From: an uncultured Lachnospiraceae bacterium
Lineage (GTDB): Bacteria > Bacillota > Clostridia > Lachnospirales > Lachnospiraceae
NCBI GenBank assembly: GCA_905235745.1
Contig: CAJOMN010000008.1
Coordinates: forward strand, 1-64,000
DNA: 64,000 nucleotides
Direction of reading: 5' to 3'
The notes beneath the pieces were generated by a model that did not search any database, was not told the DNA's origin, and was given only the letters and a program-made list of their open reading frames with translations. Below, piece after piece: positions 1-64,000 of this stretch (its first letter is position 1; every line of letters begins with the position of its first letter). The position numbers and the translations under genes were made by a program.

Positions 1-50
1 TGGCTGAGAAGTCCCAGTATTACCATATCGATTTTTCTTTCCCGTGCCAT
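1..50 (-). CDS. PadR-family transcriptional regulator, N-terminal fragment
   Basis: Only the first 16 complete codons lie in the window. The minus-strand reading begins MARERKIDMVILGLLS, which matches the usual start of PadR winged-helix repressors (a helix ending in ILGLLS). The ATG at 48-50 is preceded by AGGAG six bases upstream. A good promoter with a pair of direct repeats lies just upstream, which suits an autoregulated repressor. The family call rests on very few residues, so it is tentative; the rest of the gene is outside the window. Confidence 0.6.
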   Translation of the reverse strand, partial: MARERKIDMVILGLLS

Positions 51-71
51 ATCAATCTCCTTATGTATCTA

Positions 72-119
72 TTTGATATATCTGTTTGATATAATAGCGC
101 CCTTTGAGAGACAAATCAA
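72..119 (-). promoter_or_regulatory. Promoter and repeat operator of the PadR-like gene
   Basis: On the minus strand there is a -35 TTGATT (114-119), a 17-base spacer and a -10 TATTAT (91-96). Two direct copies of TTTGATATA (plus-strand reading, 72-80 and 85-93), 13 bases apart, overlap the -10 and the expected start site. That placement is where an autorepressor would bind. The operator role is inference. Confidence 0.5.
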
Positions 120-409
120 GCACATTTTTAGAATTCTTCCAGCGTGAAACCTCCCGCAGTCCATAGCTTATATCTGCCGCTATCGCCGCCGATCAAGGCG
201 GTGATTTCCTGGATTCGTCCAGCCATTCATCTCCTTCCGGCCTTGATTTTGGGTATAAGAAAAGAACCGGTCCACCGATTCTTCTCAAAACTGTTATATA
301 TGACTTATCTCGTCATTTCATGGTTTCTCCATGAAAATGGCATTCATAGACCTTAATCTCACCACAGTATAGTAGGTACCCCTCAAATGAATACTATCGG
401 AATAACAGT
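120..409. other. Gene-poor stretch
   Basis: About 290 bases without a recognisable gene. It contains one tiny minus-strand reading frame (128-226) with a ribosome-binding-site-like sequence, and an imperfect inverted repeat around 267-285 (AACCGGT...ACCGATT). The 70-codon plus-strand frame here has no ribosome binding site or family resemblance and I do not regard it as a gene. Confidence 0.4.
128..226 (-). CDS. Possible 32-residue peptide or gene remnant
   Basis: A minus-strand frame starts at the ATG at 224-226, four bases after AAGGAG, and ends at TAA at 128-130. The product begins MAGRIQEITALIGGDSG. I recognise no family with certainty. It may be a decayed N-terminus of a longer gene or a chance frame; the good Shine-Dalgarno sequence is the only positive evidence. 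Confidence 0.2.
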   Translation of the reverse strand: MAGRIQEITALIGGDSGRYKLWTAGGFTLEEF

Positions 410-859
410 TTATTGTATTTGACCATTAAAACATTCATTGAGTATCTTGATAATTTTCTCGTCACGAAACGCATTGTATTCCGAGTCGGCATAATCAAGA
501 TTGTACAGTTCTGACGTTATTGACCATGCGAGATTGTCTTCATAAGGGGAATCATACGGATTACATCTGTAGTTTATTAATGCAACAGCCATATCTCGAT
601 CAATATCTAAATGATCCAAAGCCGCATACCAGAATACTGTTGCTATCGTGACATAATCTCTCTTTGGCTTTTCATCTATAAGAGCTTGAAATAATGACTG
701 TTGAACTTCATTCCACCCATACTCTTTTACAAGAAATTCATAAATCAAATCACTTCGAGGTTCATTGTCATCGATATCCAGTTTCAATATCTCATTAATT
801 CTGTTTTGAAGATCCATTTGAATCATACCCGATTCGTCATCCTGCTCCCATGAATCCAA
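410..859 (-). CDS. Hypothetical protein, acidic, 149 residues
   Basis: I do not recognise this protein. It is acidic, has no signal peptide or membrane segment, and reads as mostly helical (segments such as EILKLDIDDNEPRSDLIYEF and the tyrosine-rich centre). Its style resembles small proteins of contact-dependent or immunity families, but no diagnostic motif supports that. The start is uncertain: the listed one is a TTG, and ATG codons lie 11 and 14 codons further in, none with a strong Shine-Dalgarno sequence. The DNA looks more AT-rich than the genes beyond 3.9 kb, which could mean recent acquisition. Confidence 0.55.
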   Translation of the reverse strand: MDSWEQDDESGMIQMDLQNRINEILKLDIDDNEPRSDLIYEFLVKEYGWNEVQQSLFQALIDEKPKRDYVTIATVFWYAALDHLDIDRDMAVALINYRCNPYDSPYEDNLAWSITSELYNLDYADSEYNAFRDEKIIKILNECFNGQIQ

Positions 860-860
860 T

Positions 861-880
861 TACCTGCGTTTTATCAGGTA
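861..880. other. Short hairpin between two genes
   Basis: TACCTG and CAGGTA form a perfect 6-bp stem with an 8-base loop. It lies between the cytidylate-kinase-like gene and the next minus-strand gene and has no T-run, so it is not a clear terminator. It might mask the weak AGG in front of the TTG start at 859. Confidence 0.35.
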
Positions 881-900
881 CGTTTAATATAGACAAGCAG

Positions 901-1488
901 TCATAATTTAGCTGCATTGCAGATTATATCTATGCAGTTTTCCAATCCGAACAACGAGCTCTTTAATGTAAGGTCATAGTAATCTGCATTGCCAAATATT
1001 GTATCGGTATAATGTTTACAATATTTTTGTCTCGCTTTATCTACAGCATGCACACGTTCAATGACCTTATCCTCCGGCAGATCCGGCATCCTTTCCGCTA
1101 TTCTTTTTACTCTGAAGTGCTCCGTGGCAGATATGAACACATGCAGGGATCTGTCGTATTCCTTAAGAATAATGTTGGCATTCCGCCCCACAATAACACA
1201 GTTGCCTTTCTCGGCAACTTTGCGGATTGCCTCCTTTTGCGCATTATACAGCCTTTGATCCAATGGTTTATTGTAGAAATCAAAAAGGCTCTGCCCAAAC
1301 CCGAATTCTCTTGGAACTATTTCATCAAAATAGCGGATTTCCTCAGGTGTCAGATTCCCGCTCTCAACTGCGGCTCTGACTATGATATCCTTGTCACAGT
1401 AATAGTAGCCCAGACGTTCTGCTACAGCTTTTCCTATAGTACCGCCGCCGGCACCGAACTCGCGACTGATCGTAATAATATTCTTCAT
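901..1488 (-). CDS. Cytidylate-kinase-like family protein
   Basis: The product of 195 residues opens with ITISREFGAGGGTIGKAVAE, the modified P-loop of the 'cytidylate kinase-like' family common in clostridia, and continues with the GRNANIIL and RVKRIAERM segments of the NMP-kinase fold. These proteins resemble Cmk but are shorter and their true substrate is not established. The start is 10 bases after the stop of the amino-acid ABC ATPase gene, so it is probably the last gene of that operon. Whether it phosphorylates CMP or something else cannot be decided from sequence. Confidence 0.8.
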   Translation of the reverse strand: MKNIITISREFGAGGGTIGKAVAERLGYYYCDKDIIVRAAVESGNLTPEEIRYFDEIVPREFGFGQSLFDFYNKPLDQRLYNAQKEAIRKVAEKGNCVIVGRNANIILKEYDRSLHVFISATEHFRVKRIAERMPDLPEDKVIERVHAVDKARQKYCKHYTDTIFGNADYYDLTLKSSLFGLENCIDIICNAAKL

Positions 1489-1498
1489 ATTCCCCTCA

Positions 1499-2242
1499 TT
1501 ATAAGACTTTGTTCAAGAAATCTATTGTTCTGGTCTCCTTGGGATTAAGTAAAACCTCCTGCGGAGTCCCCTCTTCAACGATGTATCCGCCATCAATAAA
1601 GATAACTCTGTCGGCCACTTCACGGGCAAATCCCATTTCGTGGGTAACAATGACCATTGTCATTCCATCTGCCGCCAGATCCTTCATAACCTGAAGAACC
1701 TCACCAACCATTTCCGGATCAAGTGCTGATGTAGGTTCATCAAAAAGCATGATACCCGGCTCCATACATAACGCCCTGGCAATTGCCACACGCTGTTTCT
1801 GACCTCCCGAAAGCTGACTGGGATAACTTGCCGCTTTGTCCTCCAGTCCTACCTTTGCCAGCATTTTCCTGGCCTTTGCGGCAGCTTCTTCCTTTGAGCA
1901 CTTTTTAAGCTGGGTAGGCGCAAGTGTGAGATTATCTATAATGTTAAGATTATTGAACAGATTGAAGTGCTGGAACACCATTCCTATGTTTTCTCTTACT
2001 TTATTGATGTTGGTATGACGGGACGTAATATCGATACCGTCAATAATTATGGTGCCGTCTGTGGCAGTCTCCAGCCTGTTAAGACATCTTAGAAATGTGG
2101 ATTTACCCGAGCCCGACGGCCCTATGATAACCACCACTTCACCCTTATTTACATCTATGTTAATATCATTTAACACCTGAAGATCGCCATAGTATTTTTT
2201 TAGATTTTTAACACTGATCTTTATTTCATTATTATCTGCCAA
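1499..2242 (-). CDS. Polar amino-acid ABC transporter, ATP-binding protein
   Basis: A 247-residue ATPase that powers uptake of a polar amino acid (GlnQ/HisP type). It has Walker [10 protein letters not shown] (about 42-50), the Q-loop in MVFQHFNLF, signature LSGGQKQR, Walker [15 protein letters not shown] and the switch His in VIVTHEMGF. Family length is normal. Its start overlaps the end of the permease gene by 11 bases, indicating translational coupling. The substrate is not fixed by the sequence; glutamine, glutamate or cystine are all possible. Confidence 0.95.
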
Positions 2243-2903
2243 CGCTTAGCCTCCTTTCAATAACCTTTGCGCTACGTGAAAGAATTGTAATAACTATCAA
2301 ATACATGATTCCAACAATAGCCCATGTCTGAAAGGACATGAATGTATTGGCCTGTACGTTTTTTGCCGTGTTAACCAATTCAGGGAAACCTATTACAGAC
2401 AGGATAGATGTATCCTTTAATGTAATGATGAACTGATTAATAAATGTAGGTATCATAGTCCTGATTGCCTGGGGCAATACAACCTTTCTCATTGCCATTC
2501 CGTATGTAAGTCCCAGAGATCTGGCAGCCTCCATCTGACCTATATCCACAGACTGAATGCCGGCACGGATAATCTCCGCCATATATGCGCCGCAATTAAG
2601 TGCCAGACAGATAGTACCTGCCGAAAGAGCAGACAGGCTTACGGAGAAACCTCCAATGATAGTATTAAAAAAATAAGGCACTCCAAAGTATACAAAAAAA
2701 GCCAATACTATCATCGGTACCCCTCGTATGGCATCAACAAAAATCTGGGAGATAATGTTGGCCACTCTGTTTTTTACAACTCCCATCATTCCAAAGATCA
2801 AACCGATGAAGCAGGCAAAAAACAACCCAAGCAATGCCAACAGCAGTGTACGTCCCATGGCCTGTAACAACAGCAGGCCATATACTGTAATGATCTTAAC
2901 CAT
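2232..2903 (-). CDS. Polar amino-acid ABC transporter, permease
   Basis: A 223-residue membrane protein of the HisM/GlnP type, which forms the channel for the binding protein at 3015 and the ATPase at 1499. It has five or so hydrophobic segments and the family's cytoplasmic EAA loop, seen as [22 protein letters not shown]. It is separated from the binding-protein gene by a 111-base gap holding a large hairpin. A single permease gene suggests that it works as a homodimer. Confidence 0.95.
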
Positions 2904-2945
2904 AACAGCCCTTTCTTTCGCAAATGAAATAAACTACCTGTAATC

Positions 2946-2996
2946 AAAGCAGCACAATGCGGCAAATAATATTAAATGCCCACATTGTGCTGCTTT
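2946..2996 (-). terminator. Large intercistronic stem-loop after the binding-protein gene
   Basis: Perfect 14-base arms (2946-2959 and 2983-2996) enclose 23 bases, part of which (TGGGCA/TGCCGCA) can extend the pairing. The stem stands between the binding-protein and permease genes and has no long T-run. Such stems usually stabilise the upstream message or cause partial termination, so that the binding protein is made in excess over the membrane parts. Confidence 0.6.
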
Positions 2997-3014
2997 ATCT
3001 AACAACTGCAAATA

Positions 3015-3827
3015 TTAATCGCCAAGATATTTATTAAGAATTTCATCATAAGTTCCGTTAGCCTTGATGTTTGCAAGACCTGCATTGAACATGTCAACCA
3101 GCTGCTGATTATCAGCATTGAATACAGCGAAGCCATATGCGGCGGGATCGTTTCCCGTACCATCGAGTATCTTCATTGCAATTCCCGTATCCTTGATGTT
3201 GGAAGCCATAATAGGTGTGTCATCAAAGCAGGCAGCAACCTGTCCTCCTACAACTGCCTGATACATTGTCGGAGAATCCTCAAAATATGTAACAGTAAAA
3301 CCATATTTCCCGGAAAGCTCTTCCGCATACGAAGCAGACATTGTTCCTGTCTTAACCGCAACTGCCTCTCCATTTAAATCTTCAAAACCTTTTATATCGG
3401 ATGAGGCTTCAACAGCCATAGACTGGTTGGCATCATAGTAACCGTCCGAGAATATCCAGCCTGATGATTTTCTTTCATCTGTAATTGAAGCGCCTGCAAT
3501 CATACCATCCGCCTGGCCGGCCTGACATGCTGCAATTGATGCATCCCAGCCAAGTGAATTCAGTTCGTAATCAAAGCCCTGATCAGCTGCTACCGCTGCA
3601 AGTATGTCAACATCTATTCCGACAAAATCACCATTATCATCTGTGTACTCAAATGGCTTGAATGATGTATCCGTAGCTATAATCCATTTCTTACCTGCGG
3701 AATCCGTGCTTTGACTTGTATCAGCCGGTGTATCCGCTGCAGCATTCCCGGCAGATGAGCTTCCACATCCAGCCATTGATACCATAGTTGCTACAGCAAC
3801 TAACAACGCAAGTGTCTTTCTTTTCAT
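3015..3827 (-). CDS. Amino-acid-binding lipoprotein of ABC transporter
   Basis: A 270-residue extracytoplasmic solute-binding protein (family 3). The N-terminus MKRKTLALLVAVATMVSMAG followed by Cys is a lipoprotein signal with the lipobox MAGC, then a Ser/Ala/Asp-rich linker. The core has the family landmarks WIIATDTSFKPFEY, GIDVDILAAVAADQG and VAVKTGTMSASYAEE. It delivers substrate to the permease and ATPase encoded downstream. A clear AGGAGA lies nine bases before the ATG. The ligand is probably a polar amino acid, but the pocket residues do not let me name it. Confidence 0.95.
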   Translation of the reverse strand: MKRKTLALLVAVATMVSMAGCGSSSAGNAAADTPADTSQSTDSAGKKWIIATDTSFKPFEYTDDNGDFVGIDVDILAAVAADQGFDYELNSLGWDASIAACQAGQADGMIAGASITDERKSSGWIFSDGYYDANQSMAVEASSDIKGFEDLNGEAVAVKTGTMSASYAEELSGKYGFTVTYFEDSPTMYQAVVGGQVAACFDDTPIMASNIKDTGIAMKILDGTGNDPAAYGFAVFNADNQQLVDMFNAGLANIKANGTYDEILNKYLGD

Positions 3828-3854
3828 AATACATAGTCTCCTTTCTTATAACAT

Positions 3855-3868
3855 GCATTTACAAATGC
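3855..3868. promoter_or_regulatory. Palindrome in the leader of the amino-acid transporter operon
   Basis: GCATTT and AAATGC flank two bases in the 116-base gap upstream of the binding-protein gene. It could be an operator, but the promoter itself is not clear: AT-rich -10-like boxes are present without a good -35. I treat it only as a candidate. Confidence 0.25.
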
Positions 3869-3943
3869 TTTCACTATTTTACCATTTTTCACACTGTTTT
3901 TGTAGGAAAATTCCGGATGCCACTGTCACCTCTCCTGTCGTCA

Positions 3944-4807
3944 TCATGACAGGCCGCAGAGCCTTTCGCTCGACTCCCATAATTCCTTTGCATTGTCCTC
4001 ATTATAGGATAGTTCGGAGCTTTTGACTGCCGTTGTGCTGCGGTCATAATAATTAGCCGACGTTACGGCAAATTCGTCATTTACAACAAGCTGTGCATAC
4101 GCATCCGATGATTTTTCCAGATCTCCGAAACGCTTGGGCATGGTCATCTTTACCATCGCGGCACGGGCTTTATCCACCGGGGCAAAATTGGTCTGCATCA
4201 TTCCCGGATTGAAGGCGTTGACCCTGATACCGCTTTCACTGTCCTTAAGCCTTCTTGCAAGCTCATATACAAAGTACAGATTACAGAGCTTGGAGAACGA
4301 ATAGCGCATGCGCGACTCCTTGCCTTCCTCGGACGGGTGGGCGAGCGCTTCGGTTCCTTCCCATACCATCTTTCCCATCGGCGAATCATGCATATCGCTG
4401 CTGGTAGCGAAGATCTTGCCGTCAGGATCCATATATGGCATCAGCAGATTGGCCATGAGGAAGTGCCCGAGATGGTTCGTCTCGAATACTATCTCCATGC
4501 CGTCCTGCGTCATTCCGGTATGCATACCGTTGATGCCTGCATTTAACACAAGTGCGTATATCGTTCCGTAGCCGCTGTTTTCATAGTCTTCCGCAAGCTT
4601 GCGTACCGATGCCAGAGACGCCGTATCAACGGTCATGCTGACAACATTGTCGTTTCCGGTCTCCTCCCGGATCTTTTCTGCTGCTTCATTGGCTTTTTCC
4701 GGATTGCGGCATGCCAGTATCACCCGGTAATCCTTGTCCTTCGCGATCTTCCTCGCGGTTTCATAGCCCAGCCCGGAATTTCCTCCGGTGATCATTACAG
4801 TCCTCAT
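3944..4807 (-). CDS. Short-chain dehydrogenase/reductase
   Basis: A 287-residue classical SDR with a Rossmann nucleotide site TGGNSGLGYETA near the start, LVLNAGI, and the catalytic YSFSK (Tyr-x-x-x-Lys). The pattern is closest to retinol-dehydrogenase / protochlorophyllide-reductase-like SDRs, which normally use NADP(H). CRNPEKA after the second strand also favours NADP. It begins 28 bases after the rhodanese-PP-loop gene behind AGGAGG, so it is probably the last gene of the suf-folE region. The substrate is unknown. Confidence 0.9.
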   Translation of the reverse strand: MRTVMITGGNSGLGYETARKIAKDKDYRVILACRNPEKANEAAEKIREETGNDNVVSMTVDTASLASVRKLAEDYENSGYGTIYALVLNAGINGMHTGMTQDGMEIVFETNHLGHFLMANLLMPYMDPDGKIFATSSDMHDSPMGKMVWEGTEALAHPSEEGKESRMRYSFSKLCNLYFVYELARRLKDSESGIRVNAFNPGMMQTNFAPVDKARAAMVKMTMPKRFGDLEKSSDAYAQLVVNDEFAVTSANYYDRSTTAVKSSELSYNEDNAKELWESSERLCGLS

Positions 4808-4835
4808 GTCCGTTTCCCTCCTGTAGTTATTCTTA

Positions 4836-5972
4836 TCAGTACTCGTCCAGAAAATTATGCCGTATCCCGTCCTTCTTGTACGCGATCACAGTATCAAGAT
4901 TAACATTTTCCACGCTTCTGAATATATTGGATTCTATAAACGGATTGTCCTTTTTCAATTCCGCGATCAGTTTTTTGGTCTCCAGCCGCTTGGATGACGT
5001 AGTCCCGTCTTCATGGCAGGTCGTACACGTGTCGGTAAAATGGCAGGCACATTGCAGAAAATGCAGGTCATTATAGTCACGCCATGCGCATATATCACTC
5101 TCGCGTATCAGGTAGAGCGGTCTGATCAGTTCCATGCCCTCGAAATTCGTGCTGTGAAGTTTGGGCATCATCGTCTGTATCTGTGCTCCGTGCAGCATTC
5201 CCATGAGGATAGTCTCGATAACATCATCATAGTGATGTCCCAGGGCGATCTTGTTGCAGCCAAGCTCCTTCGCTTTTCCGTACAGATATCCCCTTCTCAT
5301 TCTGGCGCAGATATAACACGGGCTCTTTTCTATCGTATCAACAGCATCGAATATTGTGCTGTTAAATACGGTGATCGGGATTCCGAGCGCTTTTGCGTTG
5401 CTCTCGATCAGCGCCATATTATCCTTATTGTATCCGGGATTCATGACCAGAAATGTCAGCTCGAAATTACACTGCCTGTGCCTTTGTATTTCCTGGAACA
5501 GCTTGGCCATAAGCATTGAATCCTTGCCGCCCGAGATGCACACGGCAATACGGTCGCCTTCCTCGATCAGGCGGTAAGTCTTGCAGGCTTTTGCAAACGG
5601 CGAGAAAAGCTTCTTATGAAACCTTTTCCTTATGCTCTCCTCCGCTCTCTGCCGTATAATATCGGTATCACTGTCTGCTTCCATGCATGACCTGACATAT
5701 CCAATGTAACCATCCCGCAGGCTGTAGCACGTCCGCCCCGCAAGGCACGGCATATCAAGCTCTCTCGTTCTGCGTCCGATCTCACAGTACAGGATGAGTA
5801 TCTTATCCTGTGGTATCTCTTCTGTAAACTTTTCGCTTCCCGCTTCGTCAATAGCCACCGGGACGGCACCGGGGATCATCCCGTACTGTCTGAGGCCCTC
5901 ATCCCTGATATCTATGAGTTCGTATGATTCTCTCGCAAGCTGCCGTAGTTCCTCTAATGATATTTCCTTCAT
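4836..5972 (-). CDS. Rhodanese / TtcA-like PP-loop ATPase fusion
   Basis: The 378-residue protein joins two sulfur-handling modules. Residues 1-95 form a rhodanese domain with the loop LYCEIGRRT, where Cys63 would carry a persulfide. Residues about 105-378 form a TtcA/TilS-type PP-loop ATPase with SGGKDS at 147-152, the pair C219-x2-C222 and a further cysteine cluster (QCACHFTDTCTTC), consistent with an Fe-S site. TtcA thiolates C32 of tRNA; the fused rhodanese would supply sulfur directly. The position next to folE and downstream of suf fits a sulfur-transfer role. The tRNA target is inferred from the family. Confidence 0.85.
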   Translation of the reverse strand: MKEISLEELRQLARESYELIDIRDEGLRQYGMIPGAVPVAIDEAGSEKFTEEIPQDKILILYCEIGRRTRELDMPCLAGRTCYSLRDGYIGYVRSCMEADSDTDIIRQRAEESIRKRFHKKLFSPFAKACKTYRLIEEGDRIAVCISGGKDSMLMAKLFQEIQRHRQCNFELTFLVMNPGYNKDNMALIESNAKALGIPITVFNSTIFDAVDTIEKSPCYICARMRRGYLYGKAKELGCNKIALGHHYDDVIETILMGMLHGAQIQTMMPKLHSTNFEGMELIRPLYLIRESDICAWRDYNDLHFLQCACHFTDTCTTCHEDGTTSSKRLETKKLIAELKKDNPFIESNIFRSVENVNLDTVIAYKKDGIRHNFLDEY

Positions 5973-5995
5973 TTTACGATTCCGCCATGCACCCG

Positions 5996-6586
5996 TCAGG
6001 ATCCGTCCGCAAGCCTCACTGCCTGATAGAAAGTATTCTGCAGATTCTCATTATCCTCAAAGCATCCGCACAGCGCCGTTGTTACGGTTCGTGACGGATC
6101 ATTTTTGATCCCGCGCATCCGGATGCACATATGATCCGCCTCGACCATCACCATGACACCCTTGGGATTAAGTGTGCGGTCGACCGCTTCCATTATCTCC
6201 CATGTCATGTTTTCCTGGATCTGAAGCCTCCTCGCATACGTATCGACGCATCTTACAAGCTTGCTCAGTCCGGTGACTTTACCGTCGGGCACATACGCTA
6301 TATGTACATATCCGTAAAAAGGAAGCATGTGGTGTTCGCATATGGAATAAAAACGGATATTCTTTTCAACAACGATCCCCCTGCTCTTTGTCGGAAACGT
6401 CTTGCAAAGGTGCGTCGCCGGATCCTGCTCCATTCCCGCAAACAGCTCATGGCTCATTCTGGCGATACGGTTCGGCGTTTCTATAAGACCCTCCCGTCCG
6501 GGATCCTCGCCTATTCCCTCCATGAACAACCGCACGGCTTCCTTTATCTTTTCTTCATCGATCTTGTGTGATTTATCTGCCATCAC
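5996..6586 (-). CDS. folE: GTP cyclohydrolase I
   Basis: The enzyme converts GTP to 7,8-dihydroneopterin triphosphate, the first step of folate or queuosine-type pteridine synthesis. At 196 residues the length is normal. Key pieces are [19 protein letters not shown] (zinc-binding Cys and catalytic His residues), [16 protein letters not shown], and the distal zinc Cys in LCGCFE. The start is GTG at 6586 or ATG at 6583, both behind a weak GGAAGG. No other folate or queuosine genes are in view; the neighbours instead handle sulfur and tRNA thiolation, so a link to modified nucleosides is possible. Confidence 0.95.
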
Positions 6587-6609
6587 GTTATACCGGCCTT
6601 CCCGATCTG

Positions 6610-7533
6610 TTATACTACCTGATCCTTATACTTCATTATTTCCTCGATGTACCGCTGTCCTATCTCGCTGATAATGGATGATTTTCTTGCTATGTACCCG
6701 ATCGTCATTTTTTCTTCCGTATCAAGCTTTATCGCACAATATTCTTCACCATTGAGATCACCGCACAGTATCCCCGAGCAGAGCGTATAGCCGTTTAATC
6801 CGCTTATCAGATTGAGCATCGTTGCCCTGTCATTGGCTCTTATGATCTGCTTGTATTCACGTGTGCTCAGAACCTCTTCGGAATAATACGCCGAATTGTA
6901 CTCGCCCTGATCGAACACAAGGCACGGATAATCGTCAAGCTCCTCGAACGTTATCGACTCTCCGGATCCAAGCTTTTCCTTTGCAAGAGGATTGTTCTTT
7001 CCGATATACACGCATATACCGCTGTCGAAGAGCGGCACAAACTCTAGTCCCGCTTCCGACAGTACCTTTGAGATCACCTTTTTGTTAAAATCATTAATAT
7101 AGAGTATTCCAAGCTCGCTCTTCTGATTTTTCACATTTGTGATTACCTCGTGCGTTTTCGTCTCATGGACCTCAAACTCATACTCATCATATCCGAATTG
7201 CCTGACCATCTCGACAAACGCGTCTACCGCAAACGAATAATGCTGCATCGAGACGCTGAACTTTCTCTTTACATTCGTCTTGGATATGAATTTGGCGTCA
7301 AGTATATCATACTGTTCGACAACGGACCGGGCATAACCGATGAACTCGGAGCCTTTTATCGTAAGTGATATTCCGCTCTTTGATCTGGTGAATATGTCAA
7401 AACCGATCTCATCCTCAAGAGCATGCATTGCCCCGGTAAGCGACGGCTGCGATATGAACAGCTTTTTGGCCGCGTCATTCAGAGAGTTTTCTTTTGATAT
7501 GGCGATCGCATATTTCAACTGGTTAAGTGTCAT
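6610..7533 (-). CDS. LysR-family transcriptional regulator
   Basis: A 307-residue regulator. The helix-turn-helix lies in residues 1-60 ([20 protein letters not shown], then [20 protein letters not shown]), followed by a substrate-binding effector domain of two alpha/beta lobes. I place the start at the ATG 7531-7533, which has AGGGGG six bases upstream and gives a standard LysR N-terminus; the open frame continues 55 codons further up but those codons overlap the Rrf2 gene and look unlike LysR. It overlaps the Rrf2 gene by 11 bases and so belongs to the suf transcript. CysL-like control of sulfur genes is a reasonable guess only. Confidence 0.93.
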
Positions 7534-7939
7534 TCGAAATCCCCCTAAGATCATTGAGCGTTTTGCCGCCGAGATACCCGGCGATAAGCTCAGACAGCTC
7601 CCTCCATACCGGATACGTCGGACAGCCGGTGAGCCTGTCGCATCCGTCTCCCGTAACAGCATTACATGAAACCGGAGCAAGGTCTCCGTCGGTAACATTT
7701 AATATCTCAAGAAGGCTGTATTGATCCGCGTCCCTGATGAGGCTGTATCCTCCGCCCTTTCCCGACGCTGCCTCAACGAGATTGTTTCTGGACAGCAGTG
7801 CCATGATACTTTCAAGGTATTTGAGAGAAATATTCTGATGCTGCGCTATTTCTTTGAGCGGCAGTCGTTCCCCTTTTTCGAGCCCGGCAAGCTCGGTCAT
7901 GACTCTTAGCGCATATTCCCCTTTTGTTGAGATTATCAT
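7523..7939 (-). CDS. Rrf2/IscR-family Fe-S or cysteine-responsive repressor
   Basis: The 138-residue product has an N-terminal winged helix (MIISTKGEYALRVMTELAGL, then SLKYLESIMALL) and three cysteines at 92, 100 and 106. Their spacing is close to the 92/98/104 ligands that hold the [2Fe-2S] cluster in IscR. It lies immediately after sufU (6-base gap) and is the likely controller of the suf promoter at 12674-12702. CymR-type cysteine sensors of this family usually lack these cysteines, so a cluster-sensing IscR role is favoured. Confidence 0.88.
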   Translation of the reverse strand: MIISTKGEYALRVMTELAGLEKGERLPLKEIAQHQNISLKYLESIMALLSRNNLVEAASGKGGGYSLIRDADQYSLLEILNVTDGDLAPVSCNAVTGDGCDRLTGCPTYPVWRELSELIAGYLGGKTLNDLRGISNDT

Positions 7940-7945
7940 AATGCC

Positions 7946-8371
7946 TCACTTTCTGCCTATCATCTCTTCAAGTGTATGCCATCCGAGAGTGGCGCACTTA
8001 ACCCTTGCCGGCATGTGGGATATGTCACGAAGCGCCGAGGCTTCTTCAAGTTCCTCGATCTCTTCGTCGGATGCTCCTCCCTTGATCATCCTCGTAAATA
8101 TATCGACAAGGCGGATGGCCTCATCCTTTGTCCTGCCTATGACAAGTCCGAGCATAATGTCCGCCGATGCCTGCGAGATGGCGCATCCGTCACCGGTAAA
8201 CGCCCCGTCGCTTATCACATCGCCGTCAAGCTTCAGCTTCAGCCATATATCGTCGCCGCAATTGGGATTGACCCCTTCAAGCACAAGATCGGGATCATCG
8301 ATATCATGCTTGTAATACGGCCTCATATTATGCTCCGTAAGTATCTCATTATAAAAACTTCTGCTGTCCAT
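7946..8371 (-). CDS. sufU: Fe-S assembly sulfur-relay protein SufU
   Basis: A 141-residue zinc protein that accepts sulfur from SufS and passes it to the SufBCD scaffold. The family's sites are present: NPNCGDD (Cys and Asp), GDGCAISQAS (second Cys) and RVKCATLGW (third Cys). The SufU-type insertion between the second and third Cys distinguishes it from IscU. It is placed 14 bases after sufS, its partner. Confidence 0.95.
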   Translation of the reverse strand: MDSRSFYNEILTEHNMRPYYKHDIDDPDLVLEGVNPNCGDDIWLKLKLDGDVISDGAFTGDGCAISQASADIMLGLVIGRTKDEAIRLVDIFTRMIKGGASDEEIEELEEASALRDISHMPARVKCATLGWHTLEEMIGRK

Positions 8372-8385
8372 ATGCGGCTCCCGTA

Positions 8386-9624
8386 CTATTCCCAGCCGAG
8401 CCGGCTTCTGATATTTGCCACCGACTCAGTGAACCTGTCTATATCATCCTCGTTATTGTAGAACATGATACTCGCCCTTGCGCAGGACGGTGTCTTTATG
8501 TGCTCGAGAAGAGGCTGTGCGCAGTGATGCCCGGCTCTTATACATACTTTATCCCCTGCCAGTATTTCCGAGATATCATGAGGATGCACGTTATCTATCG
8601 TAAAACTGATGATGCCGTTATGATCTTCATTGTCTATACTTCCGAGTATATGCACATGATCGGTTCTCTTTAATGCTTCAAGCGCACGGATCGTAAGCTC
8701 CCTGTCCCTGTTGGTGATATACTCGTATCCTATATCGCTTATATACCTGATCGCTTCGGCAAGAGCCGCGGCGCCGGCGGCATTTACGGTTCCCGCCTCA
8801 AACTTGTGCGGCACTTCGGCATATTTTGCCCCGTCCCTTCTGACGCTCTCGATCATTTCACCTCCCATAAGGAAGGGCGGCATATCGTCAAGAAGTGATC
8901 TTCTCCCATAGAGAACGCCTATTCCCATCGGTGCCAGGAGTTTATGACCCGAAAAGGCAAGAAAATCAGCTCCGAGATCCATTACATCGATCTTCATGTG
9001 CGGGATACTCTGGGATGCATCTATCAGTACAAGCGCTCCCGCAGAGTGTGCCATATCGATGATCTTCCTTACCGGATTGCACCGTCCGAGAACATTTGAT
9101 ACATGCCCGAACGCAACAAGCTTCGTCCTGTTATTGATCGTCCGCATCAGTTCTTCATCCGTAAAGGTTCCGTCCGTATCACACTCGATATAACGAAGCG
9201 TTGCGCCTGTGGCCTTTGCGACCATCTGCCACGGAAGCATGTTGCTATGGTGCTCGGCAATAGATACCGCGATCTCATCACCGGCTTTGATATTATTAAG
9301 CCCCCAGCTGTACGCGACAAGATTGATGCTCTCGGTGGCATTCCTCGTAAAGACGATCTCATCACTTGATGCGGCGCCGATAAAAGATGCAACGCTTTTT
9401 CTGGCATCCTCGTATATAGCGGTGGCGTCAAGGCTCAGCGGATAGAACCCGCGCATTGGATTGGCGTTATGGTCTGTATAGAATGAACTCTCCGCCTCTA
9501 TTACCGATGCCGGTTTCTGTGATGTGGCCGCGTTATCAAGATACGCATAACCGCTTCGCGCTATGAGCGGAAAATCATTCCTGATATCTTCATTTGTTCT
9601 TATAATCTTACCTGTTGCAGACAT
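8386..9624 (-). CDS. sufS: Cysteine desulfurase SufS
   Basis: A PLP-dependent group II desulfurase of 412 residues that takes sulfur from cysteine to form an enzyme persulfide. Visible are YLDNAATSQKP near the start, FTRNATESIN, HHSNMLPWQ, the PLP lysine in FSGHKLLAP, and the catalytic Cys in RAGHHCAQP. The start overlaps the end of sufD by 25 bases. Length and motifs are typical. Confidence 0.96.
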   Translation of the reverse strand: MSATGKIIRTNEDIRNDFPLIARSGYAYLDNAATSQKPASVIEAESSFYTDHNANPMRGFYPLSLDATAIYEDARKSVASFIGAASSDEIVFTRNATESINLVAYSWGLNNIKAGDEIAVSIAEHHSNMLPWQMVAKATGATLRYIECDTDGTFTDEELMRTINNRTKLVAFGHVSNVLGRCNPVRKIIDMAHSAGALVLIDASQSIPHMKIDVMDLGADFLAFSGHKLLAPMGIGVLYGRRSLLDDMPPFLMGGEMIESVRRDGAKYAEVPHKFEAGTVNAAGAAALAEAIRYISDIGYEYITNRDRELTIRALEALKRTDHVHILGSIDNEDHNGIISFTIDNVHPHDISEILAGDKVCIRAGHHCAQPLLEHIKTPSCARASIMFYNNEDDIDRFTESVANIRSRLGWE

Positions 9625-10478
9625 TGTTGTACCTTTTCGCTTATTATTGTATCGTCCGCCTTCGCAAGAAGGCTGTCAAACATTCCGTATATGACGAGTT
9701 TCCTGGCATCTTCCGGGCTGATCCCGCGGCTTTGCATATAGAAGAGGACATCCTCGTCAATGCTTCCTATCGCCGCACCGTGTGCTCCCTCAACATCTTC
9801 CTCCGTACACAGTATCACCGGCAGCGACTGGTTGATCACATTTTCGTCAAGCAGTATCACTTTTTCTCTTTCATCGCCCTTTGATCCGGACGAGCCCGTC
9901 CGAAAATCGATCGTTCCCTTAAAGAGCTTGAAAGCGTTTTCATTCAGGGCTCCGTTAACGCTTATATTGCTGACGCCCCTCTTGCCCGTGTGGTTAACGA
10001 CATAGTTCATATCAATATGCGCATCCTCCCCGGCAAAGTACGCACAGCTGATATCGACACTGCTTTCATCCCCGATAAGGTCGGCGGTAAGATCCGAATA
10101 TATTTCGCCCCCGGGCAGATATATCTGGATAACCTCCAGTCTTGAGCTTTCATCAAGTCTTGCACATAATCTTCCGAGAAGCTTTCCTTCTCCGGCAGAT
10201 ATACGGGTCTGTATCAGCTTAAGCGTCGATCCTTTTCCGAGTGTTGCATATGTTTCGACATTTTGTGTGCTTCCGGCGCCGTATGACATTACGACGTTTA
10301 TGCTCTGTCCTGCCGGAACCGCTATGTTTACTTTCTTGTCGCCGCCCTCATCGATATCAAGCCTTTTATCTTCCGATATTTCATATATCACCGGCTCTCC
10401 CGCATCATGATCCACTACGCTCTCATTCATGTGAAGGTGGTTGAATGTACTTGCGGGGAGCTTGTTCATCCTGATCAT
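9600..10478 (-). CDS. sufD: Fe-S scaffold subunit SufD
   Basis: A 292-residue SufB/SufD-family protein, shorter than the usual 350-430 because the N-terminal region is reduced. The beta-helix core and the C-terminal helices ISPEDARKLVIYGMFDSLL are recognisable, as is AAIGSIDEDVLFYMQSRG, which corresponds to the region around the conserved acidic/His site. It forms the scaffold with SufB and SufC. The start overlaps the sufB stop by 4 bases. Confidence 0.9.
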   Translation of the reverse strand: MIRMNKLPASTFNHLHMNESVVDHDAGEPVIYEISEDKRLDIDEGGDKKVNIAVPAGQSINVVMSYGAGSTQNVETYATLGKGSTLKLIQTRISAGEGKLLGRLCARLDESSRLEVIQIYLPGGEIYSDLTADLIGDESSVDISCAYFAGEDAHIDMNYVVNHTGKRGVSNISVNGALNENAFKLFKGTIDFRTGSSGSKGDEREKVILLDENVINQSLPVILCTEEDVEGAHGAAIGSIDEDVLFYMQSRGISPEDARKLVIYGMFDSLLAKADDTIISEKVQQCLQQVRL

Positions 10479-11881
10479 CCGATACTTCCTTTCATTTCCA
10501 GCCTGATGAGATTATTCATCTCGATCGCATATTCAAGCGGAAGCTCTTTGCTTACGTTGTCTGCAAATCCGCTGACTATGAGCGCTTTGGCATCTTCCTC
10601 GCTAAGACCTCTCGACATTAGATAGAATACCGTCTCGTCGCTTATCCTTCCTATCTGCGCCTCATGACCGACATCGGTCTTGTTCGTCCTTATATCCATC
10701 GCGGGTATCGTATCGGAGCGTGATATCGAATCAAGCATGAGCGATTCGCATGATACCGAGCTTTTGGAGCCTTCCGCCGACCGGTCGATCCTGACGGCGC
10801 TTCGGAATGTACACACTCCTCCGCCTTTCGATATCGATTTTGTATTGATATAGGAGCTTGTATTCCTGCCCATATGGACTACCTTGGCTCCGGTATCGAG
10901 ATTCTGGTCGGTGTTCGCAAAAGAGATACCGGTAAATTCCATGCTCGAATCATCACCCTTTAATATACTCATAGGATACAGATAGGATATATGTGAACCG
11001 AAAGAACCCGACACCCACTCGATCCTTCCGCCTTCTTCCACCACAGCCCTCTTGCTGTTGAGGTTATACATATTCCTGGACCAGTTCTCTATTGTTGAAT
11101 AGCGCAGTCTTGCGCCTTTTCCGACATACAGTTCCACGCATCCCGCATGCAGGTTGGCGACATTGTATTTCGGTGCGGAGCAGCCCTCGATAAAATGAAG
11201 ATCGGCTCCTTCTTCAACTATTATGAGCGTATGCTCGAACTGTCCCGCCCCCTTTGCATTCAGTCTGAAGTATGACTGGAGCGGGATATCAACCTTTACT
11301 CCCTTCGGAACGTATACGAAAGATCCTCCCGACCAGACCGCTCCGTGAAGAGCGGCAAACTTGTGATCGTTCGGAGGAATGAGCTTCATGAACCTGTCTT
11401 TGATAAGATCCGCATATTCTCCGTGCAGAGCGCTTTCTATATCGCTGTATACCACGCCCTGCTTCGCGACATCATCCTTCACATTATGATATACCAGTTC
11501 GGAATCGTACTGCGCTCCGACCCCGGCGAGTGATTTTCTCTCTGCCTGCGGTATTCCGAGCTTTTCAAACGTGTCCTTGATCTCCTCGGGGACTTCGTCC
11601 CAGTTGTCCGCCAGCTTTGTGTTCTTGCGGACATACGTCGCGATATGATCTATATCAAGTCCTTCTATCGAAGGCCCCCATTCGGGGAAAGCGATCTCGT
11701 TATACAGTTTCAATGACCGGAGACGCAGCTGCCGCATCCACTCCGGATCATTCTTCTCTTCGGAGATCTGAAGTACTATCTCCTCGGTAAGACCGTCCTT
11801 CAGCCTGTACGCATCAGCGTCTTCATTCCTGAAATCATACAGGCTTCTGTCAATATCTTCCACAAATGTTTTATCTTCCAT
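10475..11881 (-). CDS. sufB: Fe-S cluster scaffold protein SufB
   Basis: At 468 residues this is a standard SufB, which receives sulfur and builds the cluster in a SufBC2D complex. The central beta-helix carries FEHTLIIVEEGADLHFIEGC and RSDTIPAMDI; the C-terminal DVGHEAQIGRISDETVFYL segment is diagnostic. It lies between sufC (14-base gap) and sufD (4-base overlap). Confidence 0.97.
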   Translation of the reverse strand: MEDKTFVEDIDRSLYDFRNEDADAYRLKDGLTEEIVLQISEEKNDPEWMRQLRLRSLKLYNEIAFPEWGPSIEGLDIDHIATYVRKNTKLADNWDEVPEEIKDTFEKLGIPQAERKSLAGVGAQYDSELVYHNVKDDVAKQGVVYSDIESALHGEYADLIKDRFMKLIPPNDHKFAALHGAVWSGGSFVYVPKGVKVDIPLQSYFRLNAKGAGQFEHTLIIVEEGADLHFIEGCSAPKYNVANLHAGCVELYVGKGARLRYSTIENWSRNMYNLNSKRAVVEEGGRIEWVSGSFGSHISYLYPMSILKGDDSSMEFTGISFANTDQNLDTGAKVVHMGRNTSSYINTKSISKGGGVCTFRSAVRIDRSAEGSKSSVSCESLMLDSISRSDTIPAMDIRTNKTDVGHEAQIGRISDETVFYLMSRGLSEEDAKALIVSGFADNVSKELPLEYAIEMNNLIRLEMKGSIG

Positions 11882-11895
11882 TACGATACGCCGCC

Positions 11896-12642
11896 TTATA
11901 CATCCGTTTCCTGGGAATAACCGTTTGCATTTATCTCATCCACAAGTGATGCATCTCCGCTCTTTGCTATGACGCCGTCAATCATCACATGAGTCCGGTC
12001 CACCCTGAGTGATGAGAGTATCCCCGTACTGTGGGTTATCACGAGAAGCGAGCCCCGGCAGCGCTTCCTGTATTCGCTTATTCCGGATGAAACGATCCTG
12101 ACCGCGTCAACATCAAGTCCCGAATCAGTCTCGTCAAGTATGGCAAACTTCGGCTCAAGCATCAGCAGCTGCAGTATCTCGGCCTTCTTCTTCTCTCCGC
12201 CCGAAAATCCCACGTTAAGGTCTCTCTCGGCATACGACTCATCCATGTCGAGAAGCTGCATTGTCTCTTTAAGCTTCTTTTTGTAGTCCCACAGTTTGAC
12301 CCGCTGTCCGCTTATATTCTCAAGTGCGCTCCTGATAAATGCCGAAAGCGTTACTCCGGGAACATCGGGAGGGTTCTGGAATGAGAGGAATATCCCTCTT
12401 GCGGCCCGCGCGTTCGCAGGCTCTTTCGTGATATCCGCTCCGTCAAAAATGATACTGCCTTCTGTTATCTCATACTGCGGACTACCCATAATGGCATAAC
12501 CGAGTGTGGATTTGCCCGTACCGTTAGGTCCCATAAGAACATGGGTCTCATCCGCACCGATTACAAGATCCACTCCGCGGAGTATCTCTGCCTTTCCCGC
12601 ATTTACATGCAGATTATTAACTGTAAGCATATTGTTATCCAT
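11896..12642 (-). CDS. sufC: Fe-S assembly ATPase SufC
   Basis: A 248-residue ABC-type ATPase that drives conformational change in SufBCD. Walker A is GPNGTGKST, the signature is FSGGEKKKAEILQL (the SufC variant) and Walker B is FAILDETDSGLDVDAV, where the D-S-G-L-D form is typical of SufC. It is the first gene of the suf operon and sits directly behind a strong promoter. Confidence 0.97.
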   Translation of the reverse strand: MDNNMLTVNNLHVNAGKAEILRGVDLVIGADETHVLMGPNGTGKSTLGYAIMGSPQYEITEGSIIFDGADITKEPANARAARGIFLSFQNPPDVPGVTLSAFIRSALENISGQRVKLWDYKKKLKETMQLLDMDESYAERDLNVGFSGGEKKKAEILQLLMLEPKFAILDETDSGLDVDAVRIVSSGISEYRKRCRGSLLVITHSTGILSSLRVDRTHVMIDGVIAKSGDASLVDEINANGYSQETDV

Positions 12643-12673
12643 ATAAGCACCACCTGATGATTTTTTCCATACG

Positions 12674-12702
12674 AATATACACCCTTTTGCCTACCGGGTC
12701 AA
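12674..12702 (-). promoter_or_regulatory. suf operon promoter
   Basis: Minus strand: -35 TTGACC (12697-12702), 17-base spacer, -10 TATATT (12674-12679), about 30 bases before the sufC ATG. CCTA and TAGG form small symmetric arms around the -35 region and could be part of an Rrf2/IscR operator, though the match to known IscR sites is not close. Confidence 0.7.
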
Positions 12703-12719
12703 TAGGTAATTGTCACAAC

Positions 12720-12748
12720 AAAAAGACCGGTTCATGCCGGTCTTTTTG
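12720..12748. terminator. Terminator between metY and suf
   Basis: AAAAAGACCGG and CCGGTCTTTTT form an 11-bp stem with a 6-base loop. With A and T runs on both sides it can end transcription in either direction; on the minus strand it follows the sulfhydrylase gene and separates it from the suf promoter. Confidence 0.85.
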
Positions 12749-12775
12749 TATTCATGTCCCGCTCGGGAAAAGCTG

Positions 12776-14056
12776 TTATATTGCAGCAAATCCTTTCTCA
12801 AGATCCGCGATTATGTCATCAATGTGTTCTGTTCCTATCGATAATCTGATAGTGCTTTCATTGATATCAGCCGCTCTAAGCTCCTCTTCCGTCATCTGGG
12901 AATGAGTCGTCGACGCAGGATGTATTACAAGGCTCTTTACATCGGCAACGTTTGCAAGAAGCGAGAATATCTCAAGGTTATCGATGAATTTCCATGCTTC
13001 ATCCCTTCCACCCTTGATGTCAAATGTGAATATGGAAGCTCCTCCCTTCGGGAAGTATTTCTTGTACAGATCATGCTGGGGATGATCGGGAAGCGCGGGA
13101 TGATTTACCTTTGCAACCTTCGGATGGCGGCTCAGGTACTCTACGACTTTTGCGGTATTCTCCGCATGTCTGTCGAGCCGAAGTGACAGTGTCTCCACTC
13201 CCTGCAGAAGGAGGAATGCGTTAAACGGTGAGATCGTTGCTCCCGTATCACGAAGCAGAATAGCGCGGATATAAGTAACGAATGCGGCTCCGCCGAGGGC
13301 ATCGTAGAACGACAGGCCGTGATAGCTCGGGTTCGGATCTGCGAGGTTCGGGTATTTTCCGCTTGCTTTCCAGTTGAAGTTACCGCCTTCAACTATGATA
13401 CCGCCAAGTGTTGTTCCGTGTCCGCCTATAAACTTTGTCGCCGAATGAACTACTATGTCGGCGCCGTGCTCTATAGGTCTTATAAGATACGGCGTACCGA
13501 AAGTATTGTCTATGACAAGCGGCAGACCGTGCTTATGTGCTATTTCCGCAAGAGCGTCAATGTTCGGAATATCGCTGTTGGGATTTCCGAGTGTCTCGAT
13601 GTAGATCGCTCTTGTATTTTCCCTGATCGCATCCTCGGTTTCCTTGAGGTTATGAATGTCGACAAAGGTTGTCTCGATCCCGTACTGCGGAAGAGTATGT
13701 GCAAGAAGGTTGTAGCTTCCGCCGTAGATCGAATTCTGTGATACGATATGCCCGCCGTTTGCCGCAAGGGCCTCTATTGTGTATGTAACGGCAGCTGCTC
13801 CGCTCGCAAGCGCTAACGCTGCAGTTCCGCCTTCAAGTGCGGCAAGTCTCTTTTCCAGAACATCCTGTGTGGAATTGGTAAGTCTTCCGTAGATGTTTCC
13901 CGCATCTGCCAGTCCGAAACGGTCGGCTGCATGCTTGCTGTTGTGGAATACATATGATGTCGTCTGATAGATAGGCACCGCTCTTGCGTCCGTTGCCGGG
14001 TCAGCCTCTTCCTGCCCCACATGTAACTGCAATGTTTCAAATTTGTAATCACTCAT
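12776..14056 (-). CDS. metY: O-acetylhomoserine sulfhydrylase
   Basis: A PLP enzyme of the Cys/Met metabolism family that makes homocysteine from O-acetylhomoserine and sulfide. The 426-residue length is typical of MetY and longer than MetB/MetC (about 380-400). Landmarks are PIYQTTSYVF, GRLTNSTQDVLEKRLAALEG and the PLP-lysine segment HSATKFIGGHGT. It stands alone, with its own promoter and terminator, between mnmA and suf, in keeping with the sulfur theme. Cystathionine gamma-synthase is the less likely alternative. Confidence 0.93.
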   Translation of the reverse strand: MSDYKFETLQLHVGQEEADPATDARAVPIYQTTSYVFHNSKHAADRFGLADAGNIYGRLTNSTQDVLEKRLAALEGGTAALALASGAAAVTYTIEALAANGGHIVSQNSIYGGSYNLLAHTLPQYGIETTFVDIHNLKETEDAIRENTRAIYIETLGNPNSDIPNIDALAEIAHKHGLPLVIDNTFGTPYLIRPIEHGADIVVHSATKFIGGHGTTLGGIIVEGGNFNWKASGKYPNLADPNPSYHGLSFYDALGGAAFVTYIRAILLRDTGATISPFNAFLLLQGVETLSLRLDRHAENTAKVVEYLSRHPKVAKVNHPALPDHPQHDLYKKYFPKGGASIFTFDIKGGRDEAWKFIDNLEIFSLLANVADVKSLVIHPASTTHSQMTEEELRAADINESTIRLSIGTEHIDDIIADLEKGFAAI

Positions 14057-14105
14057 GACTGTTCTCCTTTCGTCTTGAACAACAACTGCCCGTTATTTTG
14101 GTATT

Positions 14106-14135
14106 ATTCTACAGTCTCCGGCAGATTATGTACAA
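14106..14135 (-). promoter_or_regulatory. Promoter of the sulfhydrylase gene
   Basis: Minus strand: -35 TTGTAC (14130-14135), 18-base spacer, -10 TAGAAT (14106-14111); AGGAGA precedes the ATG. Upstream there are AT-rich half-repeats (CTATAG, TTATAG, CTATAT) that could bind an Rrf2/CymR-type regulator; this is only suggestive. Confidence 0.5.
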
Positions 14136-14190
14136 TACCGGAATGATATAGCGGACTATAAGAAAAACCTATAGCAGGCACGTCTGCGTG

Positions 14191-15252
14191 TTATATGATT
14201 ATTCCGCCCCCGATTATACAGTCGTTCTCATCATACATGACAGCCGACTGTCCCGGGGACGCCGCTCTTACCGGCTTGTCAAAGCAGATGATCAGATGCC
14301 CTTCGCCATCGGTCCGTGCGATTGCATCCTGCGGCTCATGACGGTAGCGAACCTTGGCTTTACACCTGACGGCATCTCCTTCTCCCATATCGGAAATACT
14401 CATATAATTAGGATCGCGGCACACAACCGTATCAGTATACAGCGACTCGTTATCGGACAGCACTACTTCATTCTTCCCGGCGTCTATCTTCTTGACGTAC
14501 ATGGGATATCCGAATGCGATGCCGAGTCCTTTTCTCTGACCTACCGTATAGTGGATTATCCCTTTATGACGTCCGAGGATATTACCGTCCTCATCGACAA
14601 AATTTCCTTCCCCGGGCAGCGAGCCGTCATAATTTGCTTCTATATATCCGGCGTAATCATCATCACTTACAAAGCATATCTCCTGGGAATCCGGTTTGTC
14701 GGCAACAGGCAGCGCCGCCGCCCTTGCTATCTTTCTTACCTCGTCTTTACTAAGAGCCCCGAGCGGCATAAGCGTCCTTGAAAGCTGCTCCTGCGACAGC
14801 TTGTACAGCATATATGTCTGGTCTTTTGCCGGGGTATCCGCACGCTTTACCGTGAATCTTCCGCCCGCAAGCTGCAGGACCGAAGCATAATGCCCTGTTG
14901 CAACATACGCTGCCCCGAGATCATCCGCCATCTTCAGCATCTTGTCCCATTTGAGCCGCCGGTTGCATTCTATGCATGGATTGGGCGTTATCCCGCGGAT
15001 ATAATCTTCCATAAAAGGATCCGTTATGTTTTGTCGAAATTCGGCAAAGCAGTCATGCACATAATACGGAATATCCAAAGCATCGGCAATAGACCGCGCA
15101 TCGCTTATCTCGCAGCATCTGCTCTCCTCCCCGCTCTTTCCGACCCAGGTGCGGAGTGTAACACCGATGACATCATATCCTGACATTTTCAAAAGGTATG
15201 CCGCCACTGCGCTGTCAACGCCGCCCGACATACCCACGATAACACGTTCCAT
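14191..15252 (-). CDS. mnmA: tRNA 2-thiouridylase MnmA
   Basis: The enzyme thiolates U34 of Lys, Glu and Gln tRNAs using persulfide sulfur. Its 353 residues include the PP-loop GMSGGVDSAVAA at the start, the Cys in NPCIECNRRLKWDKM, the second catalytic Cys in DSQEICFVSDDDY, and the C-terminal beta-barrel. The sulfur donor in this genome could be the nearby SufS or another desulfurase not in view. Confidence 0.96.
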   Translation of the reverse strand: MERVIVGMSGGVDSAVAAYLLKMSGYDVIGVTLRTWVGKSGEESRCCEISDARSIADALDIPYYVHDCFAEFRQNITDPFMEDYIRGITPNPCIECNRRLKWDKMLKMADDLGAAYVATGHYASVLQLAGGRFTVKRADTPAKDQTYMLYKLSQEQLSRTLMPLGALSKDEVRKIARAAALPVADKPDSQEICFVSDDDYAGYIEANYDGSLPGEGNFVDEDGNILGRHKGIIHYTVGQRKGLGIAFGYPMYVKKIDAGKNEVVLSDNESLYTDTVVCRDPNYMSISDMGEGDAVRCKAKVRYRHEPQDAIARTDGEGHLIICFDKPVRAASPGQSAVMYDENDCIIGGGIII

Positions 15253-15321
15253 ATACTCACCATTAACTGATTGTAATAATGACCCGGACTTTGCAGGAAA
15301 GAGGGGGATTATTCCGCCCGG

Positions 15322-15657
15322 CTAAACTGCCACGATTATCACTCCGAGTATGACAAGCGCCATTCCCGCAAGCTTCTGCGGTGATACTTTTTCCTTGAGG
15401 ATCAGTCCTCCCAATACCGTAACAAACACGTAGCCGCTTGATTCAAGCATGGCGCCCAGTGACAGCGGGATAACCTTATAACAGTATACCGTTATAAGAG
15501 TTGCAAGAAAAAAGATTGCATACGCCGTCACTACTCTTATATTCAGATACTCATATATCCATGACCTGTATTGTTTCCTTGCGGCAAGCTTCAACAGTAT
15601 CTGCGAAAATGCCGATATGAGAGATGCCGACAGGAATATGATTATATAGCCTGTCAT
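15322..15657 (-). CDS. Small EamA/SMR-type membrane protein (ArnE/F-like)
   Basis: The product of 111 residues has four membrane segments and the EamA/SMR C-terminal pattern SSGYVFVTVLGGLILKEKVS. Its length equals that of ArnE, half of the ArnE/ArnF pair that flips undecaprenyl-phosphate-aminoarabinose. It overlaps the GT2 gene by 4 bases, and a second such protein (20663-21049) lies in the same cluster. I infer that the two form a heterodimeric flippase for the polyprenyl-linked sugar made here. A drug-efflux SMR role is less likely in this context. Confidence 0.8.
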   Translation of the reverse strand: MTGYIIIFLSASLISAFSQILLKLAARKQYRSWIYEYLNIRVVTAYAIFFLATLITVYCYKVIPLSLGAMLESSGYVFVTVLGGLILKEKVSPQKLAGMALVILGVIIVAV

Positions 15658-16592
15658 CCGTCCTTACTCCCCGGCTCTTTAACCTCGTCCACTATATACA
15701 CCGGTCTGTTACGTGTTGCGTCAAGTGTCCTCCACAGATACTCTCCAAGTACCCCGAGCGTCAGCAGTATCACTCCTGTCGAAAACAATACAAGGCACAT
15801 AAGGGTCGACCAGCCGCGCACGGGCGTTCCGGTATTGATATATTCGATAATGACCCCGATTATCCATATGAAAGCACAAACAGCCATGACCACGCCCATT
15901 CCGGACATAAACCTTATCGGAAAATAGGAAAAGCTCATCATTGAATCGGCTGCAAGCTTAAACTTCTTGGAGAAGGTCCAGCGGGATTTGCCGACCTCGC
16001 GATCCTTCCTGTGAAAGTACACATTTGCCGATCTGAATCCTATCCACAGCACCTGCAGGGACAGGGATGAATTCTTCTCATCAAGCCGCATCAGTACTTC
16101 TATCGCCTGACGGTCAAGAAGGTAACAATCAAAACCTCCCTTCGGCATTTTGCTGTCTATCGTCCTGCGTACAATGGAATAATACAGGTTGGCAAAGAAT
16201 TTCTTGACCGCCGGATCATCCCTTTCCTCTCTGACGGCAAGGACAACCTTATTCCCTTCTTTCCACTTATCGTACATCCTGACGATCAGCTCCGAATCCT
16301 CCTGCAGATCGGCCTGTTTCGTCACTGCGCAGTCGCCCGTGCATTGCGACAGCCCGGCAAGTATCGCGGCATGCTCTCCGAAATTCCGCGACAGTCTCAC
16401 AAGCTTAACGTTATCATCAAGCTCCCTGATACTGTTCATGACAGCCCAGGAATCGTCTCCCGAACCGTCATCGACCATTACGATCTCATAATCCCCGATA
16501 TCACCAAGGATCTTGGCTTTCATATCCTCATACAGAAGCATCAGCGTGTCTGAATTGTAGTAGACAGGGATTATGATCGAAATCTTGCTCAT
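15654..16592 (-). CDS. Polyprenyl-phosphate glycosyltransferase, GT2
   Basis: A 312-residue DPM1/GtrB/ArnC-like enzyme that would move a sugar from a nucleotide donor to polyprenyl phosphate. The N-terminal GT-A domain has ISIIIPVYYNS, MVDDGSGDDS and RLSRNFGEHAAIL. The usual DxD before DLQ reads KQADLQ, so the first Asp is replaced by Gln; ArnC-type proteins also vary here. RKDREVGKSRWTFSKKFKLA and two C-terminal membrane helices complete the family architecture. It lies between the ThDP enzyme and the SMR protein, with gaps of 4 and -4 bases. Confidence 0.9.
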   Translation of the reverse strand: MSKISIIIPVYYNSDTLMLLYEDMKAKILGDIGDYEIVMVDDGSGDDSWAVMNSIRELDDNVKLVRLSRNFGEHAAILAGLSQCTGDCAVTKQADLQEDSELIVRMYDKWKEGNKVVLAVREERDDPAVKKFFANLYYSIVRRTIDSKMPKGGFDCYLLDRQAIEVLMRLDEKNSSLSLQVLWIGFRSANVYFHRKDREVGKSRWTFSKKFKLAADSMMSFSYFPIRFMSGMGVVMAVCAFIWIIGVIIEYINTGTPVRGWSTLMCLVLFSTGVILLTLGVLGEYLWRTLDATRNRPVYIVDEVKEPGSKDG

Positions 16593-16596
16593 AGTA

Positions 16597-18429
16597 TTAT
16601 CCTCTCAGATACTCTTTGACTGAATCATATTCCTCTTTCGGAAGGAACGGGAACATATCATCATTAGCGGCAGAAGTGATCGTACCGTCCTCATGTACTT
16701 TCGAAGAAAGCTTCGGTTCAAAGTTCTGCTTATCATCAACCACGGCTTCGATCATAACAGGACCGGCGCTATCGATCGCTTCCGTAATGCGCGTCGCAAG
16801 GTTATCCTCACTGTCTATACGGACATACGGCAGATCGAACGCATATGCCACCTTCTCAAAATCCGGAAATGATATTCCGTTGCCGTCACATACACCGATA
16901 AGCGGTCTTGAAGAGAACAGATTCTGCTGCGTCTGCCTGATCGAATGATAACCATTGTTATTTAATATTATGATCTTAATATTAAGGTTGTTGTATTTTA
17001 CCGTCTGGAGCTCCTGGATATTCATCATAAAGCTTCCGTCTCCGTCTACGCATATGACACGATCCGATGCGGTATTCCCCCTCTCCATATCGCGCCTTCT
17101 GGCCGTGGCAGCGCCCACGGCAGCCGGAAAACCGTATCCCATGGCGGCGCATCCGGAATTGGTAAACAGTCTCTGGTTCTTCTTGATGACAGCAGTCTGG
17201 AAGCCTATCACGCATGCTCCCCCGTTACCGCAGACGGTAACATCGCCCTCCTGAAGGCACTTATGGAGCGTCTCATAGAATACGTACGGGTTCAGCTTTG
17301 GCGTATTATGATAGCCTTCACATACGGCAGGATATCTCGCATCAACATTCCTTGCCCTCTCGAGCCAGTTCCTGTGTGCATCCTTGTCATATGCGCCTTC
17401 ACGCTCCACATACTCACAGATATCCTTCATCACGTCCTTCACATCGGCGCATACGGGCATATCAACATTAACGGTTGGCTTACGAAGCTCCGCCTCATCT
17501 ATATCAACAACGATCTTATAAGCATCCTTTGCAAATTCGTGCTTATTGTAGCTTATCATTCTGATGTTCATCCTGCATCCGAGGACGAGGAGAAGATCTG
17601 CGGACTGGACGATAAAATTACCTCCCCGAAGTCCGACCGTTCCCGGCTTTCCGCAAAAGAGCGGATGATCCGTCGGGATCAGGTCGTGCGCATTCCACGC
17701 CGTAACCACCGGTATCCCGAGCGCTTCGGCACACTTTATGAACTCATCCCTCGCATCTGCTGCATTGATTCCCGTTCCGGCAAGGATAACGGGCCTTGCC
17801 GACTCATTGATCTTGTCTATGATACGTGCGGTCTGCGACGTATCATACATGACCATACTGTCTTCATCGGGGGTATACCCTTGAAGTTCTTCGGGATCTA
17901 CCATCGCAGCCTGGACATCAAGCGGTATATCAAGCCATACGGGACCCGGGCGCCCGCTTTGGCACAGATGCCACGCTTTTTCAAGATGATACCTTATCGT
18001 GCCGGCGTCCGTTACCATGACTGCGTACTTCGTCATGTTACTGACGCATTCCGTGATCTGGTATTCCTGATCCCCGAGCTGGCGGAGCGGAACATCGGTC
18101 GAAGCTGTCGTCGTCTCAAACTTCACCTGTCCCGAGACAACAAACACCGGTATCGAATCCTGCCACGCGCCCAATACTCCGGTGATCGCATTGGTGCCTC
18201 CCGGACCGCTTGTTACATATACCGGCGCGACCCTTCCGGTAAGCCTTGTATATCCTTCCGCCGCAATGGCGCATGCCTGCTCATGATGATTGTAAGTGCA
18301 TCTGATCCTGTCGTTATGACCTATCGCATCATCAAGGTGCATGGCACCTCCGCCCGTTACGATAAAAACATCGCTGACCCCGTGATCTGCGAAAAAATCC
18401 GCTATATATTCCGATACTTTTACCTTCAT
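16597..18429 (-). CDS. Thiamine-diphosphate enzyme, acetolactate-synthase-like
   Basis: At 610 residues the protein has the three-domain ThDP fold: the activating Glu in NHHEQACAIAAEGY near the start, the middle nucleotide-binding domain, and the ThDP/Mg motif GDGSFMMN...LNNNGYHS. It resembles acetolactate synthase but there is no IlvN partner or branched-chain amino-acid gene nearby. YerE, a flavoenzyme of this fold, adds an acetyl unit to a keto-sugar, and related enzymes occur in surface-polysaccharide loci. I infer decarboxylation of pyruvate or another 2-oxo acid and transfer to a sugar or aldehyde. Confidence 0.85.
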   Translation of the reverse strand: MKVKVSEYIADFFADHGVSDVFIVTGGGAMHLDDAIGHNDRIRCTYNHHEQACAIAAEGYTRLTGRVAPVYVTSGPGGTNAITGVLGAWQDSIPVFVVSGQVKFETTTASTDVPLRQLGDQEYQITECVSNMTKYAVMVTDAGTIRYHLEKAWHLCQSGRPGPVWLDIPLDVQAAMVDPEELQGYTPDEDSMVMYDTSQTARIIDKINESARPVILAGTGINAADARDEFIKCAEALGIPVVTAWNAHDLIPTDHPLFCGKPGTVGLRGGNFIVQSADLLLVLGCRMNIRMISYNKHEFAKDAYKIVVDIDEAELRKPTVNVDMPVCADVKDVMKDICEYVEREGAYDKDAHRNWLERARNVDARYPAVCEGYHNTPKLNPYVFYETLHKCLQEGDVTVCGNGGACVIGFQTAVIKKNQRLFTNSGCAAMGYGFPAAVGAATARRRDMERGNTASDRVICVDGDGSFMMNIQELQTVKYNNLNIKIIILNNNGYHSIRQTQQNLFSSRPLIGVCDGNGISFPDFEKVAYAFDLPYVRIDSEDNLATRITEAIDSAGPVMIEAVVDDKQNFEPKLSSKVHEDGTITSAANDDMFPFLPKEEYDSVKEYLRG

Positions 18430-19076
18430 AATAATATTCCCGCTATATCTTCCGGTCTTGCTGCCGCTCCGATATTATCATATTCATCAACGTCTCCTGC
18501 CGATGCGAAACCGAATCCGTATGTGACCCCTATAAAGCATACGCCTATCTCCCCGGCTCCTATCGCATCATTGTCGCTGTCGCCGACCATTACTGCTCTG
18601 TATCTGTCATCCGCACCGAGAGCCTTTAATGCGTTCTCTATTATATCCTTCTTGGTAAGCAGTCCCTCCGGATCCGATCCGCACATCACACGAAAGACTT
18701 TGTCAAATCCGAAATGCTCCAGTATCCTGTCGGCATAATCCTGCCTTTTGTATGTCGCAACACCGGTCCTGATGCCGGCCGCATTAAGCTTTTCTATAGT
18801 TTCGATGATACCGTCATACGGTCTGGCAAGAAGAACGTCTTTATCCTTATATCTGTCGCGAAACAGTCCCGCCGCCCGGTTTGCCTCATCGTTATCCATG
18901 CCGTATACCCTTGCGAACGAGCGTTGTATGGGAGGCCCTATGAACGTGCGCATTACATCGTCGCCCGGCCGCTCAAGATTAAGCGTATCGATAACATAAC
19001 CAAGCGAACGGTATATCCCCTCGGACGTATCCAGAAGTGTTCCGTCCAGATCAAATACTACCGCATCATATCTCAT
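18426..19076 (-). CDS. HAD-family phosphatase, Gph-like
   Basis: A 216-residue HAD hydrolase with DLDGTLLDTSEG (nucleophile Asp), the helical cap, TYKRQ, KKD and MVGDSDNDAIGA. The cap type is that of phosphoglycolate/5'-nucleotide phosphatases. It overlaps the aldolase gene by 11 bases and the ThDP gene by 4, so its substrate is probably an intermediate of this cluster. Confidence 0.85.
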   Translation of the reverse strand: MRYDAVVFDLDGTLLDTSEGIYRSLGYVIDTLNLERPGDDVMRTFIGPPIQRSFARVYGMDNDEANRAAGLFRDRYKDKDVLLARPYDGIIETIEKLNAAGIRTGVATYKRQDYADRILEHFGFDKVFRVMCGSDPEGLLTKKDIIENALKALGADDRYRAVMVGDSDNDAIGAGEIGVCFIGVTYGFGFASAGDVDEYDNIGAAARPEDIAGILL

Positions 19077-20670
19077 ATATACTCTCCGTTACAAATACCG
19101 GCGGACTTGCAAGACCCAGTTTCCTGATCCCTTTTACCGTATCGTTGTTGATGTTGTCCGCCTCCTCCATGCTGTATGAATACTCCATGTTCGGGTTGAC
19201 GTAATTGGATACGGACGTTTCCCTGTATCCGTCAAATCCGGCAAGCGCGATAGACGATACTTCCGCCTCCTTCAGCAGTTTCAGCAGCATGATGAGCGGA
19301 TTATCCGGCATTAGCGCATCTTCATCAAGCAATTCGCCGTAATTAAGAGTATAATCAAATTCTCCGAGCGTTCTCGTGATATTGGAAGTAGCTATAAGCT
19401 TTGATTTTTCCTTCTGTTCGTTGAGTGCGGAGCACAGCTGGACATAACGCTTGGCATTGCTCATGAATACATAATCTGTCTCATAGCCTTCCGGTATGAA
19501 ATTGATCGATATCGTAACGCACCGGTTCCGGGAAAGATATGTGTCCACACGGTCTCTTTGTTCGTATATGTTTTTGCCGGGTCCCATGACGAGAATATCA
19601 GCACCCTTGAGGGAAGTCATCAATTCACCGACCGAATCGGAATTCCTGCATTGCTGCTTCTGATACTCAAAATACAGCTCCCTTATATAATCCTTATCAT
19701 ACAGAAGCTTCTTCTCTCCCTCAAGCGAATCAAGTATTTCGCTTATCGATCTGACCGACAGTTTCCCGATATCCATCAGGTAATTGACATAGTTGGGATG
19801 ACAGTCGTGCGATGCGGCAAGGAAGAATTTGAATGAATATCCCCAGTCAACCTTGCGTTTGATATCAAGCATGGTTACCTCTATCGCTTCAAGTATCTGG
19901 CTGTTATGATATCCCGTGCCGTGATATGAATTCATGTGCATGACAAGAAGCTCGATCGGCGTATTGCCGGCGCTCTTTCCCATTCCGTAGAGCGTGCCGT
20001 CGACTATGAGCGTGCGGTCTGTCGGAGGATCGTCGAGTAGCTCGATACAGTTTGCGTATGCAAGCTGGAAATTGTTGTGGGCGTGATATCCTATCCCTAT
20101 CGACGGTTTTAAATGTGCGCATGCGAAGTCAAAATAATGCCGCAGCTGCCCCTTATGAAGCAGCCCGTATGTATCAACGAGCGAAAAAGCATACGGCTCA
20201 AGGTCGTTGACAAGCCCGATAAGCTCCGACAGTTCATCATCGTTATAGCTTGTTATCGATACGGCCTGGGCAAAGACCTTGTATCCTTTTTCCTTGACAG
20301 CACGGCAAAAATCAATAGCCTCGTGCATCTTTTGTTTCTTAAAGATCACCCTGATCCCGTCAAGGCAGCACCTGTCGGCGGGCATAATATTACCGATGGG
20401 ACATGTTCCGTAATCTATCATACCGACGATCATGGAGCTTCCCTTGTCGAGTCTGCCGTAGATAATGTTTGCGGATGCGGTATCTGGAAAGATCGTCCTG
20501 TTTTCGTCAAATTCCCTCCTGCTGTCTATAAATCCGGTCTCGATTATATCGATCCCGGCACTCACAAGCCTCTCGAATATATTGACGATATTGCTCTTTC
20601 CGAATTCCCAGTCGTTAAGATATCCGCCGTCTCTTAAAGTACAGTCCAGGAGCTTGATCTCATTATTCAT
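19066..20670 (-). CDS. HMGL-type aldolase with an extra C-terminal domain
   Basis: Residues 1 to about 290 form a DRE-TIM barrel: LLDCTLRDGGYLNDWEF holds the metal-binding Asp, and GYHAHNNFQLA the metal His pair. It is closest to 4-hydroxy-2-oxovalerate-aldolase-type enzymes. Residues about 340-534 form a second domain with ILVMGPGKNI and YVFMSNAKRY, which looks like a Rossmann-type fold I cannot name. The start is the ATG at 20670, nine bases after GGGGAGG; the upstream ATG at 20679 touches that sequence. The reaction is probably formation or cleavage of a C-C bond with pyruvate. Confidence 0.8.
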   Translation of the reverse strand: MNNEIKLLDCTLRDGGYLNDWEFGKSNIVNIFERLVSAGIDIIETGFIDSRREFDENRTIFPDTASANIIYGRLDKGSSMIVGMIDYGTCPIGNIMPADRCCLDGIRVIFKKQKMHEAIDFCRAVKEKGYKVFAQAVSITSYNDDELSELIGLVNDLEPYAFSLVDTYGLLHKGQLRHYFDFACAHLKPSIGIGYHAHNNFQLAYANCIELLDDPPTDRTLIVDGTLYGMGKSAGNTPIELLVMHMNSYHGTGYHNSQILEAIEVTMLDIKRKVDWGYSFKFFLAASHDCHPNYVNYLMDIGKLSVRSISEILDSLEGEKKLLYDKDYIRELYFEYQKQQCRNSDSVGELMTSLKGADILVMGPGKNIYEQRDRVDTYLSRNRCVTISINFIPEGYETDYVFMSNAKRYVQLCSALNEQKEKSKLIATSNITRTLGEFDYTLNYGELLDEDALMPDNPLIMLLKLLKEAEVSSIALAGFDGYRETSVSNYVNPNMEYSYSMEEADNINNDTVKGIRKLGLASPPVFVTESIYEI

Positions 20671-21049
20671 TTGTCGCATCCTCCCCGGACGGCGGCAATT
20701 CCTGATCCTTATCCGCAGTCACGATCAGAACTATTCCGCCTATTATGATGATGGCGCCTGTTATCTTCCTCATTGTGATCTCTTCGGAAAAGATAAAGTA
20801 TCCCCACAATATTCCCCATATGACCGTTACTCCTTTGTTGGCGTATGCGGTTATAAGGGGCATATGCCTTATGATCTGCTGCCACACAAACGCATAGATA
20901 AACAGACCCGTAAGAGACAGCCCGTAGAACATCACGAATCGCGGGGACAGGAATTCCTCGCCCGCCGCATACTTGGATGCCACCCCGGTAAGTGAATACA
21001 CCCCGAGCAGTATATGAAGAATGATCATGTATTTAAATTCCGATTTCAT
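20663..21049 (-). CDS. Second small EamA/SMR-type membrane protein
   Basis: The product of 128 residues has four hydrophobic segments and the EamA/SMR C-terminal part VIWGILWGYFIFSEEITMRK, followed by a short acidic tail. It is the likely partner of the 111-residue SMR protein at 15322-15657, as ArnF is of ArnE. It overlaps the HAD gene by 17 bases and the aldolase gene by 8. The flippase role is inferred from context. Confidence 0.78.
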   Translation of the reverse strand: MKSEFKYMIILHILLGVYSLTGVASKYAAGEEFLSPRFVMFYGLSLTGLFIYAFVWQQIIRHMPLITAYANKGVTVIWGILWGYFIFSEEITMRKITGAIIIIGGIVLIVTADKDQELPPSGEDATNE

Positions 21050-21677
21050 CGTAATTCCTTTTTCTGACCCTGCGGTCGAGTATCAGGCAGTCGACTCCGG
21101 CTGCCCTGGCGCACTGCCCGTCCTTCTCATCGCGGTCGCCGATCATAAGCATATCTCCGGGCGATACGCCGTAGTCCTGCATTATGAGATACAGTCCCTT
21201 AGGGGACGGCTTCAGTTCGTCTATACGCTCATCTTCCGGTCCGTACTTACCGTCAACCTCAATATCAAGTGCCTTAAGCTTATCCTCCGACGGATAGTCC
21301 GACAGCACGACAACCTTCCTTCCGTCCCGGCGGATCTTACGTATACGCCCGGCAAGGTATTCATCGCGTGCCCCGCGAAGTGCCGTAAGGGGATTGTCAT
21401 ATATCCATCTGTTCACTATTCCGGCAACTGCTTCCGGAGTTGTTCCTTTATCCTCTGCAACCTTTTCGTATATTGCAGTATCCGATGCATTATTCGTCCA
21501 CTCATCCCTTATCTGCCTGAAGTGCTGCAGTATGATAAGCTCCCGGATCCGAAGCGGATGGCGGATATAATATGACAGGAGACGCATTGCCATGGTCAGC
21601 CGGAGCTTTGGCTGATCATAGAGCGTCCCGTCAAGATCGAATACATATAGAATGTATGCGTGATCTGTTCTCATCAT
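21033..21677 (-). CDS. HAD-family phosphatase next to UbiA
   Basis: The product of 214 residues has FDLDGTLYDQP, a cap of about 90 residues, VLSDYPSEDK, KPSPKG and MIGDRDEKDG, the four HAD motifs. It overlaps the UbiA gene by 4 bases. In many bacteria a HAD domain is fused to or adjoins a DPPR-synthase-like UbiA, so removal of the 5-phosphate from a polyprenyl-phosphate-phosphopentose is a sensible prediction. The start is ATG at 21677 or the next ATG at 21674. Confidence 0.83.
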   Translation of the reverse strand: MMRTDHAYILYVFDLDGTLYDQPKLRLTMAMRLLSYYIRHPLRIRELIILQHFRQIRDEWTNNASDTAIYEKVAEDKGTTPEAVAGIVNRWIYDNPLTALRGARDEYLAGRIRKIRRDGRKVVVLSDYPSEDKLKALDIEVDGKYGPEDERIDELKPSPKGLYLIMQDYGVSPGDMLMIGDRDEKDGQCARAAGVDCLILDRRVRKRNYDEIGI

Positions 21678-22612
21678 TTCACATATTTGATATCAAACAA
21701 TGTAGGATACGACCAGTATTCCGGCATCGGAAGATCGATCACGGTCAGCAGGAACAGTACTATTATAAGAGCCGTAATATACAACAGCAGTGATTTTTCC
21801 TTGTACAGCTTCTCAGGCTTCTGAACGGCGGAATCCGGCTTGAACGCAATGTACAGATAGAAGCAGAACAATCCGAATAACAGCGGCATCGCCAGTATAT
21901 ACTCCATCCTGTATTTGATCATAAATATGCCGATGAAGAATGTTGCGCACATCGCATAGAAGAATGAAGAGATAAGAAGGCTTGTCTCGGAATAATGCGC
22001 AAAGCTCTTTCTGTAGTGACCCGCGACATCGGGATCCCCGATCATCCTGTACTCCGCGAACCGCTTCGTTGCCATAAGAAATGCCCCTGCAAACCAGTAA
22101 CCGATAAGTATACTGCTGGGCGGCTGATACTCGGATGTTATTATAAACCAGCCCAGAAGGAGCCTTATCATGTTGTTGATCGATTCCGACAGGACATCGA
22201 GATAAGGTATATCCTTGGTCCGGAAAGGTTTGACATTGTACAGAACCCCCATTATCAGGAGCCAGATCTCCATATATGCAAAGATATTGCTTACGGCAAA
22301 TGAAAGAAGCAGACCCAGTACGATCAGAAGAACGTACTCAATGAGCACATATGACAGCTTCATATTCTCCGATACTACCGGTCTGTTCTTTTTGGTCGGA
22401 TGATATTTATCGAAATCTGCGTCAAGCCATTCATTGATAACATAATTGGCGGATGCGATAAAGCATGTGGCCGCAAATCCGATGATAAACTTTACTATGA
22501 CATCGTAGGAAAAGGAAAAATCCGTAAGGAGCATGGCGATCGCCACTCCCGGGATAATGAATGCATTCTTGACCCAGTGGTCCGGCCGCGCTATCTTGAT
22601 ATAATTCTTCAT
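21674..22612 (-). CDS. UbiA prenyltransferase, DPPR-synthase-like
   Basis: A 312-residue membrane enzyme with about nine helices. Motif I reads NEWLDADFDKYHPTKKNRPV, whose H-P-x-K-x-x-R-P end is characteristic of decaprenyl-phosphate phosphoribosyltransferase (Rv3806c) rather than quinone-forming UbiA; the second aspartate motif is in YLDVLSESINNM. Such enzymes join PRPP to polyprenyl phosphate. The gene overlaps rpe upstream and a HAD phosphatase downstream by 4 bases each. The first Asp of the usual NDxxD is Glu here. I infer synthesis of a polyprenyl-phosphate-linked phosphopentose. Confidence 0.85.
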   Translation of the reverse strand: MKNYIKIARPDHWVKNAFIIPGVAIAMLLTDFSFSYDVIVKFIIGFAATCFIASANYVINEWLDADFDKYHPTKKNRPVVSENMKLSYVLIEYVLLIVLGLLLSFAVSNIFAYMEIWLLIMGVLYNVKPFRTKDIPYLDVLSESINNMIRLLLGWFIITSEYQPPSSILIGYWFAGAFLMATKRFAEYRMIGDPDVAGHYRKSFAHYSETSLLISSFFYAMCATFFIGIFMIKYRMEYILAMPLLFGLFCFYLYIAFKPDSAVQKPEKLYKEKSLLLYITALIIVLFLLTVIDLPMPEYWSYPTLFDIKYVK

Positions 22613-23289
22613 GATGATACTCTCCCGCTGCAGTTATACTTTTTGAATAGTTCCGAAAAATACCGGGTATTCCCGGTGATATCTCCCTTAAATATCGACG
22701 AGCCCATCACTATAACATTGGCGCCTGCCGACAAAACCTCTTCGACATTATCTCTTGTGATCCCGCCGTCAACCTGAATGTCCGTATCAAGTCCGTTTTC
22801 ATCAAGGCTTTCCCGCAATGCTTTTATCTTTCCGGTACATACATCCATGTATTTCTGACCGCCGAACCCCGGCTCCACGGTCATTACAAGGAACATATCC
22901 GCAAGAGCATAGTACGGCCGAAGGACGTCTATATCCGTTCCCGGCTTAATTGCGATCCCCGCCCTTGCTCCGAGGGAATGGATGTGTTCTATCGTTTCCT
23001 TAAGAGGAGCACAGGCTTCCTGATGCACCGTCAGAATGTCGGCTCCCGCTCTTACAAATTTGTCAACATAGCGCTCCGGCTGTTCGACCATCAGATGTAC
23101 ATCAAGTGTTTTGGATGTAAACCTTCTGACAGACTTCAGTACCGGCAGTCCGAATGATATGTTGGGAACGAACATTCCGTCCATTACGTCGAAATGAAAG
23201 TAATCGTTACCTCCTTCCTCCGCCTGCTTCATCTGCTCGCCGAGCACCGTAAAATCCGAAGCAAGTATTGAAGGTGCAAGAATAACCAT
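22609..23289 (-). CDS. rpe: Ribulose-phosphate 3-epimerase
   Basis: A TIM-barrel enzyme of 226 residues that interconverts ribulose-5-P and xylulose-5-P. Typical segments are APSILASDF, HFDVMDGMFVPNISFG, HLMVEQPERY and QVDGGITRDN. It follows rsgA by two bases, as in many Firmicutes, and overlaps the UbiA gene, so pentose metabolism and the polyprenyl-sugar genes share a transcript. Confidence 0.96.
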   Translation of the reverse strand: MVILAPSILASDFTVLGEQMKQAEEGGNDYFHFDVMDGMFVPNISFGLPVLKSVRRFTSKTLDVHLMVEQPERYVDKFVRAGADILTVHQEACAPLKETIEHIHSLGARAGIAIKPGTDIDVLRPYYALADMFLVMTVEPGFGGQKYMDVCTGKIKALRESLDENGLDTDIQVDGGITRDNVEEVLSAGANVIVMGSSIFKGDITGNTRYFSELFKKYNCSGRVSS

Positions 23290-23291
23290 TG

Positions 23292-24164
23292 TCAGTATCT
23301 CCTCAGTTTTGTCAATTCATTGTATATATACACGTAGTTGTCGTATCTTCTGCGTGAAATATCTCCGCTGCCGACCGCCCGCTTTACCGCACAGTCCGGT
23401 TCGTGCGTATGCGAGCACGGCACAAAACGACACGCCGTATAATCCTCAAACTCCTCATAATAACCCGACAGTTCTTCCGCTTTAATATCGAAAAGGTCGA
23501 AGGATGCGAATCCCGGCGTGTCTATTATATATGTGTCCGTATTAATGGGTATTATCTCGGAATGTCTTGTAGTATGCCTTCCGCGTTCTATCTTTGCCGA
23601 TATGGTTCCCGTTGCCATTATTTCCCCGCCGGCAAGAAGATTAATGATCGACGACTTGCCGACTCCGGAAGGCCCGGCCACCGTGGTCGTCATATTCTCA
23701 AGGCTGTTACGCAGCGGTTCTATTCCCTCATTGGCGGCAGCGCTCGTAACGTACAGTCTGCAGCCGCTGTCCCGGTAATCATCAATTATGCTTTGTGCCA
23801 GATCATCCTGATCAAGATCCTCTTTGTTGAAGCAGATCATGACCGGAACATTCTGTGCCCTGTACTGGAGTATCATCTTGTCGAGCATGATAAAGTTCGG
23901 CTCGGGGCTTGCCAGGGCAAAGATTATAAGAGCCTGATCGACGTTCGAAACATTCGGCCGTATAAGCGTGTTCCGTCTGTCGCCTATCGCCGTGATGTTT
24001 CCGACCATATCCTCACCCTCTATCACGTCGATATCCACATAGTCCCCGACAAGCGGCTTCGTCCCGTCGAGTCTGAACAGTCCTTTTGCTTTGCAGGTAT
24101 ATAATCCGTTATCGGTATGTACATAATAGAACCCGCCGATCCCCTTGATTATCCTGCCCCGCAT
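23292..24164 (-). CDS. rsgA: Ribosome small-subunit GTPase RsgA
   Basis: The circularly permuted GTPase that matures the 30S subunit. The 290-residue product has an OB-fold N-terminus, G4 CFNKEDL before G1 GPSGVGKSSIINLL and G3 DTPGFASFD, then the zinc motif built from CRFVPCSHTHEPDC. It shares one base with the end of prkC, giving tight coupling. Confidence 0.97.
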   Translation of the reverse strand: MRGRIIKGIGGFYYVHTDNGLYTCKAKGLFRLDGTKPLVGDYVDIDVIEGEDMVGNITAIGDRRNTLIRPNVSNVDQALIIFALASPEPNFIMLDKMILQYRAQNVPVMICFNKEDLDQDDLAQSIIDDYRDSGCRLYVTSAAANEGIEPLRNSLENMTTTVAGPSGVGKSSIINLLAGGEIMATGTISAKIERGRHTTRHSEIIPINTDTYIIDTPGFASFDLFDIKAEELSGYYEEFEDYTACRFVPCSHTHEPDCAVKRAVGSGDISRRRYDNYVYIYNELTKLRRY

Positions 24165-26386
24165 TATTCACCTTCTTCGGTAAAGGTTACCGCCGTAGGA
24201 CTTGTGGTCTCCCAGGTTCCTTCGGCAGACAGATATGTTATCGTTACAACACCGCTTGAGATATCGGTTATCCCGCTCTTGCTGACCGTATACGGGAAAG
24301 ACGTCGTCTGGAATCTTGCAAGCTCTTCTCCGCCGGGGCTCATCAGTACTATGATCGCCTCGGACCCGGCCATGATATTTGCGGGAGAGCCGACAGATAC
24401 GGAGCACGAATACGTCTTCGTCTTCTTACCGAGGCTGATCCTGATATTAACGGCAGCGCCCTTATCCACAGTACCTCCTGCTGCAGGTGTCTGGGAGATG
24501 ACTTTGCCCTTTTCAACAGTATCCGACTCCTCCTCGGCGACGGTTCCGATCGTAAGACCTTCCTCTTCTATGACGACCCTTGCCTCTTCCTCGGTCATAT
24601 TGCTCAGATCCGGCATGGAGACGGTTTCCACGTTCTGACCGGAGCTTATCACTACCGCGACCGCGCTTCCCTTGGCAGCTGTAGTCGCTCCGAGAGGGCT
24701 CTGGGAGATGACCTTTCCCTTTTCCACGGTGTCGCTGTCCTGGAGCTGCTTCTGCATCGTGAAGCCTTCGGAGTCAAGCATTACCTTTGCCTCGGCTTCC
24801 GTCATCCCGACGACATCGGGAACGGTGACTCCCACGATCTTGCCGCTTGATACGACAAGATTAAGTACGGTGCCGCTCTCCACCTCGGTGCCGCCTTCAA
24901 TATCCTGGGATTCGATATAATCCTTGTCATATACCGTTGATTCCTTATACGTTGCCTTGGCGGTAAGCCCTGCCTGAGTGAGGGCATCGCTTGCCTCGGC
25001 GACGGTCATTCCGACGACATTCGGAACAGTAACCCGTCCCGAAGATGTCTCTATCGTAAGCTCCTCGGAGTCGTCCGAGAACGGACTTCCCGAAAACGCG
25101 CCAAATACTTTTCCTATAATCACGATCGCAATTATCGTAATGATTATTGCTGCGGCTACAAGCAGTATCGTTACAGCCTTTTCCATCTTGGGATCCACGT
25201 CATCGTCCAGTCCGTCCTCATAATAGTCGTCGTCACGGTATGACGGTCTCGCCTTTCTGTCAGGCTGCTTTTTCCTGTCCGGTTTTTTCTTCTTTTTGCC
25301 ATCAGGCTTATTGGATCTGCTGCTTACAGGCTCTTCCCTGACCTGCTTCCTGGGATTCCTGATCCCGAACACATCCTCAAAATCATCGTTGTCGTCGAAG
25401 TAGTCGTCACGGCGGATGCGCTGTTCACCTTCACTGATGCGCTCCGGCGGTGCCGCGGGAATAATGCCTCCCTGCATCTGCTGCCGTATCTCCCTTTTTT
25501 CGTTGTCGGAAATATTCTTGGTTCCGCCCTCGGACGCCGGTTCCGAAATGACAACAAAATCTTCATCCGGGTTCGTGAGGGAATGCTTCAGATCCCGGAT
25601 CAGCTGACCCACATTGGCGTAACGTCTGTCGGGATTCTTCTGGCAGCACTTTGCTATTATCCTCTCAACACTTATCGGGACATCGGGTACATACACTCTC
25701 GGAGACGGCATTTCCTCCTGGATGTGCTTTATCGCGACCGCAACCGTTGTCTCCCCGTCAAAGGGTACATGCCCGGTTACCATTTCAAACAGCGTGATAC
25801 CTATGGAATATATGTCGCTCTTGGCATCGGAATAACCGCCTCTTGCCTGTTCCGGAGACGTATAGTGAACCGATCCCATAGCATGCGATGTGACGGTATT
25901 GCTCGTCGCAGCCTTGGCAATACCGAAATCCGCTACCTTGACCTTGCCTTCTTTGGATATGATTATGTTCTGGGGTTTAATGTCACGGTGGATGATCCCG
26001 TTGTTATGCGCCGCTTCGATACCCATGGATACCTGAATGGCTATGCTTACCGCCTCTTTGGCCGTCAGTCTTATCTTCTTTTCGATGTAGTGCTTGAGCG
26101 TGATCCCTTCGACAAGTTCCATGACGAAGTAGTACATTCTTCCCTCTTCACCGACATCATACACATTTACGATATTCGGATGCATGAGTCCTGCCGCCGC
26201 CTGTGCCTCGGCCTTGAACTTGCCCACGAATACGGAGTCGGAAGAGAACTCGCTCTTTAACACCTTGATAGCAACGAATCTGTTGAGCTTATGACATTTC
26301 GCTTTATAGACATCAGCCATTCCGCCGCTGCCTATAAGCTCAAGTATTTCATATCTGTCCCCTAAAATAGTCCCGATCTCAAGCAT
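24164..26386 (-). CDS. prkC: PASTA-domain Ser/Thr protein kinase
   Basis: A 740-residue membrane kinase that senses cell-wall fragments. Residues 1-275 form the kinase: glycine loop GSGGMADVYK, Lys41, HRDIKPQN at 133-140, DFG at 153-155. A charged linker with a Lys/Arg-Asp-rich stretch leads to a membrane helix at about 404-426. Outside are three PASTA repeats (starting near 452, 520 and 590; VTVPNVVGM, VTVPDVVGM and VSMPDLSNM) and a C-terminal beta-rich domain of about 85 residues. Its phosphatase partner is encoded just upstream. Confidence 0.96.
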   Translation of the reverse strand: MLEIGTILGDRYEILELIGSGGMADVYKAKCHKLNRFVAIKVLKSEFSSDSVFVGKFKAEAQAAAGLMHPNIVNVYDVGEEGRMYYFVMELVEGITLKHYIEKKIRLTAKEAVSIAIQVSMGIEAAHNNGIIHRDIKPQNIIISKEGKVKVADFGIAKAATSNTVTSHAMGSVHYTSPEQARGGYSDAKSDIYSIGITLFEMVTGHVPFDGETTVAVAIKHIQEEMPSPRVYVPDVPISVERIIAKCCQKNPDRRYANVGQLIRDLKHSLTNPDEDFVVISEPASEGGTKNISDNEKREIRQQMQGGIIPAAPPERISEGEQRIRRDDYFDDNDDFEDVFGIRNPRKQVREEPVSSRSNKPDGKKKKKPDRKKQPDRKARPSYRDDDYYEDGLDDDVDPKMEKAVTILLVAAAIIITIIAIVIIGKVFGAFSGSPFSDDSEELTIETSSGRVTVPNVVGMTVAEASDALTQAGLTAKATYKESTVYDKDYIESQDIEGGTEVESGTVLNLVVSSGKIVGVTVPDVVGMTEAEAKVMLDSEGFTMQKQLQDSDTVEKGKVISQSPLGATTAAKGSAVAVVISSGQNVETVSMPDLSNMTEEEARVVIEEEGLTIGTVAEEESDTVEKGKVISQTPAAGGTVDKGAAVNIRISLGKKTKTYSCSVSVGSPANIMAGSEAIIVLMSPGGEELARFQTTSFPYTVSKSGITDISSGVVTITYLSAEGTWETTSPTAVTFTEEGE

Positions 26387-26412
26387 TTATCTCTCCTTAT
26401 GGCAGACAGGTG

Positions 26413-27138
26413 TCATGATACCTGAATAAGGACAACCCCTATATTGTCCTTCCCGCCGTTATGATTAGCCATTTTAATAAGGTTATCTGCCGCATCAGCC
26501 ACATCGACCGCGCGTCTTACGATCCTGAGTATCTCATCGTCGTCAACCATGTTCGTCAGTCCGTCCGTACACATCAGAACGGTATCGCCGGCGTTCAGCT
26601 CAACCTCGAAGAAATCAATATCGACGACAGGTGCGGCACCGATCGCCCTTGTGATGATATTCTTGTCCGGATGACCTTTCGCAAGCGAAGCATCGATCGA
26701 GCCCTTTCTGACAAGCTCGGCTACAAGGGAATGGTCTTTCGTAACCTGCGTAATATCCTTATCTATAAGATACAGACGGCTGTCACCGACATTGGCCACA
26801 TACATTACATCGTCGGTAATGGTTGCGGCGACGCATGTGGTCCCCATCCCGGCAAAGTCCGCCTCTGCAGCCGCCTTGTCATATACCTCCGTATTCGCGA
26901 TCGTTATCGCCTCCCGGAGTATCTTGACAGGTGATCTGTCCTCGCAGACCTCAACCTCGCGTTCGATCGCCTTGACCGTATATGCCGAAGCATAATCCCC
27001 GGCCTTGTGTCCGCCCATTCCGTCAGCGACTATAAACAGATTGTTCAGATTGCCGAGAGGATGTTCGCAGGAATACACCGTATCCTGATTGAGCTTCCTC
27101 TTTCTTCCGATATCCGTCATTGAATAAGTCTTAAGCAT
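26413..27138 (-). CDS. prpC: PP2C-type Ser/Thr phosphatase (Stp/PrpC)
   Basis: A 241-residue metal-dependent phosphatase that reverses PrkC phosphorylation. PP2C motifs are KRKLNQDTVY, FIVADGMGGHKAGDYAS, VANVGDSRLYL, DHSLVAELVRKG and LMCTDGLTNMV, and GGKDNIGVVL at the end. It overlaps rlmN by 8 bases and is followed by prkC after 26 bases, the standard arrangement. Confidence 0.96.
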   Translation of the reverse strand: MLKTYSMTDIGRKRKLNQDTVYSCEHPLGNLNNLFIVADGMGGHKAGDYASAYTVKAIEREVEVCEDRSPVKILREAITIANTEVYDKAAAEADFAGMGTTCVAATITDDVMYVANVGDSRLYLIDKDITQVTKDHSLVAELVRKGSIDASLAKGHPDKNIITRAIGAAPVVDIDFFEVELNAGDTVLMCTDGLTNMVDDDEILRIVRRAVDVADAADNLIKMANHNGGKDNIGVVLIQVS

Positions 27139-28189
27139 TTTGATCTCCCGCGCATTCTTTGAGAAAACTTCGGCGCAACTGACCGCAGGATGCGGAAATA
27201 TCGCGTCCCATTTCCCTTCTTATAGTAACATTTATATGGTTTTTTTCAAGTTTATTTTTAAGTACGGCGGCGGCAGCCGGAGCGGTCGCGCGAAACGGGC
27301 GCTCACGTATCGGATTGACCGGAATAAGGTTAACATGCGAATTGACGCTCCGCGCTATCCTGATCAGTCCCTCGACATCCTCTTCCCCGTCGTTTTCTCC
27401 CTCTATCAGACTGTATTCGAACGTGATACGTCTTCCGGTTTTGTCAAAATAATACCGGCAGGCGTCAAGAAGCTCGTCTATCGAATACCGTTCGGCAACG
27501 GGCATCAGGCGCCTTCTTTTCTCGTCGGTCGCAGCATGCAGCGATACGGCAAGCGTAAGAGCATACCTTCTGTCGGCAAGTTCTATCATTCTCGGTACTA
27601 TGCCGCATGTACTCGCGGTTATATTCCTGCCGCTTAGCCCGGCACCTCTGCTGTCCGATATCAGTTCGATAAAATCGGTGAAATTATCAAAATTATCAAG
27701 CGGCTCCCCGCTCCCCATTACAACGACATGGCTTACTCTCTCTTTCGTATCCTTCTCGACGGAATACACCTGCCCGGCCATTTCGCCGGCTGTAAGATTC
27801 CTTGCAAGCCCGTCTATCGTTGATGCGCAGAATCTGCATCCCATGCGGCATCCTGCCTGCGAGCTTATGCATGCCGTATAGCCGTAATCATAACGCAGGA
27901 GCACCGTCTCGATAACATTCCCGTCATTAAGCCTGTGAACATATTTCCTTGTCCCGTCAATGGACGAGACGAGCACTTTTACGGGAACGGTTTCGTATAT
28001 CTCATATTTTTCGGAAAGTAACCCGCGTAGATTCGCGGACAGATTGGTCATTGAAGAATAGTCGGATACCTTTTTGTTATGCAGCCAGTCAAAGATCTGG
28101 TCCGCCCTAAACGGTTTCTCGCCGAGAGCTTCCATCTCATGCCGCAGCTGCTCATATGAAAATGACCTTATATCCCTTTTATCGCTCAT
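27131..28189 (-). CDS. rlmN: 23S rRNA/tRNA A-C2 methyltransferase RlmN
   Basis: A radical-SAM enzyme of 352 residues that methylates A2503 of 23S rRNA and A37 of some tRNAs. The cluster motif is CRMGCRFC, the methyl-carrying Cys is in the C-terminal SCGQLRR, and GEPLDNFDN is present. It overlaps both neighbours, rsmB by 4 and the phosphatase by 8 bases. Confidence 0.97.
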   Translation of the reverse strand: MSDKRDIRSFSYEQLRHEMEALGEKPFRADQIFDWLHNKKVSDYSSMTNLSANLRGLLSEKYEIYETVPVKVLVSSIDGTRKYVHRLNDGNVIETVLLRYDYGYTACISSQAGCRMGCRFCASTIDGLARNLTAGEMAGQVYSVEKDTKERVSHVVVMGSGEPLDNFDNFTDFIELISDSRGAGLSGRNITASTCGIVPRMIELADRRYALTLAVSLHAATDEKRRRLMPVAERYSIDELLDACRYYFDKTGRRITFEYSLIEGENDGEEDVEGLIRIARSVNSHVNLIPVNPIRERPFRATAPAAAAVLKNKLEKNHINVTIRREMGRDISASCGQLRRSFLKECAGDQNA

Positions 28190-29499
28190 TTTACCAGTTT
28201 ACCGATAAAGAAGCCGTCAGTCAGCTTATCTTTCCCGTACAGCTGTATATACCCGTCTCTTGCGGTCGTATCCTTCAGCCTGTCGGGCAGCAGATCGTAG
28301 AAATCGACCGGCGTAAGGCGGCACTTTTCGGTAAGATAGCTCATATTTCCCTGATTTTCCGGAAGCGAGCATGTGCATGTGCTGAACATGAGTATTCCGC
28401 CGCGCTTTACATACCTTGCCGCATTGTCCAGTATCTTCCTCTGGAGCTTCACAAGCTCATCTATCGACTCTTCGCTGATATTGTACTTGCTGTCGTTCTT
28501 GCGTCCCATGACCCCGAGACCGGAACAGGGTACGTCTGCGATAACGATATCGGCATACTCCTCATAACGTTCGTTATAGACCGTCGCGTCGGCAACGGCC
28601 GTCTCTATGTTCGAAAAGCCGCATCTGTCGATATTTTCCCTTATACGGGCGATCTTCCGCTCGGAAACATCAAGCGCCGTTACGATGCCTCCGGCTGCCA
28701 GATCGGCCGCATGAAGCGATTTGCCGCCCGGGGATGCGCATACATCCAGAACGGTGTCGTTTTCCTTCACACCGGCAACCATTCCCACAAGCATGGAGCT
28801 GATGTCCTGAATGCATATACTCCCGTCTGCAAAGGCCGGTATATCCCGGATATTGTCGATATCATCGAGCACTATCGCGCAACCGCATATATCGGAGATT
28901 CTGCCGCCGCTTCTTGCCGCAGCATCTGTTACATCCGATCTTGACAGATTGACCCGCGCCGTGACGGGCCGGATGCTTACCGACAGTTCGAGCAGCGTTT
29001 CGGCGTTGTCCCTTCCCTGCTCGTTCACGAGTTTATTTACGATCCATTCGGGACATGAATATCTGACCGACATATATCTGACAACGTCAGCATTCTCATC
29101 TGGCCACGGTATCGAATCACGGTTTCTGATGATGGTCCTCAGCACGCCGTTTACGAATCCCGACAGTCTGTCAAAGCCTTTCATGCGGGCAAGCCTCACT
29201 GTCTCGTTAACCGCAGCATGGTCGGAAACATCAGTATACAGCAGCTGGTACGTTCCCATGCGAAGAAGCGTCCGTATCTGCTTTTTCATTTTGGAGACGG
29301 GAACCCTGCTGTACAGATCAAGGACATAATCGATCGTAATCCTTCTTTCGATCACACCCTCGATGAGCCTCTTCAAGAAACCCCTGTCGTTCCTTTCAAG
29401 ATATGAGTATTTGTCCAGTACTTCCTTTGTATTGGAAAGCGTGCGTCCGTTTTCAACATCCAGGAGCGCCTCATATGCGATAGTGCGTACATCAGTCAC
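28186..29499 (-). CDS. rsmB: 16S rRNA m5C967 methyltransferase RsmB
   Basis: The 437-residue protein has an N-terminal NusB-like RNA-binding domain and a C-terminal SAM methyltransferase domain. SAM is bound by DVCASPGGKS; the catalytic cysteines lie in ADVPCSGLGVMGRKND and FSTCTCSLPENQG. It overlaps the metalloprotease gene by 8 bases. Confidence 0.96.
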   Translation of the reverse strand: MTDVRTIAYEALLDVENGRTLSNTKEVLDKYSYLERNDRGFLKRLIEGVIERRITIDYVLDLYSRVPVSKMKKQIRTLLRMGTYQLLYTDVSDHAAVNETVRLARMKGFDRLSGFVNGVLRTIIRNRDSIPWPDENADVVRYMSVRYSCPEWIVNKLVNEQGRDNAETLLELSVSIRPVTARVNLSRSDVTDAAARSGGRISDICGCAIVLDDIDNIRDIPAFADGSICIQDISSMLVGMVAGVKENDTVLDVCASPGGKSLHAADLAAGGIVTALDVSERKIARIRENIDRCGFSNIETAVADATVYNERYEEYADIVIADVPCSGLGVMGRKNDSKYNISEESIDELVKLQRKILDNAARYVKRGGILMFSTCTCSLPENQGNMSYLTEKCRLTPVDFYDLLPDRLKDTTARDGYIQLYGKDKLTDGFFIGKLVK

Positions 29500-30196
29500 G
29501 ACCGCCGCGCCCTCCGCGTGCGATCAGTATGAGCCGCAGCAGCGACAGTACAGATGCCGCAGCTGACGCCACATATGTCATTGCAGCGCTCTTTAACACG
29601 GCGCCGGCTCCTTCCATCTCGTCCGGCTCCAGTATTCCCATCGAGGAAAGCGTCTCGAGGGCTCTTTTGGAAGCATCGAATTCCACGGGAAGTGTTACGA
29701 TCTGAAAGGCAACACCGAACGAAAACAGCACCACTCCTATAAATACAAGCGGTCTGAAGAAGCTTATGATCAGTCCCAGTATCACGATCCACAGACCGTA
29801 TCTCGATCCGAAGTTTGCCGCCGGAAGTATGGCGCTTCTGATCTTCAGCGGAAAATAATCCTCATTATGCTGCATCGCATGTCCGCATTCGTGAGCCGCT
29901 ACCCCGATCGCGGCGACGCTTTCCGACCCATAGACCGATTCCGACAGATTGACGATCTTCGTGGACGGATTGAAGTTGTCTGTAAGGCTTCCGCTGACCC
30001 GTTCAACCCTTACGTCGTATATCCCCTCGCTTTTCAGGATCGCCTGCGCGACCTCGGCTCCCGTAAGATGCGAAGCTGCCGCCACCTTCGAATATTTCCT
30101 GAAGGTTTTTTTAACCATTCCCGACGCGATAATGCTGAGCAGCGCTCCGATTATGACGAGAATATAGCCCGTATTGTATCCCATTCCGTAGTACAT
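29492..30196 (-). CDS. Membrane zinc metallopeptidase, YugP family
   Basis: A 234-residue membrane protein with the zinc motif HECGH in VAAHECGHAMQH, preceded by LSESVYGSESVAAIG. Three or four hydrophobic helices lie at the ends and after the zinc site. The family (neutral zinc metallopeptidase 2, B. subtilis YugP) has no firmly known substrate. Its position between fmt and rsmB is common in clostridia. Confidence 0.92.
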   Translation of the reverse strand: MYYGMGYNTGYILVIIGALLSIIASGMVKKTFRKYSKVAAASHLTGAEVAQAILKSEGIYDVRVERVSGSLTDNFNPSTKIVNLSESVYGSESVAAIGVAAHECGHAMQHNEDYFPLKIRSAILPAANFGSRYGLWIVILGLIISFFRPLVFIGVVLFSFGVAFQIVTLPVEFDASKRALETLSSMGILEPDEMEGAGAVLKSAAMTYVASAAASVLSLLRLILIARGGRGGRD

Positions 30197-30209
30197 ACAG
30201 CACCTCTCT

Positions 30210-31151
30210 TTACTTCTTTCCGAGTATTACGCCCGGCTCAATCTTATTGCCCAGGAGAAAGTCATGTGCCGTCATTTCCTTTTTTCCTTCCGGCTGCAGG
30301 CGCGTGATCAGAAGATCTCCGTTCGCGCACGCGACCTTTATTCCTTCCCCCGAAACCGACACTATACTGCCGCATTCAGCCGCATTCCCGGAATGCTCCG
30401 TAACCCGGCATTCCCGGATCTTGATCATCCTGCCGTTTAGGTACGTATATCCTCCCGGCCACGGTGTAAATGCCCTGATCATCCTTTCTATCTGCGTGGC
30501 AGACCGGGAAAAATCAATGCATCCCATTTCTTTTTTCAGAATTTTGGCATATGTTGCCCTCGATTCATCCTGGGGTGTATGCCCTGCGCCCCCGTTTTCG
30601 ATCTGCCGGAGAGTATCAACGATAAGCGCGGCTCCGGCATCCCTCAGCTTGTCGAAAAGGCTGGCTCCGGTCTCGTCATCAGCAATATCCACCCTTACCG
30701 ATGATATTATATCGCCCGTATCAACACCCTCGTTCATCTGCTGTATTGTGACACCGGTGTATTTCTTACCGTCGGCTATCGCCCACTGTATCGGAGCGGC
30801 GCCTCTGTATTCCGGAAGGAGCGAAGCATGAACGTTTATGCATCCGTATTTCGGTATGTCGAGTATCTCGCGTGACAGTATCTGACCGAAAGCCGCGACG
30901 ACAAATATATCCGCACCTGTTTCCATAAGGGCGGCAACTTCTGTTTTATCCTTGATCTTGGCCGGCTGCATCACCCTTATCCCGTGCGATACGGCATATT
31001 CCTTAACAGGGCTCGCAGCAAGCGCTCCGCTTCTGCCCTTCGGTCGATCCGGCTGGGTAACTGCCGCAACTACCTGTCCGACTCCGCTGTTTACTATCGC
31101 ATCTATTATCCCGACAGCGAAATCGGGGGTGCCCATAAATAGTATCTTCAT
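30210..31151 (-). CDS. fmt: Methionyl-tRNA formyltransferase
   Basis: The enzyme formylates initiator Met-tRNA. At 313 residues it has MKILFMGTPDFAV, the catalytic block INVHASLLPEYRGAAPIQWA, TGVTIQQMNEGVDTGDI, and a C-terminal OB-like domain. It overlaps def by 4 bases, the common def-fmt pair. Confidence 0.97.
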   Translation of the reverse strand: MKILFMGTPDFAVGIIDAIVNSGVGQVVAAVTQPDRPKGRSGALAASPVKEYAVSHGIRVMQPAKIKDKTEVAALMETGADIFVVAAFGQILSREILDIPKYGCINVHASLLPEYRGAAPIQWAIADGKKYTGVTIQQMNEGVDTGDIISSVRVDIADDETGASLFDKLRDAGAALIVDTLRQIENGGAGHTPQDESRATYAKILKKEMGCIDFSRSATQIERMIRAFTPWPGGYTYLNGRMIKIRECRVTEHSGNAAECGSIVSVSGEGIKVACANGDLLITRLQPEGKKEMTAHDFLLGNKIEPGVILGKK

Positions 31152-31654
31152 TCTTCTTCCTGTTCCCGGAGTATCTCGGCAAGCTCCTCATTGGTTATGA
31201 GCGGTCCGTTTACCTTCTCAACATACATATGGCCGTCCAGATGCTCTATCTCATGGAGCAGAGCCCTCGCAAGCAGGCCTTCGCCCTCAACAATATACTC
31301 GTTCATTTCGGTATCATAAGCCTTTACCTTGGCATAATTGGGTCTTGTGACCCTTCCTACCTTTCCCGGTACGGACAGACATCCTTCGTAATCGGTCTGT
31401 TCTCCGCTAACCTCCAGTATTTCGGGATTGATGAGGACGAGAGGGGATTCCTGATTATCCTCTCCGGTGTCCACAACTGCTATCCTCCTGAGTATGCCCA
31501 CCTGCGGCGCCGCCAGACCCACGCCTTCTGCATCGTACATTGTATCGAACAGGTCGTCTATTAGATCAAGTGTCCTCTTGTTGATCTCCTTGACGGGTTT
31601 GCACACCCTTGTAAGGCATGCATCACCGATCTCCCTTATCTGTCTGAGTGCCAT
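31148..31654 (-). CDS. def: Peptide deformylase
   Basis: A metalloenzyme of 168 residues that removes the N-terminal formyl group. All three motifs are intact: GVGLAAPQVG, EGCLSVPG with the metal Cys, and LLHEIEHLDG with the metal His pair. It lies between priA (25-base gap) and fmt. Confidence 0.97.
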   Translation of the reverse strand: MALRQIREIGDACLTRVCKPVKEINKRTLDLIDDLFDTMYDAEGVGLAAPQVGILRRIAVVDTGEDNQESPLVLINPEILEVSGEQTDYEGCLSVPGKVGRVTRPNYAKVKAYDTEMNEYIVEGEGLLARALLHEIEHLDGHMYVEKVNGPLITNEELAEILREQEEE

Positions 31655-31679
31655 CTGCCATTCTCCTTTACTGCCCGTC

Positions 31680-33914
31680 TTAATATCCGTTCATCGGATC
31701 AAGGTCAAAGCTTATCCGAACCCCGTCCGTATGCATACCGTCAAAGCTTTGCTCCGCGGTGTCTTTTATCCTGATGAGCGCTTCTTCGTTTTCGCTCTTG
31801 GCATATATCATAAATCTGTATACGTCCTTTATCCTGCTTATCGTGGCAGGTGTCGGTCCGATAACAAAAACACCGTTTATTATATCATTTCTGACCGCTT
31901 CTGCCAATGAAGCGGCAGTACCGGCGCATTCTTTTCCGTTACGGCTTTCTATGAGTATTGCGAGCATATGGCCGCACGGCGGATATCCGAGCAGTCTCCG
32001 GTATCCTGTCTCTTCCTCGTAGAACGCGACATAATCCTGTGTCTTTGCGGCAGCTATCGCATAATGCTCCGGACGGTATGTCTGGATTATGACTTCACCC
32101 GGGCGACGGTCTCTTCCGGCTCTTCCGGCAGCCTGCACGAGCAGCTGGAACGTTCTCTCTCCGGCTCTGTAGTCATTGGCGTTCAGCGACATATCCGCCG
32201 CCAGTATCCCGACAAGCGTTACATACGGAAAATCATGCCCTTTGACGATCATCTGGGTTCCCACGAGAATATCAGCCTCGCGGTTGGCAAACGCCGAGAG
32301 TATCGCTTCGTAATCTCCCTTTTGCTTTGTCGTATCGGCGTCCATACGCAGGACCGAAGCATACGGAAATGCCTTTTTAACCTCTTCTTCTGCCGCTTCA
32401 CAGCCGGCCATCGTTCCCATTGCGCCTATGAGGCGGCTTCCGCACCTGGCACATGCGCCGGTTTCACGTATCTCGTATCCGCAGTAATGGCACATAAGTT
32501 TCCCGTATTTGTGCTTTGCAAGTGATACGTCGCAATGCGGACATTTAACGACCTCTCCGCACGATCTGCACGATACGAATCCGGCCATACCTCTTCTGTT
32601 AAGGAACAGCATTACCTGTTCTTTCTTGGCGAGCCTGTCATCGATCGCGGCGGCTAAAGCTGCCGATAGCATGCTTTTGTTGCCCGACCTTAGCTCTTCG
32701 CGAAGATCGACAATGTTTACGGCAGGAAGGAGAGCGCTTTTTGCTCTTTCATTAAGTGTATACAGTTTGTAGCGTCCTTCCCTTGCCGCACTGTATGATT
32801 CGAGCGACGGTGTTGCGCTCCCAAGCACCAGGGAAGCGCCGTGCAGCCCGGCAAGCTCGGCGGCGACCTCTCTTGCGTGATACCTCGGCATCTGATCGCT
32901 CTTATATGTGTTCTCGTGCTCTTCGTCGATCACTATGAGGCCGAGATCGGAAAACGGCGTAAACAGCGCTGATCTCGGACCTATCATTATATCTATCTCA
33001 CCCTTTTTCGCCCTCTCAAACTGGTCGTATCTCTCACCGTCGGACAGTCTTGAATGAAGTGTCGATACGCGGTCTCCGAATCTGTTGTAGAATCTCATTA
33101 CCGTCTGATATGTAAGTGCGATCTCCGGGATCAGAACGATCACCTGTCTGTTTTGCGATACGACATATTCGATCATCTGCATATAGACTTCCGTTTTGCC
33201 GCTCCCGGTCACTCCGTGGATCAGATATGTTCCGCGCTTTGCGCTCCTGTAATCTTCGATAAAATCATCCGCTATCCTTCTTTGGGCATCATTTAGTGTG
33301 CACGCCCCGCCCCGTCCCGTGTCCTTAACGGTATTTCTGTACATTCGCTCGCTTACGACTTCAATGACTTTCTGCTCGCAGAGCGCTTTAATCGTTGCGG
33401 AGGAAATGTTCAGCTTGGACGTAACAAGTCTGTAATCTATTGGACCCGCATCAATGAGTTCGGCAAGAAGCCTTGCCCTTGCAACCATTTTCCTGCCGTT
33501 ATAATACTCAAGCTTTTGCTCCGCCTCGCTTTCGGGAAGCAGCAGCCTTACCGTACGCTCCTGCTTTGCCCTGATATTTTTTCTGACGGGGAGCACGGTC
33601 TTTAAGGCGCGGTTCATCGTGGAGCCGTACCTTGTCTTCATCCAGTACGCAAGCTTTATCAGCTTCTGCTCCACAAGACTGTCATCATTTAATACACTTA
33701 TTATACTCTTGGTCTTTTGGGGATCGAATCCGGGACTGGCTGACAGTTCGAGAACAAAGCCCGCTATCTCGCGGTTCCCTTTTCCGAACGGAATAAGGAC
33801 ACGGCTGCCGACACGCACTTTGTCGGCAAGCTCTTCCGGAATCCTGTATTGAAACGTGCGGTCAAGATTCTCACTTGAAATATCAACTATTACTTCGGCG
33901 TATAATTCCTTCAT
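31680..33914 (-). CDS. priA: Primosomal helicase PriA
   Basis: A 744-residue replication-restart helicase. It has the N-terminal 3'-DNA-binding domain, Walker A GVTGSGKTEVYMQ, IVIDEEHENTYK, the paired zinc sites (CRSCGEVVKCPHC and CHYCGYEIRETGACARC), and helicase motifs QMIVKGHDF and QAAGRAGRD. It heads the long gene chain to 15322. The ATG has no close Shine-Dalgarno sequence: a terminator and TATAAT lie immediately upstream. Confidence 0.96.
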   Translation of the reverse strand: MKELYAEVIVDISSENLDRTFQYRIPEELADKVRVGSRVLIPFGKGNREIAGFVLELSASPGFDPQKTKSIISVLNDDSLVEQKLIKLAYWMKTRYGSTMNRALKTVLPVRKNIRAKQERTVRLLLPESEAEQKLEYYNGRKMVARARLLAELIDAGPIDYRLVTSKLNISSATIKALCEQKVIEVVSERMYRNTVKDTGRGGACTLNDAQRRIADDFIEDYRSAKRGTYLIHGVTGSGKTEVYMQMIEYVVSQNRQVIVLIPEIALTYQTVMRFYNRFGDRVSTLHSRLSDGERYDQFERAKKGEIDIMIGPRSALFTPFSDLGLIVIDEEHENTYKSDQMPRYHAREVAAELAGLHGASLVLGSATPSLESYSAAREGRYKLYTLNERAKSALLPAVNIVDLREELRSGNKSMLSAALAAAIDDRLAKKEQVMLFLNRRGMAGFVSCRSCGEVVKCPHCDVSLAKHKYGKLMCHYCGYEIRETGACARCGSRLIGAMGTMAGCEAAEEEVKKAFPYASVLRMDADTTKQKGDYEAILSAFANREADILVGTQMIVKGHDFPYVTLVGILAADMSLNANDYRAGERTFQLLVQAAGRAGRDRRPGEVIIQTYRPEHYAIAAAKTQDYVAFYEEETGYRRLLGYPPCGHMLAILIESRNGKECAGTAASLAEAVRNDIINGVFVIGPTPATISRIKDVYRFMIYAKSENEEALIRIKDTAEQSFDGMHTDGVRISFDLDPMNGY

Positions 33915-33922
33915 GGTATTAT

Positions 33923-33950
33923 AAAAAGCTTCTCCATATGCAGGAGAAGC
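33923..33950 (-). terminator. Terminator upstream of priA
   Basis: On the minus strand, GCTTCTCC and GGAGAAGC form an 8-bp stem with a 7-base loop, followed by TTTTTAT. It ends the transcript of the EAL/HDOD and 97-residue protein genes. The T-run merges into TATAATACC directly before the priA ATG. Confidence 0.85.
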
Positions 33951-33956
33951 CTCTTG

Positions 33957-34250
33957 TCAGTTATTAAGCTTGTCAAAATGATATTCCAGCATCTTAGCGA
34001 CCTCATCGACACTTGTACCGTCGGGCACGATCACCGCAGTGCCCATCTCGACATCCCACCTGAATACAAGATTATAGGGATCGTTCTGTATAATATACTG
34101 AATATCTTCTCCATCCATCTGGATGATCCTGCCATCAAGATCCCCCTCTATGCTCTTCATGAGCATTATGAATCCGTCAAGTTCATCCCGATAATCGTGC
34201 TTGATAAAGATCCAATTATCTTCGATCGATGTGATCTCATACCCCATCAT
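33957..34250 (-). CDS. Hypothetical protein, 97 residues
   Basis: I do not recognise this protein. It is acidic, without signal peptide or membrane segment, and looks like a small alpha/beta domain (WIFIKHDY, GRIIQMDGEDIQYIIQ, LVFRWDVEMGTAVIV) with a C-terminal helix. It starts 17 bases after the EAL/HDOD gene and ends just before the terminator, so the two probably form a bicistronic operon and may act together. Tandem ATG codons at 34250 and 34247 leave the exact start open. Confidence 0.65.
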   Translation of the reverse strand: MMGYEITSIEDNWIFIKHDYRDELDGFIMLMKSIEGDLDGRIIQMDGEDIQYIIQNDPYNLVFRWDVEMGTAVIVPDGTSVDEVAKMLEYHFDKLNN

Positions 34251-34267
34251 AAGCGTTCCGGCACCTG

Positions 34268-35509
34268 TCAGGACTTACTGCCATCTTCTGCGCCGAACAG
34301 ATCTCTGTACCATGAAAGCGCATCAACGTATGCGTCATACACGGGGGCTTCGTTAATATTGTACAGGATCATCTGTCTGGAGATCTCGGACCAGGATGCC
34401 GTCTCGTAATTTACAATAAAATCATATACCTTGGCCATATCACCCTTTTTCTCAACAAGGGCATCCGTAATCTCTTTGGATACATTGACCATCTTCAAAG
34501 CTTCGGTCATCGGCTTGTCAAGTATGATATCAAGAACCGAGAACAGCCCCATCAGGAACAGCTCCGAAGACAGGGAAGCCATCTCGAAGACAGGTGCAAG
34601 ATTTTCGGCAAGTTTGGCACGAAGGAGTGACAGTCTTGTAATCTCATTGGGCTTGTCCGCGCACAGTTCGTGCGATACTACCGCATTGATCCATTTCTTG
34701 AGTTCTTTCTGTCCGAGCATCGCCGCCGCGTGTCTGATCGAAGTAATCTCGGAGTTGATCGACATATGATTGACCATACGGAGAAGTTCGATAACAAGCG
34801 CCGTATCCCTTCCGATGATATCCGCTGCCTTTGTGAGCTCAAAGTCAGGATTGTTGACCATCTTCAGCAGTTCGATATAGTTGACCTTAAGTGGGGATAC
34901 CTTGGTCTTCCCTTTTGTGACCGGAAGTCTGTAGAAATCCCCCTCATAGAGTGAATAGGCCTTCCCTTTTGCAAGTTCTTCGAAGTCTTCAAGCGAATCG
35001 ACATTTACCGCGATAAGTTCTATCTGCGGATAAACCTTGGTGAAGAAGTTCTTGGCAGCCGTCATATTGAGCTTCTTGTAATCAAGCATAATATAATCGA
35101 GAAGCTTCAGTATCGGACCGTATTCCTCAAACTGTTCTATCGCAAGCTTTCTGATGCAGAGCTTATATCCCATGAACTTGAGCTGCTGCAGCCTCTTTAT
35201 ATACATCTCCTCTGCCGGAACATTATGATCGAACAGCAGGACAACCTTGCCGGGCGGCATTGAGCAGACTTCTTCGATCGGAGAGAACATTGAGATCTTG
35301 GACAGCTCAACAAACACCTCCTGGTTATCGGCAAGCGTTCCCGCTCCGAGGCTTTCCACAACCTCAAGTCCGAGTATGGAACCGGCTCCGTCCAAAGAAC
35401 CTGTTCCGAGCATGCTCGGATTACGCAGATAATTCTTTTTCTGGGCAAACAGCGAATACGCCCTTACCGCTGTATTTTCATCAAATAAAGGAATTAATGT
35501 CGCAAGCAT
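34268..35509 (-). CDS. Degenerate EAL plus HDOD signalling protein (YuxH type)
   Basis: The 413-residue protein has the YuxH layout: residues 1-200 are an EAL-like barrel without the catalytic E-A-L or E-G-V-E-T signatures (only remnants such as IMLDYKKLN), and residues about 200-400 are an HDOD domain (LLKMVNNPDFELTKAADIIG, ALVIELLRMVNH, SIRHAAAMLG). It should not hydrolyse c-di-GMP but could bind it or act as an adaptor. GGAGGAG precedes the ATG. It lies beside two EAL-domain membrane proteins, suggesting a shared signalling pathway. Confidence 0.87.
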   Translation of the reverse strand: MLATLIPLFDENTAVRAYSLFAQKKNYLRNPSMLGTGSLDGAGSILGLEVVESLGAGTLADNQEVFVELSKISMFSPIEEVCSMPPGKVVLLFDHNVPAEEMYIKRLQQLKFMGYKLCIRKLAIEQFEEYGPILKLLDYIMLDYKKLNMTAAKNFFTKVYPQIELIAVNVDSLEDFEELAKGKAYSLYEGDFYRLPVTKGKTKVSPLKVNYIELLKMVNNPDFELTKAADIIGRDTALVIELLRMVNHMSINSEITSIRHAAAMLGQKELKKWINAVVSHELCADKPNEITRLSLLRAKLAENLAPVFEMASLSSELFLMGLFSVLDIILDKPMTEALKMVNVSKEITDALVEKKGDMAKVYDFIVNYETASWSEISRQMILYNINEAPVYDAYVDALSWYRDLFGAEDGSKS

Positions 35510-35601
35510 TTTGTCTCCTCCTTATAATGCGCCGATTGCGCGGCACAAGATGCCTTTACTATAATAATATCAGATATTGAGTGAAATTAAAACTTTTATT
35601 T

Positions 35602-37497
35602 TTACGCCGTATTCTCCTGCAGGAACCTGATATAAGCCGACTTGCTGAGCGGCTTCGAGTAATAGAATCCCTGTATCTCATCAACGCCCATGGAAGTAAA
35701 AGAATCCGCCATTTCCACCGTTTCAACCCCTTCGACAAGTACTTTCAGATTCATGTTCTTGAGCATTTTTATCATATTCTTGATGATAACATGATTCCCG
35801 CCTTTTTCCTCCAAAATGACAAAGGCTCTGTCAAGCTTTACTATGCCGAGCGGAAGCTGGGCTATCCTCATAAGGTTGGAGTAACCGGTTCCGAAATCAT
35901 CAAGCGCCAGTGAAAATCCGTTCTGTGCAAGCCTCGTTATGTTGGTATATATCTTCGACTGGGAGTACCCGCTTGCGGTTTCCGTTATCTCAAGGTTTAC
36001 CTTTGACGGGTTAACGTCGTATTTACGGGCAAGATCTATCACTTCATCGGCAAGATCGCTGCGAAGGCACTGCATTACCGACAGATTTATCTCGATATAA
36101 TCAACTCCGAGCTGCGCGAAGTCGGGAGATGCAATGAATTTTATAACTTCTTCGAGTACAAATCTTCCTATCGCATGGATCGCTCCGCTCTTTTCGGCAA
36201 GCGGAATGAACAGCTGCGGTGAAATATATCCGTACTTCGGATCACGAAGCCGCAAAAGCGCCTCGGCGGACCTGAACTTTCCGGATCCGGTATCGTATAT
36301 CGGCTGGTAAAATACGGAAAAATAATGGTTGGCAAGTGCCCTGTCGATTATCATCGACATCTCCATCTTCATTGAGAATTCTTGTGTTCCGGTAATAGTT
36401 GCCGCTGACACAACGCTTTCGGAAGCGCCCGATATGTCAAGATCGGATATCAGCATGAACAATGACCCGATATCCGAAACGTCGTCCGGGCATTTGACCA
36501 GACATGTATTAATGGCAAGATCGAAATCGACAGTCTCCATTTTAATGTTCCGGCTGATAGAATACGAGATCTCATCGGCGATCTCCCGCGCATGCTCAAA
36601 GTTCTTCCGTGACAGCTCTATGGCAAATTTGCCGTCGCCGTTATAGTAGCACATGAACTGGGCATGATATTTCATCATAATGCCGAATATCTCATCCGAA
36701 ACCTCGCCCATCATCCGCAGCATTTCATCATATCCTAACAACCGGATTGCGTACTTAAAGTTGATGATGCTGATCAGAATGAGTTCCATATGCTTGCCTG
36801 TCTTGAAATTGATATTCATGTCTTCGGCAAACACTTTGTATGTATGCATTCCCGTAGACAGATCAACGGATTCCTCCACTCTTCTGTTGATGAGAACAAG
36901 CATCAATACACAGACGGCAACGCAAAAACAGACGATATCAAACTGATTCTGCACTGCCGCGGCTGCCAGCCCCGCCGATACGATAACGGCCGGCATCAGT
37001 AACACACAGAATTTTTTCCGGTCAACCCTGTATATGTTAATGCACAAAAACAAAAGCGCCATGAGAATATATATCGCGAAAATGATAAATATGAGATAGC
37101 GCTCAAACGATACGGGGACAAACAGGCCCGCAACAAGTACCGCGACATTTACTGCGACCGGAGAAGCGATAAGTGCGATGTCGGTCTTAAGCTTCGGCAG
37201 TTTATGCCACATATTTGACGAGGCAATAGCATACATAAAATAGAAGAACGGGATTGTGGCAACAAACAGATAGAACGCAAAATCCACAGCGATAAGTACC
37301 GTTTCGGATACCGCTTCATATCCTGCAAGGCCGATCCTTACCGAATCAAATACCGATGAGGCGATCGTGGCCGCAACGAGCGCTGTCATGATGTGCGCCC
37401 TGCTCGTGCCGTGAACGCTCATCCTGAAATAAAAGGCTGCGATAACCGCCAGTATAATAATTGCACAAAAATCATACGCTGCTACTTGCGAACCCAT
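35602..37497 (-). CDS. Membrane GGDEF(degenerate)-EAL phosphodiesterase, intact active site
   Basis: A 631-residue protein: about seven membrane helices (1-205), a GGDEF-like domain whose signature reads NGDGKF and so is not a cyclase, and an EAL domain (about 385-631). The EAL residues needed for c-di-GMP hydrolysis are all present: E412 (EALL), N471, E503 (EITE), D533-D534 (DDFGTG), K554, E589 (EGVET) and Q609. I choose the ATG at 37497, behind GAGG and AGGTG, which follows the upstream stop by 5 bases. The upstream neighbour is its degenerate paralogue. Confidence 0.88.
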   Translation of the reverse strand: MGSQVAAYDFCAIIILAVIAAFYFRMSVHGTSRAHIMTALVAATIASSVFDSVRIGLAGYEAVSETVLIAVDFAFYLFVATIPFFYFMYAIASSNMWHKLPKLKTDIALIASPVAVNVAVLVAGLFVPVSFERYLIFIIFAIYILMALLFLCINIYRVDRKKFCVLLMPAVIVSAGLAAAAVQNQFDIVCFCVAVCVLMLVLINRRVEESVDLSTGMHTYKVFAEDMNINFKTGKHMELILISIINFKYAIRLLGYDEMLRMMGEVSDEIFGIMMKYHAQFMCYYNGDGKFAIELSRKNFEHAREIADEISYSISRNIKMETVDFDLAINTCLVKCPDDVSDIGSLFMLISDLDISGASESVVSAATITGTQEFSMKMEMSMIIDRALANHYFSVFYQPIYDTGSGKFRSAEALLRLRDPKYGYISPQLFIPLAEKSGAIHAIGRFVLEEVIKFIASPDFAQLGVDYIEINLSVMQCLRSDLADEVIDLARKYDVNPSKVNLEITETASGYSQSKIYTNITRLAQNGFSLALDDFGTGYSNLMRIAQLPLGIVKLDRAFVILEEKGGNHVIIKNMIKMLKNMNLKVLVEGVETVEMADSFTSMGVDEIQGFYYSKPLSKSAYIRFLQENTA

Positions 37498-37502
37498 AAC
37501 AC

Positions 37503-39428
37503 CTACCTCATCAGGATAAACCTGATAAGCTCCTTCTTGTCGAGAGGTCTGCAGTATTGATACCCCTGCAGATATTTGCATCCAAGATCAATGAGGCTCT
37601 TCTCCATCTCTTCGTTCTCCACTCCGACCGCGACCGCATCAATACCCATATCCGCGATCATTCTGAGACTGCCTCCGAATATTGCCGAATTCTCCGGCTT
37701 AAGACCTTCTTTGACAAATGTCCTGTCTAATTTTATCCCTGACAGCGGCATACCGGCAATACGTTCCAGTTCGAATACCCCGGCGCCGAAATCATCCATG
37801 AATATTATGAAACCCAACCGGGCAAGCGCCTCTACGTTAGCCTTCATGTCCTCAAAAGCTTCCTTGCTCTCCACATCCGTTATATTAAAGCATATATTCT
37901 TCGGCTGCACGTTATAGCTGTCAACCGTTGACAAAAGAACAGTCACAAGATCGTCCCACATACACTGGACCGGAGAGAGATTGATCTCGACATATTCAAG
38001 ACCGAGAAGCAGAAACTCCGACATTGATATGAATTTACAAACATCCTCAATGACAAACGTGGTGATGGCATGTATCGAACTTGTTTTCTCGGCTTCTGTT
38101 ATCAGCATATTCGGATTTATCTGTCCGAATTCCGGATCATTGAGCCGCAGGAAAGCTTCCGCCCTGATGAACCTGTTTTCTTCCACAGAATAGACCGGCT
38201 GGTATTGAAGGCTGAACAGGTGCTCCGTAAATGCCCTGTCTATAATCCTATAGATATCGCGCTGTAGTTCAAACCGCTTCTTGTCGAACAGTTTCTCGGC
38301 ATACCGCAGTTCCCCGCTGTATGCTTCGGCTTCCAGCATTCCGTCGATTGCAAGCAGGAAATCCGGACTGTCGACATCATGCGGACAGGCGATGAAGCAA
38401 ACGTTGTTCATAACCTTTAGGGTCATCTCATCCATCTCGACCTCGGAAGCCAGTATTGCATTTATCTCCTGTGCGATCGTCATATGCCGGTCCGCATAAC
38501 GTTCATCGCATATGACTGCAAACCTTCCCCCGCCAAGATAGTACAGATCGGCATCGATACGGTTATCCTTTGCCCATTTGTCAAGCCTTGATGCCGTATC
38601 GGAGATGATCGTCTGCATCGGGAAGAATCCGAGCATCTCTATAAGCGTGCCGTAATTGGTCATAACGGACATGGTTACGCCAATCGGTGCATTAAGCGCA
38701 TAATACTTGTTGATGTCCTGCACAAACGCATTCATGGAAAACAGACCCGTTGACGCATGCATCCTTTCTTCAGGGGACTGGACGCCAAATACCACGAGCA
38801 GGAATGAAACCGCCGTGGTGAACATCTGGATATAGTATTCGGGTCTTAATCCCTGCACGATGCTTGCCGCGATCATCATTACAAACACCATCAGGATGCT
38901 GATGATCTTACGGAACGTAAAGAACTTTCTGTACCTTATAACCTCGATGTAGCTTACAACTACATACGCATATGCTATGGCATACAGACTGTAGAACGCG
39001 ATGCCTCTCTGATAGAATCCGTTCCCGTCTATATAGAAGATGATCTTCGTAAACGGGTTGACCACAACAGCAGCCACGGTCATTATGACTGCGGGAATGC
39101 AGTAGAGAGCTGTCAGTATACGGCTTTCCCTGACCCTGTACCATATCCCGATCATTGCCAGCAACAGGCCGCAGAAAATCACGGAAGTAAACGTTGTTCC
39201 CAAAACAGTCACCAGATTGGTAATATACTTCCACACTACATATCCCGGCCCCATTATTTCAAGGATGTGACCCGCAAGATCCGCTGCCGTTGAAATTGTA
39301 ATATCCACTATAAGCGCAAGAGCCCATCTGTTGACGCGCCCTCTTGTCATATTGCGGATATAGAGAGATACGATTATGAGCGCCTCAACTACAAGCGCGC
39401 AACAATCGAAATATACAAAACTACTCAC
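37503..39428 (-). CDS. Membrane GGDEF-EAL protein, both domains degenerate
   Basis: The 641-residue protein has the same design as the next gene: about seven membrane helices (1-215), a GGDEF-like domain with LGGGRF, and an EAL domain (about 385-641). Catalytic residues are lost: the Glu of EITE is Asn515, the Glu of EGVET is Val601, and EAL reads EAF. N483, D545-D546 and K566 remain. It is likely a c-di-GMP binder, a sensor, or a partner of its intact paralogue. It overlaps telA by 8 bases. Confidence 0.87.
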   Translation of the reverse strand: MSSFVYFDCCALVVEALIIVSLYIRNMTRGRVNRWALALIVDITISTAADLAGHILEIMGPGYVVWKYITNLVTVLGTTFTSVIFCGLLLAMIGIWYRVRESRILTALYCIPAVIMTVAAVVVNPFTKIIFYIDGNGFYQRGIAFYSLYAIAYAYVVVSYIEVIRYRKFFTFRKIISILMVFVMMIAASIVQGLRPEYYIQMFTTAVSFLLVVFGVQSPEERMHASTGLFSMNAFVQDINKYYALNAPIGVTMSVMTNYGTLIEMLGFFPMQTIISDTASRLDKWAKDNRIDADLYYLGGGRFAVICDERYADRHMTIAQEINAILASEVEMDEMTLKVMNNVCFIACPHDVDSPDFLLAIDGMLEAEAYSGELRYAEKLFDKKRFELQRDIYRIIDRAFTEHLFSLQYQPVYSVEENRFIRAEAFLRLNDPEFGQINPNMLITEAEKTSSIHAITTFVIEDVCKFISMSEFLLLGLEYVEINLSPVQCMWDDLVTVLLSTVDSYNVQPKNICFNITDVESKEAFEDMKANVEALARLGFIIFMDDFGAGVFELERIAGMPLSGIKLDRTFVKEGLKPENSAIFGGSLRMIADMGIDAVAVGVENEEMEKSLIDLGCKYLQGYQYCRPLDKKELIRFILMR

Positions 39429-40494
39429 CTTTCAGACTTTCCCTACTGACCTCCAATAGTTTTTCCTTCATTTCCGTCTCTATCCTTCCGAGCTCTTCCT
39501 CAGCTGCCTGTCTCTTCGCCCTTCCGTCGGACTGGATCTTCATTACTTCATCAAATGTTTCTATAAGCATCTGGTTGGTCGTTGTAAGCGTTTCAATATC
39601 CACGATTCCTCTCTCGCTTTCCCTTGCTGATTCGATCGATGCGGTCTTGAGAGCTTCCGCGTTCTTCTTGAGAAGCTCGTTGGTCATATCGGTGACCTCA
39701 CGCTGGGCTCTTGCGGCATCCTGCGAGTGATCGAGTCCGATGGCGATGACCATCTGGCTCTTCCACAGAGGGATCGTATTAACAAGCGTTGACTGAATCT
39801 TCTCGGCCATTATAGTATCATTACTCTGTATCAGCCTGATCTGCGGAGCCATCTGCATGGAAATATTCCGCGTCAGTTCGAGGTCGTATATCTTCTTTTC
39901 GAACCTTTCGATCATTGAAGAGTAATCCCTTGCCGCCTGTGTATCCTCCTGCAGTCCCGTCTCGTCAGCCTTTGCGAGAAGGCGCGGCAGTTCAACGTTC
40001 TTGGCTTCTTCGAGCTTTTTCTTGCCTGCGATTATGTACAGGCTCAGCTGCTTGAAATAATCAAGGTTTTCATCATACATTTTATCAAGCATGGCGACAT
40101 CCTTGAGAAGAACCTGCTGGTGTCCCTCCATCGCCTTGCATATATTGTTGACATTTACCTCGGCCTTGTCATATTTTGCCTTGAGCGAGATCATCTGGTT
40201 CTGGCCTTTTCTGAACAGGCCCCGGATACCGCCCTTCTCCTCTTCAACCGAGAAATCCTTAAGCTCGGTAACAACGTTTGAAAGCATCGTGCCGATCTCG
40301 CCCATGTCTTTTGTCTTGACGCTCTTTAATGCCCCCTCGGAAAAATCGGCAACATTCTTCTGTGCGGCAGCGCCGTACTGAAGCACGAACTGGGAATCCC
40401 TTATATCGATCTGGGACATGTACTGTTCAACCTGTGCATTATCCTCGGCGGAAAGATCCCCCTCTGCAACCTGAACCTCAAACTCTTCACTCAT
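39421..40494 (-). CDS. TelA-family (toxic anion resistance) protein
   Basis: A 357-residue, largely helical coiled-coil protein of the TelA/KlaA family. Typical parts are LSLYIIAGKKKLEEAK, QMAPQIRLIQSND, INTIPLWKSQM-type and IGLDHSQDAARAQREVTDMT. The family is linked to tellurite and cell-envelope stress, but the biochemical role is unknown. I choose the ATG at 40494 behind AGGAGA rather than the frame start 20 codons upstream. It follows xpaC by 13 bases, a standard pairing. Confidence 0.93.
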   Translation of the reverse strand: MSEEFEVQVAEGDLSAEDNAQVEQYMSQIDIRDSQFVLQYGAAAQKNVADFSEGALKSVKTKDMGEIGTMLSNVVTELKDFSVEEEKGGIRGLFRKGQNQMISLKAKYDKAEVNVNNICKAMEGHQQVLLKDVAMLDKMYDENLDYFKQLSLYIIAGKKKLEEAKNVELPRLLAKADETGLQEDTQAARDYSSMIERFEKKIYDLELTRNISMQMAPQIRLIQSNDTIMAEKIQSTLVNTIPLWKSQMVIAIGLDHSQDAARAQREVTDMTNELLKKNAEALKTASIESARESERGIVDIETLTTTNQMLIETFDEVMKIQSDGRAKRQAAEEELGRIETEMKEKLLEVSRESLKGE

Positions 40495-40507
40495 TGTATG
40501 TCTCCTT

Positions 40508-41809
40508 TCAAATAATAGAGTTATTGTCGCCCCCGGACAGACCCTTCTGGGCAAGTACCGTCTTTAGAACCTGTGCGTCGGTCGTAACATCCAGCACAGA
40601 ATCCTTGAACAGCTTGTTCAAAAGCTTACTCATGGCAGAATTGATAGTATCAAGAGTGTTTTCTATATCCTGCTTCGCTTCTTCTATCTCCTTACCGGGT
40701 TCGCTGACACTGTCGTAATCCCTGTACGCCTCGACAAGCTTTGCCGCAGTCGGGAGATAATAATCCATCAGCTCACCGATCCTGGACATCTGTTCCGGAT
40801 GTTCCCTTACGCTCCTGAATATCTCCCGCAGAAGCTTCTCAAATCTGTCAAGCTTGGCGGATATTTCCACGCCGGGTATGTCGGCGTTAAGCTCATGAAA
40901 ACGGGAAATGTACTCGTTGCCTTCCCTGATCATCGCCGACAGCTTAGCTGACTCTTCCGCGGAAAGTGTCGGGAACTCCTGCTCATCCTCATAACGGCCC
41001 GAAGTATCGAATATCTCCTGCGATGGTCTCGTCTCCAGCTCCAGATAATGATTGAACACTTCGTCGGTTAATATAAATGTTCTGCCTTTACCGTCAAGAT
41101 GTCCCTGCGGAAAATAACCGGCTTTAAGTATCTTCTTAAGCTCCCTGACAACCTTTCTCTCGCTTTTACCCGTTGATGCCGCGAGGATACTGATATCAAT
41201 ATACTGCCTCTTTCCTATGATCTCGACATAGCGTGCGGCTGTCCTTGACAGTTTATCCTGCCTGATACCGGAGGAGAGCATGCATCCGGACAGACCGGCT
41301 ATGATCACCGGTACGATAAAAGAGGCACTTGCGGCACCGGATGTTATGACTCCGATAAGTGCCATGACCGCAAATACTCCGGAACCCATTCCCCCGAGGA
41401 TTGTTTTGACGGTAGCCGGAGCCGATCCTACATCCCTGTACGGAAATGCCAGCTCGGTCGCCTGCCTCCTGCGGGCGGATGAACGCCTTGCTTTTCTGGC
41501 AAGTTCTCTTTCCTGTTTCTCCCGCTCCATCTGCTGCCTTACGCGTTCTCTTTCGGCATGCAGTGTTCTTTGGGCCTGCGCTGTTCTGGTATTTCCGGAA
41601 AAATCCTCTTTCCTCTCGGAAAGAGGGACGGCGTTCGGGCTTACGTTGCCAATGGCACTGTTCATCCTGTCCCCGACACCGTCAAGAAAATTATCCACAC
41701 TTTTAACTATGACATCATTCAGATATGACCAGTTATTATTCTCCATTCCCTCGGTAAATGCCCGCTCAAACTCTTTACCGATATTGTTCTTTTTATTGTT
41801 ATCGGACAT
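40508..41809 (-). CDS. XpaC-like protein (5-bromo-4-chloroindolyl phosphate hydrolysis family)
   Basis: The 433-residue protein has an Arg/Glu-rich region (about 85-115), two membrane helices at about 133-175, and a soluble C-terminal half with a winged-helix-like segment (ISILAASTGKSERKVVRELK) followed by helices. XpaC is usually encoded beside TelA, as here, and its enzymatic name is historical; the true role is unclear. It overlaps the lipoprotein gene by 11 bases. Confidence 0.85.
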   Translation of the reverse strand: MSDNNKKNNIGKEFERAFTEGMENNNWSYLNDVIVKSVDNFLDGVGDRMNSAIGNVSPNAVPLSERKEDFSGNTRTAQAQRTLHAERERVRQQMEREKQERELARKARRSSARRRQATELAFPYRDVGSAPATVKTILGGMGSGVFAVMALIGVITSGAASASFIVPVIIAGLSGCMLSSGIRQDKLSRTAARYVEIIGKRQYIDISILAASTGKSERKVVRELKKILKAGYFPQGHLDGKGRTFILTDEVFNHYLELETRPSQEIFDTSGRYEDEQEFPTLSAEESAKLSAMIREGNEYISRFHELNADIPGVEISAKLDRFEKLLREIFRSVREHPEQMSRIGELMDYYLPTAAKLVEAYRDYDSVSEPGKEIEEAKQDIENTLDTINSAMSKLLNKLFKDSVLDVTTDAQVLKTVLAQKGLSGGDNNSII

Positions 41810-43274
41810 CTGCCATCTCTTCCTTCCGGCCGTGTGTAAGAACCGGTTTTAATCTGTCGCACTCGCCTGCGGGAATGACTTCCTCTTCCCCGGTTATCTC
41901 CCGCAATGCCCCTGTTGTACTGTTGAAGGCAACAAGCATTTCCTCTCTGCCTGTATTTTCTTTGTTGACATACAGACGATAGAACACATCAGCCGAACCG
42001 TCTGCTCTTGCAACAAAGCCTTCATATGCCACTGCCTGAACCACAGCTTGTGCCACATAATCCTCGGCAAGTGATCTTACCTTCGCCTCAAGCGCCGAGC
42101 TTGTTGTTATGTCACACAGTGACAGTGCGTCATACATATTCATCGTTCTGCGCTTTGATTTATCATAATTATATGTGAATATGGAAACAGCGGTGTTTCC
42201 GTCGTCACGAAATGATTCGATAACAGTCGCTATCTGAACGCACTCCTCCGTGGTTACCGGATACGAGCATATCCTGTGCCAGGTCTCGCGGCTGTCCGGC
42301 TGGTCGGCATATTCCGTTACCTCACGGGTGATCCTGGAGTTAAGATCCTCCATACCCGGAACATGCTCCTGAAACGATCTGAAATACAATATCTCATCAA
42401 CCTGACCGTACTTTTCGTCTCCTTCGTCGTACAGGTCATACCCGTATTCCTGCCTGAGGATACCTGCGAACGGTATGCCGTTCATTTTGTCGGAAGTCAG
42501 ACTGTCGGCGGGACGGGCTCCTGTGATCTCATATTCAAACAACGCTGACGATGTAGTGTCCCTCGTGTTACTTCTCATCGTATATATAAAGCTTACAGTC
42601 TCATCACCCGATTCCGAATCGACAAGCGCGACTTCCATTTCCATCGTGCCGTCAGAGTATTGTGTCGCGTCCCTCAGCTCCATTGCCGATGTTCCGCGGT
42701 CCGACACACGGAACCGGTATTCAAGATTATTGCTGATCTCCATATAAGGGCCTTCATCATCCGAGGTTCTGACAGTCTCCGGCATCTGGGGCATCTGACG
42801 CATTTTCCCGAACATGGCATACATTACATCAACGGTTGTATCTGGGTCGCCATCGATAGTACCGCCCAACTGAACAAATCCCGGAACCCTGTCATAATAA
42901 CTGACTGCATACAGGTATATGCAGTTCCACATGAATTCCGGGTCTTTATCCGTATATGCCTTGAGAAGATCGACGCATGCCATATTGATCGCGTCGCACA
43001 ATTCAGCCATCTTCACAATGTTCTCGGAAGGCTCCTCAATGTCCAGCTTTACGGATGTTTTCACTGCCGTGTCTGTCGTACTGTCGGTGTTATCCTCTTC
43101 ATCGGAAGAATATCCGTCGCCGGTGCTGCTGATGATAACCGCCCCTTCCTGCAGGGGATCGACTTTCCCGAACCTGGTTTTGGGGACCGTTTCTTCTTCG
43201 CATGCAGTAAGAAAAGTCATCAGAACCAGACAGATGACAGTATATACACTGAATATCTTTCGGGAAACCTTCAT
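41799..43274 (-). CDS. Lipoprotein of unknown function, 491 residues
   Basis: The N-terminus MKVSRKIFSVYTVICLVLMT ends in the lipobox LTAC, then an acidic Ser/Thr/Asp-rich linker, so the protein is anchored outside the membrane. The rest reads as two alpha/beta regions; the C-terminal part (ADGSADVFYRLYVNKENTG) resembles PepSY- or NTF2-like domains only vaguely. I choose the ATG at 43274 behind GGAG over a TTG eight codons upstream. It is first in the run lipoprotein-xpaC-telA-EAL-EAL and could be the outer sensor of that system. Confidence 0.75.
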   Translation of the reverse strand: MKVSRKIFSVYTVICLVLMTFLTACEEETVPKTRFGKVDPLQEGAVIISSTGDGYSSDEEDNTDSTTDTAVKTSVKLDIEEPSENIVKMAELCDAINMACVDLLKAYTDKDPEFMWNCIYLYAVSYYDRVPGFVQLGGTIDGDPDTTVDVMYAMFGKMRQMPQMPETVRTSDDEGPYMEISNNLEYRFRVSDRGTSAMELRDATQYSDGTMEMEVALVDSESGDETVSFIYTMRSNTRDTTSSALFEYEITGARPADSLTSDKMNGIPFAGILRQEYGYDLYDEGDEKYGQVDEILYFRSFQEHVPGMEDLNSRITREVTEYADQPDSRETWHRICSYPVTTEECVQIATVIESFRDDGNTAVSIFTYNYDKSKRRTMNMYDALSLCDITTSSALEAKVRSLAEDYVAQAVVQAVAYEGFVARADGSADVFYRLYVNKENTGREEMLVAFNSTTGALREITGEEEVIPAGECDRLKPVLTHGRKEEMADVR

Positions 43275-43337
43275 CAAGTCTTCTCCATTTCTCCGCAATT
43301 CAAGTCCCGCTTTGTATAACCCTTTTATTGTAACACA

Positions 43338-45545
43338 TTACAGCCGGGATTGGTCAACTTTTATAAGGGCAAGGTCACAGCCCTGCCATACGGTCTCGCA
43401 GCATATATCTCCCAGATTCCGGAATCCGTTCTGGTTCACGGGATATTTGCATACTTCCGCCGGACCTACGAATATGTAATCAACCTCATACTTCTTGAGA
43501 AAATCGCGGCAGAAATCCTCATCTCCCGACTTGTAGAAATAACCCACAAGGTCAGCGCGTTCCGTAACAGGTGCCGGATCGTTATGCCACATCCATTCAT
43601 GTACGAACCATCCGAGCGTTGTGCATGTCCCGGTATATACCGAGAGTGCGCTCTCGTGTGTATAGCTGTCCCCTGCCGCTTCGACAATGTTGACTACCCT
43701 TCGCTCATCTCCCATAAGATAGTCATATGCCTCCATCTCAAATCCGTACGTCTCATCACTTCGCAATCCCTCAAGAGACGAGATCCCGGATCTGCTGCCG
43801 GGATCAAATATATTGCCGTATCTTTGCCGGATTGCATAAGGTGTGTATGAAACTGCCAGTATACAATAGACCGATGCGATTGCAAGGCATAGCCCGGCGC
43901 ATGCTGCCCTCTGTCTGCGGATGGCAGCGTATACGATGAGCGCCACCGTTATACCAAACAGTATGGCAAAGAGAACAAACGCCTGATATGTCAGTTTGAA
44001 CATCGTGTTGAACCGTTTGTTGTCACCGCCGTATATATCCCTGACATATACGACCTCCGGTACGAGAACGAGCCCCACTGTACACAGTGTAAGAGCCAGA
44101 AGTCCCTCCCTTGCGGAGCTTTTGGAATATGTGTCTTTGTTGCATCCTCTGTACAATACTCCGATGAGCGCGGCTGCGGTTATGACCGCGGGCGCCCATA
44201 ATACGGCAAGCTTACCCACGGGACTGTGAGCCTCGGCAATGGCGAATCCGGACTCCATCTTCGCAAAACGAAGTGTAAAGGGAAGTATTGCCATCACCGA
44301 CACAACCGTTATTGAGGCCGCCTTTACCGCGATACCGGCCAGCACTTTAATGCTCTTCTTCTTTTTGATATCGGTAAAGACGATGACGGCGCCGCATATC
44401 ACATAATAGATCGCAAAATCCCAATAGTTGCTGCCTTTATAGATCCCGAGCAGGACCGCAAGCAACAGAAGCATATACGCACGATACCCCCTGCTGTCAT
44501 CCTCTTTGCCGTCCGAGGCGTATTCAAACAAAACAGCAAGCAGAGGGAGAACAAATATCAGGTTGACAACATGGGCGTGCAGGTCACCGAGAATGACCGA
44601 ATATGCCGGAAACTCATTCTTTCCGTTATCGGGGTCACCGTACTGTGCGGCTATATAAACGGTTCCGTCCGGAAACCAGTAGCGCTTGCCGTCGTCGGTT
44701 CCCAATATCTTTTTGGCAAGCGTCAGAACAGGGCCGTACAATATCCAGTGCGGGTTGGCGGCAAATGCGGCAATGGCACCTCCTGCCACTCCTCCGACGG
44801 CTGCCGGTAATCTCCTATGACGAGCATCCGGCATCAGAAGACCCGCAATCCCCGCCACAAGCTCATATACCATCATAAACACCATGCCGGCAAACAGTGC
44901 CAGCATGAGATTATAACCGTACTCCGGTGTTGTTTTCGCAAGACGGCACATGTATACGGCAGCGGCCTGGCCCAGATAGTAATAGTTCAGTCCGGTTCCG
45001 CTAAACCACAGATCGTTAGGGACGGCATTTTCCTGACGGTATATTGTCTGCATGAACCCGAAATCCATGTAGTTCTCGGTTCCCGGGTCAACAAGCGGAT
45101 TAAATCCTATGATATAGAAAAAAGCAAGAAAGATGACGGCAAATACCGCGAATCCGCGCGTGAATTCCCTGAATTCCCCGGCAGCCGCATAAGGTTTCTT
45201 TAATACAAAAGCATTTACCGCATAACCGGCAGCCGCAAGAACTGCAAACGATCCGTATACGGCAGCATCGGAGAATTCAAATGACGTTGCGGCACAGAAA
45301 GTCCAGCACAGATAAAAGCACAGCGCAAGACCCAGTCCGAAGCAAAGAGCAAACCCGCCGTCCGGATAATCAATGCTGCGTTTCGGAAAATACGGCCGCA
45401 TAAGGAAAGAAACCAGAAAAACCGCTGCAAGAAATCGAATGGCAGCAGTTGTTCCGGCATCTTTAAGCATCAGAAGGCATATTATGACAATACCGATAAC
45501 TATCAGACTAAAACAGTCCGAAAATCTTTTCCTGAAACGATCCAT
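43338..45545 (-). CDS. DUF2298 (YYY family) polytopic membrane protein
   Basis: A 735-residue protein with a dozen or more membrane helices. The family signature is clear: FNPLVDPGTENYMDFGFMQ, FSGTGLNYYYLGQ and YSVILGDLHAHVV. These features resemble GT-C glycosyltransferases, which use polyprenyl-phosphate sugars, but no member has a firm function known to me. The C-terminal soluble part (about 590-735) is YfhO-like. I choose the ATG at 45545, six bases after GAGG; it overlaps the preceding gene by 38 bases. Confidence 0.82.
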   Translation of the reverse strand: MDRFRKRFSDCFSLIVIGIVIICLLMLKDAGTTAAIRFLAAVFLVSFLMRPYFPKRSIDYPDGGFALCFGLGLALCFYLCWTFCAATSFEFSDAAVYGSFAVLAAAGYAVNAFVLKKPYAAAGEFREFTRGFAVFAVIFLAFFYIIGFNPLVDPGTENYMDFGFMQTIYRQENAVPNDLWFSGTGLNYYYLGQAAAVYMCRLAKTTPEYGYNLMLALFAGMVFMMVYELVAGIAGLLMPDARHRRLPAAVGGVAGGAIAAFAANPHWILYGPVLTLAKKILGTDDGKRYWFPDGTVYIAAQYGDPDNGKNEFPAYSVILGDLHAHVVNLIFVLPLLAVLFEYASDGKEDDSRGYRAYMLLLLAVLLGIYKGSNYWDFAIYYVICGAVIVFTDIKKKKSIKVLAGIAVKAASITVVSVMAILPFTLRFAKMESGFAIAEAHSPVGKLAVLWAPAVITAAALIGVLYRGCNKDTYSKSSAREGLLALTLCTVGLVLVPEVVYVRDIYGGDNKRFNTMFKLTYQAFVLFAILFGITVALIVYAAIRRQRAACAGLCLAIASVYCILAVSYTPYAIRQRYGNIFDPGSRSGISSLEGLRSDETYGFEMEAYDYLMGDERRVVNIVEAAGDSYTHESALSVYTGTCTTLGWFVHEWMWHNDPAPVTERADLVGYFYKSGDEDFCRDFLKKYEVDYIFVGPAEVCKYPVNQNGFRNLGDICCETVWQGCDLALIKVDQSRL

Positions 45546-45945
45546 AAAGGTCCTCGTAAGTCGTATAATCGTATGCGGGATTGTCCGTTCGTCTCCTCCA
45601 CTCATCCCTTATCGAATCACACAGCGTTTTGGAATTGGGATCCTGAAGCTTTATTATCGAAGGAAAGACAAAATATATCATATAGAGCGACAGATCCATC
45701 TTGTCTTCTCCGGACAGTTTCCCTCTGCTTGCGTATTCGGCAAATATATTTTCGGCAAATATGTTTGCCACCTCACCGGCAGCTTCCCCGGTATCTTCCC
45801 TTCCCTTAATGTACTGGAGCATATCCTCAAGACATGCTCTGTTCTCATTATAGAAAACCTCAAACCTTTCCTCGTATGTTTTCCTCTTGATCTTCTTAAG
45901 CTTTGATTTGTAGCCGTCAAACATTGCGGCAGTCTGATCAAACAT
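45508..45945 (-). CDS. Hypothetical helical protein, 145 residues
   Basis: I do not recognise this protein. It has no signal peptide or membrane segment and is rich in charged residues and helices (YKSKLKKIKRKTYEERFEVF, NRACLEDMLQYIKG). I choose the ATG at 45945, six bases after GAGG; the GTG at 45957 lies on the Shine-Dalgarno sequence itself. It begins 32 bases after the ArsR-type repressor gene with no terminator visible, so it may share the metal-efflux transcript, and its end overlaps the DUF2298 gene. Confidence 0.65.
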   Translation of the reverse strand: MFDQTAAMFDGYKSKLKKIKRKTYEERFEVFYNENRACLEDMLQYIKGREDTGEAAGEVANIFAENIFAEYASRGKLSGEDKMDLSLYMIYFVFPSIIKLQDPNSKTLCDSIRDEWRRRTDNPAYDYTTYEDLYGSFQEKIFGLF

Positions 45946-45977
45946 AGTATACCTCACTGACCGTAGTAAGCTTTCCC

Positions 45978-46265
45978 TTACATCTCTTCTATATGCTCTT
46001 TGCCCATTGACAGTATAGTACTGACGTGATCATCGGCAAGCCGGTAGTATATCTGCTTGCCTTCACGCCTGCCTGCCACAAGCCTGCTCATCTTGAGTAT
46101 CTTAAGCTGGTGGGAGACGGCGGACTGGGTCATTGACAGTTCTTCCGCTATGTCCTGAACACACATCTCTCCATCCCGGAGCTTATATAGTATTCTGATC
46201 CTGGTGCTGTCGCCGAATACCTTGAACAGGTCGGCAAGTTCATTCCATTTATCGATTCCGTTCAT
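45978..46265 (-). CDS. ArsR/SmtB-family zinc-type repressor (CzrA-like)
   Basis: A 95-residue winged-helix repressor. The DNA-reading helix is MTQSAVSHQLKILK. The alpha-5 metal site of SmtB/CzrA, Asp-x-His-x10-His-x2-Glu, is fully present as D78, H80, H91 and E94, while the alpha-3 CVC site of CadC/ArsR is reduced to C35 alone. This indicates a Zn(II) or Co(II) sensor. It is the third gene of the efflux operon and should bind the operator at 48709-48732. Confidence 0.93.
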   Translation of the reverse strand: MNGIDKWNELADLFKVFGDSTRIRILYKLRDGEMCVQDIAEELSMTQSAVSHQLKILKMSRLVAGRREGKQIYYRLADDHVSTILSMGKEHIEEM

Positions 46266-46268
46266 GAT

Positions 46269-46306
46269 CTGTTACTCATCACTCTTTACACTGTTACTCA
46301 TCACTC
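46269..46306. repeat. 16-base direct repeat upstream of the zinc repressor gene
   Basis: CTGTTACTCATCACTC occurs at 46269-46284 and again at 46291-46306 (22-base period). It lies just upstream of the repressor start and may be a local duplication; its function is unknown. Confidence 0.6.
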
Positions 46307-46312
46307 ATTACA

Positions 46313-46335
46313 TTCCGGCGTTTGCTTCGCCGGAA
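46313..46335. other. Hairpin between the ATPase and repressor genes
   Basis: TTCCGGCG and CGCCGGAA form an 8-bp stem with a 7-base loop. No T-run follows on the minus strand, so it may slow decay or reduce read-through rather than terminate. Confidence 0.5.
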
Positions 46336-46405
46336 ACTTATCGTAAAAATGATGCACACGATTGCGATTGTCGACTATGACCCTTTATTCGTAGTATATA
46401 AGATA

Positions 46406-48361
46406 TCACTGATTCTGTAAATGACCGGTGACAAGCCGCCCCGCCCGGGATATATGCAGTGTTCGTATCGCGTTAAGAACGGCGATTACCATTACTCCGA
46501 CATCGGCAAAGATAGCAACCCACATATTGGCAATACCGAGTGCCGACAGGATCAGGCATATGACTTTGACGCCAATGGCGAACCAGATGTTCTCATATAC
46601 TATCCTCATGCATTTTCTTCCGATCCCGATCGCTTTGACTATCCCGATGGGATCATCATCCATCAGGACTACGTCGGCAGCTTCTATGGCCGCATCGCTC
46701 CCGAGAGCTCCCATGGCGATGCCTACGTCGGCTCTCGTTAGCACCGGAGCATCATTGATCCCGTCTCCGACAAAAGCAACCTTTCCTCTGCCGCGGCTAT
46801 TATCGTTTAATACGGACTCCACAGCATCAACTTTATCCTGGGGGAGAAGCTGTGCACGGTAATCGTCTATCGCAAGATTTTGGGCAACCTTTTCGGCAAC
46901 CTCCTGTGAATCCCCGGTAAGCATTATCGTTCTTGACACTCCCATCTTGCGAAGTTCCCGTATGGCTTCGGCAGAGCTGTCCTTGATAACGTCCGCTATA
47001 TGGATATGCCCGGCGTACTTTCCGTCTATCGCAATATGTACTATAGTTCCGCCGTCCGGACATTCGGTGTATTCTATACCGTTGTCATCCATAAGCTTAT
47101 CGTTTCCGGCAAGTATCTTCCTTCCCGAAACTGTCGCTTCCACTCCGCGTCCCGATATCTCATGGACATCCGTTATAAGGGATGTGTCGATATCCCTGCC
47201 GTATGCATTTACGATGGACCTGCTTATCGGATGAGTGCTGTGCTGCTCGGCGTATGCCGCATATTTGAGAAGCTCATCCTCTCCGATATCATCCTTATGT
47301 ATCGATACAACCTCAAACACGCCTCTTGTAAGCGTCCCCGTTTTATCTAATATGACCGTGTCCGCCTTGGACAGCACTTCGAGATAATTGGAGCCTTTGA
47401 CAAGAACGCCTGCCCTCGATGCCCCGCCTATCCCGGCAAAGAAGCTGAGCGGAATGCTTATAACAAGTGCGCACGGACAGCTTATTACGAGAAATGTAAG
47501 TGCTCTGTATACAAAAGCAGCCAGCATGGCATCCTTACCCGTTATCACGTTGACTATCGGAGGGATAAACGCGACAACAAGTGCCGATATACACACGATC
47601 GGCGTATAATATCTCGCAAACTTTGAGATAAAATTCTCGGATCTTGATTTTTGCGAGCTGGCATTTTCGACAAGTTCCAGTATCCTGGAAACAGTCGATT
47701 CCCCGAAAGCTTTTGTCGTCCTGACATATATGACTCCGCTCTGATTGATGCTTCCGCTTATGACCTCATCTCCTGCTGCAATATCTCTCGGAACGGATTC
47801 GCCTGTAAGCGCACTTGTATCGATGCTCGATGAACCCCTCTCGACTACCCCGTCAATCGGGATCTTTTCTCCGGGTACCACCTCTATCAGGCTGCCGGGT
47901 GCAACATCTCCGGGATCGACACTTGTAACGGTTTCCTTTCCGTCTTCCGTTGTCACGAGGTTGGCACTGTCAGGTCTTATATCCATAAGCGCGGCAATGT
48001 TCCGGCGGCTCTTCCCTACAGCAACGGACTGGAACAATTCCCCGATCTGGTAGAACAGCATAACCGCGACGCTTTCACGATAATCGCCGAGCGCCATGGC
48101 TCCGATGGTTGCAACCGCCATCAGAAAATTCTCGTCCATAACCTGTCCGTGGATTATTCCTTTAACAGCCTTTTTCAGTATGTCGTAACCGATAACGAGA
48201 TAAGGTATCAGATACAACACGAATAACACTGTCTTCGCCCACGGCACAGCCTGATATGCCGGCCCCGTTCCTTCGATATAGGGTTCCGCGACGGCAATAA
48301 CAACCAGAAGCAGAGCCGCAATGATTATTCTGATGAGAGTTTTCTTTTGTCGTTTGTTCAT
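46406..48361 (-). CDS. P1B-type metal-exporting ATPase (ZntA/CadA type)
   Basis: A 651-residue pump that exports divalent metal, most likely zinc or cadmium. It has the CPC metal site in SCPCALVIS, the phosphorylation motif DKTGTLT, the His-Pro motif in STHPISRS, and GDGINDAPVLTRADVGIAMG. The N-terminal HMA domain common in this family is absent; a separate HMA protein is encoded just upstream. The zinc-type repressor downstream supports a P1B-2 role. Copper is less likely because the sensor is of the SmtB type. Confidence 0.93.
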   Translation of the reverse strand: MNKRQKKTLIRIIIAALLLVVIAVAEPYIEGTGPAYQAVPWAKTVLFVLYLIPYLVIGYDILKKAVKGIIHGQVMDENFLMAVATIGAMALGDYRESVAVMLFYQIGELFQSVAVGKSRRNIAALMDIRPDSANLVTTEDGKETVTSVDPGDVAPGSLIEVVPGEKIPIDGVVERGSSSIDTSALTGESVPRDIAAGDEVISGSINQSGVIYVRTTKAFGESTVSRILELVENASSQKSRSENFISKFARYYTPIVCISALVVAFIPPIVNVITGKDAMLAAFVYRALTFLVISCPCALVISIPLSFFAGIGGASRAGVLVKGSNYLEVLSKADTVILDKTGTLTRGVFEVVSIHKDDIGEDELLKYAAYAEQHSTHPISRSIVNAYGRDIDTSLITDVHEISGRGVEATVSGRKILAGNDKLMDDNGIEYTECPDGGTIVHIAIDGKYAGHIHIADVIKDSSAEAIRELRKMGVSRTIMLTGDSQEVAEKVAQNLAIDDYRAQLLPQDKVDAVESVLNDNSRGRGKVAFVGDGINDAPVLTRADVGIAMGALGSDAAIEAADVVLMDDDPIGIVKAIGIGRKCMRIVYENIWFAIGVKVICLILSALGIANMWVAIFADVGVMVIAVLNAIRTLHISRAGRLVTGHLQNQ

Positions 48362-48387
48362 TTACTTGTTCTCCATTTTTATAACCA

Positions 48388-48416
48388 ACACCGAATAAGC
48401 TTCGCTTATTCGGTGT
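48388..48416. other. Perfect 13-bp hairpin after the HMA gene (distal)
   Basis: ACACCGAATAAGC and its exact complement flank a 3-base loop (48401-48403). It lies between the HMA gene and the ATPase gene, six bases beyond a second hairpin. No T-run, so partial termination or message stabilisation is more likely than a full stop. Confidence 0.7.
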
Positions 48417-48421
48417 CGCCG

Positions 48422-48449
48422 TGACAGGATTGCATTTGCAATCCTGTCA
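48422..48449. other. Perfect 13-bp hairpin after the HMA gene (proximal)
   Basis: TGACAGGATTGCA and its exact complement lie two bases apart, directly after the HMA stop codon. Together with the neighbouring hairpin it probably makes the small HMA protein more abundant than the pump. Confidence 0.7.
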
Positions 48450-48668
48450 TTAAATATATACCTCGCAGTCATCCTCGACCTTTTTGCAGTTCCTGCGCAC
48501 TTCCTTCATAACCCCGAGTTCATCTGCCCCATCCTCAAATGTAACATTCATCTTGAGAGTCATGAAATTGACAGTGCAGTCCTTAACTCCTGCGGTAGCC
48601 TTTGCGGCTTCTTCCATTTTGTTGGCGCAGTTTGCGCAGTCAACTTCGATTCCGTATGATTTAGCCAT
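48450..48668 (-). CDS. Free-standing heavy-metal-associated (HMA) protein
   Basis: The 72-residue product is one ferredoxin-like HMA domain with the metal-binding pair in DCANCANKMEEA (Cys-x2-Cys) near the start, and acidic residues around the fold. It acts as a soluble metal carrier or delivers metal to the pump downstream, which lacks its own HMA domain. I choose the ATG at 48668, which has AGGAGA nine bases upstream. It is the first gene of the operon. Confidence 0.9.
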   Translation of the reverse strand: MAKSYGIEVDCANCANKMEEAAKATAGVKDCTVNFMTLKMNVTFEDGADELGVMKEVRRNCKKVEDDCEVYI

Positions 48669-48708
48669 AATGTATCTCCTTTTGATAAGTAATTGATAAT
48701 TTGATTTT

Positions 48709-48768
48709 ACATATGAACATCTATTCATATGTTTGATTGTATTATACACCCCTCTGGTCATATGTCAA
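48709..48768 (-). promoter_or_regulatory. Promoter and ArsR-type operator of the zinc efflux operon
   Basis: Minus strand: a perfect -35 TTGACA (48763-48768), 16-base spacer and perfect -10 TATAAT (48741-48746). Just downstream, covering the start-site region, ACATATGAA and TTCATATGT form 9-bp arms around six bases (48709-48732), the shape of SmtB/CzrA operators. The repressor at 45978 is the obvious ligand. Confidence 0.85.
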
Positions 48769-48792
48769 CCCCTAAGCGGAAATCTTTACAGC

Positions 48793-48821
48793 AAAAAACA
48801 GCCGACAAAGCATCGGCTGTT
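48793..48821 (-). terminator. Terminator of the citrate-synthase-like gene
   Basis: On the minus strand AACAGCCGA and TCGGCTGTT form a 9-bp stem with a 7-base loop followed by a T-run. It stands 17 bases after the stop codon. Confidence 0.88.
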
Positions 48822-48838
48822 TCCATATCCGGAAATCT

Positions 48839-50266
48839 TTATAATTCCGACGGCTTGGGAACGCCGAGTCTTTCAGCCGTGCTATTGATCTCGGCAATCA
48901 ATTCATCATCGGTAAGTACGGTCACACGGCCCTCGTCATACTGCTTGTCAACCCATTTCTTGAGTTCAACGATAAGCTCGTCGCTCTTAGCGTATTGCTT
49001 TTCTGCGGGAAGTTTGAAGTAACTGTTGATCCAGTGCGCGATTCCCGCAAGTCCCGATGTGTTTGAGACAGCGCACAGAACCGGACGGTTAAGGAATTTT
49101 TCGGTATCGAATATATTGTATATCTCTTCGTTCTTGAGAAGTCCGTCAGCATGTATCCCTGCTCTTGTAACATTGAAGTTCTTGCCGACAAAAGGTGTAC
49201 GCGGCGGAATCCGGTATCCGATCTCCTTCTCATAATACTCGGCAAGTTCGGTGATCACCTGTGTATCCATTCCGTTAAGAGTCCCGCGAAGCTGCGCATA
49301 CTCAAATACCATCGCCTCAAGCGGTGTGTTACCGGTACGCTCTCCTATTCCGAACAGCGATGTGTTTACACCGCTGCAGCCGTACAGCCATGCTGTTGTG
49401 GAATTGACAACCGCTTTGTAGAAATCATTGTGTCCGTGCCACTCTATAAGCTCTGAGGGAACACCCGCATGTGTATGTATCGCGTATATGATACCCTGTA
49501 CGCTTCTCGGTATTACGGCTCCGGGATAATTGACGCCGTATCCCATCGTATCACACGCCCTTACCTTAATCGGTATCTTGTATTCATCCATCAGCTTCAT
49601 AAGCTCTAAGCAGAACGGCACAACATACCCGTAGATATCAGCCCTCGTAATATCCTCCAGGTGGCATCTGACGGATATTCCTTCCTCAAGGCAGTCGCGT
49701 ACAACACTCAGATAATGATCCATAGCCTCGCGGCGTGTCATCTTAAGCTTCAGGAATATATGGTAATCACTGCAGCTTACCAGTATTCCTGTCTCGGGCA
49801 TTCCGAGCTCCTTGACAAGCTTGAAATCTTCCTTGCTCGCCCTTATCCAGCTCGTAACCTCCGGAAAATCATATCCCCTTTCCATGCATTTATATACGGC
49901 ATCCCTGTCCTTCCTGGAATACAGGAAGAATTCGCTTGCCCTTATCATTCCGTTAGGACCGCCGAGCTTGTGCAGATAATCGTATATCGTAACTATCTGC
50001 TCCGTTGTATACGGGGCTCTTGACTGCTGCCCGTCACGAAAAGTCGTATCCGTTATCCAAATGTCCTTTGGCATATTGTGGGGAACTGTCCTGTCATTAA
50101 AGGGGATCTTCGGTATTTCCGAATACGGGAACATGTTCCTGAAGACATTCGGCTTATCAATGTCGTCAAGAATATACATATGCTCCTCGATCTGCAGAAG
50201 GTTATTCCCTTCATTCATGGTCACCGGTCTGTTCTGAAAGTATTCGGCATCCTTTTTATTACTCAT
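48839..50266 (-). CDS. Re-citrate / homocitrate synthase-like enzyme
   Basis: A 475-residue DRE-TIM Claisen-condensing enzyme: TDTTFRDGQQSRAPYT, HLEDITRADIYG, WHGHNDFYKAV, NTSLFGIGERTGNTPLEAM and NVTRAGIHADGLLKN. The N-terminal lead FRNMFPYSEIPKIPF and the overall pattern resemble the clostridial group that includes Re-citrate synthase, while no leucine-binding regulatory domain of isopropylmalate synthase is present. It may condense acetyl-CoA with oxaloacetate or 2-oxoglutarate. It overlaps the phosphopantetheinyl transferase gene by 8 bases. Confidence 0.78.
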   Translation of the reverse strand: MSNKKDAEYFQNRPVTMNEGNNLLQIEEHMYILDDIDKPNVFRNMFPYSEIPKIPFNDRTVPHNMPKDIWITDTTFRDGQQSRAPYTTEQIVTIYDYLHKLGGPNGMIRASEFFLYSRKDRDAVYKCMERGYDFPEVTSWIRASKEDFKLVKELGMPETGILVSCSDYHIFLKLKMTRREAMDHYLSVVRDCLEEGISVRCHLEDITRADIYGYVVPFCLELMKLMDEYKIPIKVRACDTMGYGVNYPGAVIPRSVQGIIYAIHTHAGVPSELIEWHGHNDFYKAVVNSTTAWLYGCSGVNTSLFGIGERTGNTPLEAMVFEYAQLRGTLNGMDTQVITELAEYYEKEIGYRIPPRTPFVGKNFNVTRAGIHADGLLKNEEIYNIFDTEKFLNRPVLCAVSNTSGLAGIAHWINSYFKLPAEKQYAKSDELIVELKKWVDKQYDEGRVTVLTDDELIAEINSTAERLGVPKPSEL

Positions 50267-50987
50267 CCTGTATCCTCACAAATCTTATATTATCTTCCGT
50301 ACAGTCACATGTACTGCATATGCTGTAGCAGTATCCGTCATATTCACCGAACGTATGCACATGATATACCTCATCCTGTCCCGAAAGCTTTACCTCGTTT
50401 ACCCTTTTACCATTTGCGTCTATAAGGGAAAAATCATCAAGTTCACGTCCGAGTCCTTCGCCTGTGCACTTGACAATGCTCTCTTTACAGGTCCACAGCC
50501 TTGCAAACTCCGATCTTTGCCCTGCTTCGTCACCTATAGCTGACAGATATCCTGTCTCTTCCTTGGCGAAGAAATGCTTTGCAATGCCAATACCGTCCCT
50601 GCATGTTTGCTCCACGTCGCATCCTACACGGCACGGTGCAAGAGCGGCCGCCACCCTTTGGCCGGAATGAGACAGGTTAATGAAAAACGGATCTCCCTCT
50701 ATATACGGCTTGCCCTTTTCATCCTCGCATAACGGTATCGGGGCTGCACAATCACTGCTGATCTTATCTCCGGTATCGGCTATAAGATCCCTTATCGCAT
50801 ACTCAAGCAATGCGAACGCCTTGATACAGCGCTTTTTTGCCACTCCGACCTTATATCTGTCCGCCTTTTCCTGCCGGTTTCGCGGCATGGACATATACCA
50901 CCTGTCATAATCCTCATCGGTGCCCGACAGATCCGACACATACATTCTCGCGGCGAATGTGCCTGTTGTTCCAATACATCCAAACAT
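50259..50987 (-). CDS. 4'-phosphopantetheinyl transferase, Sfp type
   Basis: A 242-residue enzyme that attaches phosphopantetheine from CoA to carrier proteins. The Mg-binding motifs are VGCDVEQ and WTCKESIVKCTGEGLG. Sfp-type enzymes serve secondary-metabolite carriers or replace AcpS. The start is unclear: the ATG at 50987 would leave a leader of only a few bases from the promoter at 50997-51025, while the ATG at 50945 lacks a good Shine-Dalgarno sequence. No carrier-protein genes are in the window. Confidence 0.88.
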   Translation of the reverse strand: MFGCIGTTGTFAARMYVSDLSGTDEDYDRWYMSMPRNRQEKADRYKVGVAKKRCIKAFALLEYAIRDLIADTGDKISSDCAAPIPLCEDEKGKPYIEGDPFFINLSHSGQRVAAALAPCRVGCDVEQTCRDGIGIAKHFFAKEETGYLSAIGDEAGQRSEFARLWTCKESIVKCTGEGLGRELDDFSLIDANGKRVNEVKLSGQDEVYHVHTFGEYDGYCYSICSTCDCTEDNIRFVRIQDE

Positions 50988-50996
50988 ACGCTAAAC

Positions 50997-51025
50997 ATGA
51001 TAGCACACTAACGATAGCGGCGCAA
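50997..51025 (-). promoter_or_regulatory. Promoter of the phosphopantetheinyl transferase gene
   Basis: Minus strand: -35 TTGCGC (51020-51025), 17-base spacer, -10 TATCAT (50997-51002). The expected start site lies only a few bases before the first ATG. Confidence 0.45.
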
Positions 51026-51062
51026 ATCGTGTATTTACCGCGCAGGATTTGGGCAGACAGTC

Positions 51063-51092
51063 TTGTTGCGGGCATGTTCATTTTGTTATAAT
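51063..51092 (+). promoter_or_regulatory. Promoter of the SGNH lipoprotein gene
   Basis: Plus strand: -35 TTGTTG (51063-51068), 18-base spacer, perfect -10 TATAAT (51087-51092), about 50 bases before the ATG. It is divergent from the transferase promoter. Confidence 0.6.
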
Positions 51093-51141
51093 ATTTTTAC
51101 ATTGCAGCCGGTTTTACGGCTTGCGGATCGGAGAATTGACA

Positions 51142-51927
51142 ATGAAGAAGATCACAACATTATCGTTATCGGTATTATCATTATCTGTATGCACAGTACT
51201 TGCGGGATGTTCCGCTTCGGCGCCCGCTGCCGCGGATACTGACACCGCATCGCAGATAGTAGTCATAAATGAACAGGCCCCCGAAGCAGAATTGCCCGAA
51301 GAGGAGCCTTCCGGAGAGCCGCTTCCTGATGAGGAGCCTTCCGGAGAGCCGCTTCCTGATGAACAGCCGGACAAAGCGGCAACAAAAGCGATAGTATGGC
51401 TCGGCGACTCCCTTACCCAGGGGTCGCTTGGCGATAACAATGACAATCTCGAAAACGCTCCTTATGAGAAGCTCAGGGAAATGGTTAATGTACCCGTTGA
51501 AGGGTACGGAATGTACGCTTACAATACCCACGATATATTCTGGGTATACATCGATGAAGGACATTTCAACCAGAAGGTTGATCCCGACAAAACATACATA
51601 TTCTGGGTCGGATCCTGTGACTGGGCACCCGATGATTCCGTCAACTCCGACACTGCTCCCGTTATTGCCGAGATAGACAATTTCATAGCAAGAGGTCCTC
51701 TTACAAACTACATCGTTCTCGGAACCACTTCGAGATGGAGGCTCGGGGATCTGTACATTCCGATCAACAAGGATCTGGCTGCGCACTACGGATCCCACTA
51801 CATGGATGTGATAGATATAATAAACAAATACGGCTACTCGCCTGACAACACACATCTCTCGCAGGAGTCATATGATGCCATAGCGGAAGCCGTATATAAT
51901 AAGCTTAAAACCCTTGGATATATATAA
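51142..51927 (+). CDS. SGNH/GDSL-type esterase lipoprotein
   Basis: The only clear plus-strand gene. The 261-residue product has a lipoprotein signal with lipobox LAGC, a Pro/Glu/Asp-rich spacer with two identical 10-residue repeats (EEPSGEPLPD), and an SGNH hydrolase domain: block I GDSLTQGS with the nucleophile Ser, and DNTHLS with the catalytic Asp and His. It is predicted to remove acyl groups from an extracellular polymer or lipid. GGAG lies eight bases before the chosen ATG; the frame opens 31 codons earlier but that part is not a signal. Confidence 0.88.
   Translation: MKKITTLSLSVLSLSVCTVLAGCSASAPAAADTDTASQIVVINEQAPEAELPEEEPSGEPLPDEEPSGEPLPDEQPDKAATKAIVWLGDSLTQGSLGDNNDNLENAPYEKLREMVNVPVEGYGMYAYNTHDIFWVYIDEGHFNQKVDPDKTYIFWVGSCDWAPDDSVNSDTAPVIAEIDNFIARGPLTNYIVLGTTSRWRLGDLYIPINKDLAAHYGSHYMDVIDIINKYGYSPDNTHLSQESYDAIAEAVYNKLKTLGYI
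51301..51360. repeat. Exact 30-base tandem repeat in the lipoprotein spacer
   Basis: Two identical 30-base units, in frame, encode the proline/acid-rich linker EEPSGEPLPD twice. Such units can gain or lose copies and change linker length. Confidence 0.9.
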
Positions 51928-51944
51928 GGACGTAATTATTAAGC

Positions 51945-53138
51945 TCAGTTGGTATAGTTGTCAAAGTACCCTTGGACGAGCACAACCGGCGTGCCTTTGT
52001 CTCCCGAGCCGGAGGTCAGGTCGCACAGCGACCCGATAAGATCAGTAAGCTGTCTGGGAGTAGTTCCCTCACTTACCATCTTGCCCACAAGATTTGAGTC
52101 CTTTTCTTTGATGCTCTTCTGTATTGCATTTTTCAGTTCTTCACCCGAAAGATTTGCAAAATCATTATCCGCCAGATACTTGATCTTCACCTCGTTAGGT
52201 GTTCCGATAAGCCCTTTGGTAAATGCCGGCGATACAACGGGATCCGCGAGCTCCCATATCTTGCCCTTGGGATCCTTGAACGCACCGTCTCCATACACCA
52301 TTACTTCTACATGCTTTCCCGTTCTCTCAAGTATAACCTTCTGAACGCCCTCAACAAGCTCAAAGCAGTCTCTCGGGAACAGCTTGACCTGTCCCTCTGT
52401 TGCCTTATTGGAACCGAGAAGCCCGTATTTTTCGTTATATCCGCTTCCGTTAACAGGCGCTGTCATCAGATCATCGAGACCATATACCTTTTCGGCTCCC
52501 GCCGACTTAAGTATCCTCTTTGTTCTGGCTCTTGTGTGGATATCGCATGTGATCACGTTCTTCGTATAGTCAAGTATTGCCTTCGGCTGATTGGCAAATA
52601 TGATCTCGACATCACACCCCTCGTCCCTGATTATGTCACTGTAATACTCGACATAATCAACGCCGGTGAACTCATGCCTGGTACTTCCGAACAGTTCGCG
52701 CCACCGGTCAAGCGTAAGCACATCGCTGTAAGGATTGATCCCGGCTTCGTCCACTTTATCAATGCTGACAAGTTCGTTTCCGACCTCATCCGAAGGATAC
52801 GAAAGCATCAGGACGATCTTCCTGCATCCCATCGCAATCCCCTTCAGGCAGATGGCGAATCTGTTTCTTGATAATATCGGGAAGATCACTCCGACCGTAT
52901 CCGACCCGAGCTTATTCCTGACATCATCCGCGATATCGTCAACCGTGCAGTAATTTCCCTGGCTTCTTGCTACGATCGATTCCGTCATTGATATAACATC
53001 CCGATCGTGCAGTTCGAAGCCCTCGATACTGGCTGCATCGATTACGCTGTCTGTAACGATCTGTATCAGATCATCACCTTCACGTATTATCGGGCACCGG
53101 ATGCCTCTTGATACAGTTCCTACTCTTCTGTCTGCCAT
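51945..53138 (-). CDS. CofE-like (F420-0:gamma-glutamyl ligase family) protein
   Basis: The 397-residue protein resembles coenzyme F420 glutamate ligase in its first half: GIRCPIIREGDDL, HDRDVISMTESIVARSQG and the region of the metal site. The second half is longer than in archaeal CofE. Clostridia are not known to make F420, so the real substrate of these homologues is unknown; a glutamyl- or amino-acid ligase on another metabolite is a guess. Its ATG overlaps the GH3 stop codon by one base (TAATG), so it is translationally coupled to the glycosidase. Confidence 0.75.
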   Translation of the reverse strand: MADRRVGTVSRGIRCPIIREGDDLIQIVTDSVIDAASIEGFELHDRDVISMTESIVARSQGNYCTVDDIADDVRNKLGSDTVGVIFPILSRNRFAICLKGIAMGCRKIVLMLSYPSDEVGNELVSIDKVDEAGINPYSDVLTLDRWRELFGSTRHEFTGVDYVEYYSDIIRDEGCDVEIIFANQPKAILDYTKNVITCDIHTRARTKRILKSAGAEKVYGLDDLMTAPVNGSGYNEKYGLLGSNKATEGQVKLFPRDCFELVEGVQKVILERTGKHVEVMVYGDGAFKDPKGKIWELADPVVSPAFTKGLIGTPNEVKIKYLADNDFANLSGEELKNAIQKSIKEKDSNLVGKMVSEGTTPRQLTDLIGSLCDLTSGSGDKGTPVVLVQGYFDNYTN

Positions 53139-55420
53139 TACTTCTCCTCCCGTTCCAAAATATTGTTTAAAGTACCAATGATTCCCTGTAGCTGCTCATT
53201 TGTCATATTGCCAAAGCTCCTGAGCGCGCGCAGCGGCATATAATTCATCATTGCCTTCGACATATCATCGCTTATCGCCTCCGCGGCGGCATCGGTCTGT
53301 TCCTCTTCACTATTCCCGAACAAAACGTTATCCTTCAGCAGATTGTCATTTATAAACGCTGCAAGCTCGGGATATATGAACATTTCACCGAATGTAGTTG
53401 TCTCATCCACCTTGAACGGAAGGCGCTTTGTCGCCTCAATATCGATCTCTTCGCTTACGCATATATTGGCCGAGGAGTCTCCGACAAGTATCTCATATTT
53501 GCCGCCCGGTGCAAACCAGTCTCCCAGTTCCACGCTGTAATAAGCAAATGAACGGTAATCGAGCTGCATTGCAACACTCTTTGTCTCACCCGGCTCAAGC
53601 TCCACCTTGGCAAATCCCTTAAGCTCCTTGACGGGGCGCAGCTGTGTGCCGGTCTTGTCCGATACATACAGCTGGACGACCTCCTTGCCCTTTACCGCAC
53701 CTGTATTCGTAACATCAACGCTGACGGTCACCTTGTCGGTATCCCTGATGCCGGAGCGTTCTATCCTCAGGTTGTCTATCTTAAATGTCGTATATGACAG
53801 GCCGTGTCCGAACGGGAAGAGCACATCCATCTGTCTGGCTTCATAATACCTGTATCCGACAAATACGCGCTCGGAGTAATATACCTTGCCGCCCTTTCCG
53901 GGAAAATCAATATAGCACGGTGTATCCTCAAGCCTTAACGGAAAAGTTTCCGCAAGATGTCCGCTTGGATTGACCTCACCGTACAGTATCCTCTTAAGCG
54001 CGATCCCGACACCCTCTCCTCCGAGATAAGCGTCTATCACGCCCTTTACGTTATCTATCCACGACATCTCAACAGGAGAGCCGTTGTGAAGCACAACCAC
54101 GACATTTTCGTTGACAGCCGCTATTTCCCCGATAAGACGGTTCTGACATTCCGGAAGCCTCATATGCTGCCTGTCGTATCCCTCCGATTCAAAGGAATCG
54201 GGAAGTCCCGCGAATATTACGACCTTATCTGCCTTGCGCGCAGCATCGATCGCTTCCGCGAACTTATTCTCATCGGTCTCATCCCTGTCGGCGGGAAATC
54301 CTTCCGCATATGTTATATTAGCGTTATCTTTTGTCTCGGTTAATATATCGCTTATCGTGTAGCAGTTGATGTGCGAACTGCCCCCGCCCTGGAAACGCGG
54401 TTTTGCTGCAAATCCGCCGATAAATGCGACCTTTTCTCCGGGGGCAAGCGGCAGGATATTGCCGTCATTTTTCAGCAGTACCATGCACTCTTCCGCTATA
54501 TGCGCCGATCTTTCATGGTCAAGCTTTCTGTCGAATTCGCCTCCCTTTTTGTTCTCGACATATTCAAATACGATATTAAGTATTCTTTCGACTGTCTCGT
54601 CAAGCTTTTTCTCGGACAATGTGCCGTTTTTCACGGCCTCCACGATCAGTCTGTCATTATCGCCTCCCGAGGACGGCATTTCAAGATCAAGCCCGGCAGC
54701 AACACCTTTGACCCTGTCGTTAACCGCTCCCCAGTCGCTTACGACGTATCCGCCAAAGCCCCATTCGTCTCTTAATACTTTCGTAAGGAGCCATTCGTTC
54801 TCTGAAGCGAATTCCCCGTTTACCCTGTTATATGAGCACATGACAGTCCATGGAGAGGCATTCCTGACCGCATTTTCAAACGGAGCCAGATAGATTTCCC
54901 TGATAGTCCTCTCATCTGCCTCCGAGGATCCGCTCATCCTCTCATGCTCCTGATTGTTCAGGGCGAAATGCTTGATGGAAACACCGACTTTCCGGGACTG
55001 TACGCCGTTTATATAGCTTGTTGCCATCTCTCCCGCAAGGAAAGGGTCTTCCGAGAGGTATTCAAAGTTTCTTCCGCAAAGAGGCGACCTCTTAATATTT
55101 ACGGCAGGTCCCAATACAACGGATACATCCTCCGCCTGGCATTCGTCTCCGATCACTTCTCCCATATTCTTAATAAGTTCCCTGTCAAAAGAGCTTGCAG
55201 TGGCGCAACCTGCCGGAAAACAGACCGCCTTTATTGAATCATTGATCCCGAGATGATCCCCTTCGGTATCCTGCTTACGAAGACCGTGAGGTCCGTCGCT
55301 TACCATTACGCCGGGGATCCCCAGACGCTTTACCTCCTTAAGATGCCAGAAGTCCGCACCGGAACACATCCCGGCCTTTTCTTCAAGTGTCATTTCACTG
55401 ACAAGTTTTTTGATGTCCAT
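53138..55420 (-). CDS. GH3 beta-glycosidase, cytosolic (first)
   Basis: At 760 residues the protein has the GH3 N-terminal barrel (SDGPHGLRKQ, KHFALNNQEHERM, nucleophile Asp in YVVSDWGAVND), the alpha/beta sandwich and a C-terminal FnIII-like domain (VTNTGAVKGKEVVQLYV), followed by a helical tail of about 100 residues. There is no signal peptide, so it acts on imported oligosaccharides. I choose the ATG at 55420 behind AGGAG; the frame runs 46 codons further upstream without a start signal. It lies 46 bases after another GH3 gene. Confidence 0.93.
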   Translation of the reverse strand: MDIKKLVSEMTLEEKAGMCSGADFWHLKEVKRLGIPGVMVSDGPHGLRKQDTEGDHLGINDSIKAVCFPAGCATASSFDRELIKNMGEVIGDECQAEDVSVVLGPAVNIKRSPLCGRNFEYLSEDPFLAGEMATSYINGVQSRKVGVSIKHFALNNQEHERMSGSSEADERTIREIYLAPFENAVRNASPWTVMCSYNRVNGEFASENEWLLTKVLRDEWGFGGYVVSDWGAVNDRVKGVAAGLDLEMPSSGGDNDRLIVEAVKNGTLSEKKLDETVERILNIVFEYVENKKGGEFDRKLDHERSAHIAEECMVLLKNDGNILPLAPGEKVAFIGGFAAKPRFQGGGSSHINCYTISDILTETKDNANITYAEGFPADRDETDENKFAEAIDAARKADKVVIFAGLPDSFESEGYDRQHMRLPECQNRLIGEIAAVNENVVVVLHNGSPVEMSWIDNVKGVIDAYLGGEGVGIALKRILYGEVNPSGHLAETFPLRLEDTPCYIDFPGKGGKVYYSERVFVGYRYYEARQMDVLFPFGHGLSYTTFKIDNLRIERSGIRDTDKVTVSVDVTNTGAVKGKEVVQLYVSDKTGTQLRPVKELKGFAKVELEPGETKSVAMQLDYRSFAYYSVELGDWFAPGGKYEILVGDSSANICVSEEIDIEATKRLPFKVDETTTFGEMFIYPELAAFINDNLLKDNVLFGNSEEEQTDAAAEAISDDMSKAMMNYMPLRALRSFGNMTNEQLQGIIGTLNNILEREEK

Positions 55421-55466
55421 ACAAAATACTCCTTTAAAACTTATATAACCAAGACTTTTTTGCAGT

Positions 55467-57674
55467 TCAGACAAGCTCGAACTTTGCTTCATTCTCCGTG
55501 GTCGAATCGTTTCCGATATACACGGTAAACATGCCTTCCTCGGCCCTGTAAACATCATCGGCGCCCGTAAACCTTAGCATATCTTCATTAATGTCAAATA
55601 CTGCTGCTCTCTCCTCGCCGGGCTCAAGCTCGATCTTCGTAAATCCCTTGAGTTCCCTGACAGGTCTTGCCACCGAGGCATACTCGTCCCTGATGTACAT
55701 CTGAACGACCTCTGCTGCCTTTACGCTTCCCGTATTCTTAACGGTTACCTCCGCCTTTATAGTATCTCCTTTTGAAAGCACTGACTTGTCAAGCCTTACT
55801 TCCGATATATCGAACGCCGAATACGACATGCCGAATCCGAACGGGTAGGCCGGTGCATTAGGGATATCTATGTATTTTGACAGGAACTTGTTGTCATTTC
55901 CTGCGCTGTATGGTCTTCCTGTAGACAGCTCGTTATAGTAAACGGGAACCTGACCGACGCAGTAAGGGAAGCTCATGGGAAGCTTTCCGGACGGAGAGAT
56001 CTTGCCGGTAACAACATCAACGATCGCACCCGCACCCTCGGTTCCCGGCTGCCATACGACAAGCACCGACTTTGCGGTATCGGATATCTCCCTTATGTCA
56101 AGCGGTCTTCCGGTAAACAGTACCACGGCTATATTATCGTTTACCGCCGCAACCCTTCTGAGGAGTCTTTGCTGTATGCGCGGTATCTCAATAAAGCCGC
56201 GGCTTGATGCCTCACCGGTCATATGATTGCTCTCTCCGAGAGTCAGTATGACCTTTTCGGCGCCCCTTGCCGCCTCCTCGGCCTGAGTAAGCAGTTCCTC
56301 TTCCGCTTCCGGTGACAGTTCGTCAAACTGATCGGCTCCGCCCATTCCCATAAGAGGATAATCGGCTCCGAACCGGCATCCCTTTGCGGTCACATAATCA
56401 AGGTTTTCTGCCCTCAGTACCTCTTCTATCGTCATATTGTCTTCGCTTCCGGCAAAGATGCTCCATGACCCGTTAAGTTCCCTTGTATCCGTAAACGGAC
56501 CTATAAACGCCACCTTTTCACCGTTACCCACCGGAAGGATACCGTCATTTTTCAGAAGGACGAAGCTTTCTGCGGCGGCACGTCTTGATGCAGCCCTGTT
56601 ATCATCACACAGAATGAATGTCTTCTCCTTCTCCTCATCCATGTCCCTGTACGGGTTTTCGAACAGGCCGAGCTTGTTCTTGAGCGTCAGCACCCTTAAT
56701 ACCGATTCGTCTATGAGCCTCTCGTCGACTCTTCCTTCTTCGACCAGCTCCTTCAGATGTCCGCAATAGCATCGTGTGCACATATCTATATCCACTCCGG
56801 CATTTATCGCAAGATAAGCGGCTTCCTTCTCATCCCCGGCAATACGGTGGGTCACGAGCTCATTTATCGCCGCCCAGTCGGATATGACGACGCCGTCGTA
56901 GCCCCACTCCTCCCTTAAGATAGTCCTCATGACATAATTGTTTCCCGACGACGGGATACGGTTCAGTACATTAAATGATGTCATGAGCGAATCACATCCG
57001 GCATCAACCGCGGCCTTGTAGGACGGCAGATATTCATCCCTGAACGTCCTGTCAGATAGCTCCACGGTATTGTAATCCCTTCCTGCTGTAGCCGCGCCGT
57101 ATGCGGCAAAATGCTTTACGCACGCACTTACCCGGCCCTTTGCCCTCAGGTTATCGCTTCCTTCGCCCTGATACCCTTCCACGAGTGCTTTTGTGTAGAC
57201 ACTGTTAAGATACGGATCCTCTCCCGTAGACTCCATGACGCGTCCCCATCTGGCGTCCCTTACAAGATCCGCCATGGGCGAAAATACAAGCTGTACTCCG
57301 GATGCCGCCGACTCTTCTGCCGCAATGGCCGCACACTCCCGTGACAACTGCGGATTGAACATCGCGCCCTGTCCGAGCGGTATCGGAAATACGGTACGAT
57401 ATCCGTTGATTATATCCGCCATGAATATAAGCGGAATATGATGCGGATGATTGTCCATGAACCGCTTCTGTATCGCTCGAAGCTTCCCGGCACCGAGTAT
57501 GCTTAAAACAGAGCCTGCAAGAGCCAGATCTTCTCCGGTATAGTTGATATAATTAGCCGGACCCGTGATGATAAAATCATCCTCAAAGAACGACCCCGGG
57601 ATCTGTACAAGCTGCCCGATCTTCTCTTCAAGGCTCATATCCTCAAGCAATCTGATTAGATCATTCCTGTCCAT
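55467..57674 (-). CDS. GH3 beta-glycosidase, cytosolic (second)
   Basis: A 735-residue GH3 enzyme of the BglX type: VFSPMADLVRDARWGRVMES, KHFAAYGAATAGRDYN, the nucleophile Asp in VVISDWAAINEL, then LGESNHMTGEASSRG and a C-terminal FnIII-like domain (VKNTGSVKAAEVVQMYI). It has no signal peptide. I choose the ATG at 57674, nine bases after GGAGG. It is only distantly similar to its neighbour, so the pair probably cleaves different linkages or sugars of one imported glycan; beta-glucosidase or beta-xylosidase are both possible. Confidence 0.93.
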   Translation of the reverse strand: MDRNDLIRLLEDMSLEEKIGQLVQIPGSFFEDDFIITGPANYINYTGEDLALAGSVLSILGAGKLRAIQKRFMDNHPHHIPLIFMADIINGYRTVFPIPLGQGAMFNPQLSRECAAIAAEESAASGVQLVFSPMADLVRDARWGRVMESTGEDPYLNSVYTKALVEGYQGEGSDNLRAKGRVSACVKHFAAYGAATAGRDYNTVELSDRTFRDEYLPSYKAAVDAGCDSLMTSFNVLNRIPSSGNNYVMRTILREEWGYDGVVISDWAAINELVTHRIAGDEKEAAYLAINAGVDIDMCTRCYCGHLKELVEEGRVDERLIDESVLRVLTLKNKLGLFENPYRDMDEEKEKTFILCDDNRAASRRAAAESFVLLKNDGILPVGNGEKVAFIGPFTDTRELNGSWSIFAGSEDNMTIEEVLRAENLDYVTAKGCRFGADYPLMGMGGADQFDELSPEAEEELLTQAEEAARGAEKVILTLGESNHMTGEASSRGFIEIPRIQQRLLRRVAAVNDNIAVVLFTGRPLDIREISDTAKSVLVVWQPGTEGAGAIVDVVTGKISPSGKLPMSFPYCVGQVPVYYNELSTGRPYSAGNDNKFLSKYIDIPNAPAYPFGFGMSYSAFDISEVRLDKSVLSKGDTIKAEVTVKNTGSVKAAEVVQMYIRDEYASVARPVRELKGFTKIELEPGEERAAVFDINEDMLRFTGADDVYRAEEGMFTVYIGNDSTTENEAKFELV

Positions 57675-57691
57675 TTCTGTTACCCTCCAAA

Positions 57692-57738
57692 TAAAAAAAC
57701 TGCCTTCGCAGTGTATCGTAACACACCGCAAAGACAGT
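57692..57738 (-). terminator. Terminator after tsf, leader of the GH3 operon
   Basis: On the minus strand a 16-bp stem containing G-U pairs (ACTGTCTTTGCGGTGT with its partner) and an 8-base loop is followed by seven T. It ends rpsB-tsf. The GH3 ATG is only 18 bases beyond, and a weak promoter (TTGCAG, 18 bases, TACGAT) lies inside the stem. Confidence 0.88.
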
Positions 57739-57752
57739 CTGCAAGTTCTATA

Positions 57753-58670
57753 TCATGCGTTCATCTGAGCAGCAACTTCAGCCGCAAAATCCTCGTTCTT
57801 CTTCTCCATTCCCTCGCCGACCTCGAAACGGACAAAGTTGTCGATAACAAGATCCTTATCCACGGATTCAAGGTATTTGGCAACCGACTGTTTGCCGTCT
57901 TCGGCTCTTACGTATACCTGGTCAAGAAGACAGAACTCTTTCATCTCCTTGTTGATTCGTCCCATTACCATGCCTTCCTTTACCTTGTCGGGCTTGGCTG
58001 CTTCCTTAGGATCGTTTTCTATCTGAGCCTTAATGATCTCTTTTTCCTTGTCAAGGAAATCCTGATCAACATCCTTCTGGGAGATGAACTTGGGTGAAAG
58101 AGCCGCTACCTGCATCGCTATGTTCTGGAGCGCTTCCTTAACGGAGTCGGTAACGTTAGCGCACTTTGCCGATACAAGAACACCTATCCTGCCGCCGCCG
58201 TGAAGATATGATACAACACAGTCTCCTTCCACGCGCTGGAATCTTCTGACCGAAAGCTTTTCACCGATCTTGGCAGTCTTCTCTATGACAACATCCTTAA
58301 GACCGTCCTTCTCAAGAAGTGTCTCAACATCCTCGCCGTCCTTTCCGCCTGCCAGCCCTGTCGAAAGCGCAGTATCCGCAACAGACTGTACAAACTCCTG
58401 GAATACTTCGTTCTTGGCAACAAAGTCGGTCTCGGAGTTGACCTCCACAACAACCGCTTTCTTATTCTCAAGCATCGCTACGCGGCATATACCCTCTGCC
58501 GCGATACGGCTTGCTTTCTTTTCTGCCTTGGCAGCTCCTGATTTTCTCAGATACTCAACCGCGGCATCCATATCTCCGTTCGTCTCTCCGAGCGCCTTCT
58601 TGCAGTCCATCATTCCGGCGCCTGTCATCTCACGCAACTCTTTTACCATTGCTGCTGTAATATCAGCCAT
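57753..58670 (-). CDS. tsf: Elongation factor Ts
   Basis: A 305-residue nucleotide-exchange factor for EF-Tu. The N-terminal UBA-like domain reads KELREMTGAGMMDCKKAL, then EVNSETDFVAKNEVFQEF in the core, both diagnostic. It follows rpsB by 88 bases in the universal rpsB-tsf order and is followed by a strong terminator. Confidence 0.98.
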   Translation of the reverse strand: MADITAAMVKELREMTGAGMMDCKKALGETNGDMDAAVEYLRKSGAAKAEKKASRIAAEGICRVAMLENKKAVVVEVNSETDFVAKNEVFQEFVQSVADTALSTGLAGGKDGEDVETLLEKDGLKDVVIEKTAKIGEKLSVRRFQRVEGDCVVSYLHGGGRIGVLVSAKCANVTDSVKEALQNIAMQVAALSPKFISQKDVDQDFLDKEKEIIKAQIENDPKEAAKPDKVKEGMVMGRINKEMKEFCLLDQVYVRAEDGKQSVAKYLESVDKDLVIDNFVRFEVGEGMEKKNEDFAAEVAAQMNA

Positions 58671-58758
58671 TTCTATTCCTCCTATCCTAAGTTAAACGGA
58701 TATTATTCGTTTATCTTGCGCAGATTGCCTATTCTATCGCATCCGTCTGCTCACGCAA

Positions 58759-59535
58759 TCACGCCTCAGCTTCTTCAGGTTCCGCCTCTGTTCCGGCATC
58801 TTCGAATGATGCATCTGCCGTATCCGCATCATCGGCACTGACTTCACCGGTTTCACCCTGTTTTGCTTCGATGACCGCATCAGCCATCTTGGATACTATA
58901 AGCTTAACGGCTCTTATCGCATCGTCATTTCCGGGGATCACATAATCAAGTTCTTCCGGATCACAGTTCGTATCCGCTATCCCTATAAGGGTAATGCCGA
59001 GCGACTGTGCTTCCTTGACGCAGATATGCTCTTTCTTCGGATCAACAACAAATATCGCATCGGGAATCTTTTTCATATCCTTGATCCCGCCAAGGTTCTT
59101 CTCAAGCTTATCCCACTCCTTGCGAAGCCCGATAACCTCTTTCTTGGGCAGAACATCAAATGTTCCGTCCTGACTCATCTTCTCTATGTCCTTGAGTCTC
59201 TTGATCCTGGACTGAATGGTCTTGAAGTTCGTAAGCATTCCGCCGAGCCATCTCTCGTTGACATAGAACATTCCGCAGCGTTCCGCCTCAGACTGCACCG
59301 CATCCATCGCCTGCTTTTTGGTACCTACAAAGAGGATCGTACCTCCGGCTTCCACGATCTGAGAGATCGCATTGTACGCATCATCGATCATTCCGACTGT
59401 CTTCTGAAGATCGATAATATGGATGCCGTTCCTCTCCATATAGATGTACGGAGCCATCTTGGGGTTCCATCTTCTTGTCTGGTGTCCGAAATGCACACCG
59501 GCTTCCAATAACTGCTTCATGGAAATAACGCTCAT
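58759..59535 (-). CDS. rpsB: 30S ribosomal protein S2
   Basis: The 258-residue product has [34 protein letters not shown] and [16 protein letters not shown], all typical of S2, and an acidic Ala/Glu/Asp-rich C-terminal tail. The coding start follows GGGAGG and a structured leader. Confidence 0.98.
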
Positions 59536-59559
59536 TTTAATTCCTCCCGGTTATTAACC

Positions 59560-59573
59560 AAGGCTTTCGCCTT
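59560..59573 (-). promoter_or_regulatory. GNRA hairpin in the rpsB leader
   Basis: On the minus strand AAGGC-GAAA-GCCTT forms a perfect 5-bp stem with a GNRA tetraloop, about 25 bases before the rpsB start. It may be part of an autoregulatory leader for S2, but I know no matching described family. Confidence 0.4.
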
Positions 59574-59653
59574 AACTTCCGCATGTTTCAATATACGGCA
59601 GCCAATAAGGCACCGGCCGTCCATCCGCATGCGTGATTATTTGCAACTTATAA

Positions 59654-59682
59654 AATGTATCATAACTTACCTGCAATGGCAA
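59654..59682 (-). promoter_or_regulatory. rpsB-tsf promoter
   Basis: Minus strand: -35 TTGCCA (59677-59682), 17-base spacer, -10 TACATT (59654-59659). This gives a leader of about 110 bases. The box begins eight bases after the end of the chemotaxis gene. Confidence 0.6.
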
Positions 59683-59690
59683 GTGTTTTA

Positions 59691-62156
59691 TCACAGACTG
59701 AACCTGTTGATGATATCATTGAGGTCGGATACCGCATCACGGCACTCGCTGACCTTTGTAACCGAAGATGACGTATCGGATGCCATTTCCGTAGTTCTCT
59801 CGGCAATATCGACAACTCCGTTACTTGTCTCGGAAACGTTCGAGCTGATACCGGATATAGCCCCGGCGATCCTTTCGATATCATTCGTAAGGCTCTGTAC
59901 CCTGTCTCTAATCTCATTCATGCTGCTGCCGAATGTGTTGGCATCATCCCTGTACTGTATGCTGACCTTCCCGAACTCTTCATAATCCGACAGTACATTC
60001 GTTTCCAGGAACGATGTCGTCTGCGTCAGGCAATCCGACATTCTCGCAACCGCGTCATTGACTTCTTCAACGATGCCGCCGATGCTTGTTACCGCCTCGG
60101 ATGTCTGGTTGGCAAGATTACCTATCTCGGTCGCAACCACGGCAAATCCGCGTCCCGCTTCACCGGCTCTTGCGGCCTCAATCGAAGCATTCAGCGCCAG
60201 CAGGCTTGTCTGCGAAGAGATCGACATGATCGTATCGGTAAGCTCGTTGATCTTATTGACTGCATGCGATGCGGTGATCGCTTCGTCTGATTTGACCCTG
60301 ACACTCTCATATATCTCCATTGTCTTACGGCTGGACAGATCGGTTGCCGCCGACAGATCATTGGCTCTCTTCGTAACCTCATCCGCCAGGCGTGTTCCTT
60401 CGTCAGCCATTTGATCGATATCACGCGCATTGCCCTGTACGTTAGAGACATTCTGCGCAATGGTTGACGTTGTTGCAGCGGTCTCTTCCATGCCTGCCGC
60501 AAGAGTCTCGGTTGTTGCCGAATTGTCCTCGCATATGTATCCCACCTTATCGATCGTAGCCTGAAGCATATTGACGTTGGTGTCAATACTTGTACCGGCA
60601 CGCGCGATTAGCGCAACCATGTCTCTCAGATTATCTCTTGTCTTCGCAAGAGCTCTTGCGATCTGTCCGATCTCGTCATTGCGTCTCTCATACTTGACAG
60701 CAGCCCTGTTCTCGGAAAAATCATAATTTGCGGTCTTATTGATGACCGGAACAAGATGCTCAAGAGGTTTGATCATAGATACCGTGAAGATCGTGATAAG
60801 CGTTACCGAAACTATCAGGAAGATTACACCTATAATTACGAGCATATTCCTCATACGATTCACGCCGGCCATCATAACGTCCCTGTCGGCAGTAACTATA
60901 ACGATGTTTCCGGAATCGGTAAACGCATATCCCGCTGCCTTGTAAGATCCCTTATACTCGTAAGTGCATGATCCGTTCGCGACGGTTTTGCCTGCCTCAA
61001 GATCCGCTACTATTCCCTTGACGGCCGCATTCTCCACAGGCTGTCCGATCTTCTCCGGATCCTTGTGATACAACATAGTACCGTCCGGAGCAACCATGTA
61101 AGCGTAGGATCCTTCCACACCCGACATCTCTATCTGCCCTATGACCTGATCATAGTCAATATCAATGAGCTTGTCATAATCCGCCGTAACAAGGACGATA
61201 TCCCCCGTACTGGTAAAGGAATAACCCGCAAGCTTAAGGGCACCTTTGTATTCATAGATAACATATCCGTCTTCCACGGTCTTGCCCGCCTCAAGATCCG
61301 CTACTATTCCCTTAACAGCCGCATTCTCCACGGGCTGGCCGATCTTCTCGGGAGTCGGATGCCACAGCATCATTCCGTCCGGAGCAACCATGTAAGCATA
61401 TGATCCCTCCACTCCGTCGATCGTGATATTGCCGAGAAGCGTATCAAAATCAATCTTCATGAACTCGTCATAATCGGCTGTTACGATCATAATGTTTCCG
61501 GATGCCGTAAAGGCATATCCGGCAAGCTTGAGCGCATCCTTGTATTCATAAAGCACCGACCCGTTCTCTACTGTCTTGCCCGCTTCAAGATCCGCTACTA
61601 TTCCCTTGACAGCCGCGTTCTCTACAGGCTGGCCGATCTTCTCGGGAGTCGGATGCCACAGCATCTGTCCGGTAGGAGACACCATATACGCATATGAGCC
61701 TTCAACACCGATGATCTCTATATCCGACAACAACTTATTGAGATTAACGCCCTCACCGTTTGCATGCGCGGCATCGACAACCTTCGCCGCCTCTTCGGCA
61801 AGATTCTGCGCATAGGCTTTATAAATGCTCTCGCCGAACTGCCGCGAGAAATCAATCGAAACAGCAGCTTCCTCGGCAAGATTCTTGGCGTATCCCCCGT
61901 ATGCTTTCTCACCGAACTGCGTCGCAAAGTCAACTCCGTTTGCAGCCTCCTCGGCAAGATTCTGTGCGTAATTGAGATAAGTCTCCTCCATAACCGATGA
62001 AGCGCGTTTTTCCGCTACAATTACAAGTATCAGGATAGACAGGAAAACGATAGCACCGATAAGTACCGTGATCTTAAATGCCATTCTGGAAAACAGCGAT
62101 ATCCCCTGATCCGTGTCATTCTTATGACCCTTCTTATTGCTTGTAACCCTACCCAT
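59691..62156 (-). CDS. Methyl-accepting chemotaxis protein with triplicated sensor
   Basis: The 821-residue receptor has a membrane helix at about 27-48, three 26-residue repeats ([10 protein letters not shown] type), three nearly identical 98-residue sensor units (each with GVEGSYAYM, a WHPTPEKIG or YHKDPEKIG segment and ADLEAGKTV), a second membrane helix at about 437-460, HAMP, and the signalling tip [20 protein letters not shown]. The sensor units resemble single-Cache domains. I choose the ATG at 62156, six bases after GGAGG. The ligand is unknown. Confidence 0.95.
60864..61745. repeat. Three tandem 294-base sensor-domain repeats
   Basis: The chemotaxis gene carries three in-frame copies with a 98-codon period. 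Stretches such as [20 protein letters not shown] are identical in all three protein copies, and the DNA is close as well, pointing to recent duplication or ongoing gene conversion. Confidence 0.9.
61746..61979. repeat. Three tandem 78-base repeats upstream of the sensor units
   Basis: Three units of 26 codons each begin Y-x-x-Y-A-(Q/K)-N-L-A-E-E-A-A. They follow the first membrane helix and would form an extended helix or coiled coil before the sensor domains. Confidence 0.85.
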
Positions 62157-62260
62157 TTTGTACCTCCTTCGCCCCAAACATCCTTTGTACAGAATTAGTA
62201 TTCACTAACATTTGAAGCTTACAAATCATTAATGCTGAACGAATTAGATCCGCTCATTAT

Positions 62261-62289
62261 ATTATATAATGTATATACTATTAAAGCAA
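62261..62289 (-). promoter_or_regulatory. Promoter of the chemotaxis receptor gene
   Basis: Minus strand: -35 TTGCTT (62284-62289), 17-base spacer, -10 TATAAT (62261-62266), in a very AT-rich stretch about 105 bases before the start codon. It looks like a sigma-A type promoter; I see no sigma-28 flagellar box. Confidence 0.6.
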
Positions 62290-62301
62290 TACAATGTGAT
62301 T

Positions 62302-63561
62302 CTATTCGTGCCCTGTTCCTGAAATCTTTAACCTTGCGACCCTTCGTTCTTCCGCTTCGGTTACCTCGACATGGAATTGCATGAAATCAAAGGAATCTCC
62401 CGTTTTCGGAAAATCACCCATGTATTCTATTGCCCATCCGCCTACGGTCTGGGATTCGTATTCCCATGTACTCTCATCCAGTCCCACAAGCTCCAGAAAA
62501 TCAGCTATCGGCATGTCTCCGTCAATGATAAGTTCTCCGCTGGCTGACTCGACAACCTCTTCTTCTATTTCGTCATTATCGTCCCATATGTCCCCGACTA
62601 TCTCTTCCAGTACATCCTCCATAGTGACTATTCCGAGCGTTCCGCTGTATTCATCCGTAACTATCGCAAGATGCTGCCTGGCATCCTTTAATACATCAAG
62701 CACATGCGGGAGCTTGGCAGTCTTGTATACAAAGCACGGCTCATTCATGATCTGTTCTATATCGGGGGAATCTCCCGCTGCGAGTGCTTTCAGGAACGGA
62801 TTCAGGTGCATTACGCCTATGATGTTGTCAATACTGTCGCGATATACCGGAAAACGGCTCTTCCTGGATCGTGATACCTGCTTTTGGATATCGCTGATAT
62901 CGTCATCAATGTCGATCGCTTCAATATCAACCCGCGCTGTCATGACATCAGAGACCGATACGTCGGAAAAATCAATTGCCGCGGTCACTATCTCCGATTG
63001 TTCCGCATCTATGACACCCTCATCCTCTGCCGTATCGATGAGCGCCTGAAGCTCCTCGGTCTTCTCCGGCTCTTCCGCCATGTCACCCTTTCCAATGCGG
63101 CATGTCAGAAGCCACGTGATCTTGACAACTATATAATTGACCGGCCAGAGTATATAGTATAGTGCACATATAAATCCCGACACCCCTTTTGAAAGGCTGT
63201 TGGCATGCTTCTTGCTTACGATCTTCGGTATCGTCTCTCCGAATATGATGACCAATACCGTTATTATTGCAGTTACAAGCCAGTTCAGATCATCGGATCC
63301 GGTCAGTAGAATTATGTAAACCGTACCGAGCGATGATGCGGCTATGTTCACAAGATTATTGGACAGCAGTATTGTGCTTAACGTATTGTCATAATCCTCA
63401 TTGAGCCGCAGGACTCTCGCTGCCGCCCTGTTCCCGTCATCCGCCTCGTTCTCCATTCTGACACGGTTACAGGAGCTTATTGCCATTTCCGATGCGGAGA
63501 ACACTCCCGACAATATGACACACAGTATTATGCCGGTTACGATAATGATAAGAGCTGTCAT
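62302..63561 (-). CDS. CorC/HlyC-family membrane protein with CBS pair (UPF0053)
   Basis: The 419-residue protein has a CNNM/DUF21 membrane domain of four helices (ILCVILSGVFSASEMAISSC, and the FGETIPKIVSKKHA stretch), two CBS domains (VMTARVDIEAIDIDDDI and SGTLGIVTMEDVLEEIVGDI) and a CorC/HlyC C-terminal domain. The family is linked to magnesium or other cation transport. It overlaps the upstream paralogue by 4 bases. Confidence 0.93.
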   Translation of the reverse strand: MTALIIIVTGIILCVILSGVFSASEMAISSCNRVRMENEADDGNRAAARVLRLNEDYDNTLSTILLSNNLVNIAASSLGTVYIILLTGSDDLNWLVTAIITVLVIIFGETIPKIVSKKHANSLSKGVSGFICALYYILWPVNYIVVKITWLLTCRIGKGDMAEEPEKTEELQALIDTAEDEGVIDAEQSEIVTAAIDFSDVSVSDVMTARVDIEAIDIDDDISDIQKQVSRSRKSRFPVYRDSIDNIIGVMHLNPFLKALAAGDSPDIEQIMNEPCFVYKTAKLPHVLDVLKDARQHLAIVTDEYSGTLGIVTMEDVLEEIVGDIWDDNDEIEEEVVESASGELIIDGDMPIADFLELVGLDESTWEYESQTVGGWAIEYMGDFPKTGDSFDFMQFHVEVTEAEERRVARLKISGTGHE

Positions 63562-64000
63562 GACTGCACCTCCGATCCGGACTCCTGAAGCTTATCACTG
63601 CTTCCGGAAGCGCTCCTGCCCTCTTCATCTCTGGTGACATCACCGGTATTGTCGGGAAGCAGTACTATCTTCGCCGTCAGTACCCGGTTGCGGTCGACTT
63701 CTTCCACTCTGATCTTCATTCCGCTATACTCGAACGAATCACCCTTTTTCGGTATCGCACCGATCTTCTCATAGATAAAATCACACAGCAGGAGATTCTT
63801 AAACCGCTCGGCAAGATTCTCATCCTCTTCCTCGTAGTCCAGCTCGTCAAATACGGACTCTACCGTCTCATCGCAGCTTGCAAGCAGTGTATCGTCCGAA
63901 AGCTTCACGATCGGTTCTTTGATCTCATCATCCTCATCCCATATCTCGCCGACTATCTCTTCAAGTATGTCCTCGATCGTGACCATGCCGAGAGTACCGC
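63558..64000 (-). CDS. CorC/HlyC-family paralogue, C-terminal part only
   Basis: The gene enters from beyond the right edge and ends at 63558. The visible part begins in the second CBS domain (TLGMVTIEDILEEIVGEIWD), continues through the CorC/HlyC domain (DFIYEKIGAIPKKGDSFEYS) and ends in a Ser/Glu/Asp-rich tail. The internal ATG at 63986 is not the start: the frame runs on to the edge and matches the same position of the next gene. The two are tandem paralogues. Confidence 0.9.
   Translation of the reverse strand, partial: GTLGMVTIEDILEEIVGEIWDEDDEIKEPIVKLSDDTLLASCDETVESVFDELDYEEEDENLAERFKNLLLCDFIYEKIGAIPKKGDSFEYSGMKIRVEEVDRNRVLTAKIVLLPDNTGDVTRDEEGRSASGSSDKLQESGSEVQS

Follow-up and report, generated by a model that had tools for sequence, protein, structure and literature searches.

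The combination of a UbiA-type enzyme, a phosphatase and a flippase was described in 2024 as a widespread pathway (PMC11127046). In branched-sugar biosynthesis, the carboligase YerE uses pyruvate, and ErwE, according to a review, prefers 4-hydroxy-2-oxo acids (PMC12247030); a further enzyme, JanthE, has been described as YerE-like (PMC12188165). Judged from sequence, a block of eight genes in the window (the whole stretch that was analyzed, 64,000 nucleotides from an uncultured Lachnospiraceae bacterium) appeared to consist of two separable cell-surface glycosylation modules, A and B, and a generic polyprenyl-phosphate GT2. One toolkit, known elsewhere, appeared to place a pentose onto a lipid carrier, and the other to build the side chain of a branched sugar. 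The gene families, their conservation, the separability of the modules, and the co-occurrence and linkage with rfb genes were observed in the sequence and by comparison.

All eight ORFs were present on the minus strand and spanned positions 15322-22612. An earlier note had described eight overlapping genes; adjacent ORFs did share 4 to 17 bases, with the sole exception of the ThDP and GT2 genes, which were separated by a 4-base gap. At the 5' end of the block, UbiA overlapped rpe (ribulose-phosphate 3-epimerase; 22609..23289, minus strand; TIGR01163 above cut-off) by 4 bases, and hence the eight-gene set may be part of a prkC-rsgA-rpe transcription unit, with rpe itself being a housekeeping neighbour outside the proposed pathway. 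Scans for promoters and terminators gave counts no different from those of shuffles. The family calls of the earlier note were borne out by profile models for all eight genes, both SMR scores being weak and below cut-off. Joint conservation in relatives was also found: prkC-rsgA-rpe was followed by all eight genes in identical order in four related Lachnospiraceae MAGs (L032-L035), and a fifth (L031) carried the first six up to the contig end.

The ThDP enzyme (610 aa; 16597..18429), a predicted YerE/ErwE-like carboligase, contained three TPP domains and by family belongs to the acetolactate-synthase type. Its best PDB match was JanthE (8rph; 372 bits), while the best acetolactate synthase scored 235 bits. 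A housekeeping acetolactate synthase was rejected, as the scores fell below the cut-offs of the models listed (349 bits with TIGR00118, the large subunit model, against a curated cut-off of 538) and relatives of the protein were associated with RfbH, an enzyme of CDP-4-keto-3,6-dideoxyhexose synthesis. Across 295 sampled genomes of the order, RfbH was present in 35 of the 38 that encode the ThDP protein (the exceptions being G160, G221 and G241) and in 18 of the 257 that do not (Fisher p 1.3e-28). An RfbH gene lay within 10 kb at 20 of 39 ThDP places, so that the two genes are often, though not always, linked in this family; for the window gene, the nearest RfbH lies on another contig. A search of plasmids with the ThDP protein returned three matches, all distant.

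Upstream lies the HMGL aldolase (537 aa; 19066..20679; PF00682, 5.3e-23), which combines a DRE-TIM barrel (residues ~8-340) with a C-terminal sialyltransferase/MptE-like domain (~345-537). Residues R16, D17, H199 and H201 were invariant in 30 aligned rows. The full model matched 3dxi with a Z score of 31.1 and 1nvm with 29.4 over 325 residues; the C-terminal domain was modelled with a pLDDT of 89.8 and matched HPPK/MptE and sialyltransferase folds with Z scores of 12.5 to 8, the next fold scoring 4.6. Against TIGR03217, the 4-hydroxy-2-oxovalerate aldolase equivalog, the score was 62 bits and the cut-off of 286 was not reached. Aldolases of the HOA type make 4-hydroxy-2-oxo acids. A ThDP enzyme or a Kdo/NeuA-type cytidylyltransferase was encoded within 4.5 kb of 34 of the 36 HMGL proteins examined, several of which were also near a KdsC-type phosphatase. 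This company of the HMGL relatives points to a 3-deoxy-2-ulosonate as the product. HAD2 (216 aa; 18426..19076; PF13419, 2.2e-32), a predicted phosphatase of the aldolase product, mostly adjoined HMGL or ThDP genes within the HMGL clade of the window, and an AroB-related cyclase took its place in L041 and L044. Three plasmid matches to the HMGL protein were detected, including one from Priestia without sugar context and one from Niallia without annotation. The literature searched, which included few subscription journals, gave no account of a sugar pathway of this kind with an HMGL aldolase.

In other genomes the aldolase and the ThDP enzyme were joined to rfb genes. The gene order was rfbF-rfbG-rfbH-HMGL-ThDP-HAD2-SDR, all consecutive, in L089; rfbF-rfbH-ThDP-HMGL-SDR-GT2 in L083; and rfbF-rfbH-HMGL-cyclase-ThDP-SDR-SDR-GT2 in L041. 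The own genome of the window was searched gene by gene, and the claim that no nucleotide-sugar dehydratase is present held for the block but not for the genome, in which rfbG, rfbF and rfbH were detected at other loci, unlinked to the block, and passed equivalog cut-offs. These genes were arranged as rfbF-SDR-rfbH (C1:352085-355344; also in G295, G296 and G299) and rfbG-GT2-GT-C (C16:28605-33100; rfbG also in G295, G296, G297 and G299). In L036, L038, L039, L083 and L110, a GT2 gene adjoins HMGL/ThDP/SDR or rfb genes; its product shared 62-73% identity with the C16 GT2 and the orthologues of the latter. Both rfb loci were conserved in most of the relatives that bear the cluster. G297 yielded neither rfbH nor the SDR, and the contig with that neighbourhood ends before them. 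In G298, which has all eight block genes (L034), no close match to rfbG, rfbH or the SDR was found; rfbG was missing from its usual position after groEL although the contig continues, and, as this MAG has no detectable IMPDH, the C1-type locus may simply be unassembled. The own genome also contains a second ThDP/rfb cluster (C1:373-386 kb), and its rfb genes could partly serve that cluster.

The reading we prefer, to which we assign a probability of about 55%, combines modules A and B with a ThDP enzyme that would add a keto acid to CDP-3,6-dideoxy-4-ketohexose from the remote rfb loci; every reaction, substrate and product in it is predicted from sequence. The HMGL enzyme would condense pyruvate with a phosphorylated aldehyde to a 3-deoxy-2-ulosonate phosphate, from which HAD2 would remove the phosphate to leave a 2-keto acid with a hydroxyl group. 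After decarboxylating this acid, the ThDP enzyme would join the resulting acyl anion to the acceptor at its 4-keto group, the acceptor being supplied by RfbF, RfbG and RfbH from the two other loci. The SDR beside rfbF and rfbH would reduce the new ketone to give a branched sugar of the erwiniose/caryophyllose type, and the GT2 beside rfbG would place the branched CDP-sugar on polyprenyl phosphate for its GT-C partner. The window GT2 and SMR2 would form a further polyprenyl-phosphate-sugar route. If true, this model would provide a candidate enzyme for the hydroxylated keto-acid donors preferred by ErwE-type carboligases, would add Lachnospiraceae of the rumen and gut to the bacteria with branched-sugar chemistry, and would offer a testable genome rule for unusual surface sugars, namely, HMGL adjoining a ThDP enzyme or a Kdo/NeuA-type cytidylyltransferase. 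More tentatively, HMGL aldolases with a fused sialyltransferase/MptE-like domain might provide the order with an alternative, general route to 3-deoxy-2-ulosonic acids, feeding either CMP-ulosonates through Kdo/NeuA-type cytidylyltransferases or YerE/ErwE-type carboligases that make higher-carbon branched CDP-sugars, in this case loaded onto polyprenyl phosphate and spread over three loci.

It is unlikely that the ThDP enzyme uses pyruvate only, in a yersiniose-like two-carbon branch, with the HMGL product serving elsewhere. Pyruvate is the substrate of YerE (PMC12247030), and many of the RfbH-associated ThDP relatives lack HMGL in their neighbourhood, but in the ThDP tree the clade of the window was linked to HMGL in 12 of 12 rows and the HMGL-ThDP-HAD2 operons of L040 and L043 had no further sugar gene alongside. 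We gave slightly less credence to a ThDP enzyme that only decarboxylates the ulosonate, yielding a free 2-deoxy aldose for subsequent activation and for loading by the window GT2. Enzymes of this class begin with a decarboxylation half-reaction, and the GT2 gene lies directly downstream of the ThDP gene; however, the block has no nucleotidyltransferase, and at several other loci the ThDP/HMGL pair is found together with SDR and rfb genes.

The earlier note had favoured a single pathway in which the aldolase and the ThDP enzyme modify the polyprenyl-linked pentose itself before flipping. The contiguity of the eight genes, their conservation in relatives and the lack of a nucleotide-sugar gene within the block are consistent with this idea, but HMGL-ThDP(-HAD2) sets without UbiA occurred in L036-L044, UbiA genes of this type occurred in other genomes beside GT-C-like genes and apart from such a set, and the ThDP family, whose nearest solved relative is JanthE, tracks with RfbH. 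As the modules are separable, a single lipid-linked pentose pathway was rejected as improbable.

Module A begins with UbiA (312 aa; 21674..22612; PF01040, 2.9e-24), a predicted polyprenyl-phosphate phosphoribosyltransferase (PPPRS/DPPRS-like). The comparisons favoured its description as DPPR-synthase-like: the best NCBIfam model was decaprenyl-phosphate phosphoribosyltransferase, with a score (95 bits) well below the cut-off of 234, and DPPRS (8j8j) was the only PDB sequence match. D64, D68, H71-P72, K74, R77-P78, K183-R184 and E187 were invariant in an eight-row alignment. Prenylation of a quinone or other aromatic acceptor, which has in its favour only membership of the UbiA superfamily, was rejected as highly improbable, since aromatic prenyltransferase models scored far lower than DPPRS models and the genes nearby are those of a phosphatase, SMR proteins and GT-C-like proteins. 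As the earlier note had proposed, a phosphatase and a small flippase-like protein follow directly downstream, HAD1 (214 aa; 21033..21677; PF00702, 1.9e-13), predicted to act on polyprenyl-phosphate-ribose-5-phosphate, and SMR1 (128 aa; 20663..21049; ArnE 5.3e-07 and EamA 1.8e-05, both below cut-off), half of a predicted ArnE/ArnF-type lipid-sugar flippase. Both were kept in L031-L035, with HAD1 immediately 3' of UbiA there as in the window. The second predicted half is SMR2 (111 aa; 15322..15657; ArnE 1.1e-07, below cut-off); the gene after it was GT-C-like in L032, L034 and L035 and of the YfhO type in L033, and in the window no GT-C gene follows it. The L035 GT-C had no match in Pfam or NCBIfam, and no homologue of it was found in the own genome. 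L072 also had the order UbiA-HAD-SMR-SMR, with a HAD from another subfamily, and in G116 a GtrII-like GT-C, a bona fide DPPRS-type UbiA, HAD, SMR and SMR were consecutive. The 2024 description means that this part of the block is not undescribed, as had been claimed for the whole (PMC11127046).

The window GT2 (312 aa; 15654..16592) was PgfS/ArnC-like (PgfS 8.2e-64 and ArnC 7.3e-47, both below cut-off). At only 24-26% identity to the GT2 group adjoining SDR and rfb genes, it is distinct from the GT2 of the branched-sugar group.

The predicted functions of UbiA, HAD1 and SMR1, together with SMR2, are similar to those of three-component pentofuranose systems in the literature (Citrobacter youngae O1/O2; PMC11127046), which combine a UbiA-type polyprenyl phosphoribose synthase, a HAD-family phosphatase and a flippase. 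In the block, by comparison, the phosphatase is a gene of its own, two SMR-like halves are the candidates for the flippase in place of a MATE protein, and the UbiA belongs to a diverged branch; the GT-C of those systems has a counterpart in L032-L035 but not in the window. There is no epimerase among the eight genes, including DprE1/DprE2 of the mycobacterial decaprenyl-phosphoryl-arabinose pathway. With the CsbB/GtcA/YfhO multicomponent transmembrane glycosylation of Gram-positive cell-wall polymers (PMC8035078), the common elements are a GT2, a small flippase and a GT-C, the last as the YfhO-type gene of L033; the block flippase, however, is SMR/EamA-like and not of the GtrA type, and the window has no GT-C. 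The HMGL enzyme shares with 4-hydroxy-2-oxovalerate aldolase (DmpG/HOA) the DRE-TIM barrel and the conserved Arg-Asp and His-x-His, and its model superposes on 1nvm, but it has an additional C-terminal domain and sugar-gene neighbours, and the block encodes no aldehyde dehydrogenase to partner it. Finally, as in the YerE/ErwE-type pathways for yersiniose, erwiniose and caryophyllose (PMC12247030), there is a YerE-like ThDP carboligase, and the own genome has rfb genes for CDP-3,6-dideoxy-4-ketohexose and an SDR as a candidate for ketoreduction; the differences are the pairing of the ThDP enzyme with an HMGL aldolase and a phosphatase, possible makers of the donor acid, the distribution over three loci, the polyprenyl-phosphate GT2 with its GT-C partner and the Bacillota host.

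The own genome, a 2.5-Mb Lachnospiraceae MAG with a completeness of 99.46%, carries the window on contig C8. Gene calls placed UbiA, HAD1, SMR1, HMGL, HAD2, ThDP, GT2, and SMR2 at 15322-22612 on the minus strand. The earlier note had described eight overlapping genes; all were present, and neighbors overlapped by 4 to 17 bases with the single exception of one 4-base gap. Its family assignments were upheld by profile searches, the two SMR assignments being weak. This block was located after prkC-rsgA-rpe in five further Lachnospiraceae MAGs, with the complete eight-gene set in loci L032 to L035 and the first six genes, followed by a contig end, in L031. SMR2 was followed by a family of ∼600-residue membrane proteins, probably GT-C enzymes, in L032 (15322-17091), L034 (15258-17132), and L035 (15361-17163) and by a YfhO-type protein in L033. 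The L035 member had no match in Pfam or NCBIfam; no such membrane protein lay 3′ of SMR2 in the window, and a search of the own genome found no homologue of the L035 protein.

HMGL and ThDP, mostly with HAD2, occurred without a nearby UbiA in nine loci (L036 to L044), in small operons in L040, L042, and L043 and in surface-polysaccharide-type clusters in others. UbiA relatives (56 to 65% identity) were detected in seven sampled genomes, and none of the five neighborhoods read had an HMGL gene beside UbiA. G116 had consecutive genes for a GtrII-like GT-C, a bona fide DPPR synthase-type UbiA, a HAD phosphatase, and two SMR-like proteins. On these grounds, we treat UbiA-HAD1-SMR1 and HMGL-HAD2-ThDP as two separable modules. 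Instead of HAD2, L041 (2245-6890; TIGR04425) and L044 (9986-14531) had an AroB-related putative sugar phosphate cyclase between HMGL and ThDP, a possible carbocyclic variant. A membrane protein adjoined UbiA in all five neighborhoods, two being DUF6044 and one PMT_2-like; the DUF6044 proteins directly adjoin 64% UbiA relatives (L064:6945-8726 and L065:9418-11178), which makes DUF6044 a possible GT-C family acting on polyprenyl-linked pentoses.

The best models for the window UbiA were DPPR synthases, as was its only PDB sequence match, and the HPxKxxRP and KRxxE motifs were invariant in an 8-row alignment. The score was 95 bits against a model cutoff of 234 bits, and hence we only infer PRPP as the donor. 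The pathway had been called undescribed; for the UbiA module this does not hold, since a pathway of polyprenyl phosphoribose synthase, HAD-family phosphatase, flippase, and GT-C has been described (Kelly et al. 2024; PMC11127046), and this module is thus not new in kind.

The window HMGL has the DRE-TIM barrel typical of 4-hydroxy-2-oxovalerate aldolases, with R16, D17, H199, and H201 invariant in 30 rows. The loci of 36 HMGL proteins were examined; all were drawn from similarity searches with the window protein and do not count as independent. A ThDP enzyme lay within 4.5 kb of 19 and a Kdo/NeuA-type cytidylyltransferase within that distance of 15 others, in several cases together with a KdsC-type phosphatase; the remaining two had an ATP-grasp protein. 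The ThDP, cytidylyltransferase, and KdsC-type neighbors suggested a 3-deoxy-2-ulosonate product. Structure prediction and fold comparison indicated a C-terminal sialyltransferase/MptE-like domain (19069-19659, minus strand); modeled alone (pLDDT, 89.8), it gave Z scores of 12.5 to 8 against HPPK/MptE, SteA, and sialyltransferase folds, the next fold scoring 4.6. This domain was kept in cytidylyltransferase- and ThDP-linked forms alike. In L076 (2675-6172) and L077 (8960-13323), HMGL-HAD2 preceded an ATP-grasp domain and an SDR, and no ThDP enzyme lay close by; we read this as another use of the aldolase product. On a Desulfobaculum plasmid, from another phylum (NZ_CP090010.1; L153:3843-8011), rfbH, a split transketolase, and a single-domain HMGL protein were consecutive.

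The closest solved relative of the window ThDP protein was 8rph (372 bits; next, 235), which is JanthE, a YerE-like carboligase (PMC12188165). Of 295 sampled genomes of the order, 38 encoded this ThDP protein (E ≤ 1e-90), and RfbH was present in 35 of these, against 18 of the 257 that lacked the ThDP protein (Fisher P = 1.3e-28, which overstates the independent evidence because genomes share ancestry). RfbH lay within 10 kb at 20 of 39 ThDP places. HMGL linkage required at least seven changes on the ThDP tree, indicating that these enzymes have exchanged partners; all 12 rows of the window's clade were HMGL linked.

Elsewhere in the own genome, rfbF, SDR, and rfbH lie at C1:352085-355344, a set common to G295, G296 (where an additional gene separates rfbF from SDR), and G299. 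At C16:28605-33100, after groEL, are rfbG, one further gene, a GT2, and a PMT_2-like GT-C; rfbG was also found in G295, G296, G297, and G299; a GT2 and a GT-C lay close to it in all of these except G297, where only GT-C preceded a contig end. The C16 GT2 and its orthologues were 62 to 73% identical to GT2 proteins adjoining HMGL/ThDP/SDR or rfb genes (L036, L038, L039, L083, and L110), versus 24 to 26% to the window GT2. In L089, rfbF-rfbG-rfbH-HMGL-ThDP-HAD2-SDR formed a contiguous chain.

In the pathway that we propose, the aldolase and HAD2 would yield a hydroxylated 2-keto acid, which the ThDP enzyme would couple to CDP-3,6-dideoxy-4-ketohexose; the SDR would reduce the product, and the C16 GT2 and GT-C would carry the branched sugar to the surface. 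The window GT2-SMR2 pair looks like a further polyprenyl-phosphate-sugar route. Against this proposal, searches of block-bearing G298 gave no close match to rfbG, rfbH, or SDR, and rfbG was missing from its usual place; IMPDH was not detectable in that MAG. In G297, rfbH and SDR may have been lost to a contig end. A weak point is a second set in the own genome at C1:373-386 kb (L105 and L106; 373482-385629), with rfbG, rfbF, rfbH, a further dehydratase, an SDR, and a YerE-like ThDP protein 38% identical to that of the window, and with no HMGL gene. Caryophyllose is a 4-C-(1-hydroxyethyl) branched trideoxy-decose, and by analogy its carbon pattern is that which would be expected of the proposed ThDP coupling reaction.
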